Below are positions 1 through 46,792 of a DNA stretch of 46,792 bases, one piece after another. Both the position numbers and the translations under genes were made by a program. This DNA comes from Candidatus Bathyarchaeota archaeon (GTDB lineage: Archaea > Thermoproteota > Bathyarchaeia > Bathyarchaeales > SOJC01). Within the stretch, counting starts at the first letter, position 1; each line of letters begins with the position of its first letter. The notes beneath the pieces were generated by a model. It searched no databases. It was given only the letters and a program-made list of their open reading frames with translations, and was not told the origin of the DNA. Location: positions 1 to 46,792 of the forward strand of contig JAOUKM010000010.1 in assembly GCA_029882535.1 (NCBI GenBank), given 5' to 3'.

Positions 1-618
1 ACCCGCGAGCTCTCAGTGGTCGACATCCCCCAATACATGAACGAATTCGACGAACTAGAAGACATCTATTTCAGCAAGAAACAAATTGCCAACAAGAAAG
101 AACTCGCCAAACTAACAGGGCTCTACAAGTATTGCTGGTGGCTCAACCCTCCATCAAAACCCAGCATTCACGTACCCTACAACCTACTAGCATACTTGGT
201 CAAAGTTGCACCTGAAGGAAAAGAAACAGAATATGCCGCAAAGAAGCTGCAAGAATACGGCTACATAAAAGATAAAGAATTACAGCTCGAGAGTTTAAAG
301 AAGAGAATCAAATACACCTTCAACTGGAACAATGACTTCGTGGAAATAAAAGAAACACCACTGAAGCTTATGACAAACGAAACAACCGCAATAAAGGAAC
401 TTGTTAAAACTCTTCAAGGCAAAATAGACGCGGAAACCGTTCAAAGCGCAATCTTTGAAATCGCTAGGAAACACAACATACTGCCAAGGCAATTCTTCAA
501 AACACTCTACACAATTCTTCTCGGAACACATGCAGGTCCAAGACTAGGCCCCTACATAATTGCTATGAGCAAACAAAACGTCACCGAAGCTCTGCAGCGA
601 GCAATTAACCGACAATAA
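1..618 (+). CDS. lysS: Lysyl-tRNA synthetase, class I, C-terminal part (5' end outside window)
   Basis: The reading frame is open from the first base, so the gene begins upstream and only about 205 C-terminal residues are present. The segment is the helical anticodon-binding region of class I LysRS, the enzyme that charges tRNA-Lys in most Archaea. The family-typical ending is visible: an ILPRQFF segment, then LLGTHAGPRLGPYI about 25 residues before the stop. The catalytic HIGH and KMSKS region lies outside the window. GTG at 16 is only an internal codon and should not be taken as the start. It ends about 90 bp before a convergent small membrane protein gene. Confidence 0.9.
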   Translation, partial: TRELSVVDIPQYMNEFDELEDIYFSKKQIANKKELAKLTGLYKYCWWLNPPSKPSIHVPYNLLAYLVKVAPEGKETEYAAKKLQEYGYIKDKELQLESLKKRIKYTFNWNNDFVEIKETPLKLMTNETTAIKELVKTLQGKIDAETVQSAIFEIARKHNILPRQFFKTLYTILLGTHAGPRLGPYIIAMSKQNVTEALQRAINRQ

Positions 619-711
619 TTCTAAAGTTCTTTCGTTTTCCTCTCTTAATTTCTCTTGCCTTAAGAACTGTTAATTTTTTGTTCCAATAATGAAACTGTGT
701 TTACTTCTTTC

Positions 712-969
712 TTAGGATTTCTGCTTCTTTTGCAGTTCAACATATTCTTCTATTGCCTTCTTGATGTCCCAAGGTCTCGGCTTAGCCATTAGCAGTCTCA
801 AATAGTTTGTTACTCTTTTCTTCATTACATAATACCACAAGGCAGTAGGAGGAGCCAGAAACAAGGCAATGACAAGCCATCCTAATACCCCTATCTGAAT
901 GGATATCACGAAAAATAGTATGATGAGTGGATAGAAGAAGACAAATAATAATTCAGCATAAAGCTTCAA
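712..969 (-). CDS. Small two-TM membrane protein, unknown function
   Basis: The 85-residue product starts at TTG and has two hydrophobic stretches (about residues 5-25 and 28-47). A basic region and a charged C-terminal tail ending in a lysine-rich segment follow. Both the Lys/Arg cluster (MKKRVTNYLRLL) and the tail are probably cytoplasmic by the positive-inside rule. No domain was recognised. It is convergent with lysS and faces away from the tRNA-Arg gene. The start is uncertain because no strong ribosome binding site is seen. Confidence 0.5.
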   Translation of the reverse strand: MKLYAELLFVFFYPLIILFFVISIQIGVLGWLVIALFLAPPTALWYYVMKKRVTNYLRLLMAKPRPWDIKKAIEEYVELQKKQKS

Positions 970-1199
970 AAAATACTTATCCAGTTCTCATATGCCTCCA
1001 ATAATCGTAGAATTCACCCGCGTTTATTTAAGACTTAGCATGCATGACGTTTAAAGAAGAGGTTTAAAGACTATATAACTTATTCAAGAATGAAAGATAC
1101 GTTCAAGCGTCCCTTTACTCAGCGCAGAATTTCTAAGTTTTATTAAGGTGTTAATAACCTTCTCTCTAGTATGCTCAAGACCTTATAGCCTAGTTGAAA

Positions 1200-1275
1200 G
1201 GGCCCGTGGTCTAGTCTGGATTAGGACGCTGGCCTGCGGAGCCGGAGATCTGGGGTTCAAATCCCCACGGGCCCG
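1200..1275 (+). tRNA. tRNA-Arg (anticodon GCG), intronless
   Basis: A full cloverleaf can be drawn in 76 nt: acceptor GGGCCCG with CGGGCCC, D stem GUCU/GGAC, and anticodon stem CUGGC/GCCGG around loop CUGCGGA. The T arm is UGGGG-UUCAAAU-CCCCA and the discriminator is G. The loop gives anticodon GCG, which reads CGC and CGU. A CCA is encoded directly after the discriminator (1276-1278). The 3' half is identical to that of the tRNA-Arg(CCG) gene at 16994-17108. The gene lies about 460 bp upstream of argS. Confidence 0.95.
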
Positions 1276-1405
1276 CCACTATCTTGGCCATAATGGGTCG
1301 ATCGGTTCTGCGTTTAGAGTTGTATCGGTGGCGGGAATATTTTGTGATTCGCAAATATGGATATATTTTCTCTTTTCCACGTGTTTACTGAAGAGGACTC
1401 CAAAG

Positions 1406-1618
1406 ATGCGTAGAAGGTTGCAATTTCGTTTCTGTTTTCCGCCTATTTATGGGATTTACGACACTGGTAAAAGCGTGATCTATGTTTTCGGTGAACACGA
1501 TGGCAAAATTGAAGATGTTCTGAGTCATGAAGTGTTACATTGGGCTGTGCAAAAAACAGCAGGAAAACAGGTGAGTTTAGATTTAGATAATATCCGGCCA
1601 GAATTGCTGAGAACGTAG
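1406..1618 (+). CDS. Very small HExxH-motif protein (minimal zincin-like), unknown function
   Basis: This 70-residue ORF starts at ATG 1406; the longer open frame upstream runs through the tRNA and is not coding. The N-terminus is basic (MRRRLQFRF) and a short beta-rich region follows. Residues 41-45 are HEVLH, the HExxH zinc-binding and catalytic motif of metallopeptidases, within SHEVLHWAVQK. A third zinc ligand is not obvious; D55, D57 or E64 are candidates. The family HExxH pattern is established knowledge, but peptidase activity here is inference. With only 70 residues it would be near the smallest possible zincin, or a non-catalytic metal-binding relative. It lies between tRNA-Arg and argS on the same strand. 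Confidence 0.6.
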   Translation: MRRRLQFRFCFPPIYGIYDTGKSVIYVFGEHDGKIEDVLSHEVLHWAVQKTAGKQVSLDLDNIRPELLRT

Positions 1619-1735
1619 TTAAAGAGAAAATTATTTCTTAGTTTTTCTACCTGTCAAACAGTTTATTAGTTACATCAGAAAAGGATGTTCTGCAAGGCTT
1701 ATGAGGTTGCATAAGTTTTCATAAGTGGTTGTAAC

Positions 1736-3682
1736 ATGGTTTCCATTAATCCTTTCGGTGACTTTCGGAAAGATTGCGAGAGAGCTTTGAGAAAATCGTT
1801 TACTAAATTTCATCCATCCATCTCTGGTGAATCTTTTTTGTTAGATATTCCACCCGACCCAGAATTTGGAGAATTAGCTTCGGCGGTTTTTTTTGAACTC
1901 GGAAAAAAAATGAAAGAACAACCACGAAAATTAGCAGATCAAATCGTGAATGCTATTGAAGTAAAGGATTTTCCGCTTATAAACGCAGTAGAGGCTGCTG
2001 GTGAGGGGTATGTCAATTTTTATGTTAACTTTTCTGAGCTTTCAAAAGTAACAATCGATGCAGTTCGAACTTTGGATACTACTTATGGGTATGTTAAGAC
2101 AGAAAAGCCAGAAAAAGTTATCGTTGAGCATACAAGTGCAAATCCAATATCTCCTATCAACATTGGTAAAGCGAGAAATCCTGTTTTGGGAGATTCACTT
2201 GCGCGTATCCTAACTGCGAGAGGACACAAGGTTTTTCGACATTTTTATGTTGATGATGTGGGACGCCAAACCGCGGTCATTGCTTATGGATACAGAAAGC
2301 TTGGAAAATCTTCTTTAGAAGGAAAATCGGATCATTACATCGGTCTAATCTACACTGTAACTAGCTGCATTATAGAGATCAATAGGCTAAAGCGAGCAAT
2401 AGAAAAAAAGAGAAAGACGACATCGGAAACTGTTCAACAACTACGTAAACAGTTGGATGAGTGGATTTCTATTGCTGCTGAATTGGAGAACAAATATCCG
2501 AAGCTTTTCAGTCAACTTCTCGAGAAAATAGGCAAAGATAAAGATAGCGAAATTATAGTAAATAGTTTGAACCGTGCATATGAGACTGGTGAAGAAAAAG
2601 CGAAAAAATTGATCCGTGGAGTCTGCCAGCTTTCCCTAGATGGCATAAAAGAAACGCTTGCTAGCATAAAAGTTTTCTTTGATTCTTGGGATTGGGAAAG
2701 CGACTTCGCTTGGAATAGTGACGTTGCCAAAACCTTAGAAGCACTGAAAAAGACTGGCTATGTTTTCCGGGAAGGCCCCGTACTTGAATTTGATGCTGAC
2801 AAAGTTGCCGAGGACTTGAAGCTGAAGCAAACGCTTGGCTTAAAAAACGATTATGAAATTCCTTCTTTGACATTAGTGAGAGCAGATGGCACAACGCTTT
2901 ACACAACACGAGACATCCCATACACCCTGTGGAAGTTTAAAAAAGCTACAAAAGTAATCAACGTTGTTGGAATGGAGCAAAAACTGTCACAACAGCAATT
3001 GAAACTGACGTTATGGGCTTTAGGACACACTAACAAAGCAAAAAACCTTACACACTTCGCCTACAATTTAGTAACCCTACCAGGATACAAAATGTCTAGT
3101 CGCAGAGGACACTACATAACCCTTGACGAAGTAATGGATGAAGCTATAAAGAGAGCCCGTGAAGAAGTTGAAAAACGGTCACCTCAACTATCCTATGAAG
3201 AAAAACTGAAAATCTCGAAAATCGTTGGAATTGGGGCTCTCAAATATGCTCTCGTTGAAGTGGATCCCATAAAACCCGTAGTTTTCACTTGGGATAGGGT
3301 GATAAATTTTGAGAGAAACAGCGCTCCATACATTCAGTACTCTTATGCGCGAGCACGCAGCATTTTAAGGAAAGCGCCAAAAGAACCGGAAAAACCAGAC
3401 TATTCACTGCTTGTTGAACCGTTGGAACGTGATCTTGTTTTGGCGTTGGCACGCTTTCCAGAAGTTTTTGTTGATTCTGCAGAAAATTTGAAATCCAACG
3501 CAATAGCTGACTTTGCAAACATTTTAGCCGACAAATTCAACAGTTTTTACAATGCTTTGCCTGTAATAAAAGCGAAGCCGAAAGCGTTAAGTGATGCTCG
3601 GCTGGCATTGGTTGAGGCGATTAGTATAGTGCTTAGAAACGCCCTAAGTTTGATTGGTATTGTGGCGCCTGAAAAGATGTAA
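1736..3682 (+). CDS. argS: Arginyl-tRNA synthetase
   Basis: The product has 648 residues and the usual class I ArgRS order: an N-terminal additional domain (about 1-110), a Rossmann catalytic core, and a C-terminal helical DALR anticodon-binding domain (about 530-648). The core begins with EHTSANPISP. The HIGH signature that should follow reads NIGK (residues 142-145), so both histidines are replaced. The second signature is KMSSR, in GYKMSSRRGHYITL. An insert of about 100 mostly charged residues (about 190-300) sits in the connective region. The start is ATG 1736. It would make Arg-tRNA in the cytoplasm, and a tRNA-Arg gene lies just upstream. The general function is secure despite the altered signature. 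Confidence 0.9.
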   Translation: MVSINPFGDFRKDCERALRKSFTKFHPSISGESFLLDIPPDPEFGELASAVFFELGKKMKEQPRKLADQIVNAIEVKDFPLINAVEAAGEGYVNFYVNFSELSKVTIDAVRTLDTTYGYVKTEKPEKVIVEHTSANPISPINIGKARNPVLGDSLARILTARGHKVFRHFYVDDVGRQTAVIAYGYRKLGKSSLEGKSDHYIGLIYTVTSCIIEINRLKRAIEKKRKTTSETVQQLRKQLDEWISIAAELENKYPKLFSQLLEKIGKDKDSEIIVNSLNRAYETGEEKAKKLIRGVCQLSLDGIKETLASIKVFFDSWDWESDFAWNSDVAKTLEALKKTGYVFREGPVLEFDADKVAEDLKLKQTLGLKNDYEIPSLTLVRADGTTLYTTRDIPYTLWKFKKATKVINVVGMEQKLSQQQLKLTLWALGHTNKAKNLTHFAYNLVTLPGYKMSSRRGHYITLDEVMDEAIKRAREEVEKRSPQLSYEEKLKISKIVGIGALKYALVEVDPIKPVVFTWDRVINFERNSAPYIQYSYARARSILRKAPKEPEKPDYSLLVEPLERDLVLALARFPEVFVDSAENLKSNAIADFANILADKFNSFYNALPVIKAKPKALSDARLALVEAISIVLRNALSLIGIVAPEKM

Positions 3683-3816
3683 TTATTGCTTCGAGGTTTC
3701 GCGACGAATTTTGACATTCAATTTCTTCGTAGCAAAGCGATTAAACTTTATATTTCCATTCGTTAGGCTAACATTAAATATCTCGTAGCTTTACAGTGCA
3801 TAGGAGTTCATTTACC

Positions 3817-5757
3817 ATGAAAGGCAAGGTAATCCTAATTCTGTTATGCCTCTTTTTCCAATGCCTTTCTTGGAATTTGCCATCCACTTCATCTTTTGGC
3901 GTCAATCAAAATTCACAGGTGATTTATGTTCCTAACAACTACACTACAATACAAGCAGCCATAAACGCGGCGTCGCCAGGTGACACAGTTTTCGTACAAA
4001 ACAGAACATATCATGAACATGTAGTTGTAAACAAGTCCATCTCGTTAATAGGTGAACAGCTTGAAACAACTATTATTGATGGAAGTAACACGGGCATAAC
4101 TGTGTTAGTAACTTCAAGCAATGTCACAGTTAGCAATTTGACTATGCAAAATGGTGTTTATGGAATTTTGGTCGAGAACACCAATGATGTGACCATTAGT
4201 AGAAACAACGTCTTTAACAATGAAGAAGGTATTAGACTCGATAATTCTGAAAACTGTAGTGTTACCGAAAACAACTCAAGCTTCAACCTGAATCGTGGCA
4301 TCTTTCTTAACTCATGTTGGGATTCAATAGTTTACAAAAACGTTGCATTCAACAACACGGACGGTAAGCAATACGGCATAAACGCTAATGCCTCTCGGAA
4401 CATTGCGTTGCTTCAAAACACTGCGATTGGAAACTTTTGGGATGGCATAGGGCTTCAAAGCTCAACCGACTGTATTGTTTGGAGGAATAATGTTAGTAGA
4501 AACGAGAATTTTGGCATATGGTGTAGTTCTTCAAATAACAGCGTGATTTATCATAATATCGTAGCCAACAACACATTAAATGCTAGAGCAACGAACTCGG
4601 AAATCTTGTGGGACTCTGGTTATCCGTCTGGCGGTAACTATTGGAGCGACTATTCTGATGGAGACAACTATAGTGGTCCTTACCAGAATGAAATAGGAAG
4701 CGATGGCATAGGTGATACTCCACATGTGATTGAGTCACCCTATCATCAAGACAATTACTCTCTTATGAGCCCGCGAACCAATGGTAGCGTCATATTTTTA
4801 GCATTACAAAACAAAACCATAAAGCCTAGAGACGACGTGTTAATCTATGGTTTCCTATGGCCTAAACTCGATGAAGTTAACATAACTATTTATTACCGTA
4901 ACCAAATTGAAACAGAGTGGCAAACTCTTGAAACAATTTCTACATACGCAGGCAAGTACTCTTATCTCTGGACAAACCTAGACGAGGGAATATATGAGCT
5001 TAAGGCGAGTTGGGCAGGCAACTCAACCACCTACCCGGCAGAAAGCCTGATAGAGACGCTTACGGTACAGAAGATAACAAGCAACGTTTCTATAACGGTT
5101 AGCTCAACAGAAATGCTAGTTGGCTCAACAGTAACAATAAGTGGTAGCATTGACCCAATACGACCTCATGTCAACGTGGCAATTTGGCATCGCTTCAAAG
5201 ATGAAGACTGGACTATACTAGAAACAGTAGAAACGTACGACAATGGCTCCTACTCCTTTATGTGGTTGACTCCTAAAGTAGGAATGTTCCAAATCAAGAC
5301 AAGCTGGTTAGGAGACGAAAAAGCTCTTCCAGCAGAAAGCCTCTCTGTTGTCATAATTGTCTCCAAACTCTCAAGTAGCCTAACTATTAATTTAGATCGC
5401 ACAACAACAACTGCAGGTTCAAATGTAACGATAAGTGGAACTATCAATCCCCCATGTGTAAACGTGAACGTGACCATCCACTATAGACTCTTGAACAGTA
5501 CTTGGAACATTCTTGACACAGTTACGACTTATTCAAATGGCTACTACAACTATACGTGGAAAACCACAGAAACGGGCAACTACGAAATTAAAACAAGTTG
5601 GCTAGGCGATTCAGAAACACTACCTGCTGAAAGCAATGTCGTGCCCGTAACCATAGAACAAGAACCACCCCTATACATTGTCCTATATGCCGTAATCGTG
5701 ACAGCCATCATAGTAATCGCATCGCTTATGTATCTTCGAAAAAAGCGGAAACATTAA
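3817..5757 (+). CDS. Surface-anchored NosD-like beta-helix protein with three Ig-like repeats
   Basis: ATG 3817 is preceded by AGGAG; an upstream GTG at 3796 is less likely. The 646-residue product has a signal peptide (about 1-25). A right-handed parallel beta-helix of NosD/PbH1 type follows, opening with TIQAAINAASPGDTVFV and rich in Asn-ladder turns (about 40-320). It ends with a GGNYWSDY linker typical of archaeal NosD proteins. Three Ig/beta-sandwich repeats of about 90 residues come next, each ending in a SWxGDxxxxPAES-like motif. A C-terminal TM helix (about 620-640) with a basic tail (RKKRKH) anchors it. Many NxS/T sequons suggest N-glycosylation. A cell-surface binding or carbohydrate-related role is inference. 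Confidence 0.8.
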   Translation: MKGKVILILLCLFFQCLSWNLPSTSSFGVNQNSQVIYVPNNYTTIQAAINAASPGDTVFVQNRTYHEHVVVNKSISLIGEQLETTIIDGSNTGITVLVTSSNVTVSNLTMQNGVYGILVENTNDVTISRNNVFNNEEGIRLDNSENCSVTENNSSFNLNRGIFLNSCWDSIVYKNVAFNNTDGKQYGINANASRNIALLQNTAIGNFWDGIGLQSSTDCIVWRNNVSRNENFGIWCSSSNNSVIYHNIVANNTLNARATNSEILWDSGYPSGGNYWSDYSDGDNYSGPYQNEIGSDGIGDTPHVIESPYHQDNYSLMSPRTNGSVIFLALQNKTIKPRDDVLIYGFLWPKLDEVNITIYYRNQIETEWQTLETISTYAGKYSYLWTNLDEGIYELKASWAGNSTTYPAESLIETLTVQKITSNVSITVSSTEMLVGSTVTISGSIDPIRPHVNVAIWHRFKDEDWTILETVETYDNGSYSFMWLTPKVGMFQIKTSWLGDEKALPAESLSVVIIVSKLSSSLTINLDRTTTTAGSNVTISGTINPPCVNVNVTIHYRLLNSTWNILDTVTTYSNGYYNYTWKTTETGNYEIKTSWLGDSETLPAESNVVPVTIEQEPPLYIVLYAVIVTAIIVIASLMYLRKKRKH

Positions 5758-5884
5758 TCGCTCTATCTTTCTTTGCCCTTTTCAGAAACAGCCAAAATTT
5801 GAGTTCTTTAATTTCTCCGCGTTCACCTAAACTTATCTGCTTCTTTAGATACCATTTTTGCGAAAACTTGACACATCAAAATCT

Positions 5885-5897
5885 AAAATATATTTTC
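5885..5897 (+). promoter_or_regulatory. TATA box upstream of the PadR-like gene
   Basis: The A/T run AAAATATATTTT is a good archaeal TATA element. Its centre lies about 30 bp before GTG 5923, which would make the transcript nearly leaderless if translation began there. That spacing supports 5923, not the downstream TTG 5971, as the ancestral start. Confidence 0.5.
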
Positions 5898-5970
5898 TGG
5901 CAAAGAAGTGTTTGTCAACATCGTGGTTTCGTTTGTCCACGGCCTTGACAAACCTGTTATGTTGTGACTC

Positions 5971-6255
5971 TTGTCTCGAAAATGTAAGCATGGATATGGC
6001 CTCATTAAAGAGATTAAACACCTAAAAGGCTACAAGTTAAAACCAAGCGTGGGATACACCTTTCTACACCGGTTAGAAGAAGAAGGTTTGGCTACAAGTG
6101 AACGGGTTAAAGATCGTAAACGCAAACTAAGATATTACTCCCTGACTGTAAAGGGCAAAAACCTTCTCAGCAAAGTACGCGACTTCTTTGACAAACCAAT
6201 TCGAGAAGTAATTAAAGACTTCTTTTCTAAACAACAAAATGAAGCAACCACTTAG
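5971..6255 (+). CDS. PadR-family transcriptional regulator, N-terminus interrupted by in-frame TGA
   Basis: The 94 residues match the PadR winged helix: SRKCKHGYGLIKEI, then LKPSVGYTFLHRLEEEGL and the wing segment RYYSLTVKGKNLL. The first helix of the family is missing from the open frame. It is visible upstream in the same frame: codons from GTG 5923 read FVHGLDKPVML, then TGA (5965-5967), then LLSRK. The TGA falls where PadR proteins often have Trp. The gene is therefore either a one-codon pseudogene, shortened to start at TTG 5971, or subject to UGA readthrough. PadR proteins often control a neighbouring membrane gene, and such a gene follows at 6409. Confidence 0.7.
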   Translation: MSRKCKHGYGLIKEIKHLKGYKLKPSVGYTFLHRLEEEGLATSERVKDRKRKLRYYSLTVKGKNLLSKVRDFFDKPIREVIKDFFSKQQNEATT

Positions 6256-6257
6256 CG

Positions 6258-6273
6258 TAAAGCGTACGCTTTA
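6258..6273. promoter_or_regulatory. Perfect 16-bp palindrome between the PadR-like gene and the membrane gene
   Basis: TAAAGCGTACGCTTTA is its own reverse complement. It begins 2 bp after the PadR-like stop codon and 136 bp before the next start. It could be a dimeric operator or a short transcript hairpin; no T-run follows directly, which argues against a simple terminator. Confidence 0.4.
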
Positions 6274-6408
6274 TGGCTTTAGCTTTTAGCGGCTCAAGTA
6301 GGTAGATTGCTCTGTGCGAGAGAAAAAACAATTAAATGCTCAGTTGAATAATCTTTGGATAAACCTAAACGGTAATCCCCAGCTTCACATCCCAAGAGAT
6401 GAAATAAA

Positions 6409-7668
6409 GTGGATAAAGATAACTTCCATGTAAGAATCTACAATTTTTTTGTAGGTCTAGCGTTTGTTCCATTCGTTTTATACAAGTTCATTATCGCATG
6501 GTTGTCTACAGGCTGGACTGTCAAAAAAGCAAGTAAAATATTCAGAGAAAAACTCTTGGAAATAGGTTTCCCTGACAAAATCACTGAAACGCTTACGAAG
6601 GAATATGCCTCTGCCAAAGATTATATATTCGAAGGGTTTTTGAAAAGAAAAACCAAAACTCAAACCTCAAACACCAAAAAAATCGGTGGGCTTCGCGATG
6701 TTTTTATAAAGATATTACCAGGGGGGCAAATTTTTCTCCGGATAAAAACTGGACACACTAAGGATCTTGCAAGCGCTGTGTTCCTTGATGCGACTAAAAC
6801 AATTATTTTAATAGTGGGCATCTCTCGTGCTTTGGACAGAGATATCTATTGGGTTGTCGTTTGTATCGTATCCTATGTTTTGTATTCTTTACTGTTCGGA
6901 TTTGCGTCTGAGCTAATTAATAAACATCAAAATTCTGTAAAAGGTCTTCTAGGAAGCGTGATTAATGTTATAGGAGAGGCGCTTTCAGACACAAAAGTTG
7001 TCGCTATCGTTGGATTGGCTTTGTCTTCTCATTCCATACTTGGAGCACCCTTCGTGCCATTGTATCACGTAATTCCTAACTTAGACTTTATTGAACATTA
7101 TATAAGCGGCTTCGGGATAGGATTATTTGCAGTCAAGGCTTATGGAACATTCATAAGCCACATATCTTACAGCAAGGCTTTAACGATACTCAGTTCAATT
7201 GAGTCAAGTAATCAAATTTTACTTTTTGAGACAAGTGCGGAGCTTCCCTTTGTTTGCTACTCCGCTGTCTTCGTTGGATTGGTTTGGGAAGGATTAGAAG
7301 AGATTGCTGAGCAGTTCACTCCACGAGTAGTAAATGTTTTCTTTTGGAATGGCGTGGCAGACGTATTCATGGCCCTACTCGGCGCCTTAACAGCTTACAC
7401 GCTTGTAAGTCGTTCCTTCATTATCAAAAAACGTGAAAACTGTTCAAACTTAGAGGTTAAAAACGCAAAGGTTGACCCGCGAGCTATTAAAAGAGCTTCA
7501 GATACTGTATTAACACACATGAAAAGTGCAGTAGACAACGTATATTCCGAAAGCTCAGCTAAAGATTTTTCCAAAGATGTTGGAACGCACAAATTGACTG
7601 AAATAGGCGAAGCTGTTAAACGCATAAAAGACTTGTGTATGAATTCAACAGATTCAGCCTTCCATTAA
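6409..7668 (+). CDS. Multi-pass membrane protein of unknown function
   Basis: The 419-residue product starts at GTG 6409. Hydrophobic segments are seen near residues 10-32, 125-165, 195-220, 230-250, 285-305 and 315-340, so five to seven TM helices are likely. Soluble regions are a basic stretch (about 35-115) and a charged helical C-terminal tail (about 350-419). A conserved-looking acidic motif, GLVWEGLEEIAEQF, sits at the start of the last membrane part. I do not recognise the family. It follows the PadR-like gene and a perfect palindrome, so it may be the regulated target. Base use resembles the neighbours. Confidence 0.6.
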   Translation: MDKDNFHVRIYNFFVGLAFVPFVLYKFIIAWLSTGWTVKKASKIFREKLLEIGFPDKITETLTKEYASAKDYIFEGFLKRKTKTQTSNTKKIGGLRDVFIKILPGGQIFLRIKTGHTKDLASAVFLDATKTIILIVGISRALDRDIYWVVVCIVSYVLYSLLFGFASELINKHQNSVKGLLGSVINVIGEALSDTKVVAIVGLALSSHSILGAPFVPLYHVIPNLDFIEHYISGFGIGLFAVKAYGTFISHISYSKALTILSSIESSNQILLFETSAELPFVCYSAVFVGLVWEGLEEIAEQFTPRVVNVFFWNGVADVFMALLGALTAYTLVSRSFIIKKRENCSNLEVKNAKVDPRAIKRASDTVLTHMKSAVDNVYSESSAKDFSKDVGTHKLTEIGEAVKRIKDLCMNSTDSAFH

Positions 7669-8311
7669 TTGTGCGAAGTGAAAGTTAAATGGGAAGATTG
7701 CTAAAAATGAACATTGAACTATTGGGTTTGTATGCCTTTTTTACACCCTTTGCTTCAAGTAAAGCTTTCATAAATTCACCTTAGCAGTTAGAGAAGGCTA
7801 ATAAGTTATATATCAAAATTCAGATGTTTTTGAAACACACATATATATCTGCCATAAACCCAATCAAATGAAGCACAGCCATGAAGGAAAATGTTGGCAA
7901 CCCAGAAAAATAACAGTCATAGAATTGTTTTAACTGCTGATAAACTCTCATGAGCAAGTATAATAGAATTATTTTTCTGAAGTGTTAAAAACACAACCTA
8001 GAATGGAGTGATGCTCTCCTCAAAGAGCATTCTCTCATAAAAGATGGAGAAAAAGGGTACTTGTTAAAACTCGTCTTTTCCTCAGGATACCTTTGATGGC
8101 TTTTAAGCGCGCAAATAATGACCCCTTTGTCTAGTTTCGAAGCGTATAACATTATTGCCCCAAAACTCAAAGTTGTGGAGAGCCCCGTGAGGACTAATAC
8201 CCAAAAGGGTGCAAGTCCATATGCACACCTTTCAATTCCCTTTACATGGGGTTTTTCCTTGAACCCTACGGTACCGTGATGCATGGCCTTTGTTCAAGGT
8301 AAGGAATTCCA
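7669..8311. other. Intergenic stretch without a convincing gene
   Basis: The stretch is AT-rich near 7800-7860, with TATA-like runs. A leftward open frame (7985-8284, 99 codons) contains one hydrophobic stretch but has low-complexity ends, no ribosome binding site and no recognised domain. A small hairpin (ATGCTCT/AGAGCAT) lies at about 8009-8029. The open frame may be chance or a decayed gene. Confidence 0.4.
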
Positions 8312-8622
8312 CTACACTCTGCTCTTTTCTTCTGCAATCCATTCAAGAGCCATTATGGCTAAAATTCCAATAAACAGACAAACTTGAGTTAGATGTAACT
8401 TTCTTGCAACAGGATCTCAATCTTAGTATAATTCTTCTGTTTGGCTAAGTATTGGATGTGATCCAACCTTCTAATTAGTTCCTTACTACTCTTTACCATA
8501 TTTTCCTCATGGAGAGCTAAATTGACGGTGTCTACTTCGCCTTGTTTTCGGATTATAGATTCTTGATCTAAGACGTTATTCCTCAGATTTTGGTTGTTAC
8601 TAAGGAAAAATAAAGCTGATGC
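8312..8622 (-). pseudogene. Remnant of a coiled-coil/TM protein with frameshift
   Basis: Reading leftward from 8622, about 75 codons encode a protein-like, heptad-rich segment (for example SSKELIRRLDHIQYLAKQK). It stops after LLQESYI. A +1 shift restores a frame with a single hydrophobic helix (VCLFIGILAIMALEWIAEE) ending at 8312. No start codon suits the first segment. The parts look like a decayed gene for a coiled-coil protein with a C-terminal anchor. The family is unknown. Confidence 0.3.
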
Positions 8623-8766
8623 TTAGGCGCTTTTAGTAGAGAAGGGTAAAACCAAGATACTAATTGTGGTGTGATTAAAGAATAATCCCAAGCAAAACAT
8701 TGGTAGGCCTCTCCACATTTCCTGCACTTGGAAAGCTAGAGAGTTTATCATCAAGTGTAAAGATAG

Positions 8767-9069
8767 CTATGATTTGTTCATACTAACCAGATTTTGAGAA
8801 TTTGGAATAGGTCTGTCAAGTAGATACAAGGCTCTTAAAAGAAGTCGCGTCTTTTCACTTTCTCTGTTCAACTGGATAATCTTCAGTCGCCCATAGTGTT
8901 TGACCATGACTACGTTTTCTTCCACAAGGATTCTGAGGTTGCGGTTTATCTGGTTGTATGTGCTGTTTGTTTTCCTGACGAGTTCCATCACGTGGATCGT
9001 TTCAATTTTCGCTAGAGTCTCCAGCATTTTCTGCCTGCATGAAGATGCCAGTATCTGTCTGAGACGCAA
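8767..9069 (-). CDS. Winged-helix (ArsR-like) transcriptional regulator
   Basis: The 100-residue product (TTG start) consists almost only of a winged HTH. Helices run from RQILASSCRQKMLETL through a recognition helix in RKTNSTYNQINRNLRILVEE. A two-strand wing (VMVKHYGRLKIIQL) and a C-terminal helix that could dimerise follow. This arrangement is typical of small archaeal ArsR-like repressors. No metal-binding cysteine pair is seen. It is divergent from the legumain-like protease gene at 9378, so control of that gene or of itself is possible but inferred. Confidence 0.65.
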   Translation of the reverse strand: MRLRQILASSCRQKMLETLAKIETIHVMELVRKTNSTYNQINRNLRILVEENVVMVKHYGRLKIIQLNRESEKTRLLLRALYLLDRPIPNSQNLVSMNKS

Positions 9070-9377
9070 GGTAATCCAGCCCTACCCAATACTTATGTGT
9101 TTTTGACTTAAAAGGAAAGCGAAACCAGTGACAATGGAGATAGGGAGAGCAACGTGAAAGTGTTCCTTTGCAGAACTAATCATTCTTTAACCTACCACCT
9201 TTTACATCCTCAATTAGATACAAATCTGCAACCTATAGAAAATAGGACGACTTTCACTCATCTCTCAATTTCCGAAACCATTCGTCTTCTTTAAGTAAGA
9301 ATAACAGCAATCAGCTTTTGCGAGCGCCGAGTGAGGGGCGCAATGAAAAAGTACCCAAGATGAATGGAGGAAAAAAT

Positions 9378-10745
9378 TTGAAAATGACAAAATCGCTTGC
9401 TAGAGGTTGTGAAATTACGTTAGTATGCCTTGTGATTTTTGCTCTCGCCTCGTCGAATATCGCTTCGATTTCCGCAGCAATATACACACCAAACAGTATT
9501 CAGACATGGGCCGTGATTGTTTGTGGAGGATCTTCAGGAGGTTCTCAGCAGGAAGATTTCGAAAATGAGATCGCAGAAGCTTATAATACTTTGCTGAGTC
9601 GGGCCTATGATGCTGATCATATCTACTATTTGGATATTACTTTTCCGAGAGACGTTACCGGAGATGGTATTAACGATGTTGATGCCGTATCGAATAAAGC
9701 TAATGTGCAAAATGCCATCACAAGTTGGTTGAAAACTCGCTCGGACAGTAATGACGTGTGCTTCTTGTATCTCGTCAACCACGGCGACGTAGACGCCTTT
9801 ACTATTCCAGGTGGACCCATATATGCCTATGAAATGGCCGGTTGGCTATTTCACGTGACCTATGGTGAACTCATATTCACGCTGGAGGCTTGCCACTCTG
9901 GAAGTTTCATAGATGAACTTAGCGAAACCAATAGGATAATAGTGTCCTCATGTGAGGCAAATGAACTCGCCTGGCCTGATCCAAACACTGACTGGCCTGC
10001 ATTTTCTCACACGTTTTTCCAAAGGCTAGCAGCTATGGATTCCATTGGCGACGCCTTTAACGTAGCGTACCAACATGTTATACAAGTAAGACCAACTCAG
10101 CATCCGACATTAGATGATAACGGTGATGAAGTAGGACATCGTGGACCATTACCAAATGGTGGTGACGGCAATCTAGCACTAAACATGTGTTGGATGCCCG
10201 GTGACTTAGACGATGACGAAATAATAGATATAACCGATATTGCGGCAGTAGCATACGCTTACGGAACGAATTGGACACGAGCCGACATTAATCATGACGG
10301 CATTGTAGAAATGAGGGACGTTGTGATAGTAGCACGCGCTTATGGAACAAGTTGTGATCCGAAATGGGACCAACGAGCTGACCTAAATGACGATTGGATA
10401 ATAGACATTATGGATGTTTCAATAGTAGCACGCGCTTATGGATCAACACCTGGGGATCCAAACTGGGACCCACGAGCCGACATTAATCAGGATGGCGTTG
10501 TAGACATGATAGATATTACGATAGTAAGTAGCGTTTATGGATCAATTTGCGACCCGAGCTGGGATCCACGAGCCGACCTGAACGATGACTGGACAGTAGA
10601 CGATGTAGATCTAGATATAGTATCGCAGGCTTATGGGTCAATTTGCGACCCGAGATGGGATGCACGTGCTGATCTTAATTGCGACTGGGTCATAGATGAC
10701 AATGACATAGACATAGCAAGCACAAACTATGGATATTTTCCATAA
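9378..10745 (+). CDS. Secreted legumain-like (C13) cysteine protease with six dockerin-type calcium loops
   Basis: TTG 9378 is chosen because GGAGG lies 7 nt upstream; ATG 9384 and TTG 9318 are alternatives. A signal peptide covers about residues 1-35. The caspase/legumain-like domain follows (about 40-280): YLVNHGD gives the catalytic His (H135) and LEACHSGSF the catalytic Cys (C172). The C-terminal 180 residues hold six DxNxDxxxD loops (GDLDDDEIID, ADINHDGIVE, ADLNDDWIID, ADINQDGVVD, ADLNDDWTVD, ADLNCDWVID). These equal three type I dockerin modules joined by CDPxWDxRADLN linkers. Dockerins bind cohesins and calcium; no cohesin gene is in this window. Asn-specific cleavage, as in legumain, is inference. 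A T-rich stretch after the stop (from 10808) could end the transcript. Confidence 0.8.
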   Translation: MKMTKSLARGCEITLVCLVIFALASSNIASISAAIYTPNSIQTWAVIVCGGSSGGSQQEDFENEIAEAYNTLLSRAYDADHIYYLDITFPRDVTGDGINDVDAVSNKANVQNAITSWLKTRSDSNDVCFLYLVNHGDVDAFTIPGGPIYAYEMAGWLFHVTYGELIFTLEACHSGSFIDELSETNRIIVSSCEANELAWPDPNTDWPAFSHTFFQRLAAMDSIGDAFNVAYQHVIQVRPTQHPTLDDNGDEVGHRGPLPNGGDGNLALNMCWMPGDLDDDEIIDITDIAAVAYAYGTNWTRADINHDGIVEMRDVVIVARAYGTSCDPKWDQRADLNDDWIIDIMDVSIVARAYGSTPGDPNWDPRADINQDGVVDMIDITIVSSVYGSICDPSWDPRADLNDDWTVDDVDLDIVSQAYGSICDPRWDARADLNCDWVIDDNDIDIASTNYGYFP

Positions 10746-10971
10746 CAATCGCACCAGCCTCTAACCAATACAGAATGAAACATTGACAAGCCAACCAAAA
10801 GCAATTTCCCCTTTTTTTCTCTGCCCTTTACTTTCTTCGAAAGATTATTTCTTCAGCGAACTGGCTCGCCAAGTTTTCTCGACTATCGCCGCGAAAACAT
10901 CTTCCTCTTTTCAGTTGTGGTGCGCGCATTGAATTTTGTTATGAGTCCGAATAGCAGCGCGCGCATAAATA

Positions 10972-11643
10972 CTATGGATAATCAACGCGGTATATTTTGC
11001 CTTTGCCATTGTCGAAGAGTTTGGTGAAGTGTTGCGGGTGTAGCGTATCATCAAATAGAAGACGTAACAATGTCGCTTGGGAACCAAGCATTGTAGGGTG
11101 ATATTCATCGCCTTGTAGAGTTAGGTACTCTGTTGCATTATAGCCGGCGATTTCAGCAATCCAACAGAACTTCTGTAAGTCGTCTGGTGTAAAAACCAAC
11201 GCGTACGATACGTCGTAATTTCTCATAATGGGCAAAGACTGTTCTTCTGGCAACATGAATACCCTCGCCAAGTCATGAATCTTTTCTGAAGAGCCCCATG
11301 TTCCGAAAAGTTGTGCTCCCAAGTTATGCCACGGATTTCGACTTGACCCAACAGTGTACCATATATCTCTTGACGGATAAGCTTCGATTACTTCTCTATG
11401 GCTCCATTCTCTAACCGCACGGCCGTAATCCCACCAGCAAAGTATTACTGAATTAGGAGGCGTGAGTTGTTCAAGCTGAGCGAAAGCCTCTGGCATCCCT
11501 TCTTGCTGGGAGAAGTACTTGAGAACAGCATCTTCTCTCTCTACAAAGCGGATTCTCAGAGCAACTGATATCAAAGCAACAACTAGAACAATAATGGCAA
11601 GTATAATAGCAAACCACTTACTACGCCAGAATTTTGTTTTCAT
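10972..11643 (-). CDS. Single-TM protein with stand-alone WWDYG (STT3/AglB C-terminal type) domain
   Basis: The 223-residue product has one N-terminal TM helix (about 10-30) and an outward soluble domain. Residues 70-74 are WWDYG, in LCWWDYGRAVREW, the hallmark of the catalytic subunit of oligosaccharyltransferase. The segments that follow (a GSS/LGAQLFG region, and DVSYALVF near 150) also fit the globular C-terminal domain of AglB/STT3. The 11-13 TM domain that binds the lipid-linked glycan is absent, and no DK/MI-type helix is obvious. It cannot be a complete transferase. It is the third gene of an operon, 34 bp after the ABC ATPase. A peptide-binding or sequon-recognition helper role is inference. 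Confidence 0.65.
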   Translation of the reverse strand: MKTKFWRSKWFAIILAIIVLVVALISVALRIRFVEREDAVLKYFSQQEGMPEAFAQLEQLTPPNSVILCWWDYGRAVREWSHREVIEAYPSRDIWYTVGSSRNPWHNLGAQLFGTWGSSEKIHDLARVFMLPEEQSLPIMRNYDVSYALVFTPDDLQKFCWIAEIAGYNATEYLTLQGDEYHPTMLGSQATLLRLLFDDTLHPQHFTKLFDNGKGKIYRVDYP

Positions 11644-11677
11644 AAGTATAATTCTCCTATTGAGGATAGGCTAAAGG

Positions 11678-12574
11678 TTAGGTGACGACTCCCATGCGAT
11701 GGAGCTCTTCGTCTAGACTGGTTTTCGTTTGCTTCAGATTCTGTCTTCTCTCTACATATTCGTCACCGCTTATCTTGTTGGCTTTGAAGTCTTCGTCAAG
11801 TTTTACTAGTTGTGCATCAATGTCTGTTATCCTTGCTCTGAGTTGATCTACATATGAGACTGCCGCTTCTTCTTTCACGATTTGTGCTGGGGTGAGTGCA
11901 GCTTTGATTATTCCGTCTTCTATTTTCAGTATGCGGTCTGCTGCCCGTGCCATGTTAGGGTCATGGGTCACCATTATGATAGTTTTGCCAAGTTCCTCGT
12001 TCACCTTCACCAAATAGTCCACGACAATCTTAGCATTGACCGTATCCAACTCGCCTGTTGGCTCGTCTGCCAATAACACTGGAGCGTCATTCGCCAATGC
12101 CGCAGACATAGCTACACGCTGTTGCTCACCCCCACTTATCTCGTCTGGCTTGTGGTTGGCGCGTTCTGTTAGACCCACTATTTCCAATAGTTGCTTAACT
12201 CTCTCATGACGAGATCCACGAGAGGCTCCCATTGCTATCATGGGTAGTTCGATGTTTTCGGCGGCGGTTAGTGTTGGAATAAGATTTAAAGTTTGGAAAA
12301 TGTGACCTACATGTTTCCTTCGAAAATCTACCAATTGTGAAGGCTGCAAAGCGGTCACCGTTACATCACCTACTTGCACGTAGCCAGCGGTTGCTTTGTC
12401 AAGCCCTCCTACTATGTTGAGTAGTGTAGTTTTGCCACTTCCACTCGGCCCGATAACAGAGATCATTTCTCCCTCTTTTACGTCCATATTTAAGCCTCTA
12501 AGGGCTTGAACTTCAACATTTCCCAAACGGTATACCCGGATCAAATCTTTCACTAGCACTTTCATGCCTTTCAA
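11678..12574 (-). CDS. ABC transporter ATP-binding protein, MacB/LolD type, with coiled-coil tail
   Basis: The 298-residue protein has Walker A GPSGSGKTT (about residues 42-50), a Q-loop, signature SGGEQQRVA and Walker B VLLADEPTGELD, with the H-loop in VTHDPNMARAADR. The first 230 residues are a standard MacB/LolD-type ATPase. The last 65 are a charged coiled coil (YVDQLRARITDIDAQL onward), which is unusual and may contact the permease or itself. Its ATG overlaps the permease stop by 4 bp, showing translational coupling. It would power a mechanotransmission exporter, not import. Confidence 0.88.
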   Translation of the reverse strand: MKGMKVLVKDLIRVYRLGNVEVQALRGLNMDVKEGEMISVIGPSGSGKTTLLNIVGGLDKATAGYVQVGDVTVTALQPSQLVDFRRKHVGHIFQTLNLIPTLTAAENIELPMIAMGASRGSRHERVKQLLEIVGLTERANHKPDEISGGEQQRVAMSAALANDAPVLLADEPTGELDTVNAKIVVDYLVKVNEELGKTIIMVTHDPNMARAADRILKIEDGIIKAALTPAQIVKEEAAVSYVDQLRARITDIDAQLVKLDEDFKANKISGDEYVERRQNLKQTKTSLDEELHRMGVVT

Positions 12575-15387
12575 GCTCTCACAATCCTATCCAGTTTTGA
12601 AACATATCTTTTTGTGATGGCAATTACTGGGAATATCGAGGAGGCAAAAACCAGAATCAACGATGCTGACAGAGTTAGTATGGCGTCTGGTGGAAATACC
12701 ATGCGATGAGCTACCAGTGTGACATATTGAGTTGTGTTAAGGGCAACTATTCTGCCATGGACTATGATTAGGCCGACCACGACTCCCAAAGTGACTGAGA
12801 AAACTACAATGGACAGGTTTTCTGCAAGAAGCATTGTTATCAACTGCTTGAAAGAGAGACCGCGAACGTTCATTATAGTTAATTCTTTCTTACGCTCTTG
12901 CAAACTTACCAGCGCTACCAGAGCTGTGGCTACTGAAGCCGCTACTACTGCAAAGATAACACCGATTCGCTGAACGTTTGCGGTGCCACTCAACAATAAA
13001 TTGCCCTCTCGCTGCCCAAGTTGTTCCGCAACAGAGTAAACATAACTAATATCACTTGAGTTGAGATTTCGAATCTGAGAAGCTACACTTGTTCCATTCG
13101 CATTTGTTTCAAGTTTGACTAGAATTCTTCCCGACGCAGAGACAGAGCCATCCAATGAGTGATACAAGTTTGTGGGGACATAAGACCAAAATGAGGAACC
13201 TAGGTAAAAATCGCTAGGTCTGAAAACAGGTTGAGACCCTCCACTGATTTCAGAACCGAAAAATCCCACCACTCTTAGCTTCATCGTTGTGTAGCCCATT
13301 TTGAGAGTAATATAGTCATCTATCTCGAGATCCAAGTTGCTTGCTGTTGCCCGTTCTAGAATGATTGTGCTGTTGTCGGTAGTCATTTGTTGAAATGCTG
13401 TTGTGACATCGTTTCCTGTAAACCATTCATTTTCGTAGTATGCTGTAGAAAGCCATTCTTGAGGCTCTATTGCAACTAGTTTCAGACTTTGAAAACTAGT
13501 TTCTCCATAAAAGGAATATTCTAAGGTTGTAGACGCTATTCTTGGTAAATCTGCTATGTCTCCCATGACGCCCGTGGCGTTAGCTAGACTGTTTAGCGAG
13601 ACGCTTATATCTGCACCTACATTTGCTTTGACTTGGCGAATTATATAGTCCTCTTCACTGGCGAGGGCGCCAACCGTTTGAAAGCCGTAGCCAATTATCA
13701 TGGCGATTAAGAAGGCAACTGAAGCGGTTCTTGCTGGGTTTCTTCGCACGTTTTTTGTTGCCAACATTCCCAAGTCTCCAAGAAATTTTGCTGCTCTTGT
13801 TACTAGTTCTTGAAATCCTAAAGATCCGCGGACGAAGATTTTTGTGAATCCCCAGAAGAAAAGCAACGGTCCGATGGGTGTTAGTATGCTATCGATGATT
13901 ATCCATGCTGCTAATAGGATTGTGAGGAATATGTTTGTCGTTGGCGGAGGGCGTCCCATAAAGTATTGCATCAAGTCTGGTATGCCCATGAGAAACATGC
14001 TTATCTTGTAGCTGCCTAGGAAGAGAGCTGCCCAAGGCCATTTTTGCTTGTAGGGTTTCGTCTCCTCTACATACATATACTCTTTCAAAGCATCTACGGT
14101 AGGCAGCTTTGCAGCTCTTCTTGAGGGTCTAAAGGTCGAAAGAAGGGTTATGCCAGTGCTAAAAATAATGGCCAAAATTATGACCTCTGGTGTTAATATT
14201 GGAGATGTTCCGCCAAACTCACTTCCTATTGCGGTAACGAAGTAGGGGCTGAGTAAGAAGCTTAGGCCGACGCCGATGAGACCTCCTACAATCCCAACTA
14301 GTAATGATTCTGACAAAAATAAGCGGAAAAGTTGTCCAGAAGAGAAACCTTTGGCTGATAGTAGGCCTATCTCTCGTCGTCTCAAGTTGAAAGACACATC
14401 GGAGACGGTTGATCCGACATACCATGCCACAAAAAACACAGGAAGAGCCACAACTAAGAAAGCGATCCTCATCCTTACAGAATTAAACTGGGCACTCATC
14501 AAAACATTTCGCAGGTTACTGTAGGCAGTTATGCCAAATTCTGCCACTTCGTTGTTTATCTGCAGAATAATGCGATTGATAGTTTCTTGTGAAGCCCCAA
14601 TATCCCATGGATTTATCACTGCTTCTCGGTCGATGAACACTAGAATATCAGTGCCGAAGGGGCTATATGATGGATGAATTGCATAGATATCGTCTAGAAG
14701 TTTGGCAAATGTTTTTTCCCAGCTTACGATGAGAAGATTGCCATAATAAATCACCTTAGCATCTTCCTGTATCGAGGGTGTGTAGACTATCGAGCCGTCA
14801 CTGCTCCAATATTGCCCGGAAACAAGATCATACGCTGTCTCGTCCAAGTCTACAAAGCCTGCGACTTTGAGCTGCAAGCTTATATTCTTCTCAGTATATG
14901 GGTAAGTCCGAAAAGTATAGTTGAATATTAACGTGTCGTTTATCTTCAGTTTATCTACATCTTGAGACCCAATCCACACATAAGTTTCATTTTCCTGAAG
15001 TGGGCTAGCACCAGATGTGACGTTCAAACCACTATAAACTCGTGAATCTTCAAATATTCCCACTATCTTGGAGAAGGTATAGTTTTCTTCAACCACCTCT
15101 TCAAACAACTCAACTCTGGAAATAATCTCTGTATCAACTACACCGCCAACTAAGGTAACATTTTCAGCAGCATTCGTCCAGTTAGCCGAGGCTAGTGGTA
15201 AGCCATATCGCCCACATGTAATGTCCACTAGAACTCGACTCAGCTGCTGGTTCAGAGCGGCTTTAGCAGTTGTATCCGCACCAATGTTTATGCCCGCAAA
15301 AAAAGTAGATGCTAGAACAACGCCTAAAAGCAACGCAGCAAACAGTCCTAAAGAACGCGTAACTCTTTTCAAGGCGTAGGAAAACAC
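12571..15387 (-). CDS. FtsX/MacB-type ABC transporter permease, duplicated core
   Basis: The 938-residue protein starts at GTG. It has a TM helix near residues 12-32, then an extracytoplasmic domain of about 270 residues. The first FtsX core has three TM helices (about 305-430) with the typical RRREIGLLSAKGFS motif. One or two middle TM segments lie at about 455-520. After RNPARTASVAFLIAM a second extracytoplasmic domain (about 590-800) precedes a second FtsX core (about 805-930, with ERKKELTIMNVRGLS). This is the duplicated layout of large MacB-like exporters and lipoprotein movers. The partner ATPase overlaps its end. Cargo is unknown; a secreted peptide or lipid-linked product would fit the operon. 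Confidence 0.85.
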   Translation of the reverse strand: MFSYALKRVTRSLGLFAALLLGVVLASTFFAGINIGADTTAKAALNQQLSRVLVDITCGRYGLPLASANWTNAAENVTLVGGVVDTEIISRVELFEEVVEENYTFSKIVGIFEDSRVYSGLNVTSGASPLQENETYVWIGSQDVDKLKINDTLIFNYTFRTYPYTEKNISLQLKVAGFVDLDETAYDLVSGQYWSSDGSIVYTPSIQEDAKVIYYGNLLIVSWEKTFAKLLDDIYAIHPSYSPFGTDILVFIDREAVINPWDIGASQETINRIILQINNEVAEFGITAYSNLRNVLMSAQFNSVRMRIAFLVVALPVFFVAWYVGSTVSDVSFNLRRREIGLLSAKGFSSGQLFRLFLSESLLVGIVGGLIGVGLSFLLSPYFVTAIGSEFGGTSPILTPEVIILAIIFSTGITLLSTFRPSRRAAKLPTVDALKEYMYVEETKPYKQKWPWAALFLGSYKISMFLMGIPDLMQYFMGRPPPTTNIFLTILLAAWIIIDSILTPIGPLLFFWGFTKIFVRGSLGFQELVTRAAKFLGDLGMLATKNVRRNPARTASVAFLIAMIIGYGFQTVGALASEEDYIIRQVKANVGADISVSLNSLANATGVMGDIADLPRIASTTLEYSFYGETSFQSLKLVAIEPQEWLSTAYYENEWFTGNDVTTAFQQMTTDNSTIILERATASNLDLEIDDYITLKMGYTTMKLRVVGFFGSEISGGSQPVFRPSDFYLGSSFWSYVPTNLYHSLDGSVSASGRILVKLETNANGTSVASQIRNLNSSDISYVYSVAEQLGQREGNLLLSGTANVQRIGVIFAVVAASVATALVALVSLQERKKELTIMNVRGLSFKQLITMLLAENLSIVVFSVTLGVVVGLIIVHGRIVALNTTQYVTLVAHRMVFPPDAILTLSASLILVFASSIFPVIAITKRYVSKLDRIVRA

Positions 15388-15560
15388 TGGTTGACACCAG
15401 ACAATTCAACATTCAACTGAGGCTTCTTTTAAAGCTATACTTTAGAACAGAATCTTAAAACGCGAAAAAATAACCTTTTTGGTACACTCTTTTACTAGTA
15501 CATTCATTTGCGAATATAATAAAAGTTTGAAAACGTAATATTTCAAGTGAAGGTTTCACA
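15388..15560. promoter_or_regulatory. Divergent promoter region of the ABC operon and the membrane winged-helix gene
   Basis: A rightward TATA-like element (AATATAATAAAAG, about 15513-15525) lies near 40 bp before the TTG start at 15561. A leftward A/T run (CTTTTAAAGC, about 15427-15436) precedes the permease GTG by about 45 bp. A GTAC pair spaced by 16 bp (15482-15500 area) could be part of an operator. The arrangement is typical of a regulator controlling a divergent exporter operon. Confidence 0.4.
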
Positions 15561-16223
15561 TTGAAGCTAAACCGAGCTTTGTTCGTATTTCTCTTAGCTA
15601 CGGTTATAGTTTCTTCTTTCTCAGCGATAGTCTATGCACATAGAAACAAGCCCTTTTCAGTTACTTTTGGAATAGACCAACACAATTTATTAGTAATCTC
15701 CATCCCCTTCGTTCTGACAGTAGAACATAACGACAGACTGCCCCCTCTCAACCAATCAACGCGAACGTATATCTGCAGTTTTATCAAGAACAATCCTGGG
15801 ATTCATTTTAGAGGTATATGCAACAGCCTAAACATCTCCATTGGAGTAGCACAGTATCATCTAGGCCTCCTTACAAAGGCAGGATTGCTTTCAATATTCC
15901 GAGACGGACGATACAAAAGATATTTCAAATCAAACAGGTTCACGAAGAGAGAGATGACTATAATTTCTCTTCTTAGACACCAAACTGCAAAAGGAATCCT
16001 CTCAATTCTATTGGAAAGAAAATATGTATCGCACAACGAATTGGCTTCTGAACTCTCTATATCTTCTCAAGCTTTGACATGGCAGATAAGCCGTTTGGAG
16101 AGAGCTGGGATTATTCAACGAGCAAAAGACAAAATGAAAACGGCTTACTTCCTAAATGAAGCCAAAGCCTTAGCAATGAGACGATGTATCAATTTCCTTG
16201 ATGCGCGAGCATACAAAAAATAA
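15561..16223 (+). CDS. Membrane-anchored regulator with two winged-helix domains
   Basis: The 220-residue product (TTG start) opens with a signal-anchor helix (about 5-25). A short outward or linker region follows (about 26-65). The first winged helix (about 70-125) contains IKNNPGIHFRGICNSLNIS, and GVAQYHLGLLTKAGLL is its recognition helix. The second (about 130-205) has SHNELASELSISSQALTWQ. Archaeal regulators with an N-terminal TM and C-terminal paired MarR/ArsR-like domains are common next to exporters. This one is divergent from the ABC/WWDYG operon, and control of that operon is a reasonable inference. How the N-terminus lies across the membrane is not certain. Confidence 0.75.
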   Translation: MKLNRALFVFLLATVIVSSFSAIVYAHRNKPFSVTFGIDQHNLLVISIPFVLTVEHNDRLPPLNQSTRTYICSFIKNNPGIHFRGICNSLNISIGVAQYHLGLLTKAGLLSIFRDGRYKRYFKSNRFTKREMTIISLLRHQTAKGILSILLERKYVSHNELASELSISSQALTWQISRLERAGIIQRAKDKMKTAYFLNEAKALAMRRCINFLDARAYKK

Positions 16224-16367
16224 GGAGCAGAGGATTTCCCAAATCTGCTTAAAAGTGGATATATCACTCGCAAATCTCCATTTTTTCCATATCCAATGAG
16301 ATACGCCTGAAAATGTTTTATACGTAGCTTTGCCATCAAGTATCTCGCCTTAAGAAGGGCATTGGAA

Positions 16368-16490
16368 ATGAAAGTGTTGACTAATAACGTTAGATATGCG
16401 ATTAGTGTTCCTAATTTTGGCGACTATTCTCACCCTATCACGCTAGCTGAGTTGGCAAGTGATGCTGAAGAAGCTGGGTGTAGGAGTTAA
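16368..16490 (+). pseudogene. N-terminal fragment of an LLM-class flavin-dependent oxidoreductase
   Basis: ATG 16368 opens a 40-codon frame ending in TAA at 16488. Its product contains VRYAISVPNFGDY and LAELASDAEEAGC. This is the first beta strand and helix of bacterial-luciferase-like, F420/FMN-dependent oxidoreductases, usually 300 or more residues long. Nothing recognisable of the family follows, so the gene is cut after its first 40 codons. The break lies close to an integrase remnant, consistent with insertion or deletion at this site. Confidence 0.6.
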
Positions 16491-16525
16491 AAAAAATATT
16501 TCTAGGAAAAATGGGTTTTTAACTT

Positions 16526-16932
16526 CTAAGCTGAAGTTGCCGAATGACTTGTTGAGCCTTTGCCTTGCTCTTCTGGAATCCTTTCATTCTCAATAGTTGG
16601 CGTAGCTCCTCGGTTGGATATCCTAATCCGGCGTTTCAGTTCAACCTCGTTGTGGACAAGCCACGATTTGACACCCTTTATTATCCTGCGATGTATCCCG
16701 GTGACTTAATTTCTGATTCCATCCTCGTTATGTGGTCTTGGATGAGATCCTCGAGTTTCTTTCGGTGCACTCTTCCCAAATCGATAAGTGCTTTAGGTGT
16801 CAGGGCATTTTGCTCACAAAAAAGACTTAATCTTCGGAGGTGAACCTCTGCGGTGATAGGACTCCCGCGTGCGACGTTCGTATACCAACGCTTCACATCA
16901 GAATCTCTGAGAAGCCTCGCTTTCTTGCTCAT
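16526..16932 (-). pseudogene. Frameshifted N-terminal part of an archaeal tyrosine integrase
   Basis: The first frame (16932 to 16681) gives 83 residues with DVKRWYTNVARGSPITA and LRRLSLFCEQNAL, the SAM-like core-binding domain of archaeal tyrosine recombinases. It stops at tandem TAA codons. Shifting frame near 16683 continues the same protein: IIKGVKSWLVHNEVELKRRI, then ISNRGATPT, to a TAG at 16526. A second disturbance follows ERIP. The catalytic R-H-R-Y domain is absent. The fragment reads in the same direction as tRNA-Arg(CCG) and begins 62 bp past its 3' end, as expected for an element integrated in that tRNA. Confidence 0.7.
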
Positions 16933-16993
16933 CCTAGCCCTCTATAGATCCTGCAGTGTCGTGGAGTACAAGGGATTCGCTATAAAAGTGTGG

Positions 16994-17108
16994 CGGGCCC
17001 GTGGGGATTTGAACCCCAGATCTCCGGCTTTCACCCATTTCATAGACCGGAGGCTTGCACACCGTAGTTAGTGGTTCGGTGCCTTAATCCTGACTGGGCT
17101 ACGGGCCC
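16994..17108 (-). tRNA. tRNA-Arg (anticodon CCG) with two introns
   Basis: The gene spans 115 nt. Removing 22 nt (17055-17076) and 17 nt (17030-17046) leaves a perfect 76-nt cloverleaf. Acceptor is GGGCCCG/CGGGCCC, anticodon stem CCGGC/GCCGG, loop CUCCGGA (anticodon CCG), T arm UGGGG-UUCAAAU-CCCCA and discriminator G; CCA is encoded (16991-16993). Intron 1 is at position 29/30, inside the anticodon stem. It has a good bulge-helix-bulge core: 4-bp helix GCAC/GUGC, bulges CG^A and AA^G, inner helix ACC/GGU. Intron 2 is at the canonical 37/38, with a weaker helix. The 3' half equals that of tRNA-Arg(GCG) at 1200. Confidence 0.85.
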
Positions 17109-17153
17109 TCACTGCAAAAATCGTATTTTTGAGGATAAAGCTGTTATGTTGTT

Positions 17154-17651
17154 TCAGGCCTCAATCAGTTCTTCGTTAAGCCACCATGCCTTCCTTTTCC
17201 CCCTTTTTTCTCCCGGATAGTATTGGACTATTGGTCTTCCAAGCTGTTTTTTGGATGATTTCTGAATTTTCCGCAATCTGTTAAGGATGAGCCACCGATT
17301 TGTTTTTGAGTATTCGGCTAGTTCAGGGGTTGTTGCGCCTTTATAGTGTAAAAGATAGTCTATGATTTTGTGGTCTGTCTCGTCGATGCAGAAAGTATGA
17401 GGATTAATTTTTCCCCGCTCATAAGTTAGCACTTCCAGTTTTGCAAGATATTTTTTGATTTCAAAAAATTCAGTTTCCAGCTTACCTACTCGGTTTTCTA
17501 ATCCTAAAATTTTGTTTGGTCTTGGAATCTTCTGTAGTTTTTCCATAATTGCATCTCGAATGAAAGCGCTTCTTTCACCTTCAGATATGCGTAGAACAAG
17601 TTCCTTATAGACTTCCTCAGGAATCTTTGCAGAAACTATCGTAGACTTCAT
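17154..17651 (-). CDS. Ribbon-helix-helix plus winged-helix DNA-binding protein
   Basis: The 165-residue product has an N-terminal ribbon-helix-helix domain (about 1-42: STIVSAKIPEEVYKEL, then RSAFIRDAIMEKL). A heptad segment (about 50-75) may form a coiled coil. A C-terminal winged helix covers about 90-165, with TTPELAEYSKTNRWLILNRL as the HTH. Combining two DNA-binding folds in one small protein suggests a plasmid- or element-type regulator. It lies just 5' of the tRNA-Arg that bears integrase remains. The promoter would lie in the AT-rich spacer after 17651. Confidence 0.7.
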   Translation of the reverse strand: MKSTIVSAKIPEEVYKELVLRISEGERSAFIRDAIMEKLQKIPRPNKILGLENRVGKLETEFFEIKKYLAKLEVLTYERGKINPHTFCIDETDHKIIDYLLHYKGATTPELAEYSKTNRWLILNRLRKIQKSSKKQLGRPIVQYYPGEKRGKRKAWWLNEELIEA

Positions 17652-18049
17652 ACATTTTCCTCATATTTAGATTAGGAAGTGAATAAAAAATGTTAGTAAG
17701 GTGGGACTATTAAAGTAAGAGTTCACGCCGTGCTTAGCTTTGGATGGTTAGGAGAGAGTGTGCTTTTGTTGACATAGCAATAGAGTTTTCTATGTTTATA
17801 TCTAGTTAAGGTGAGAAGCGGGGATGGTGGTGCACTGGTATGCTTGCTGCTATGCGAGTAGTAAAAAGGAAACTTGTGAAGGCTTGCAATTTCCGAAAAA
17901 ATCGTCACCGCAGAAGAGGTGGAGATAACGGCGAGACATGAAATTCATCGGCTTAATCATCATGTGAGGCTGGGCAAGCTAAACGAAAAAAGATGAAAAA
18001 CACTACATCAAATAGTGACGGCTACTAGAAATGCGTGTGCTGCGTTTTG
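17652..18049. other. Spacer of about 400 bp without a convincing gene
   Basis: No standard gene fits. A short rightward frame (about 17895-17994) encodes EEVEITARHEIHRLNHH, which looks protein-like but has no start and stops on both sides, so it may be a decayed 3' end. A leftward 61-codon frame at 17723-17908 lacks any support. A structured RNA cannot be excluded. Confidence 0.35.
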
Positions 18050-18655
18050 CTATTGTTGGATACCGAGTTTTTTGTAGATTGCCATTCGATTTTCTTCTGT
18101 TTTCTTTTTGACTTCTTCGAAGAGGTTGTTGCCATAAGAGTCTATAGCAACCGTTAGAGGACCAAATTCCTCAGCTTCCAATATCCAAAGGGCTTCAGGC
18201 ATACCCAAGTCGAACCATTCAACAGTTTTTACGGTTTTTAACGCTTTTGCTGCGAGAACTGCAGCTCCACCTGTGAAAGCTCCATAGATGGCGCCATATT
18301 TCTGCATAGCGTCAGTCGTGCGTTTACCCATGCCTCCTTTACCGATGATAACACGAGTTTTGAAGTTTTTGATGAATTCGTCTTCGAAGATGCCCATGCG
18401 CGTGCTCGTTGTGGGGCCGGCTGCCACTATGGTCCATTTGTCTCCTTCTTTTTTGACTATAGGGCCGCAGTGGAAAACTGCTAAGCCATCTAGGTTTATG
18501 GGGAGTTGTTTTCCTTCTTTGTAGAATTGGAGGGCTCTTTTGTGGGCTTGGTCGCGGGCTGTTACTATTGTTCCAGTGACGAATATCACGTCGTTGACTT
18601 TCAGTTTTCGAACAGTTTCTTCAGAGATTGGGGTGGTTAGTTTGTATATTGCCAT
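18050..18655 (-). CDS. fumB: Fumarate hydratase, class I, beta subunit (C-terminal domain type)
   Basis: The 201-residue protein is the beta part of the two-subunit, Fe-S dependent class I fumarase, interconverting fumarate and malate. Family features are TTPISEETVRKLKVNDVI, the TARDQAHKRAL motif, HCGPIV, and AGPTTSTRMG with the catalytic-region glycines. The KGGM segment and LGMPEALW near the end are also typical. The length is normal for the split archaeal enzyme. It starts 11 bp after the alpha-subunit stop, so both are one transcript. The pair gives one step of a partial or full citric acid cycle. A tartrate dehydratase assignment is the main alternative. Confidence 0.88.
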   Translation of the reverse strand: MAIYKLTTPISEETVRKLKVNDVIFVTGTIVTARDQAHKRALQFYKEGKQLPINLDGLAVFHCGPIVKKEGDKWTIVAAGPTTSTRMGIFEDEFIKNFKTRVIIGKGGMGKRTTDAMQKYGAIYGAFTGGAAVLAAKALKTVKTVEWFDLGMPEALWILEAEEFGPLTVAIDSYGNNLFEEVKKKTEENRMAIYKKLGIQQ

Positions 18656-18666
18656 TTTTTTTCACC

Positions 18667-19542
18667 TCACTTGTGAGTTAAGTATTCAACAAATCCGTCT
18701 GGATGGATGCGTGCTGTTGCTCTTCTTGCCGCCCAGCAGTTGAAGGCTACCGCTGCAGGATATGATGCAGGGTGTCTTACAGCATAGTCAACGTTTACAC
18801 CCAAGACTGTGATTTTGCCGCCGAGTCCCATGGGTCCTATGCCTGTTTGGTTTGCGGCCTCTAAGAGTTCTTTTTCAAGTTTAACTATTTCTGGGTCGGG
18901 ATTTGGTTGGTTGAGGGGGCGCAGCAAGGTTTTTTTTGCTAGTTTCATGGCGATGTCTGATCCGCCTCCAATTGCTACGCCTAGAATGTTTGGGGGGCAA
19001 GGCTTTGCGCCTGCTTTGATTACTGTGTCTATGACGAATTTCTTTAGTCCTTTGATTCCTTCTCCTGGTATTAGCATACTCATTACGCAGACATTTTCTG
19101 AGCCACCGCCTTTGGGAAGCACGGTGATTTCGAGGGTGTTGCCGGGTACTATTTCCCAGTTTATGTAAGGGATATTTCTGCCTGTGTTGTCACCCGTGTT
19201 TTTCTTTTTGAACGGGTCTACGGCGTTTGGTCTTAAGGGGATTTCGGTTGTGGCTCTTTTGGTGGCTTTGCGTAGGGCGTTTTCGATTTTGTCTAGGTTT
19301 TTGATTTCTGCTCCGGCTTTTATGTAAAAGATTATTGTGCCTGTATCTTGGCACATGGGTGTGCGGGTTTTTTCTGCGAGTGCGACGTTGTCGAGGATAG
19401 CTTTGAGTTGTGTTTTTCCTGCTTCGCTTGTTTCTTCTCGGTAGGCTTTTTGGAGAGCTTCTTTGACGTCTTTTGGTAATTCTGTAACTGCTAGGCGTAG
19501 TAGGTTAACTGCTACGTTTTCTACTGTTTTTTCTAAACTCAA
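18667..19542 (-). CDS. fumA: Fumarate hydratase, class I, alpha subunit
   Basis: TTG 19542 is preferred because AGGAG lies 9 nt upstream; an upstream GTG at 19608 would add 22 residues. The product (about 291 residues) carries the cysteines for the [4Fe-4S] cluster: TPMCQDTGTI, ENVCVMSM and KPCPPNI. The nearby motifs GIGGGSD and GPMGLGGK, the latter near the end, are also typical. The LRLAVTELP opening is characteristic of the family. It forms the heteromeric enzyme with the beta subunit downstream. A TATA-like element at about 19682-19690 (leftward) lies about 140 bp before the chosen start. Confidence 0.88.
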   Translation of the reverse strand: MSLEKTVENVAVNLLRLAVTELPKDVKEALQKAYREETSEAGKTQLKAILDNVALAEKTRTPMCQDTGTIIFYIKAGAEIKNLDKIENALRKATKRATTEIPLRPNAVDPFKKKNTGDNTGRNIPYINWEIVPGNTLEITVLPKGGGSENVCVMSMLIPGEGIKGLKKFVIDTVIKAGAKPCPPNILGVAIGGGSDIAMKLAKKTLLRPLNQPNPDPEIVKLEKELLEAANQTGIGPMGLGGKITVLGVNVDYAVRHPASYPAAVAFNCWAARRATARIHPDGFVEYLTHK

Positions 19543-19679
19543 GGGGTCTTTCTCCTGGGTTTGAGAGCTTAGTTGTAAAGGTTTCAGTCTTATAGCTTTT
19601 GTGCGCACACGTTTGCCTTTTTGAGGCTTGGTGTGTGCGTCTCTCTTAGACCTCTCTAGATAATATTTGGGTCCAAATA

Positions 19680-19692
19680 GATTATAAAAGAA
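19680..19692 (-). promoter_or_regulatory. TATA-like element of the fumarase operon
   Basis: On the minus strand the sequence reads TTTTATAATC, a good archaeal TATA box. The expected transcript start is about 19658, giving a leader of about 115 nt to TTG 19542, or 50 nt to GTG 19608. Confidence 0.4.
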
Positions 19693-19705
19693 ACCAAATA
19701 TGGAT

Positions 19706-20347
19706 CTAAGGATAAGCCATAATCTTCTTCAAAGTTTCCATGTTAAACTTGGTGTTTGCGCAGCCGTTCTTTGTAAGAGGAATTGCTTGCCCGGTCAAGC
19801 CAAGGTGTTGGAGATAGTCGTCACCAATTTTTAACTCGTTGCTACAGGCAACGCCTATGATTCCTCCATAACCGTTTTTCTTCAGGATATGAGGAACGCA
19901 AGAACTACCTGGAATGACAAAAACGTCGTAGCCCCTCTTCTCCGCTAACTGTGTAGCTTGGTTGACTAGGCAGTCTTCTGAGCAGTGGTTGCAAATGTAA
20001 GAGGGCATGTCTGGAATGAAGTTTGCTTGGCAGCGATTATCCATGTATTTACGGGCACAGTGTGGCAGAAGAAGAGCTCGTTTGCTGGTTTTGTGAAATT
20101 TTTGCGTTTGGGAAATGTTTCTGACGTATATGTCGACGAGGTCTTCGACGAGCATTAGAGCGTCGGAAACATCCAAGCCGGTGATTTCTTGTATTTTAAA
20201 TTTTTCAGCTAAATGCCTAGCTTGACCCCCAAGTTTTTTGTGCAGACCTTTTTCGTTAGTTATGTTTGCGAGGTCTCTGAAGAAAGCCTTAGGTATTCTT
20301 GAAAGATCGAAGCTAAACTTGTAGGGCATAAGTCTAGATTGAAGCAT
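19706..20347 (-). CDS. DUF116 family cysteine-rich protein
   Basis: The 213-residue protein (ATG start, GGGGAG upstream) fits DUF116. An N-terminal helical region is followed by LLLPHCARKYMDNRC, then ICNHCSEDCLV with closely spaced cysteines. The family core follows: YDVFVIPGSSCVPHILKK, GVACSNE and LTKNGC. At least eight cysteines are in positions suited to a metal or Fe-S site. DUF116 proteins occur in anaerobic archaea and bacteria, sometimes near lipoate or biotin ligase genes; no such gene is adjacent. The function is not known. Confidence 0.75.
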   Translation of the reverse strand: MLQSRLMPYKFSFDLSRIPKAFFRDLANITNEKGLHKKLGGQARHLAEKFKIQEITGLDVSDALMLVEDLVDIYVRNISQTQKFHKTSKRALLLPHCARKYMDNRCQANFIPDMPSYICNHCSEDCLVNQATQLAEKRGYDVFVIPGSSCVPHILKKNGYGGIIGVACSNELKIGDDYLQHLGLTGQAIPLTKNGCANTKFNMETLKKIMAYP

Positions 20348-20523
20348 TCTCCCCTTTAAGACTTTAGCCCTTTATGAGCCAGCTTAGAAAGTTTAAGGTT
20401 GAAAAGCAATCTCTTTCCTCAAAACGATATGTACACTTAGTTCTGTTGCCAATGTACTAGCAAAGTTGGTAACTAATGCATTCATATTTCGCCCATATAA
20501 TGCATTTTTAGTTTTCGCCCTTC

Positions 20524-21171
20524 CTAAGCTACTTGGAATTCTTCACCTTCTTGCAACAGCATAATCTTGACATTTGAATTGACTTCCACTTTCTTTCGGA
20601 AGTCCTCAGGATTTATGTTCCATCGGTGCATGGGTATCGCAATTTTAGGGTTAATTGCTATCGCAGCTTCAGCAGCTTCGACATTATCCATTGTGTATGT
20701 GTCTCCGCTTGGAAGCAAAGCCACATCTACATGCCCAAGCTGTCGCATTTCAGGGATAAAGTCCGTGTCCCCAGCATGATAAACAGTTTTGTTCTCAACA
20801 GTTATCAAGTAACCAACTCCAAACTCCTTAGGATGATAAGGGTTTCCAGGAGACCTAAAACGCTTATAATTGTAAGCGTCCACAGCTCTAACCCTTATGC
20901 CATCTACTGTTGTCTCTTCACCTGGTTTAAGTGTCTTAATGTTCCCGCCAATTTTTGAAACACAGTCTTTAGGAGCAATTATCACAGTGCCCTTCCTGCG
21001 AACTTTTTTGATCTTAGATGGGTCACAGTGGTCAGTATGCGAATGAGTCACTAAAATCAAGTCTGCCATTTCAGAGGCTTCACCATACTCCTCCAAGTCA
21101 ACATAGATAATTTTTCCTTCAGCCCTAATTTGGAAGCTGGCGTGAGCCAACCATTTTATAAAGACAACCAT
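20524..21171 (-). CDS. UPF0173-type metal-dependent hydrolase (metallo-beta-lactamase fold)
   Basis: The 215-residue protein has the metal ligands of the metallo-beta-lactamase fold: THSHTDHCD (HxHxDH, about residues 42-48), the H of YHAGDTDFI (HxGD) and the late IPMHRW histidine. The short length and the opening IKWLAHASFQI fit UPF0173 (YtkL/UlaG-like) proteins, not RNase Z or Lactamase_B enzymes with extra domains. It probably binds two divalent metals. The physiological substrate of this group is not settled. It is a single gene with short spacers on both sides. Confidence 0.82.
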   Translation of the reverse strand: MVVFIKWLAHASFQIRAEGKIIYVDLEEYGEASEMADLILVTHSHTDHCDPSKIKKVRRKGTVIIAPKDCVSKIGGNIKTLKPGEETTVDGIRVRAVDAYNYKRFRSPGNPYHPKEFGVGYLITVENKTVYHAGDTDFIPEMRQLGHVDVALLPSGDTYTMDNVEAAEAAIAINPKIAIPMHRWNINPEDFRKKVEVNSNVKIMLLQEGEEFQVA

Positions 21172-21246
21172 TTTAACATCGCTTTTTGTTATAGTTTGCC
21201 AACCTATATTAGTTTTAGAGGCACACGCGCAACTTTGACATTAAAG

Positions 21247-22377
21247 TTAAGGCTCTATTATCTTTTTGAACTCAAGCGAACAAGCCGAAGCTGAAAAACC
21301 CCATCCATAACCAAGCGCCAAAACGACATCACCTTCTACGAATTCATTCTCAGAAACTGTTTTTTCAAGGATAAACGGTAAACTCGCTCCAGCTAAATTG
21401 CCATATTCCCTAAGCACCTCAAACGACTCCTCAAGTTTTTCAGGGTGAACTTTGTAGCGTTCAGCTATGAGGTCAAGTATTTTTTGGCTACCAGTGTGAA
21501 CTGCCAACTTCTTTGCAGCTTTTATAGAGTTTCCAACATTTTCCCCAAACAGCTTCTCAAGGGCCACCGAAATGTATTCTACACCAAGTTTCGGAATTTT
21601 TTTGTCCAAATACGAGTAAAAGCCAAACTTGAATGGCTCATTTAAAGCTACAAGTCTAGTGTAACCAGCCAAATAATCCTTTTTTCTAAGATTTGTAACT
21701 TCCACAATCTTGTCAACGGACAGCCCGTTTCCCTCGTTTGCCACGATAACACTAGCAACTCCATCTCCGAAAAGGAAAAACTCCATGGTTGCTATCCATT
21801 TCCTCAACTCCATACGCCTTCTCTTTTTATGCCTTATCGACTTGACTCTACCGATTCCCATAAGGTCTTTTATGCCCCGCACCTGATTGTAGAACCAATA
21901 TGAGTTCACTCCAGAAATGCAGAGCAAAACAAAGTCTTTCGGACGCACCGCAAGGTGGTTTCTAGCGAGTTCAAGAGCCTTAGTGAAGGCTGTGCAAGCC
22001 ATTCCTTGAACATTAATAATTTTAATGTAAGGATTGAAACCAAGTTTCCGAATCAGAAGCTGGCTGAGACCTGGACACAAGAATGGGTTCACATCGTAAG
22101 CCACTACAAAATAGCCTATATCTTTAACAGAGAGACCAGCGTCTTCTAGAGCTTTTTCACAAGCCTCCAAACAAAGATCAACGATACCACTCTCGCTCAA
22201 AATTGTCTCCGATTTTAACGGCGAATCAGCATAGTTGACTAAGTGTCTAGTTGAGACTCCTAAGTTGAGTATGTTCTGATTAACGACTTCGGGAATTTGG
22301 CATGGAAAAGCTTCTATAAGCTCCTCTGTTGAAAGCTCATCTTTAGGCACAGCCGTTGACAATCGTAATATCTGCAT
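21247..22377 (-). CDS. Thiolase-fold condensing enzyme, type III PKS / KAS III-like
   Basis: ATG 22377 is preferred because ILRLSTAVPKDELS resembles the usual N-terminus; the open frame could start at 22422. The product of about 376 residues has the Cys of VQGMACTAF, the His of AVHTGSQKIL and the Asn of EYGNLAGASLPFIL. These give the Cys-His-Asn triad of chalcone/stilbene synthase and KAS III enzymes. The motif FGDGVASVIV is also typical of the fold. It would condense acyl-CoA starter and extender units. The C-terminus (GYGWGFSASA) fits type III PKS better than FabH. HMG-CoA synthase is less likely. It has no other biosynthetic genes next to it. Confidence 0.7.
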   Translation of the reverse strand: MQILRLSTAVPKDELSTEELIEAFPCQIPEVVNQNILNLGVSTRHLVNYADSPLKSETILSESGIVDLCLEACEKALEDAGLSVKDIGYFVVAYDVNPFLCPGLSQLLIRKLGFNPYIKIINVQGMACTAFTKALELARNHLAVRPKDFVLLCISGVNSYWFYNQVRGIKDLMGIGRVKSIRHKKRRRMELRKWIATMEFFLFGDGVASVIVANEGNGLSVDKIVEVTNLRKKDYLAGYTRLVALNEPFKFGFYSYLDKKIPKLGVEYISVALEKLFGENVGNSIKAAKKLAVHTGSQKILDLIAERYKVHPEKLEESFEVLREYGNLAGASLPFILEKTVSENEFVEGDVVLALGYGWGFSASACSLEFKKIIEP

Positions 22378-22520
22378 GTCAGATAGAAGGATAAAATAAG
22401 TCATAAAAAGATTTTTGAACAAACAGAGAGAAATGAAGAAGGCGAAATAAACTTAGATTGGCATACAAAGTCTCTTTCTGGTGAAAGTTAAGTAATACCT
22501 AAAGATGTAGGCTGTTGTTA

Positions 22521-22958
22521 TTACGTGTCCATTTCGCCGACGCCAAGCAACTGCTTTAGCGACTGTACCTCCTCTCTTAACATGCCGATTTCGCTTTCCA
22601 AAGCAGTAGCCTTTGACTCCGCCATTTTTTTTAGTCCGTCAATCTCCAATAGGAGGTTTGCTCGTTCGGTTTCCAAAGTTTTGAGTTTTTCCCTCAGGTT
22701 TTTCAGCGTATTCACAAGTTCTCCCTCAATTCCTTTAATCTTCTCAGCAACACCTTTTATGCTTATCTCTTTCTTCTCCTCTTCTTTTTTCATACCAGCA
22801 CGAAACTTGTTTCCACACTCTGGGCATTCAAACATTCCAAAAAAAATCTCGGTTGCACCGCCCGGTTTAGAAGTTTTTCTTGATACAGACCATGTCTTGA
22901 AGGGGACGTCAACTTCAGCTCCACACTTTGGACAGTTAGTCAAGACATACCGCTCCAA
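22521..22958 (-). CDS. Zinc-ribbon and coiled-coil protein, unknown function
   Basis: The 145-residue protein (TTG start) has an N-terminal zinc ribbon with TNCPKCGAEV (residues 8-16) and FECPECGNKF about 40 residues later, so four cysteines can hold one Zn. From about residue 55 a Lys/Glu-rich region and a long coiled coil follow (about 70-140, with leucine heptads). The design suggests a dimeric nucleic-acid or protein adaptor. It lies between the condensing enzyme and tfb, on the same strand as tfb. I do not know a named family. Confidence 0.6.
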   Translation of the reverse strand: MERYVLTNCPKCGAEVDVPFKTWSVSRKTSKPGGATEIFFGMFECPECGNKFRAGMKKEEEKKEISIKGVAEKIKGIEGELVNTLKNLREKLKTLETERANLLLEIDGLKKMAESKATALESEIGMLREEVQSLKQLLGVGEMDT

Positions 22959-23049
22959 TCTAACTAGGTAATTCTATGCTAAAATGTTTTGGTATACGTA
23001 AGGCCGCAATTTATGACGCAAAAAACCAAAAAAAGGGAAACGGTGGAGA

Positions 23050-24006
23050 CTAGATGCTTATTATGAATGAGAGTTGTTCCACAAGTTCTTTGTAACGATT
23101 CCTTATTGTTACTTCCGTCACTTGCGCAATCTCTGCAATTTCCCGCTGTGTTTTTCTTTCTCCTGTTAAGACCGACGCGATGTAACTTGCGGCTGCAGCG
23201 ATACCCGTGGGGCCTCTTCCAGAGGTTAATCTCAACTCTTTTGCAGTTGCCAAGATTTTATGAGCTATCTCTTCCACCTTGCCCTGCATCGTCAACTGAT
23301 TTGAGAACTTCGCGATATATTGGCTTGGCTTAAGCGGCGGAATAAAGTAATCAAGCTCTCTAATTAAGAAACGGTAGCTACGCCCAACTTCTTTCTTACT
23401 GATGTTTGAAGCCTGCGCAATTTCTTCTAAAGTTCTTGGAAGACCACACTGTCTACATGCAACGTATATTGCGGCTGCAGTTACACCTTGAATGGATCGA
23501 CCGCGAATGAGACGCTCCTTTACAGCTTTTCGGTAAATTACAGAAGCGGTTTCAATAATGTTCTTGGGTAAGTTGAGGTTGTTGGCGATTTTGCTGATTT
23601 CCGAAAGCGCAAAAGCTAGATTACGTTCAGTAGCGTCTGAAACTCGAATACGTCGTTGCCACTTTCTAAGACGATAGACCTGTGCCTTTTGGCCAGGTGA
23701 AAGACGCTTACCATAAATGTCTCGGTCATGCCAATCAATCATAGTAGACAAGCCTTTGTCATGAATCGTATACGTTAACGGCGCACCTACCCGTGTTCTT
23801 TTAGCGCGTTGCTCTTGGTCAAATGCTCTCCATTCAGGTCCTCTGTCCTGGAGCTTTGCGGCGATGACAATGCCGCAATCCATACAAACTATTTCAGCAG
23901 TTTCATAATCACGTATAAGGCGGTCGCTTCCGCATTCGGGACATTTTCGTATTTTTACTGGTTGTGGGGAAGCAGTGGTGGATGTAGAGCCTCTTTTATC
24001 TCCCAT
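23050..24006 (-). CDS. tfb: Transcription initiation factor B (TFIIB homologue)
   Basis: The 318-residue protein recruits RNA polymerase to TBP-bound promoters. It has an N-terminal zinc ribbon ([11 protein letters not shown] and [10 protein letters not shown]), then the B-reader/linker, with the conserved GPEWRAFD and TRVGAPLT segments. Two cyclin-like repeats cover about 118-205 and 212-305. The second repeat holds the BRE-contacting HTH ([20 protein letters not shown]). Its length is typical. The start overlaps the end of gar1 by 11 bp, an arrangement known from many Archaea. It appears complete and normal. Confidence 0.95.
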
Positions 24007-24259
24007 ATTTTCTCTTCTCCTTTCTCCTTCTAGCAGAGGGAATTGTATATAATGTATTTCTAATCAGCCGTTGTGGCTCTGATGTTACAGGTTTTACTGA
24101 GACGTAAGGTTGGGAAACCGGACCGAAAACATCAAAAACTGTGCCAACGAATTTTAGGTTTTCATCTACAACTTTGTTGCCGATTTTTGGCGAATTTTCT
24201 GCTTTTAGAATTAGATTCCGACTTGAACTTACGTGAAGCACACGGCCTAAACGCTTCAA
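23996..24259 (-). CDS. gar1: H/ACA ribonucleoprotein subunit Gar1
   Basis: TTG 24259 is chosen because GAGGGGGAT precedes it and a TATA box lies about 55 bp upstream; a longer frame to 24391 crosses that promoter. The 87-residue product begins [12 protein letters not shown] and contains [19 protein letters not shown] and PYVSVKP, the small beta-barrel of Gar1. Gar1 binds Cbf5 in the RNA-guided pseudouridylation complex. A basic C-terminal tail ([11 protein letters not shown]) overlaps the tfb start, so the two are translationally linked. Confidence 0.85.
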
Positions 24260-24307
24260 CTTTTCTGGATCCCCCTCACAAAAGGACAGAAATTTCAAAA
24301 ACCGCGC

Positions 24308-24322
24308 CTTATTTAAACCTTG
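24308..24322 (-). promoter_or_regulatory. TATA box of the gar1-tfb operon
   Basis: On the minus strand GTTTAAATAAGG is a clear TATA element with a purine-rich stretch before it. Its centre is about 55 bp from TTG 24259, giving an expected transcript start near 24288 and a leader of about 30 nt holding the GGGGG Shine-Dalgarno-like stretch. Confidence 0.5.
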
Positions 24323-24575
24323 TGCAACCGAAAAACTTAAAAGCCAAAAATTGCTGCGCAAAAAAAGGAAAAGGCATTGGATTAAAAACAAGAAATCATC
24401 AATTTTAAGGAAGTTCTAACTCGCCCAGCGAGTGTAGTGTTCCAGAGCTTTATGGGTTGCCGTCTGTGTAACTCTGAAATATCATCGAGTCAAGCAAATA
24501 CCTTTTCATCATCCGGCAAGAAAATAGAAATACAAAAGAACAAAATAAATGTAATGTTCTAAAGAGGAAAAAGAT

Positions 24576-24872
24576 TTGCAAAAGCAGAAGAAGGCAATTG
24601 TTTGGCCAGTCAATTTCGATTCTTCCAAGACAAGAAAAGAAGGACGAAAAGTTCCGAGGAGCGTTGCGGTTTCAAACCCGAACTTAGCAGAACTTCAAAG
24701 AGCGGCAGAACAGTTAGGACTAAAGCCGGAAGCCGAAGTAAACGCCGCTCATCCAGCAGTTCCTTGGCGAAAAACTGGACGGATATGGGTGCAGAAAAGT
24801 GGGTCAAAAATGCAAACTTTACTGAAAATTGCTAAAGAGATAGTGACTATTCGGCAGCAAGCGAAAAAATGA
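24576..24872 (+). CDS. srp19: Signal recognition particle subunit SRP19
   Basis: The 98-residue basic protein (TTG start, GAGG upstream) shows the SRP19 pattern. KAIVWPVNFDSSKTRKEGRK and VPRSVAV come first, then an LAELQRAAEQLGLKPE helix, and HPAVPWRKTGRI near the 7S-binding loop. It assembles the archaeal 7S RNA with SRP54. The 7S RNA gene itself is not in this window. It is convergent with rps8e, with only 6 bp between stops. Confidence 0.92.
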   Translation: MQKQKKAIVWPVNFDSSKTRKEGRKVPRSVAVSNPNLAELQRAAEQLGLKPEAEVNAAHPAVPWRKTGRIWVQKSGSKMQTLLKIAKEIVTIRQQAKK

Positions 24873-24878
24873 GAACTC

Positions 24879-25277
24879 TTACTTTTTTGTTTCTTTTGGC
24901 ATTAAAATAGCGTTTATTAGACCATGCTGTCCAGGACGTGAGGTTACTCGTGCAAGTCCTAGCTTTGTTTCTATGATTGTTCCTTTTGTGATTACACCGC
25001 GTCTGTCGTAGTCTATACTAGCTGGGTTTTGCACCACACGCAAAATCTCTGTTTTTTCTGTTTTTCCTGTTGCTGGGTTGGAAATGCTCGCTTGTTTTTC
25101 GCTGAAGGCTCGTGTTTTTAGGTTGCCCCCTCGTCTGCGAATTTTTTTTAGTTTTCTTTCACCCAGCGTGGTTTCTGTTGGAAAAGAGCCTCGTTCAAAG
25201 CGGCGCTTTTTGCGGTGAGATCGTTTGCGACCGCCTGAAGGTTTCTTTTTGTGTGAATCGCCGTGCCAAACAGACAA
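24879..25277 (-). CDS. rps8e: 30S ribosomal protein S8e
   Basis: The 132-residue protein begins with SVWHGDSHKKKPSGGRKRS, the usual S8e opening, followed by a strongly basic segment (SHRKKRRFERG). The KTRAFSEKQASI and NPASIDYDRRGVITKGTII parts are also typical. The TTG start has GGAG at 8 nt. S8e is a small-subunit protein of Archaea and Eukarya only. It ends convergent to srp19. Nothing looks abnormal. Confidence 0.95.
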   Translation of the reverse strand: MSVWHGDSHKKKPSGGRKRSHRKKRRFERGSFPTETTLGERKLKKIRRRGGNLKTRAFSEKQASISNPATGKTEKTEILRVVQNPASIDYDRRGVITKGTIIETKLGLARVTSRPGQHGLINAILMPKETKK

Positions 25278-25336
25278 TTTTATATCTCCATTGGAAACTT
25301 GATGAGACTACCTAAATTCGACATATAAGCTTAGCG

Positions 25337-25972
25337 CTATTTCTCTTCTTTTTCTTTTGACACGTGTTCGGCGGATTCAAACACCTTTTTAAGCTGATGT
25401 TTTTTAAGTTGCCGTTTCATAGTGCGTGGGTCGTGGCTTAGGCGAAGGCAGTCCGCGAAAAATGGGGTCGTCCGTAGAACCTTTTTCCGATCTATACGTT
25501 CCCGCGTAATCAGTCCTAATTCCTCTAGTTGTTTCAGATGACTATAAACATGGTGACCGCGGACGTTTAGCACTTGTTTTTGGGAGATCGGTTGCCTGTA
25601 AGCGATATAGGAAAGCGTTTTCAATGGACCAGGTGTCAGGAGGGGATGTACGTAGCCACGCATGGCTAGTCTCTGTACTAGTGGGGAGTGCTCTGCCTTT
25701 AGCTGCATTACAAAGCGTTCATCTTCGTATTCTAGTATTTCCAAACTCATGTTTCGATTGTCATACTCTTCTTTTAGAGTGCGTGCTAGCTGTTTTACTA
25801 GGTTCTTGGAACGTGTCCTAATTATAGAACCCAAAGTTTTCAAGTCTAGCGGTCTTCCCGCGACGTACAATGCGGCCTCTATCAACGCTAGACGCTGTTT
25901 CTGCTTCTCCATTTCGGGCGATGTTGCCTCAGGCGACGCTTGCTCCATTTCCTTCAACAACTGCCGCTCCAT
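25337..25972 (-). CDS. scpB: Segregation and condensation protein B
   Basis: The 211-residue product has two winged-helix domains (about 25-95 and 100-180). RLALIEAALYVAGRPLDL is the family opening and TPGPLKTLSYIAYRQPISQ the start of the second domain. KleA/kleisin-binding features are not separately visible. ScpB dimers bind ScpA and regulate SMC. The start overlaps the 3' end of scpA by 44 bp, so translation is coupled. The C-terminal 30 residues are Lys-rich and variable. Confidence 0.9.
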   Translation of the reverse strand: MERQLLKEMEQASPEATSPEMEKQKQRLALIEAALYVAGRPLDLKTLGSIIRTRSKNLVKQLARTLKEEYDNRNMSLEILEYEDERFVMQLKAEHSPLVQRLAMRGYVHPLLTPGPLKTLSYIAYRQPISQKQVLNVRGHHVYSHLKQLEELGLITRERIDRKKVLRTTPFFADCLRLSHDPRTMKRQLKKHQLKKVFESAEHVSKEKEEK

Positions 25973-26621
25973 TTACAGAAATGTAGATTTCACCAAACTC
26001 CTCCTTCTGCCAGAGCAGAACTTTTTGTCTTTGAGCTAGAAAGAGAAGAAGAATAAAGGTGCGGATTGCTTCAACCCTGTCCTTGCCTAGCATAAGTTTT
26101 GTGAAGTTTAAGAACGGCTTTCCTTTGGCGAGGCGAAGCATTTTACTGTACAGCTTCTCCATTAAAGTTTCGATTTCCATTAAATAGCGGTCAATTTGTG
26201 GCAAGATGTCGGTTGGCGGCGGCAGAATAGGCTCTAAGCGAGGCTTTAATGGTAATAGTTTTTCACCTTTCAAAACTGAGTCTAGAGCTCCTAGCAGTTG
26301 TTCAATTGTGGTGGAGGTCAATTCGTATCGTAGTGGGAGGAAAATCGGTGGTGGGATAAATTCTGGTGGAAGTTTAGGTGGAGCGAGCGGCTCTTCGAGC
26401 TTTAGCAGAAGCTTCGACTTCATCAGATATATAAAAGCGGAAGAGTCCAAAGCTACGCCTGACGCGCGGAAATCAACTTCGCCTTGTTTCTGCATTTCAT
26501 CCAAAAAAGATGCTAGCAGGAAGGATATATTGACTTTCCAAGGCTTTACTTTCTCAAGCTTGTGAATTTCAAAGAGAATATTCCAAGGGGGTTGCAGATA
26601 GAAAGGCTTTTGCATGGACAC
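25929..26621 (-). CDS. scpA: Segregation and condensation protein A (kleisin)
   Basis: The 230-residue protein is the kleisin that bridges SMC heads. The N-terminal helix LEKVKPWKVNISFLLASFLDE is the SMC-neck contact region. A proline-rich centre (about 80-100 and 125-145) and a C-terminal winged helix (RVEAIRTFILLLFLAQRQKV) follow. GTG 26621 overlaps the last base of the smc stop (TAGTG); ATG 26615 is an alternative. Its end overlaps scpB by 44 bp. The three genes act as one condensin operon. Confidence 0.88.
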   Translation of the reverse strand: MSMQKPFYLQPPWNILFEIHKLEKVKPWKVNISFLLASFLDEMQKQGEVDFRASGVALDSSAFIYLMKSKLLLKLEEPLAPPKLPPEFIPPPIFLPLRYELTSTTIEQLLGALDSVLKGEKLLPLKPRLEPILPPPTDILPQIDRYLMEIETLMEKLYSKMLRLAKGKPFLNFTKLMLGKDRVEAIRTFILLLFLAQRQKVLLWQKEEFGEIYISVNGAAVVEGNGASVA

Positions 26622-29600
26622 TAGGCTTTAGCCTCCGTGAACATGGTAGAAATCACGTTGGAGACTCCGTTGCGTTCATAAACTCCGTAGATTTTTTGGG
26701 CTTTGTTAACCATTTCAGGCTTCAATGTAACTGCTATGAACTGAGACTTTTCTGATTCTTCTGCCAAAAGCTCTCCGAGTTTAGCAATGTGGAAAGCGTC
26801 TAAGTGGGCGTCAACTTCGTCGAGAATGTAGAATGCGGCAGGCATAAACTCTTGTATGGCAAGCAAAAATGCAACTGCCGAAACTGATCTTTCTCCGCCG
26901 CTGGATCCGCTTACGAGCAAGGGTTGTTTGTTGGGGAACTGAACTATCATGTCGATACCCCCAGCGAACGGTTCTTCGAGGTTCTCTAGCTTCAACTCTG
27001 CATGACCGCCGTCTGTTACTTTTGAGAAGTATTTTTCTAGGTTTTTGTTTGTTTTTTCGAAGGCTTCCATGAATATTGTGCGTTTCTTGCGTTCAACTTC
27101 GTCCATGAAGGTGATTATAGCTTGTTTTTCGCGTTCCAGTTCATTCATACGTAGTGACAGTTCTTTGTAGCGTGATATTTGTTCAGCGTAGTGGGAAAGA
27201 GCAAGCTGGTTAACTGCTCCTAAGCGTTCCAGTTCAAATTTCATCATTCTGAGAGAAGTTTCGGCCTCTTCAAGTTGTCTAGGAGTTATAGGTATTGCTT
27301 TGTCATAGCCGAATTCTCTCAACTGCCGTTTAAAATTGTTCAGCTCTAGCTGTGATGTTTGAAGTGAAAGTTGAAGTTGATTGCACAAACGGTCTGCAAG
27401 TTCATATTCAGAATCTATCTTTTTGAGTTCTTTATCAATGTCGTCAATTTGAGCAGTGAATTTCTTTGCTTCCTCTCTTGCACTCAGGACAGTGCGAGAA
27501 AGTTCCTCTCGAGACTTTTCAAGCTTAAGAAGTTCTTCTTTTAGCTGCTCCCTCTCGTGTAATGCCTCATCTACTTCTTTTTCAACAATTGTAAGCTGTT
27601 TTTCCACTTTCCTAAGTTGAACTTTTACGTTTTCGTAGCCTAACTTCAAAACGTTGACATATTTAGATTGCAAAGTTGACAGTTCTGTTTCGATGCTTCC
27701 CAGGTTTTGTCTAAACGCAATAATATTCTCAGCCAATTTGTCCCTTTGAACTTCCAACTCTTGAATGTGCGTTGGGTCGGTTTTACGCCTCAAATCAGCT
27801 AATTTGCCACGTAGCTCCTGCATCTCTTTTCGGATTGCACGACGTTGAGTTTTTTGAATCCCAATTTCCATATTTTCCTTTTCCAACTTCTTTTTAATGC
27901 CTTGAGTGTAAAAGCCTATTCGTCGAATGTTTCGTTTTGTAATTTTAACGCTCTTTCTCACTCTAACTATTTCAGCACCGAGAGTGGCTATGGCTTCGGA
28001 TAATCTTGTTATCTCACTTCTAGTTCGTTCTATTTCTTCTTCGAAAAATGAAATATCTTTTCCTCTTCTCGCTAAATGTTCTTGAAGGGCTCTCACTGCT
28101 TCATCTAGGTTTTTGATAGCAGTTTCGCTGGGAATTATAGTGGAGAAATCGAGAGGTGCACGGAAAAAGCCGCTTTCCAGCCCTCCACCAGTTTCATAAA
28201 TATCTCCGTCAATCGTTACACTTCTATACCCGTTTCGACAAACACCTAACGCTGTCTTATCATTCCTCGTAACAAGCGTGTCGCCAAAAACAAAATCAAC
28301 AGCCGGCTCATGTTCCTTCGCACACTTCACAAAGGCCGTCGCCAACCCTTCTACATTTCTTATTTCCGGCGGATTCACAACTTTTCTCGTTGACCCTTTC
28401 ACTGGAATAATTTTAATTCTACCCAGCTTTAAACGTCTTATTGTCTCAGCACACGTAAATGCAGCGTCGAAATCACGCACCACAAGGGCGTCCAGCCAAT
28501 CGGCCCCAGCTGCTTCCAAAGCTTTTCTGTAGCGTCTCTCAATTTTGATCAAGTTTTTAAGACGACCATAGACGCCCGAGATGACTCCGAGCGCGCTTAA
28601 TTCTTCAATGTTTCTCAAGGCGTTTTCTTCCGAGGCGATTGTTTCGGCGATTTCGCGCTGGGTTGCAAACTCAACAACAGCTTCGCGTGCTGTGCCAGCA
28701 ATTTTTCCTGCTTCATCAATTTCTCGTTCAACTGCTTCTCTCTGTATACCTCTTCGTTCAAGCGACTTTTGCAGATTATTCAGATGCGTCTTCTGTTCCT
28801 TTTGAACCTCCCTCAAGTCGGTGAAGGATTTTTCAAGCTCTTCTAGATTAGCAGTGAATCTCTCTTTTCGAGTTTTCAGATCGCTTAGTCTACGGAGTAG
28901 AACTTTCTGGGATGTTTGCTTTCGAGCATAGTCAGCTTTTAAATCAGCAAGTTCTTGATAAAATCTATCAAGTTGCTGTTCGGTTTCTCGAATTTCTTTA
29001 CTGTTTTCTCCAATATTTCCCCACAGCTGCGTAGTCTCGTTAGCAAAAGTATCGTGTTCAACTTGCTTAGCGTCAATCTCCTTCAACAACCGCTCTCGTT
29101 TTCCTTTTAACTGTCGCATTCTCTTACGACTTTTATCTATTTCCTCCCGCATCGAGTCGCGCCGCTGAACGTTGTTCTCTCTAACTTTCTTCAAACCTTC
29201 AAGAGTGGTTGTGCCTGCGCCAATCTTTGTTGAAAGTTCAGTAAGTCTCGATTTCAGATCTCCTATTTTGATTTGAACTTCAAGGACTCGTGAACCGCCT
29301 TCCTCCACCATATCTGAACTAAGCCTTCTCCACTCGCCCTCAATCGAACGGCGATGACCCCGCATATCATCGCGCACTTGCCGTAGGTTTTCAGCTTTAC
29401 CCCGAGCTTCGTCAAGTTTTGAAGAGATTTCCGCAAGTTTCTCTTCAGTGACTGTGATTTGGTGAGAAAGTTTCATCGCTCCAAATCGCTTTATCTCATT
29501 TTGTATGAAGTTGTATCGAAGCAACTCGTTTCTTTCTCTTTCAAGATCGTCAACTCGCTTCTGCACTTCATCAATTCGTCCCATGGCAGTTCGAATTGAA

Positions 29601-30169
29601 ATCTCAGCTACTCGAAGTTTTTCCTCCGCTTCTGCCTTCTCAGAATCGTACTGGGCAATGCCAACCAGGTCTTCAATAATTTTCCGGCGATCTTTTGAAG
29701 AAATATCTGTCATGCGAGTAATTGTGCCCTGCAATATTATGTTGTGACCAGTTGATGTGATTCCAGCTATGGAAAGCATGTTGTGGATGTTTGTTCTTGA
29801 AATTCTTCGCCCGTTAAGTCGGTAGACACATTGCCCGTTTCTGAAAACCTCTCTAGAAATCGTTACAGTGCTTGTGTCTATAGGTATGCGTCCATCTTTG
29901 TTGTCGAATTGAAGCACAACTTTAGCCGATTTCGCTTTTCCTATTCCTGCATCTGGAGAACCATGGAAAATCAGTTTGGCTAGGTTTTCAGCGCGCATTC
30001 TCCTCGCGCTAAGTTCACCCAAAACAAATAGAATTGCGTCCACGATGTTTGTTTTCCCACTGCCGTTTGGTCCTGTTACGACTGTGAAGCCCTTGTCTAT
30101 TGTGACAGTTACTGTTTTTGGTCCAAAAGATTTGAAGCCTTTTAATTCGATTTTTTTGACATAGGGCAT
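26621..30169 (-). CDS. smc: Chromosome segregation protein SMC
   Basis: ATG 30169 (MPYVKKIELKGFKSFG) is preferred to an upstream start at 30205, because the family begins there. The product of about 1182 residues has Walker A in GPNGSGKTN, a first coiled coil (about 165-490), and a hinge (about 510-670, with GVISGVYGRLKNLI). The second coiled coil covers about 690-1010. The C-terminal head has signature VSGSSGGERSVSA and Walker B FYILDEVDAHLD. It is full length. ATP-driven engagement of two heads loops DNA. The R-loop and D-loop regions are normal. It leads the smc-scpA-scpB operon. Confidence 0.95.
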   Translation of the reverse strand: MPYVKKIELKGFKSFGPKTVTVTIDKGFTVVTGPNGSGKTNIVDAILFVLGELSARRMRAENLAKLIFHGSPDAGIGKAKSAKVVLQFDNKDGRIPIDTSTVTISREVFRNGQCVYRLNGRRISRTNIHNMLSIAGITSTGHNIILQGTITRMTDISSKDRRKIIEDLVGIAQYDSEKAEAEEKLRVAEISIRTAMGRIDEVQKRVDDLERERNELLRYNFIQNEIKRFGAMKLSHQITVTEEKLAEISSKLDEARGKAENLRQVRDDMRGHRRSIEGEWRRLSSDMVEEGGSRVLEVQIKIGDLKSRLTELSTKIGAGTTTLEGLKKVRENNVQRRDSMREEIDKSRKRMRQLKGKRERLLKEIDAKQVEHDTFANETTQLWGNIGENSKEIRETEQQLDRFYQELADLKADYARKQTSQKVLLRRLSDLKTRKERFTANLEELEKSFTDLREVQKEQKTHLNNLQKSLERRGIQREAVEREIDEAGKIAGTAREAVVEFATQREIAETIASEENALRNIEELSALGVISGVYGRLKNLIKIERRYRKALEAAGADWLDALVVRDFDAAFTCAETIRRLKLGRIKIIPVKGSTRKVVNPPEIRNVEGLATAFVKCAKEHEPAVDFVFGDTLVTRNDKTALGVCRNGYRSVTIDGDIYETGGGLESGFFRAPLDFSTIIPSETAIKNLDEAVRALQEHLARRGKDISFFEEEIERTRSEITRLSEAIATLGAEIVRVRKSVKITKRNIRRIGFYTQGIKKKLEKENMEIGIQKTQRRAIRKEMQELRGKLADLRRKTDPTHIQELEVQRDKLAENIIAFRQNLGSIETELSTLQSKYVNVLKLGYENVKVQLRKVEKQLTIVEKEVDEALHEREQLKEELLKLEKSREELSRTVLSAREEAKKFTAQIDDIDKELKKIDSEYELADRLCNQLQLSLQTSQLELNNFKRQLREFGYDKAIPITPRQLEEAETSLRMMKFELERLGAVNQLALSHYAEQISRYKELSLRMNELEREKQAIITFMDEVERKKRTIFMEAFEKTNKNLEKYFSKVTDGGHAELKLENLEEPFAGGIDMIVQFPNKQPLLVSGSSGGERSVSAVAFLLAIQEFMPAAFYILDEVDAHLDAFHIAKLGELLAEESEKSQFIAVTLKPEMVNKAQKIYGVYERNGVSNVISTMFTEAKA

Positions 30170-30291
30170 CTTTCTGAGGTCGCTCCACCGCCTTCTGGCT
30201 TTCAAGCCAGTCTATTGGCTAGAGTTTCTTCTATAGAACTCTTCTATAAATAACTTCATCTCTTGTATAACAGTTTTTTAAACAAAAAAGT

Positions 30292-30813
30292 CTAATTTTT
30301 ACGGGTTCCTCGACATTTCTCCGCCATCTTTTTGACAAAACCCTTTACTTTTTCTTTACTACCATACACCAACATATAACCGTCCTTTTGCATCTTGCAG
30401 GAAAGCCCTAATTCGCCAGCCAACTTTTCCACATTTTCTTTAAGAACGTCGTCTGAGGGAAGAACTCTTATCCAATGCTCACCTTTTGGAAGCCCTAGAA
30501 TGAATCGTGAAGTTGTGGATTCGGCTTTTGGTTTCACTTCCTTTCTAGCATCTTCCAGTTTTTTAATCCAACGCTCCATGAAGGCCTGACCGAATTTTTC
30601 TTTCGCCATGTTTATGAGGTTGGATTCGACGTTTATTAGGTAATTCTCTATGGTTGGGATGGACTCTAGGTAGGATTGGTCTGCGTTGTAAACGTTTATC
30701 ATGGTTTTTGCAGATCGCAAGGACGTCATAACTTCTGTGGGAATTGTTAATTGCTTTTTCCGAAATTCGGCGATGAGGGTTTCTAGGGTTTTCCACCATT
30801 GTTCGTAATCCAT
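30292..30813 (-). CDS. DUF2096 family protein
   Basis: The 173-residue protein opens with YEQWWKTLETLIAEFRKK and has helices through the SAKTMINVYNAD region. A later conserved part has SRFILGLPKGEHWIRVLP, then a ferredoxin-like ending with YMLVYGSKEKVKGF. These fit DUF2096, a conserved archaeal family of unknown function. It lies 122 bp upstream of smc on the same strand and may share its transcript. No catalytic motif is seen. Confidence 0.65.
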   Translation of the reverse strand: MDYEQWWKTLETLIAEFRKKQLTIPTEVMTSLRSAKTMINVYNADQSYLESIPTIENYLINVESNLINMAKEKFGQAFMERWIKKLEDARKEVKPKAESTTSRFILGLPKGEHWIRVLPSDDVLKENVEKLAGELGLSCKMQKDGYMLVYGSKEKVKGFVKKMAEKCRGTRKN

Positions 30814-30954
30814 AGGTTTTTTCTCCTGTTGTTATTTTTTGTGAGGTTTGACTAAAAGAGTTAAGAAAGTGATTGCTTAGATAAGTTTTTATTAAAAAAG
30901 GATGGTTTTGTTTCGGAAAGGCTTTATTGTAGCTTGTGGAAAAAGATTGGTTGA

Positions 30955-31065
30955 GCCGGGGTAGCCTAGCCTGGTTTGGGCGCCAGACTCATAATCTGGA
31001 GAGCGAAGAAAGGGGCCTTGTGAGCCCAAGCCCAGAGGTCGCGAGTTCGAATCCCGCCCCCGGCA
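30955..31065 (+). tRNA. Elongator tRNA-Met (CAU) with intron in the variable region
   Basis: The 111-nt gene has a 36-nt intron (31002-31037). The mature 75 nt fold with acceptor GCCGGGG/CCCCGGC, D stem GCCU/GGGC, anticodon stem CCAGA/UCUGG, loop CUCAUAA (anticodon CAU), variable AGGUC and T loop UUCGAAU. The G1-C72 pair fits elongator Met, not the A1-U72 initiator; the C34 may be unmodified or, less likely, read AUA. The intron lies between 45 and 46 and has a clean bulge-helix-bulge: helix CUGG/CCAG with bulges AG^A and AG^G. CCA is not encoded. Confidence 0.88.
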
Positions 31066-31170
31066 CTACAACACAATGCATAGTAAACGTGTTATTTGCT
31101 TTTGTTTCATGAAAACCTTGACTATTTAAGAGGTTTTAGGTGACTGATCATTTTTCAAATCTGTTTGAAT

Positions 31171-31195
31171 ATGGAGACTGAAGGGAGACTAAGAG
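31171..31195 (+). repeat. Short dispersed repeat, family 2 (AGACT..AGGGAG), copy 1
   Basis: The sequence GGAGACTGAAGGGAGACTAAG matches a word family also found at 31816-31837, 33252-33297 (minus), 36208-36233 (minus) and in part at 38595-38610 (minus). It lies 40 bp past the 3' end of the Lrp-like gene. Confidence 0.35.
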
Positions 31196-31236
31196 TTGAA
31201 GATAGACTAATTATAGAGTGGTATTCGTTCAATTCG

Positions 31237-31728
31237 CTAAAGAAGGCTTTCGTCGAGATATTTGAATGAAAATTCTTTGATTACGCCTTCATCAGTAACC
31301 ATAACGAAGCTCTGAATATCCTCCATGTACTGTCCCCAATCGCTTCGGAATAGAGCTAATTTCTTAGCGTAGTCTCTGTAGTCTTTATGCAATGACATTA
31401 TTACTCCAGTCATTCCTAATCCTTCACCTGAAGAAGCGAAAATTGCGTTTGAAAACTTTGCTGCATAGGCTCTAACTTTTCCAATTAGTTCTTCAGAAAC
31501 TATCTTCGGATCCATTTTTGTGAATGTCAAAGCAAGCATTTCAAAGCCTAGCTTTCTCCAGTCAGGGATGATTGTATAACTTCTGATGAAACCTTCACGT
31601 TCAATTTTGCTACGAGTTCGTGTTATAGTTGGCTGTGAAACTCCTAGCTTTTTAGCTAACTTTCTATCGCTTTCCTTAGAGTTTCTTAGTAATTCTATTA
31701 ATAATTTCTTAGGTAGATCTTTTCGCAT
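31237..31728 (-). CDS. Lrp/AsnC-like transcriptional regulator
   Basis: ATG 31728 gives 163 residues; a TTG at 31737 adds three. The N-terminal HTH covers about 5-50 (LAKKLGVSQPTITRTRSKIE is the DNA-binding part). A linker strand (FIRSYTIIPDWRKLG) leads to a ferredoxin-like domain of RAM type (about 65-150), less well conserved than in amino-acid-sensing Lrp. Such proteins form dimers or octamers that repress or activate metabolic genes. Family-2 repeats flank it on both sides. Confidence 0.72.
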   Translation of the reverse strand: MRKDLPKKLLIELLRNSKESDRKLAKKLGVSQPTITRTRSKIEREGFIRSYTIIPDWRKLGFEMLALTFTKMDPKIVSEELIGKVRAYAAKFSNAIFASSGEGLGMTGVIMSLHKDYRDYAKKLALFRSDWGQYMEDIQSFVMVTDEGVIKEFSFKYLDESLL

Positions 31729-31737
31729 AATTAACAA

Positions 31738-32066
31738 TCTGTCAAAGTTGAATTTACGATTTTTGGTTTAAAGAATAAATGTATAAGATTCGTACAATTT
31801 TCATACATGTTTTAATAGAGAGACTGGAGGGAGGCTTAGGTCGTGTAGAGGCTGAAGAGAACTAAAGGGCTAAAGAGAGGTGGGCTGGTGCTTGGAATTT
31901 TTGTAGGTTATTCTAAGAGTTTTCTTATTTAATTTTTTATATAAGAAATTTCCAAAAGTCAAGTTATGAGCAAAATGAGTGTATGCTTCGTTTCTCTCAA
32001 TTTTAAGATTCGATGCCAATACTTCTCTAGCAAGCGTTAGGAGACTCTAATGCGAGCACATTGTCT
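31738..32066. other. Spacer of about 330 bp with an AT-rich inverted repeat
   Basis: No ORF of note is present. It holds a family-2 repeat copy (31816-31837). An AT-rich hairpin candidate (TTTCTTATTTAA...TATATAAGAAA, about 31920-31947) lies 120 bp downstream of the leftward CPBP gene end. The hairpin may be a convergent terminator or a decayed TAGAAA-type repeat. Nothing else was recognised. Confidence 0.4.
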
Positions 32067-32771
32067 TCAGACAGTAGCAAAATACGCTATTGCAATAGAT
32101 ATCGAGTTGTTTATCCCATGCATTAATGCTGAAGCAATGGTATTTCCACCAGTTCGCTGCCACGCGTAACCAAGGACCATACCAGCAATGAACGCAGGAA
32201 CAATCGCATACAGAGTATTGAGACCATGTAAAACCCCAAATAGAACAGAAGCGGCCAATAGACCTTTCATCTTCCCAAATGAGTTTTCAAAGCCTTTCTG
32301 AACAAATCCTCTAAAAGCCAACTCTTCTACAGGTCCAACCAGAACTAAAGATAGAACAATTAGAATAGCCAGTTGAGAAAAGTCTTTGGGTATTACTGCC
32401 TGAGAAAAAGGCTCTGCCATAGGATCGGGCCCAAAAACAATCTCTTCACCGATGGAAATACTTAAACCTAAAAGGAAAAGAAACACTGCAAGAACCGAAA
32501 CGATCACTAGGATTCTAAAACTCGCCTTTTTCAAACCTAATTCCTTCAAACTGACATCTTTATATCTAGCGAACAAAAGTGTAACTCCTAGAAGAATCGT
32601 CTCATTTATAGGTAGAGATATTAGTGCAATCGGAAAAGGCAAGTCTATGAAATCCATTCCCATGCCAAATAGTACGAGTGACACCATTATTGAACTTATT
32701 AAGATTCCGCCGATTAGGGCAAAGTAACAAGCCAATGCTATCTTTGCGCTCCACTCGGATGGATTTTTCAT
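32067..32771 (-). CDS. CPBP-family intramembrane metalloprotease
   Basis: The 234-residue protein (ATG with AGGAAAAGG upstream) has about seven TM helices. The motifs of the CPBP (Abi) family are present: EELAFRGFVQKGFE (EExxxR), then FGVLHGLN (FxxxH) and late MHGINNS (HxxxN). The family includes Rce1-like CAAX peptidases and bacteriocin self-immunity proteins. Target cleavage in the membrane is expected, but the substrate is unknown. An inverted repeat with a TATA box in its left arm lies 60-145 bp upstream and probably is its promoter. Confidence 0.8.
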   Translation of the reverse strand: MKNPSEWSAKIALACYFALIGGILISSIMVSLVLFGMGMDFIDLPFPIALISLPINETILLGVTLLFARYKDVSLKELGLKKASFRILVIVSVLAVFLFLLGLSISIGEEIVFGPDPMAEPFSQAVIPKDFSQLAILIVLSLVLVGPVEELAFRGFVQKGFENSFGKMKGLLAASVLFGVLHGLNTLYAIVPAFIAGMVLGYAWQRTGGNTIASALMHGINNSISIAIAYFATV

Positions 32772-32830
32772 TTCCTTTTCCTCAGTGTTAATTCTTAATG
32801 GCAGTTCTTATTTGTTCGTAGAAATAGATT

Positions 32831-32917
32831 CTCTTCTAATTTATAATTTCCGAGCTAAGAAAAAATTTGAGAATTCTCTAACCTTTTAGCTAGTTTAGAA
32901 AATAGAAACTTAGAAAA
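32831..32917. repeat. TAGAAA inverted repeat, copy 1 (upstream of CPBP gene)
   Basis: Left arm TCTAATTTATAATTTCC (from 32834) and right arm TAGAAAATAGAAACTTAGA (from 32896) are imperfect inverted repeats separated by about 40 bp. The minus strand of the left arm contains AATTATAAATTAGAAG, with a TATA box for the leftward CPBP gene. It is one of four copies plus a half copy in 32.8-38.7 kb. Confidence 0.55.
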
Positions 32918-32927
32918 CTTTGTGTAT

Positions 32928-33176
32928 TCATGGAACTTCTTCTACTAGACGCTGACATAACTTACAAGCTTCTATAACATATAGACCTTTCTCAGTTGTT
33001 TTCCAAACACCAGACTCTTCAGCTATGAAGTTTTCCCTTTCTAAAGCTCTTAGATATTTCTCAAGCTGAGTGTGACTCAGTCTAGCCTTGTACATTATGT
33101 TTGTCTTCTTTGCTCCCTTTCTACCGATTTTCAGAATCTCCATAATTATATCATGTCTCGCTCTTCTATGAGACAC
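32928..33176 (-). CDS. Small winged-helix protein (HTH_45-like)
   Basis: The 82-residue protein (GTG start) is a single winged helix: RHDIIMEILKIGRKGAKKTN, then MYKARLSHTQLEKYLRAL as the HTH core and VWKTTEKGLYVIEAC in the wing. The motif with MYKARLS-x-LxxYLxxL is typical of the HTH_45 group, abundant in Thaumarchaeota, Bathyarchaeia and relatives. A paralogue is at 45925-46272. It lies immediately left of family-2 repeats and beside a TAGAAA repeat. Confidence 0.7.
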   Translation of the reverse strand: MSHRRARHDIIMEILKIGRKGAKKTNIMYKARLSHTQLEKYLRALERENFIAEESGVWKTTEKGLYVIEACKLCQRLVEEVP

Positions 33177-33251
33177 TCAAACACCAATAACACATATGGT
33201 GTCAAAGCGAATAAAACACTATCTATGGATCACCACTACTCACAATCGTTT

Positions 33252-33297
33252 GGTTTAGCCTTCCCTCAGCCTCTCTCTTCCCTCTAGTCTCTCTATA
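33252..33297 (-). repeat. Short dispersed repeat, family 2, longest copy
   Basis: On the minus strand it reads AGAGAGACTAGAGGGAAG, then AGAGAGGCTGAGGGAAGGC and TAAACC. The 5' part equals copy 31816-31837 (AGAGAGACTGGAGGGAGGCT) closely, and the end GGCTAAACC is shared with 36208-36233. It lies 75 bp upstream of the HTH gene start. Confidence 0.4.
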
Positions 33298-33330
33298 CTG
33301 ATAGTTTGAACATACTGAAGCGTTGTATTA

Positions 33331-33705
33331 TTAGACTAGTATGAACAGTGCGACTATAGCTATTACTGTTAGTATGATGAGTACTAAGAACACAGTTACC
33401 ATAGGCAAATTATTTTCATCAGCATATTTTCCTGGGCTGTTGATGATACTGTACAGCAACATTCCAAGCGATATAGGTGACAGCATCCATGTCCATTCAC
33501 TACTCAGGAATAATCCAATCCCAGAGACAATCAACAGAACAGCAGTGGAGACTTCAGCTATAAGATGAAATGATATCGCTTTAGGTTTTTCTCGCAGTTC
33601 TGGTACTTGTTTCTTCAAAAAGAGAGAAAGCCACATTCCAATCATCATAAGACCAACTAGAAGAGAATATGCTGCAACCATATTGCCTGCAGAGTGTAGA
33701 CTCAT
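33331..33705 (-). CDS. Small four-TM membrane protein, unknown function
   Basis: The 124-residue product has an ATG start with GGTGA 9 nt upstream. Hydrophobic helices lie at about 8-28, 47-68, 70-88 and 100-122. A KKQVPELREKPKAIS loop after helix 1 is basic and proline-containing; the helices show no catalytic motif. I do not recognise the family. The TATA box in the left arm of the next TAGAAA repeat (about 33755) lies 50 bp upstream, so it is a likely member of the group of genes with that promoter. Confidence 0.6.
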   Translation of the reverse strand: MSLHSAGNMVAAYSLLVGLMMIGMWLSLFLKKQVPELREKPKAISFHLIAEVSTAVLLIVSGIGLFLSSEWTWMLSPISLGMLLYSIINSPGKYADENNLPMVTVFLVLIILTVIAIVALFILV

Positions 33706-33740
33706 TTACATTTCACCTATACACACTCACAATCTAAATG

Positions 33741-33826
33741 GACTTTCTAATTTTATAACTTTCTGACTGGAGAAAAAATAGGAGTTTATAAAATTTCAAT
33801 CATGTTGCAAAGTAGAAAGTAGAAAC
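33741..33826. repeat. TAGAAA inverted repeat, copy 2 (upstream of the four-TM gene)
   Basis: Left part GACTTTCTAATTTTATAACT (from 33741) and right part AGTAGAAAGTAGAAAC (33811-33826) form the diverged arms. The minus strand of the left part has GTTATAAAATTAGAAAGTC, with a TATA box 50 bp from the leftward start at 33705. Confidence 0.5.
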
Positions 33827-33904
33827 ACATAATGCGCACGCATTTAATTTGATTTTGAATAAGGATACACAATTAATAAACTAATTATATCGACAAGAAA
33901 CACC

Positions 33905-34195
33905 ATGTTTTCTTGGTGCTCTAAAGTGGGAGCAGAAAATTACTCTAAACCTGTTCAGACAGCCATAAATGAATACGTGCCTTCAGACACTATTGAAGAA
34001 ACAAAGAGACATAGGTTCTCAGCACTTGTGGACGGAATGTGCATAGGAGTCGGCATAATTACCATCATTCTCGGATTATTAACCTCAATAACCACTGGAC
34101 AATTAGCGTTTGGACTATCGTTAATTGTTGGCGGTCTTGTCATTCTAATGATCGGAACAGTTGTTGAGGCACATCATCTAGGTAAGATTCGTTAG
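33905..34195 (+). CDS. Small two-TM membrane protein, unknown function
   Basis: The 96-residue product starts at ATG 33905. A TATA-like element (AATTATATCG, about 33884-33893) about 20 bp upstream suggests a leaderless transcript. Residues 1-45 are soluble and charged. Two TM helices follow (about 46-66 and 68-88), with GMCIGVGIITIILGLLTS in the first. The last residues HHLGKIR are basic and should be cytoplasmic. No family is recognised. Confidence 0.55.
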   Translation: MFSWCSKVGAENYSKPVQTAINEYVPSDTIEETKRHRFSALVDGMCIGVGIITIILGLLTSITTGQLAFGLSLIVGGLVILMIGTVVEAHHLGKIR

Positions 34196-34337
34196 AGTCC
34201 AGTGCGCGCGCGAACTCTATAAACAAAGGAATCTCTAAGTCAAAAACCAGAAAACTATTGGCTAACACTTTCTCAAACTCAAACATACTCTGATTCCTTG
34301 TAATGCTCTCAATTAGAATCTTTCAAACGCTCTTACT

Positions 34338-34658
34338 TCAAGAACTCTTGCTCCACGAGTGAGAACATTTAGTACATTTGAAATGCTCCAAAGTTCTTTC
34401 TCGTCTTATACCTGCATGTTCACCAGAAATGCTTGAGAACCAACGAAACGCTTCTCCGTTTCCACATTTAGGGCATGTACGTGAAACTTTCGCATAATGT
34501 TCTTTGGACTTATCAACAACGTAGATAGCAGGACTCTTTTTCTCAACCTTTTTAGCTTCTACTCTTGGTCTCGAGAAAATCAGTCTCTTGCACTTTGGAC
34601 ACCATAATCCTTCCGCTGTTTCCCTCAGATAAGAGCCACATTCATCACAGAACCTCAT
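34338..34658 (-). CDS. TFS-like (RPB9/TFIIS) protein lacking the acidic catalytic pair
   Basis: The 106-residue protein has an N-terminal zinc ribbon (Cys 4, 7, 20 and 23) like TFS/RpoM. A charged linker follows, then a C-terminal ribbon with RTCPKCG (Cys 62, 65) and HFKCTKCSHSW (Cys 95, 98). In active TFS the second ribbon carries an RSADE-type loop whose Asp-Glu pair reaches the polymerase active site. Here the corresponding loop reads SGEHAGIRRERTLE, with no DE pair. It is thus a paralogue that may bind RNA polymerase without promoting cleavage. TFS4 of Sulfolobus, a known inhibitor, is a precedent. A TAGAAA repeat TATA box lies 45 bp upstream. Confidence 0.75.
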   Translation of the reverse strand: MRFCDECGSYLRETAEGLWCPKCKRLIFSRPRVEAKKVEKKSPAIYVVDKSKEHYAKVSRTCPKCGNGEAFRWFSSISGEHAGIRRERTLEHFKCTKCSHSWSKSS

Positions 34659-34690
34659 ATTTGCTCACATTCTCATATCCACACCGCCAA

Positions 34691-34760
34691 GTTAAGGTTT
34701 CTAATTTATAATTTCTAATTTCTCAATTTGTTTAGAAATAGAAACTTAGAAACCCTAACT
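34691..34760. repeat. TAGAAA inverted repeat, copy 3 (best copy, divergent promoter region)
   Basis: Arms of about 28 bp are nearly exact inverted repeats: left GTTAAGGTTTCTAATTTATA (then ATTTCTAA) against right TTAGAAATAGAAACTTAGAA (then ACCCTAAC). The loop is about 14 bp. It lies between the TFS-like gene (leftward) and the gene at 34836 (rightward). The left arm holds the TATA box of the leftward gene. Confidence 0.65.
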
Positions 34761-34835
34761 GCTCACGCTACGTGCAAGTTAATCAGAGATTCATAAAACA
34801 TATCTTGATCAGAATCTAACTTTCATCGATTAAAC

Positions 34836-35267
34836 ATGTTCTCCAATAAGAAGGAAAAACCAGAAACATATCCACAAGGCAGTAATGCAAAGCTATCATT
34901 GTCTGAAATCAAGACAATCTTGAGAACTGTACGTCGCGATAAGGCCTTTTACTTCTACGAAGGAATAGGAAAGCCCACTGAACAAGTGGCCACAAGCCTA
35001 ATTGATTTCCGCGATAAAGTAAACACTGTCCCGTCCGCATCACTAGTCTTTCATCTGAGGCGAAAAGATTTTGGGAATTGGATTAGAGATGTCATAAGAG
35101 ATTCTGCTCTAGCGAGAAGAATTGGCAACATCAACCCTAACACTTTCGATTTGAAAATGAAACTACATGCAACAGTCAACATACGAATCAAAGAACTAAA
35201 AGAGATGCTACCAACGCCAACGGTCATTTCTGAAGATTTTTCTATCGCTCACACTACTCCGCTATAG
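34836..35267 (+). CDS. DUF5752-like protein
   Basis: The 143-residue protein has a variable N-terminus, then RDKAFYFYEGIGKPTEQVAT and SLVFHLRRKDFGNWIRDVI. These resemble the DUF5752 domain (AFYFY, then FHLxxxDFxxWI, then LAxRI), best known as a C-terminal unit of trehalose/sucrose-type glycosyl enzymes. Here it stands alone. A function in regulation by binding is inference. ATG 34836 has a TATA-like ACATATCTTG about 35 bp upstream, so a nearly leaderless message is likely. Confidence 0.6.
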   Translation: MFSNKKEKPETYPQGSNAKLSLSEIKTILRTVRRDKAFYFYEGIGKPTEQVATSLIDFRDKVNTVPSASLVFHLRRKDFGNWIRDVIRDSALARRIGNINPNTFDLKMKLHATVNIRIKELKEMLPTPTVISEDFSIAHTTPL

Positions 35268-35361
35268 ATCCTTACGCGAAAAAAAGTTCTAACTTTGCTA
35301 ACACGGTTGAAATGCTAAAGCAAATATATAGCGACTTTGATTTGAAGTTTAGTGCCTCTTG

Positions 35362-36165
35362 ATGCTTATCAGTGAGATAACATGCAAGTCTCTACTTAAT
35401 CGAAGTCGTTTGGCAGACTACTGTATTAATCCATATGTTGGTTGTGGTCACGGTTGCAAATATTGCTATGCAGAATCATATACTCGACGTTTTACAAGGC
35501 ATAAGGAACTATGGGGACAATTCGTAGATGTTAAGGTTAATGCCCTACAAGTCTTAGAGAAAGCGATTCCAAGACATCCAAAAGGTCGAGTATTCTTAAG
35601 CTCCCTTACAGACGCCTACCAACCATTAGAGAGCAAGTATGGAATCACTAGGGAAATTCTGAAGATTCTTCTAGATTATCAGTTTCCAATTTCAATCCAA
35701 ACGAAATCTTCTCTAGTGCTCAGAGACTTGGATTTGCTTTCAAAGTTTGACAGTTGCGAAGTAGGTTTCACCATCACTAGTCTTGATGAAAGCGTTAGGA
35801 AGATATTCGAACCTCACTCTTCGCCTGCTTCTGAGAGACTAGATGCAATAAAGAAGCTGAAGAAAAAAGGAATTATCACATATGTTTTCTTCGGACCGAT
35901 ACTGCCTCTTCTATCCGATAGAAACCTAGAAGAATACTTTCAAACTCTCGCAGAGCTGAAGGTTGACTATGTGTACGTCGACAAGCTAAACCTTAAGCCA
36001 GGTCTTTGGAATGTGCTTGAAGAAACTGTGAAGATGAAATACCCTCAACTAGTGAGTGAATGGCAGACTGTTCTACGCTCGAAAAATGACTACTATGTGA
36101 GAGTTCGATCGATTATTCAAGACATTTGCCTCGAAAAGAAGTTGGAATGCGAAATGTGTTTTTAG
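35362..36165 (+). CDS. Radical SAM protein, spore-photoproduct-lyase-like
   Basis: The product (267 residues from ATG 35362) begins with NPYVGCGHGCKYCYAE, the CxxxCxxC binding the SAM-reducing [4Fe-4S] cluster. A partial TIM barrel follows: GRVFLSSLTDAYQP, PISIQTKSSLVLRDLDLL, then FTITSLDES with the SAM-contact region. This is the SplB-like/DUF1848-type group (Rv2578c-like), not the true lyase. The C-terminal CLEKKLECEMCF has three cysteines that may bind a second cluster. The substrate is unknown. Confidence 0.78.
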   Translation: MLISEITCKSLLNRSRLADYCINPYVGCGHGCKYCYAESYTRRFTRHKELWGQFVDVKVNALQVLEKAIPRHPKGRVFLSSLTDAYQPLESKYGITREILKILLDYQFPISIQTKSSLVLRDLDLLSKFDSCEVGFTITSLDESVRKIFEPHSSPASERLDAIKKLKKKGIITYVFFGPILPLLSDRNLEEYFQTLAELKVDYVYVDKLNLKPGLWNVLEETVKMKYPQLVSEWQTVLRSKNDYYVRVRSIIQDICLEKKLECEMCF

Positions 36166-36207
36166 ATGAAATGCTTTAACAGATTATTGCGGTGCAGTAA
36201 GATTTTT

Positions 36208-36233
36208 GGTTTAGCCTCTCTTAAGTCTCTTTG
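36208..36233 (-). repeat. Short dispersed repeat, family 2, copy upstream of the PK-like gene
   Basis: The minus strand reads AAAGAGACTTAAGAGAGGCT then AAACC, matching the family core AGAGACT..AGRGAGGCT. It lies 73 bp before the chosen start at 36306. Confidence 0.35.
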
Positions 36234-36305
36234 TTTAAAGGGATTTCAATCGCAGGTATTAAATACCAATTCTGTAAGGATTTTATTGCTGGTGAAAGAT
36301 TTTTG

Positions 36306-36887
36306 GTGAAAAGGGAAGTTCACTATTTTGAAGAGTCTGGAGCTCAGAATACCGATCTGACAATAGAAGCAGCTAAAAATGCTGCCATGAGTCTGGGCTT
36401 GAAATACTTAGTTGTTGCATCTGCGACTGGATTGACTGGCGTGAAGACAACAGAGGCATTAAAGGATACAGGCGTGAAGGTTGTCGTAGTAACCGAATAT
36501 GCAGGAATGGCGGAATTCACGGAAGCTAACAGAAAGAAGCTTGAAGAGATGAACGCGAAGATCGTTACAAGCACACACTCTTTCTTATCCCCTGCCGAAT
36601 CTATATCTCAGCTCCACACAGGCTACTGCAGTGAGAACACGATAATTAAGGATGTCCTGAGAAGATTCTCGCAGGGTATGAAAGTCACTGCCGAGATAGT
36701 GATGATGGCGACTGATGTCGGTGCAGTACCTCCTGGTGAGGATGTAGTCTCCATTGCTGGGACAGGAAAGGGAGCAGATACTTCAGTAATTGTAAAATCG
36801 TGCCATTCAAATGACTTCTTCCATAGAGAGAAAGGAATAGAATTTAGAGAAATCATCGCTATGCCGAGGAAAAAGAAATTCTGGTAA
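36306..36887 (+). CDS. Pyruvate-kinase C-terminal-domain-like protein
   Basis: GTG 36306 is preferred because GGTGAA lies about 10 nt upstream; the frame is open from TTG 36231. The 193 residues contain TDLTIEAAKNAAMSLGLKYL, VVASATGLTGVKTTEAL and VVVVTEYAGM, an alpha/beta layout typical of the stand-alone pyruvate kinase alpha/beta domain family. A later part has EIVMMATDVGAVPPGEDVV and IAGTGKGADTSVIVK. Such proteins lack the pyruvate kinase catalytic barrel and probably bind an effector. The C-terminus is basic (PRKKKFW). The precise role is unknown. Confidence 0.72.
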   Translation: MKREVHYFEESGAQNTDLTIEAAKNAAMSLGLKYLVVASATGLTGVKTTEALKDTGVKVVVVTEYAGMAEFTEANRKKLEEMNAKIVTSTHSFLSPAESISQLHTGYCSENTIIKDVLRRFSQGMKVTAEIVMMATDVGAVPPGEDVVSIAGTGKGADTSVIVKSCHSNDFFHREKGIEFREIIAMPRKKKFW

Positions 36888-36936
36888 ACTAAATTCTGAG
36901 CACGCAACTCCTATTTTTTATATATTTTTTCCTTGA

Positions 36937-36994
36937 TTTTCTAATTTGTGATTTCTAACTTTTTGATTGGTTTAGAAATGGAAACTTAGAAACC
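36937..36994. repeat. TAGAAA inverted repeat, copy 4 (TATA word degraded)
   Basis: Left arm TTTTCTAATTTGTGATTTCT and right arm TTAGAAATGGAAACTTAGAA pair as inverted repeats across a 12-bp loop. TATA in the left arm is replaced by TGTG/CACA. No leftward gene begins here, so this copy is an orphan without a promoter job. Confidence 0.55.
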
Positions 36995-37345
36995 TTTGAC
37001 TTGTTGTTGAGCAAGTCTTTGAAGAGTTTAATTCTAAAAAGTAGAGAAGGGTTCTAAATTGCTCTTAGACGCTGAAAACGCCCGTATTGCATTAGCGCTT
37101 CAGCCTTTTTTGCTTTATATTCACTTTGCATGATTTTTCACCTCGAATAAACCGTTACGATGAAGTTACTTTAAATAGCGACGCACATGTTGAAGACACT
37201 TGAAGAAAACTCAAATTGCAGTCACAATTTGTTACTAGAGCAAAATCTCTATGTTCATTGCTACTCATATCGAGTCAAGTACATTGGTTTACTTGTGTCT
37301 TCAAGGTTGTGTGCGACTTTGAGGTGCGCGCCAGAATATTTCCTT
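36995..37345. other. Spacer with only a 25-codon leftward mini-ORF
   Basis: A leftward ORF from ATG 37131 to TAG 37054 encodes about 25 residues (MQSEYKAKKAEALMQYGRF onwards) and has GAGGTGA 7 nt upstream. This could be a true microprotein or the truncated start of a lost gene. The rightward frame at 37187-37438 is unconvincing. Otherwise nothing was seen. Confidence 0.35.
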
Positions 37346-38509
37346 TTACATTTTCAAAACTTGAGTAATAACAAGAGCAATAATGTAGAAAACTATTGCC
37401 ATTGGGAAAATTATCCAAATCTCAAGGAAATTGATTAATACACCTAATATTATTGGCATAACTATCCCTATAATGCTCATAGGAATAAACTGCAGGCTGT
37501 AAGCAGTTCCTCTTGATTTCGGCGGTATGATTTTTGCGACCAACGAAGTTGTGATTGGCATAGTCATAATATTGAAGAATCCATAAGCAAGGTAGAATAC
37601 TACAGTTTGGATTGTTGAAGTTGAGACAAACATACAGAACAAAGCGATAGTCACCGTTGAAACAATCAATGTAAGGGATCTTCTCCATCCTAACTTATCC
37701 CCTGCATAACCTCCTATAATGACACTTGTCAAACCAATTAGGGGACTTAAACCGAAAATGATGCTTGCCAGACTAGCATCTAGCCCTTTACTTCCAGTGA
37801 GATAGGTTGTTAGATATGTTGAAATTGTTCCATCCGCAGCACTTCTGAAAAGCATTAGTAGAAGAAAAGACAAGAAAGTGACAGACAGAACATCCTTTAA
37901 CGGTGTAGTCAGACCTTTTCCTTTTCTCTCATCATGCTCCACAAGAGAAGGCTTATTCACATTCACGAAAAAGGCTGTAACTGCAAAAACCGATATTGGC
38001 ACAACCCAAATTAAATAAACGTATCTCCAATCAAACCAACTTAGAATAAGTCCTAATGTAATAGGCCCGAGAGAAATTCCAAAAGTACCGCTTGCACCGT
38101 GAAAACCTAACCCCCTACTTAAGAAATCTGAAGATGAAATGCTGCTGGTCGCACTCAAAGCTGGCGGATGATAAAAGGTTGATGCCAGAGCAGTTAAGGA
38201 AAAACATAGAACGATAATCTCCACCGTAGGAAATAACATTATCAAAGAAGCAGCAAGCACTTCCAGAAATAGACTGAACGATATAAGCTTCGTGTGACTC
38301 AAGCGATCAGCAAGCAAACCACTCGGAACTGAAAAAATTAGTGAGAAGGCTCGAGGGAGAGATACAATAATGCTTGCAATGACAATAGATAACCTATATT
38401 CACTAATTAGAATAGGTAAAAGAGCAAGGGGGAGATTTGTGTAGACATGAAGCAAAGTGTGAGAACCACATAAAAAAAGCAATCTAAGCTTAAAATCCCC
38501 CTTTACCAC
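37346..38509 (-). CDS. Major facilitator superfamily transporter
   Basis: GTG 38509 is preferred: CTGGTGGA lies before it, and a TATA word (TTTATATT, about 38553-38560) lies only just upstream of the longer TTG start at 38551. The product of about 387 residues has twelve TM helices. The MFS signature between TM2 and TM3 is GLLADRLSHTKL, and a central cytoplasmic loop (about NKPSLVEHDERKGKG) divides the halves. Substrate is unknown; drug or sugar efflux is possible. The protein ends in a hydrophobic helix. It is leftward, with the pseudogene of a nitroreductase upstream. Confidence 0.85.
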   Translation of the reverse strand: MVKGDFKLRLLFLCGSHTLLHVYTNLPLALLPILISEYRLSIVIASIIVSLPRAFSLIFSVPSGLLADRLSHTKLISFSLFLEVLAASLIMLFPTVEIIVLCFSLTALASTFYHPPALSATSSISSSDFLSRGLGFHGASGTFGISLGPITLGLILSWFDWRYVYLIWVVPISVFAVTAFFVNVNKPSLVEHDERKGKGLTTPLKDVLSVTFLSFLLLMLFRSAADGTISTYLTTYLTGSKGLDASLASIIFGLSPLIGLTSVIIGGYAGDKLGWRRSLTLIVSTVTIALFCMFVSTSTIQTVVFYLAYGFFNIMTMPITTSLVAKIIPPKSRGTAYSLQFIPMSIIGIVMPIILGVLINFLEIWIIFPMAIVFYIIALVITQVLKM

Positions 38510-38594
38510 AAGTCCACCAGATGCAGATATGGAGTCTGATCTATCCCACAATATAAACTCTTTAGCACAATAACGCGTGCGCTTGAAACACTAC

Positions 38595-38610
38595 ATTCAA
38601 GTCTCTCTGT
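38595..38610 (-). repeat. Short dispersed repeat, family 2, partial copy
   Basis: The minus strand reads ACAGAGAGACTTGAAT, matching only the AGAGAGACT half of the family. It lies 85 bp upstream of the MFS start at 38509. Confidence 0.25.
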
Positions 38611-38670
38611 AATGATGGTTTGAATATACTAGAAGGTCGTATGAGCTTAACTAGGTTGCATGTAGCCATA

Positions 38671-38697
38671 AACTTTCTAAGTTTATAATTTTCTAAC
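38671..38697. repeat. TAGAAA repeat, half copy
   Basis: AACTTTCTAAGTTTATAATT (then TTCTAAC) equals the left arm of the TAGAAA repeat, including the TATA word on the minus strand. No good right arm follows. It lies about 160-190 bp upstream of the MFS gene. Confidence 0.45.
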
Positions 38698-38727
38698 AGC
38701 ATGCATGCATATCGTTTAGTATCTTTT

Positions 38728-39188
38728 CTAGAGCTTATTGAAGCTTGTTATCTTCTCAAGAGGCTTCCTTCTTTTTTGGTGGTGTTTCTCACTGGGATAT
38801 CCAAAATAAACAAGCGCTACGACTCTCCAATTGTCAGAAATGTTTAACAGTCGTTTGACCTTGTCTTCGTTGAAGCTTCCTATCCAACATGATCCGACTC
38901 CCATAACCCAAGCAGTAATGACCATGTTCTGTAATGCAATTGAAGTCCCAATAATAGACCATTTTCTATTAAGAAACCTCATATTTGCACATCCGACGAC
39001 GGTAATTGGTGAATCTTTGATATGCTTGGTGAAGAGTCGTTTGGGTAACTCTTTTTTGATCTCATATTCGGTTAAAACGATGAAGTGCAATGGTTTCTAT
39101 TCATTGCTGATGGAGCTTGTTTCTCCGCTTCAAGAATCTTATATAATACATCCTTAGGAATTTCCTTCCGCTCATAATGTCTGACGCT
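38728..39188 (-). pseudogene. Nitroreductase, frameshifted and without its start
   Basis: The main frame (39090 to 38728) encodes 120 residues of a nitroreductase: FIVLTEYEIKKELP, then a PITVVGCANM strand, GTSIALQNMVITAWVMGVGSC (helix with the family G/C) and VALVYFGYPSE. The N-terminal part is in another frame: SVRHYERKEIPKDVLYKILE and EKQAPSAMNRN (39188 to about 39090). The frame shift is near 39085. A stop precedes SVRHY where the start and first helix should be, so the beginning is lost too. The FMN-binding SxR and APSAxN elements are thus out of frame with the rest. It is probably inactive. Confidence 0.7.
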
Positions 39189-39365
39189 TCAGCAGCTAAG
39201 AACAACATCAACTAAGGATGTTGAATGTGCACTGGCATCTGCCATAGGAACTTGGTCATCATTGTAGCTATCCTTTGAGGAGAGAAGGGAGAAGAAGTTT
39301 TTCCAAACAAATGTTCCTCCATCATTCCGCACGCGTGATATTTACAAGTCATTTTAAGGTCGATT

Positions 39366-39563
39366 TCAAATACCTTCTGGACCTTCGAATGGTCTTTTGG
39401 GCATTGGGCGACGTCTTATAGGATTCAACGGTTCAAACGGATCAAAAGGATAAAGTGGTTCTAAAGGCTGATCTGATAAGCGCAGGAGAACGTATGTCAC
39501 AGGCCTTTGATCATTGCCATTTCTGTTTTTTTGAAAGGAGAAAGGAGAAGAGTTCTTTTTCAA
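39366..39563 (-). CDS. Small proline-rich protein, unknown function
   Basis: The 65-residue ORF starts at TTG with GGAGG 9 nt upstream (39573-39577), and a TATA-like run lies near 39600. The N-terminus is polar (KKNSSPFSFQKNRNGND), and the second half is rich in Pro in the pattern PLEPLYPFDPFEPLNP, then RRRPMPKRPFEG. A diverged duplicate of its first 75 bp of leader and coding sequence lies at about 39230-39320, before the nitroreductase remnant. Start signals support it, but codon composition is odd, so it is uncertain. Confidence 0.4.
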   Translation of the reverse strand: MKKNSSPFSFQKNRNGNDQRPVTYVLLRLSDQPLEPLYPFDPFEPLNPIRRRPMPKRPFEGPEGI

Positions 39564-39586
39564 AACAAGTTTCCTCCATTGTGCCT

Positions 39587-39620
39587 ATGACATGCGTCAT
39601 AATAATATGACATGTGTCAT
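39587..39620. promoter_or_regulatory. Twin 14-bp palindromes ATGACATGYGTCAT (probable operator)
   Basis: ATGACATGCGTCAT (39587-39600) and ATGACATGTGTCAT (39607-39620) are two copies of an ATGAC-N4-GTCAT palindrome, 20 bp centre to centre, about two turns of B-DNA. A rightward TATA (CTTATATAC, 39622-39630) and a leftward TATA-like ATATTATTAT (between the palindromes) touch or overlap them. A bound dimer pair would block both promoters. The regulator is not identified. Confidence 0.6.
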
Positions 39621-39736
39621 GCTTATATACTTTTTGCACCTAGATTAGCACTAAGATAGATCTTTGCAAAAATAACACTTACGGAAGAAAACTTTATACT
39701 CGTAGTCTCTTAAAGTTGGAAAAGTGAAAGGTGAAC

Positions 39737-40203
39737 ATGTTGTCTAAAGTCATCATTGTTTATGAGTCGAAGTATGGTAACACTAAACTTGTGGCGAAAA
39801 CAATCATAGAAGGAATGAGAGAAGTTGAAGGAACAGAAGTTGTCCTCAGTAAACTCAAAGAAGTTGATCTTGAGAAAATCCCTGATTATAATGCGATTTT
39901 GATTGGATCTCCGAATCATTGGGGCGGACCAACCAGAGGCATCAAAAAGTTCATCGACAAACTCGGCAAGCTTTCTTTAAAGGGAACGATGTTTGCTGTT
40001 TTTGACACACACATATCAAAGGAGATTTTGAAAAAGCTGTGAAGAAGATGGAGAAGAGAATAAAAGAAAAAATTCCAGAATCTAAATTGTTGATTTCTGG
40101 GCTGTCAATAAAGGTTCAGGGAATGAAGGGTCCGATTCTAGAGGAAGAGTTTCCCAAATGTAAAGAGTTTGGAAAAAGCGTAGCGGTTAAGTTGAGGATT
40201 TGA
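39737..40203 (+). pseudogene. Flavodoxin, one-base frameshift
   Basis: The first frame (39737 to 40042) gives a flavodoxin opening: KVIIVYESKYGNTKLVAKTI, with the T/SxTGxT-like phosphate loop, and IPDYNAILIGSPNHWGGPTR. After HISK the frame runs into a stop (KEILKKL). Reading one base over restores GDFEKAVKKMEKRIKEKI and further family-like sequence to TGA 40201-40203. The break is near 40018. The second half includes the PILEEEFPKCKEFGKSVA helix. A sequencing error, a recent mutation or, less likely, recoding could explain it. TATA box ACTTTATACT at about 39690 and AAAGGTG give normal start signals. Confidence 0.7.
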
Positions 40204-40249
40204 CAAAACATTTAAGATGTTTGTTGATTTTGTTGAGGTGGATGTGTAT

Positions 40250-40322
40250 GCCTCGGTAGCTCAGTGGCTAGAGCAACAGCCTTGTAAGCTGTAGGTCGCG
40301 GGTTCAATTCCCGCTCGGGGCT
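40250..40322 (+). tRNA. tRNA-Thr (anticodon UGU), intronless
   Basis: The 73-nt gene folds with acceptor GCCUCGG/UCGGGGC (two G-U pairs), D arm GCUC/GAGC, anticodon stem ACAGC/GCUGU and loop CUUGUAA. The T arm is GCGGG-UUCAAUU-CCCGC and the discriminator is U. Anticodon UGU reads ACA and ACG. CCA is not encoded. It follows the frameshifted flavodoxin by 46 bp. Confidence 0.92.
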
Positions 40323-40418
40323 TCCTTATGGTTTTCTGTTGGTTTGTGTGTGTTTGGTGCTTTGACTAGACTGCCCTATTAGGCGGCAAATAGGCTGGCA
40401 TTTGAAGAAAAGGGGGAG

Positions 40419-40580
40419 TTAGGGTTTGGTTTCTTTTTCGAAGAGGAGGTAGTGGTTGACTAGGGTTGGGGTTCCTTGGGCTTGGTAAGTGTGGAGGTGC
40501 CAGCCTTGTTTTTGGTACTCTTGGATTGCTTTGGCGATTTTTTTGTGGTGCCCGACTTGGATGCATATGTATTCTTTCAT
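40419..40580 (-). CDS. Small DUF4177-like protein
   Basis: The 53-residue ORF starts at ATG 40580 with AGGTGAG about 8 nt upstream. It reads MKEYICIQVGHHKKIAKAIQ, then YQKQGWHLHTYQAQGTP and VNHYLLFEKE. The beta-alpha-beta pattern with a central GWxLHTYQ fits a DUF4177-like fold. The clear ribosome binding site and protein-like composition support it despite the small size. The role is unknown. Confidence 0.6.
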   Translation of the reverse strand: MKEYICIQVGHHKKIAKAIQEYQKQGWHLHTYQAQGTPTLVNHYLLFEKETKP

Positions 40581-40681
40581 TCTAGCTCACCTGTGAAGTC
40601 TTGAGGTAGGTTGGTTTCTTAAGGTTTTGTTCGGTGTTTATTGGCTGTAATCATTATAGAAAAGGGGTGTGTTTGTGTGGG

Positions 40682-40840
40682 TTATTTGCTCCATGTTTGG
40701 TTTGAGAACTCTATTGCGTCTAGGACTTTTTGTTTGAAGCCGTTGTTTTTGCATCCAAATGTGTACATTACTAAGCTTTCGTAGGCGAAGAAGTGCATGC
40801 TTTTTCCGGGGTAGACTATTTTCGGCTTAGCAATCTCCAC
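40682..40840 (-). CDS. Small ORF of 52 codons downstream of the methyltransferase, unknown
   Basis: GTG 40840 lies 24 bp after the ICMT-like stop, on the same strand. The product contains AKPKIVYPGKSMHFFAYES and CKNNGFKQKVLDAIEFS, plausible protein sequence with one hydrophobic patch. There is no strong ribosome binding site. It could be a small real gene translated with the methyltransferase, or a leftover 3' part of another gene. Confidence 0.4.
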   Translation of the reverse strand: MEIAKPKIVYPGKSMHFFAYESLVMYTFGCKNNGFKQKVLDAIEFSNQTWSK

Positions 40841-40864
40841 ATCTGTATTTTTGATAAGTTCTTT

Positions 40865-41503
40865 TTATTGACTTCTTAATCTTGGTATTAACATTGGCAC
40901 CTTTTTCTTATAATCTTCATATTCTTTGCCAAATTCTTTAATCAGCTCTTCCTCTTCCTTCCTTGATATGAGGAAAACAAGCACAATCATCAAGGGGGTA
41001 GAGAGTAAAGAATACCATGCGGATAATAGAAACGAGATTCCCACATGTGCAAGTAATCCGCCAAGGTATTGTGGATGTCTAACAATAGAATAGCTCCCTC
41101 TGGTGACAATTTTCTCTGTTCTATGCGTTTCTGCTGCCTTTAGGGTTGTCTCTTTTACGCCGTTGATTGCAAGCCAAGCACCGGCTATAAGGAATGATAT
41201 GCAGATTGTCAGGTGGAGCAGAGGAATTGGGAAATTGACAACTGGAAGTAGGACTGATAAATTCTGAAGAATTGGAATAGTAAATCTGTGCTGAGGTGAA
41301 CCCCAGATTCCCATCCAAAAGAAAAAGAAACCCCATCCTGAAATGAGCCCATAAATCTCACCAATTTTAGTTCCTTTCCCCTTTCCATATCTTTCTTGAA
41401 GTTTTAGATGCTCAACCGACAAAAAATGAAGTGGTATTGTTGCAATCGCGCCTAATATGGAAATGAGAAACCATATACACATTTTACCACTTTTGAGTTC
41501 CAA
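40865..41503 (-). CDS. Isoprenylcysteine carboxyl methyltransferase-like membrane protein
   Basis: The 212-residue membrane protein has five or so TM helices (about 10-30, 55-75, 85-115, 150-175 region). The C-terminal half bears the ICMT/PEMT signature: RGSYSIVRHPQYLGGLL (RHPxY), then EEEELIKEFGKEYEDYKKK and VPMLIPR. These bind SAM and the acceptor. Archaeal members methylate unknown lipid or protein targets, so the substrate is not known. Confidence 0.78.
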   Translation of the reverse strand: MELKSGKMCIWFLISILGAIATIPLHFLSVEHLKLQERYGKGKGTKIGEIYGLISGWGFFFFWMGIWGSPQHRFTIPILQNLSVLLPVVNFPIPLLHLTICISFLIAGAWLAINGVKETTLKAAETHRTEKIVTRGSYSIVRHPQYLGGLLAHVGISFLLSAWYSLLSTPLMIVLVFLISRKEEEELIKEFGKEYEDYKKKVPMLIPRLRSQ

Positions 41504-41735
41504 TACTTGGATTATTTACTGATGTTTCTTCTCGATGCTAATTAGTTCTTTTGGTTCTCCTATAACTTTTCTGCGCGTGTTTATTTATTTTAAGGCTTTC
41601 TCTTTTCTCTGGCGGCGCGTGACTATATGTTAGATGCAGGAAACGAGAGTTGCGAAAAGCTTGTTCTCAGCTTTCTTAAGGTGTTCTTGAAATGTTGTTC
41701 TTGGTACTCGCTTTTTGGCAGCGATTGACTGAACA

Positions 41736-43148
41736 TCAGCTTTTCTTGGTTGTTAATCTTTGTTTTGTTGTGCGCCACTGTCCTCTATACCCAAAAGCAT
41801 ACCTCACCAAACTAAACAACCTCGCCCACAAATTCACAAACCATAAAATCGTATAAAACGGCGTATAATACAACAACCACTTATGGTTATGTTCTCCATA
41901 TGCAAACCGCAAGGCAATAGCTTGAGCTACAACTCCCACCGACAACGCATAACCTCCAAACCACAGCAAATTCAACACAAACAAGATCCTGTCAGGGGCA
42001 AACCAAAACAAAAACGGAAAACTCGCAACTGCAGCAAGTTCCACAAAAGCTCCAAAATACTCCACCACTAAACTATACCACAACAACAAACTCAACCAAC
42101 GCCGACTCAACAACGCGTCCCGATGAACTCCCAACGTGTTATGCAACCAACCTACAAACCACCGCAACCGCTGACTCCCAAAACTACTAAAATCCCCAGG
42201 TGCCACCGTCCCGCTTCTCGCAGTGTTCAAATATCCTATCTTGTATCCCCTCTTCTGTAGCTCTAGCGTAATCTCAGAATCCTCAGCCACTGACTTTAAA
42301 CTCCTTTCATTCAGAATATCCCTAAGCATATCCGCCTCAAACAACCCAATCGCCCCAGGAACCACTAAAACCGCATCCCCCAAACCCTGAGCACACCGAA
42401 AAACACCTAATCCTTGGCTATACTCTAACTGCTGCAAAATCACCAGCGGATTCTCCTCGGCTTCGCCATCACTAGGATGAACGTAACCTGTCACTGCCAC
42501 CCTCCCATCCGCTCGCATATACTCCACCAAACTACTGAGAGCATCTGGCTGCCACCAGGAATCAGCATCCACCACCGCTATCACTTGCCCCAACGCTCGG
42601 TTCGCTCCACTCCGAAGAGCCTCCACCTTCCCCAAATTCACCATATGCCGCACAACCCGCCCCCGAACCTTAGGATACTTCTGCATATTCAACTGCACAC
42701 TAGCAAATGCCACCTCATACGTATTATCCATACTCCCATCATCCATCACAATAATTTCAACAGGTCCAAGATACTCAGCCGCACACCGGAACAAACTACC
42801 GATACACCGCGGTAGTTGCCTCGCCTCATTAAAAGCCGGTACCACAAACGAAACCATCGGATAAAACCCAATCCTCCACCGCTTCGCCCTGCGTCGCGAT
42901 AGCCAAGCACCAACCGCTAACAAACCTCCAACGCCGATGGCTAAGAATGTAAACCACGAATAATACAACATAACAGCAACATGCCACAGCAAACCCGCAG
43001 GCTTAAGCAGAGGCTCATACCCAAAAACATTCATTGATAACCACTGAGCCAAAACAGGAAAACCCCACCACGAAACAAACGCCAAAACGAATGGTAGCAC
43101 CAACAGTAAGTAATATAGACGACTGGTTTTCGGCTTCGAAAACGCCAC
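41736..43148 (-). CDS. Processive family 2 glycosyltransferase (hyaluronan/PNAG synthase-like)
   Basis: The 470-residue protein (GTG start) has N-terminal TM helices (about 10-32 and 50-80), then a GT-A catalytic domain (about 98-330). VSFVVPAFNEARQL, IIVMDDGSMDNT, VVDADSWW (DxD), AEDSEITLELQKRGYKI (ED) and QRLRWFVGW (QxxRW) mark a processive enzyme. C-terminal TM helices (about 355-450) would form the export channel. It likely builds an exported polysaccharide from UDP- or GDP-sugars. A basic tail (TTKQRLTTKKS) closes it. It is a single gene divergent from a membrane-bound winged helix at 43284. Confidence 0.87.
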   Translation of the reverse strand: MAFSKPKTSRLYYLLLVLPFVLAFVSWWGFPVLAQWLSMNVFGYEPLLKPAGLLWHVAVMLYYSWFTFLAIGVGGLLAVGAWLSRRRAKRWRIGFYPMVSFVVPAFNEARQLPRCIGSLFRCAAEYLGPVEIIVMDDGSMDNTYEVAFASVQLNMQKYPKVRGRVVRHMVNLGKVEALRSGANRALGQVIAVVDADSWWQPDALSSLVEYMRADGRVAVTGYVHPSDGEAEENPLVILQQLEYSQGLGVFRCAQGLGDAVLVVPGAIGLFEADMLRDILNERSLKSVAEDSEITLELQKRGYKIGYLNTARSGTVAPGDFSSFGSQRLRWFVGWLHNTLGVHRDALLSRRWLSLLLWYSLVVEYFGAFVELAAVASFPFLFWFAPDRILFVLNLLWFGGYALSVGVVAQAIALRFAYGEHNHKWLLYYTPFYTILWFVNLWARLFSLVRYAFGYRGQWRTTKQRLTTKKS

Positions 43149-43283
43149 ATTTCTCCCTTCAGCAGAAACTAGGGTTAGACTAGAAATAAAGCCCTATTCC
43201 CCAAAAAACAATATTCCACCAAAAAAAGCATCACACAAGCCATAAATAACTTATTAGCAATCTTAAGAAGAGACAACACCACG

Positions 43284-44084
43284 GTGTCGTCAATGGACGA
43301 ACAATCCCGCTACCATACATTGCTCCGAGACCCTGCTCGCCGAAAAATAATTGAGATACTGGGCGAACAGGAGAAGATAGGCTTCAAAGGGCTAAAACAG
43401 ATGCTGGGGCTAGGCGTTGGCACTGTCTACTACCATTTGGACATGCTCTCAGACTACCTAACTCAAGATAAACGGCGGAAATACAAGCTGAATGATCGTG
43501 GGCGGCTTCTTTATAAATCGTTGAAAGGTGTGAGTGTGCCGTCGACGCTGCAGCTAGGTGAAACTTTTAGCCATCGCTTGGCTAAGTGGCTGTTCTTGTC
43601 GCCTATCTTCGCGAAGACCACTCAACCCTTAAGGCTGTTGCCTCTCTCGCTTGTAGTTTTGGTTTTGGGTGCTCTCGGCTCCGCTTTTGCCTCATCGCAG
43701 TCATTATTATTCTTTTACTCGTCCTTTACCGCTTACCAATTTGAAACGACGGCTCTGCTGTACCTTTTCAACTGGGTCAGCCTCTTTCTCTTCTCAGACT
43801 TGGTCATCTATTTGTTCTTCAGACGGATTGGTGGAGATTTGCAGTTGTTTGTCTGCCTTGGAATTGCGTCCTTTCCTACGGCTTTGTTTCCCTACATCTA
43901 CATGTTCCTCTCTTACGAGATTGCCCGTTACTTTCTTTTAGTTCTCATAATTTGGAGTGTAATGTTGCTGTCTTCAGCGTATTCCTTCAGCAAAGGACTA
44001 CGCATAGACAAATCTATCGTGATGAGCTTGTTGGTGCTTTACTTAAACACTGCAGTCTTGCTAGCAACAGGGCAGTTATCATAA
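43284..44084 (+). CDS. Winged-helix regulator fused to a multi-TM membrane domain
   Basis: The 266-residue protein starts at GTG 43284 or ATG 43293. An ArsR-like winged helix covers about 10-85 (LRDPARRKIIEILGEQEKIG; GTVYYHLDMLSDYLTQD). Residues from about 110 have five or so TM helices. A sensor in the membrane with cytoplasmic DNA-binding head is suggested. It is divergent from the GT2 gene and could control export of that polysaccharide, but this is inference. Confidence 0.7.
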   Translation: MSSMDEQSRYHTLLRDPARRKIIEILGEQEKIGFKGLKQMLGLGVGTVYYHLDMLSDYLTQDKRRKYKLNDRGRLLYKSLKGVSVPSTLQLGETFSHRLAKWLFLSPIFAKTTQPLRLLPLSLVVLVLGALGSAFASSQSLLFFYSSFTAYQFETTALLYLFNWVSLFLFSDLVIYLFFRRIGGDLQLFVCLGIASFPTALFPYIYMFLSYEIARYFLLVLIIWSVMLLSSAYSFSKGLRIDKSIVMSLLVLYLNTAVLLATGQLS

Positions 44085-44186
44085 AAAGTTCGAGGTTTCT
44101 AGAACTGTTCTATCGCGATATTCGAGTTTTCTAGAAGCGATTTCCTTAAAAGAAGCCGCTTCTAAGTTTATTTTGGTGAAAAACGC

Positions 44187-45500
44187 TTGAAAACAAGGAA
44201 AAACTTGATCGGACCAACAATCTTGGCGATTTTGACGATGTCTCTAGCGCTTCCGTTGATTGCTCAACCAGCGTCTGCGCAGACTTTGACAAAACCTGAA
44301 ATCTTGACCTACCGTGAGAAATGGCAGTGGATCAAAACCGACAAAATAAACATAATTTTTCCATCTGGCGGAAAGAAACCTATGTTTTTGTGGTGGTATG
44401 CAAATGACACAAGCAACATCTATGTGGTTAAATACAAAGGCCTTATCGAATTCATGACCTTTGATTATCCATACTACAGACGTGTATACGAAGCAACTGA
44501 GCAAAAAATGCAGACAATGTTAAATGAAAGATACTTTGGTCCGAAACAGCACATTCTTCAAGCAGCGATACGAAATAGAATACAACAGCAACTTCAGCAA
44601 CTTGCGTTTTTGTATGGGTTACACAGGCCTTATTTACCTTTTAGCGCTTGTCAATGGAACTTAACGGGTCCGACAGAAGTGACACAAGGCGACGTACAAT
44701 ACCTATCCTTCAACTTTACTTTAGTCAAAGTGCCGTTTACAAACCTCGAATTCGCAGAAAACAACGTTATCATAAGATGTAGGTTTTACTACACTCCTGC
44801 AACAGAAAACGTTGATGATCTCTACACTTACACCGTCGGTGGAGGCGAACTCAAAATGGACCTCATTGTCAAAAACTGGACATGGAACATCGATCTAATA
44901 CAACCACTACTAGCAGAGCTTGCAGAAAACGGCATAGATGTGCCCATTAGAAAAGCAGGGCTGGCTTTGTGGATAAACCTTGCATCGATTCCGATAGAAA
45001 AAATCAATCTCGCCGAACAAGACGTAGAAACTACAGATGGAAATATAGAGGCTTCATCGATGACTCAAAGCATGTATGTTGAAGGAACACAAGTAGGCAT
45101 AATTCAAAACAAAACGTTAACTGAGCACGAGCAACCGATGACAGCACGAGCAAGGCTTAGAGAACGCTTCAGACTACGCTTCGAAAGAGGAAACGCAACT
45201 TTTGCAGGATTCTTCAAATTCGTTCCAAAAGCCATACTTCGAGACGGCGAAAATATGACAGTGGTAGATGTCAAAGCCTCCTATATTCCCGCAGGTCACC
45301 ACATGAGATTATTCCTTTGCTACCCATACTTTGGCAACAAAACTCTGGAACACGACCCTTCACTGGGATTGGAAACTCTTCCAACACTAATAACCCCCGA
45401 GCTACTTCTGCTACTGGTTGGCACGGCATCAATCATTACCTTAGTAATCTTAGCTGTCCGCTGGAAAAGAAAAGCATTAAACATCGTAGGAACCCTATAA
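44187..45500 (+). CDS. Secreted or anchored surface protein, unknown function
   Basis: The TTG start has GGTGAA 7 nt upstream. The 437 residues begin with a signal peptide (about 1-31, ending in QPASAQ) and end with a TM helix (about 405-428) and a basic tail (WKRKALNI). The outer region is beta-rich with Gln-rich helices (about 100-140), several NxS/T sequons and no recognised domain. A repeated pattern is not evident. A T-rich terminator follows. Confidence 0.65.
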   Translation: MKTRKNLIGPTILAILTMSLALPLIAQPASAQTLTKPEILTYREKWQWIKTDKINIIFPSGGKKPMFLWWYANDTSNIYVVKYKGLIEFMTFDYPYYRRVYEATEQKMQTMLNERYFGPKQHILQAAIRNRIQQQLQQLAFLYGLHRPYLPFSACQWNLTGPTEVTQGDVQYLSFNFTLVKVPFTNLEFAENNVIIRCRFYYTPATENVDDLYTYTVGGGELKMDLIVKNWTWNIDLIQPLLAELAENGIDVPIRKAGLALWINLASIPIEKINLAEQDVETTDGNIEASSMTQSMYVEGTQVGIIQNKTLTEHEQPMTARARLRERFRLRFERGNATFAGFFKFVPKAILRDGENMTVVDVKASYIPAGHHMRLFLCYPYFGNKTLEHDPSLGLETLPTLITPELLLLLVGTASIITLVILAVRWKRKALNIVGTL

Positions 45501-45507
45501 ACCACAC

Positions 45508-45524
45508 CTTTTTTCTTTTTTTGC
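45508..45524 (+). terminator. T-rich terminator after the surface-protein gene
   Basis: TTTTTTCTTTTTTTG begins about 8 bp after the stop at 45500. Archaeal RNA polymerase stops at such oligo-T tracts. Confidence 0.5.
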
Positions 45525-45761
45525 GGTTTTTCAGACTGCCCGCAAGAGAACATATATCTAGAACTTAGAATGCAATTCTCGACGAATTCCCAGCCTTACG
45601 CAGAAAGTCGAATAATATCTCCAAAGATAACTCAGATCCCCAAAAAATATAGATTGAGCACTCCCATAGGCTAGTCGGATTAAGTCTGAATAAATACTTC
45701 CCCTTCATAAACAATTAATCAAGCTACAAACATTTTTTCTAGAGAAGAGGAGGAAGCAAAG

Positions 45762-45911
45762 TTGGATTTACACACTCTCCTAAAATCATTCTTCAACTCC
45801 ATTAACTCCATCGCCGAATGCAATATTCTTGGCGTATCCATTTTTATCTGGCTTCTCTTATTCACTGGACTATTTCTCGTCTTTGCTGCGTTAGAGAAAA
45901 AGATGCGCTAA
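45762..45911 (+). CDS. Small single-TM protein
   Basis: The 49-residue ORF has a TTG start with AGGAGG 9 nt upstream, the strongest ribosome binding site in this part. A polar N-terminal helix (about 1-22) precedes one hydrophobic helix (VSIFIWLLLFTGLFLVFAAL) and a basic end (EKKMR). It could be a small subunit or regulator of a membrane complex. It is convergent with the HTH gene 13 bp away. Confidence 0.55.
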   Translation: MDLHTLLKSFFNSINSIAECNILGVSIFIWLLLFTGLFLVFAALEKKMR

Positions 45912-45924
45912 GCGAACCTAATCG

Positions 45925-46272
45925 TTAAGGCTTCTTTATCCAATATATTGTCGGGCCGCCCTTAATCCGGGGACAGTTATTGTTGCTAGAATTGCCACTT
46001 AATATTTCAATGACTTCCTTGTAACTTTGCATGTATTCAACACCTTTCTTCGTCGTCTTATACACATTCTTTCCATTTACTTCTATAATTTCAAGCAGCT
46101 GTATTTTCAGCAACAATTTAAGGTACGTATTCAATTGGGAAAAACTCAAGTTGGCTTTATACATAATCTGAGTTTTCAGTGCTCCATCTTTAGAAATGTC
46201 AAGGATTTCTGCAATAATCAATAAGCGGTCTCTACGTTTACGCGGGTTATCCCAGTTTATCAATCTGTACAC
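45925..46272 (-). CDS. Winged-helix protein (HTH_45-like), paralogue of the gene at 32928
   Basis: The 115-residue protein has the same motif as the 82-residue gene: LLIIAEILDISKDGALKTQI, then MYKANLSFSQLNTYLKLLL and VYKTTKKGVEYMQSY. It also has an N-terminal extension (RLINWDNPRKRR) and a C-terminal tail. GTG start. The family is abundant in TACK-type archaea and probably represses local genes. Confidence 0.7.
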   Translation of the reverse strand: MYRLINWDNPRKRRDRLLIIAEILDISKDGALKTQIMYKANLSFSQLNTYLKLLLKIQLLEIIEVNGKNVYKTTKKGVEYMQSYKEVIEILSGNSSNNNCPRIKGGPTIYWIKKP

Positions 46273-46556
46273 CTTGTCTAGAAATGTTGTCTATAACATT
46301 CTCGGGTAGGGTGTGTTAAAAGGGGTGTTTCGCAAGATTCCATATTACGTGGAACGACATATCTTTCCCCGCAATTTTAGTTTAGTGCTTCTAAAGAAGC
46401 CTTGAAGGTTTTCTTTTTGAGTAGAACAGTTTTTTGGATTCAGAATGGTGAAGTGTTCTTCTTTTTTGAGGATTGATGTGTTGGTGTATTTGTGTGCGAC
46501 ATTCCTACAAAAATGTTTATTAAGACTTCATATATCATACACGGTTGGGTCCAAAA

Positions 46557-46792
46557 ATGCTCAACCAAAGGTTCTCCATAATAATACTCTTAACAGTTAT
46601 GACAATGACAGTCACAGCAGTGGTTCTCACTTCCGGAATACTATTCGGAAACAGAACCATCAACAATCAAGGCAACGTCAACTCTATAGGAGTAGGCGTC
46701 TACTGGGAAAACACATGCATAAACGAAGTATCCACTATCAACTGGGGCTATTTAGAACCCGGTTCAAGTCAAAACATCACTATCTACATTCG
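46557..46792 (+). CDS. Secreted protein, N-terminal part (runs off the window)
   Basis: ATG 46557 begins a frame open to the window end. A signal-anchor helix (about 6-29, MTMTVTAVVLTSGILF in the core) is followed by NVNSIGVGVYWENTCI and GYLEPGSSQNITIYI. This resembles the start of an archaeal beta-sandwich surface domain with NxT/S sequons. A TATA-like TATATCATAC lies at about 46530-46540. Confidence 0.6.
   Translation, partial: MLNQRFSIIILLTVMTMTVTAVVLTSGILFGNRTINNQGNVNSIGVGVYWENTCINEVSTINWGYLEPGSSQNITIYI

Follow-up and report, generated by a model that had tools for sequence, protein, structure and literature searches.

Oligosaccharyltransferases of the AglB/STT3/PglB family carry a C-terminal CC unit in which the WWDYG motif and the DK (or MI) motif form the pocket for the sequon Ser/Thr (+2). 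In crystals of AglB C-terminal domains this pocket forms before or without peptide (PMC3703281). On the sugar side, the essential Y468 of PglB forms a hydrogen bond with the sugar of the lipid-linked donor (PMC6215017). The DGGK motif is presumed to bind the donor, and TACK archaea and eukaryotes have DNxTZNx[T/S] as the corresponding motif (PMC8342417). Among transporters, the E. coli type VII ABC system YbbAP-TesA combines a duplicated-FtsX permease with an outside partner (PMC12646458). MacB, LolCDE, FtsEX and BceAB belong to the type VII ABC superfamily. To our knowledge, none of these four has a WWDYG partner. In the literature searched, we found no description of a free-standing transferase peptide-recognition domain or of its combination with an exporter.

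The window, by which we mean the whole analysed stretch of 46,792 nucleotides, belongs to an uncultured Bathyarchaeota archaeon and holds a leftward three-gene operon in the order permease, ATPase and WWDYG protein (Table 1). The operon layout described in the sequence-only reading was correct in its coordinates, including the 4-bp overlap of the permease and ATPase genes (12571-12574) and the 34-bp gap between the ATPase and WWDYG genes. TAGGAG lies upstream of the ATG of the WWDYG gene, and this gene is probably co-transcribed with that of the ATPase.

Table 1. Features of the operon and its neighbours in the window.
Feature	Position	Strand	Remarks
C13 (legumain-like) peptidase with dockerin repeats	9318-10745	+	Probably secreted; convergent to the WWDYG gene
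WWDYG-only protein, family W1	10972-11643	-	223 aa, ATG start; N-terminal TM anchor and complete AglB/STT3 CC unit
DK motif DxxKxxxI (DLQKFCWI), residues 155-162	11158-11181	-	Lys158 of the Ser/Thr pocket; hhalign, alignment
Residues 75-91, lipid-linked-sugar side in transferases	11371-11421	-	Arg-Ala and Glu-Ala-Tyr-Pro-Ser replace Tyr-Trp and DNxT
WWDYG motif, residues 70-74	11422-11436	-	Ser/Thr +2 pocket; alignment
Single TM helix, ~residues 11-30	11554-11613	-	Hydropathy; helix 9-46 in the model; K/R-rich N terminus precedes
ABC ATPase, MacB/LolD-type	11678-12574	-	298 aa, TTG start; C-terminal extension of ~70 aa
Permease, duplicated FtsX-type	12571-15387	-	938 aa, GTG start; ~10 TM, two large extracytoplasmic domains
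Membrane-anchored regulator, two winged-HTH domains	15561-16223	+	Pfam; divergent from the permease

The permease had been read as a duplicated FtsX/MacB protein, and Pfam found two FtsX stretches in it. Its topology was taken from the sequence (hydropathy TM regions at residues 8-37, 301-421, 554-577 and 805-926), and its AlphaFold model (pLDDT 34) was too poor for a fold search. The ATPase matched ABC_tran of Pfam. Its C-terminal extension (~residues 228-298), which had been read as a coiled-coil tail, gave only weak coiled-coil-like matches. The permease has an FtsX-type domain in which a large outer domain separates TM1 from TM2, and this, together with an ATPase of the MacB/LolD type, places the transporter among the type VII ABC systems. 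The best sequence matches were MacB, YtrF and LolC for the permease and MJ0796, MacB and LolD for the ATPase. The locus resembles YbbAP-TesA in its duplicated FtsX halves, ~10 TM helices, a large outer domain after each of TM1 and TM7, separate MacB/LolD-like ATPase and co-located gene for an outside partner; a PDB scan gave no significant sequence match between the permease and YbbP. The putative partner encoded next to the Bathyarchaeota ATPase, however, is not a hydrolase but an AglB-like domain that has a TM anchor of its own. The permease carries 14 sequons where 6.3 are expected. This enrichment is not specific, since the exporter of genome G037, which goes without the WWDYG domain, has 18.

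We identified the 223-residue protein as a free AglB/STT3 C-terminal domain. Its match to Pfam STT3-PglB_core was weak and below cut-off (E=0.11), and the protein would therefore probably escape routine annotation. Human STT3A was matched by phmmer at E=4e-7; the two matching stretches, around WWDYG and the DK motif, are collinear. With hhalign, residues 49-223 aligned to 15 AglB C-terminal regions (probability 99.75%, E=2e-27) over the whole CC unit, which bears out the sequence-only assignment. A profile of ten free domains reached STT3A at ~2e-13, as well as the domains of Archaeoglobus fulgidus AglB-S2 and AF_0329. The AlphaFold model was middling (pLDDT 68.5); its top Foldseek matches (E=8e-9 to 5e-7) were STT3 chains and the C-terminal domain of A. 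fulgidus AglB-S2 (PDB 3vu0), the best isolated solved relative. Both Foldseek and profile comparison thus give the CC-unit fold, and the homology detected by the three methods rules out a chance WWDYG match. The unit has ~175 residues, compared with 152-181 in most solved units (PMC3703281), and in the hhalign alignment the segment after WWDYG is ~24 residues longer than in the transferases. Judging from the charged N terminus and from the location of the domain in AglB, the N terminus probably lies inside and the domain outside. Whether a full AglB is present elsewhere in the genome had also been raised, and we found one of 735 aa with its own WWDYG. A split AglB, in which the free domain completes a truncated transferase, was not seen and was set aside: the STT3-family frames of these genomes have 735-812 aa, apart from a single one of 534 aa in the fragmented genome G114, and those read through have their own WWDYG.

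We then compared the motifs in 42 aligned sequences, namely 27 AglBs and 15 free domains of the family W1 and a second WWDYG-only family, W2. WWD was present in 42/42 sequences and WWDYG in 15/15 free domains, a WWDYG count biased upward since the rows were gathered by a script demanding these letters. The counts of Lys158, Tyr-Trp and DNxT are free of this bias. The DK Lys was found in 41/42 sequences and in 14/15 free domains. The sugar side was different: Tyr/Asn-Trp after WWDYG occurred in 27/27 AglBs and in none of the 15 free domains, and the same counts were obtained for D[NG]xT (the full double sequon is present in 23 of the 27 AglBs). The residue after WWDYG was always Arg in W1 and always His in W2, and Arg75 of the window protein aligned with Tyr468 of PglB (5ogl 444-479 against residues 51-86). 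The window protein therefore shares with the oligosaccharyltransferases the WWDYG C-terminal domain and the DK motif that completes the Ser/Thr pocket, but falls outside the family on its catalytic features. It has neither the 13-TM catalytic region with DXD and the EL5 TIXE/SVSE nor the Tyr-Trp after WWDYG nor a DGGK/DNxTZNx[T/S] motif, and it has its own TM anchor.

Judged by these motifs, the free domains look like catalytically stripped sequon readers. Since the pocket is kept and the sugar-side elements are gone, they would bind Asn-X-Ser/Thr without glycan transfer. In the transferases the Ser/Thr pocket acts jointly with the TM region and the EL5 loop, and as the free domain has neither, it may bind sequons very weakly. 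Another explanation is that the CC fold persists as a scaffold for a new ligand (another peptide, a lipid or a glycan) in a protein that partners membrane machines on the outside; WWDYG would then serve mainly for folding. The Arg or His fixed after WWDYG suggests new roles at the site, and W1 and W2 are strongly different elsewhere, with an identity of ~25%. We consider a new ligand a close rival of the sequon reader, if somewhat less likely. Against it, the separate pocket Lys is also retained (14/15), which would not be needed just for folding around WWDYG.

W1 was present in 11/257 genomes of the class (three copies broken or cut) and on contig JABXGV, while W2 was found in 8/257, with some copies broken. 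Among 398 genomes across the phylum, the matches outside the order of the window were AglB frames of ~500-960 aa, together with some short frames that look cut by contig ends. For other archaeal phyla, coverage was limited to a single pattern scan across the genome collection. No relative of the free domain was confirmed on viral contigs, and viral spread was set aside on this ground. In the tree, W1 and W2 lay on the same side of a 99% branch separating AglB, which fits one origin, a grouping that may be helped by the shared loss of motifs and by long branches. Two further observations were made around W2. In G188, one frame (L107:7187-8113) holds the first half of a W2-type domain followed by NosD beta-helix/dockerin-like repeats recognised by eye, and is either a chimera or an assembly join. 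In G043 and G121, a small multi-TM protein, alike in both, follows the W2-type gene (L027:4584-5417 and L103:1031-1669).

W1 is under purifying selection, with dN/dS of 0.06-0.12 where dS was measurable. Several copies are nonetheless broken, by a stop near the C terminus (L026), a frameshift (G169) or a truncation (G103), which means that the gene is dispensable. The same copies would be expected if W1 were a functionless, decaying fragment of an AglB paralog. Such decay is very improbable given a dN/dS of ~0.1 across genera, the 64-83% identity of eight W1 sequences across their full length and the conserved operon spacing.

To see how far the exporter and the domain go together, we scored exporter presence by a permease threshold of E<=1e-80 and found it in 84/257 genomes of the class. 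The WWDYG gene adjoins the exporter in only five of these, and 79/84 have no adjacent gene. It follows the ATPase gene by 32-35 bp in the window genome (G000), G051, G009, G003 and contig JABXGV; in G005 the ATPase is broken by an N run and fragments of the permease occur at other places in the scaffold, so that linkage is probable. The exporters with linkage group in a single clade (99% SH-aLRT) whose sister exporters, in G160 and G152-G154, have no adjacent WWDYG gene. Since they are monophyletic, the linkage most simply arose once, and it was kept in six genomes through the turnover of most flanking genes. Recurrence beside FtsX-type ABC genes is thus narrower than the sequence-only reading implied: it holds for one exporter clade, and in six genomes the WWDYG gene or its remnants lie away from the exporter, beside infB, EamA or other genes. 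The peptide-recognition role proposed there would fit the kept WWDYG and DK motifs and the lost sugar-side residues, while its tie to the exporter is limited to that clade.

The only flanking gene common to linked loci is the divergent winged-HTH gene, which has an ortholog of 57% identity at the same place in G051 and is absent there in G003 and G009. It possibly controls the operon. The C13-dockerin peptidase is not beside the WWDYG gene in relatives and was dismissed as a conserved neighbour. Within the operon, L016 differs from the window (10972-12574) with a dS of 0.19 in the ATPase and 0.79 in the adjoining WWDYG gene, which suggests recombination or gene replacement. G169 and G160 share a different neighbourhood from that of the exporter clade, with the W1 gene downstream of an apparent infB, which encodes a translation factor (L100:7513-9923, L097:7244-10915).

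Across the class, the exporter co-occurs with W1 in 8/11 genomes and is found in 76/246 others (Fisher p=0.007, without phylogenetic control). In G048, G160 and G103 both are present at separate places, and no exporter ortholog was found in G113, G114 and G169, which all have the WWDYG gene or a remnant of it. With unlinked and exporter-less copies, and so many exporters going without the gene, the WWDYG protein is not an obligate exporter subunit. The free domain could instead partner AglB, as an accessory acceptor-binder or a competitor that hands over or shields sequons, the operon link being mere co-regulation. This is a close rival, only slightly less likely than the reading that we favour. 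The exporter-less genomes and the conserved Ser/Thr pocket speak for it, as does an STT3-family AglB in 16/17 searched free-domain genomes (the lone exception is 64% complete). However, this co-occurrence tells little, given how widespread AglB is among archaea. Moreover, at the examined loci none of the free-domain genes had aglB as a neighbour, and the exporter linkage was maintained in one clade despite the turnover of its flanks.

Our tentative preference is for a sequon reader without catalytic activity, which a type VII ABC machine took up in one lineage. The peptide-recognition domain of AglB/STT3, as a membrane-anchored copy outside the cell, would have turned non-catalytic, and its Ser/Thr (+2) pocket, made of WWDYG and the DK Lys, would hold Asn-X-Ser/Thr segments. 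In the lineage of the window, a single recruitment event would have made it the outside partner of a YbbAP/MacB-like machine encoded in the same operon, an arrangement for which YbbAP-TesA is a precedent. Type VII ABC systems of such build often move outer domains rather than export proteins. Recognition of sequon-bearing surface proteins would be coupled to the ATP-driven motion of the permease outer domains. The WWDYG protein would make physical contact with the permease and might have an effect on glycosylation or secretion. That the stripped domain reads sequons for surface quality control, with the type VII machine sensing unglycosylated Asn-X-Ser/Thr on exported proteins, is a more specific proposal and an improbable one.

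Both domain and transporter belong to known kinds, and what is new is the free, stripped form of the domain. With its pocket kept and its sugar-side motifs lost, it is a natural separation-of-function variant. It would allow tests of how far the C-terminal domain recognises sequons unaided, and of whether there are archaea that read glycosylation sites but leave them unmodified.
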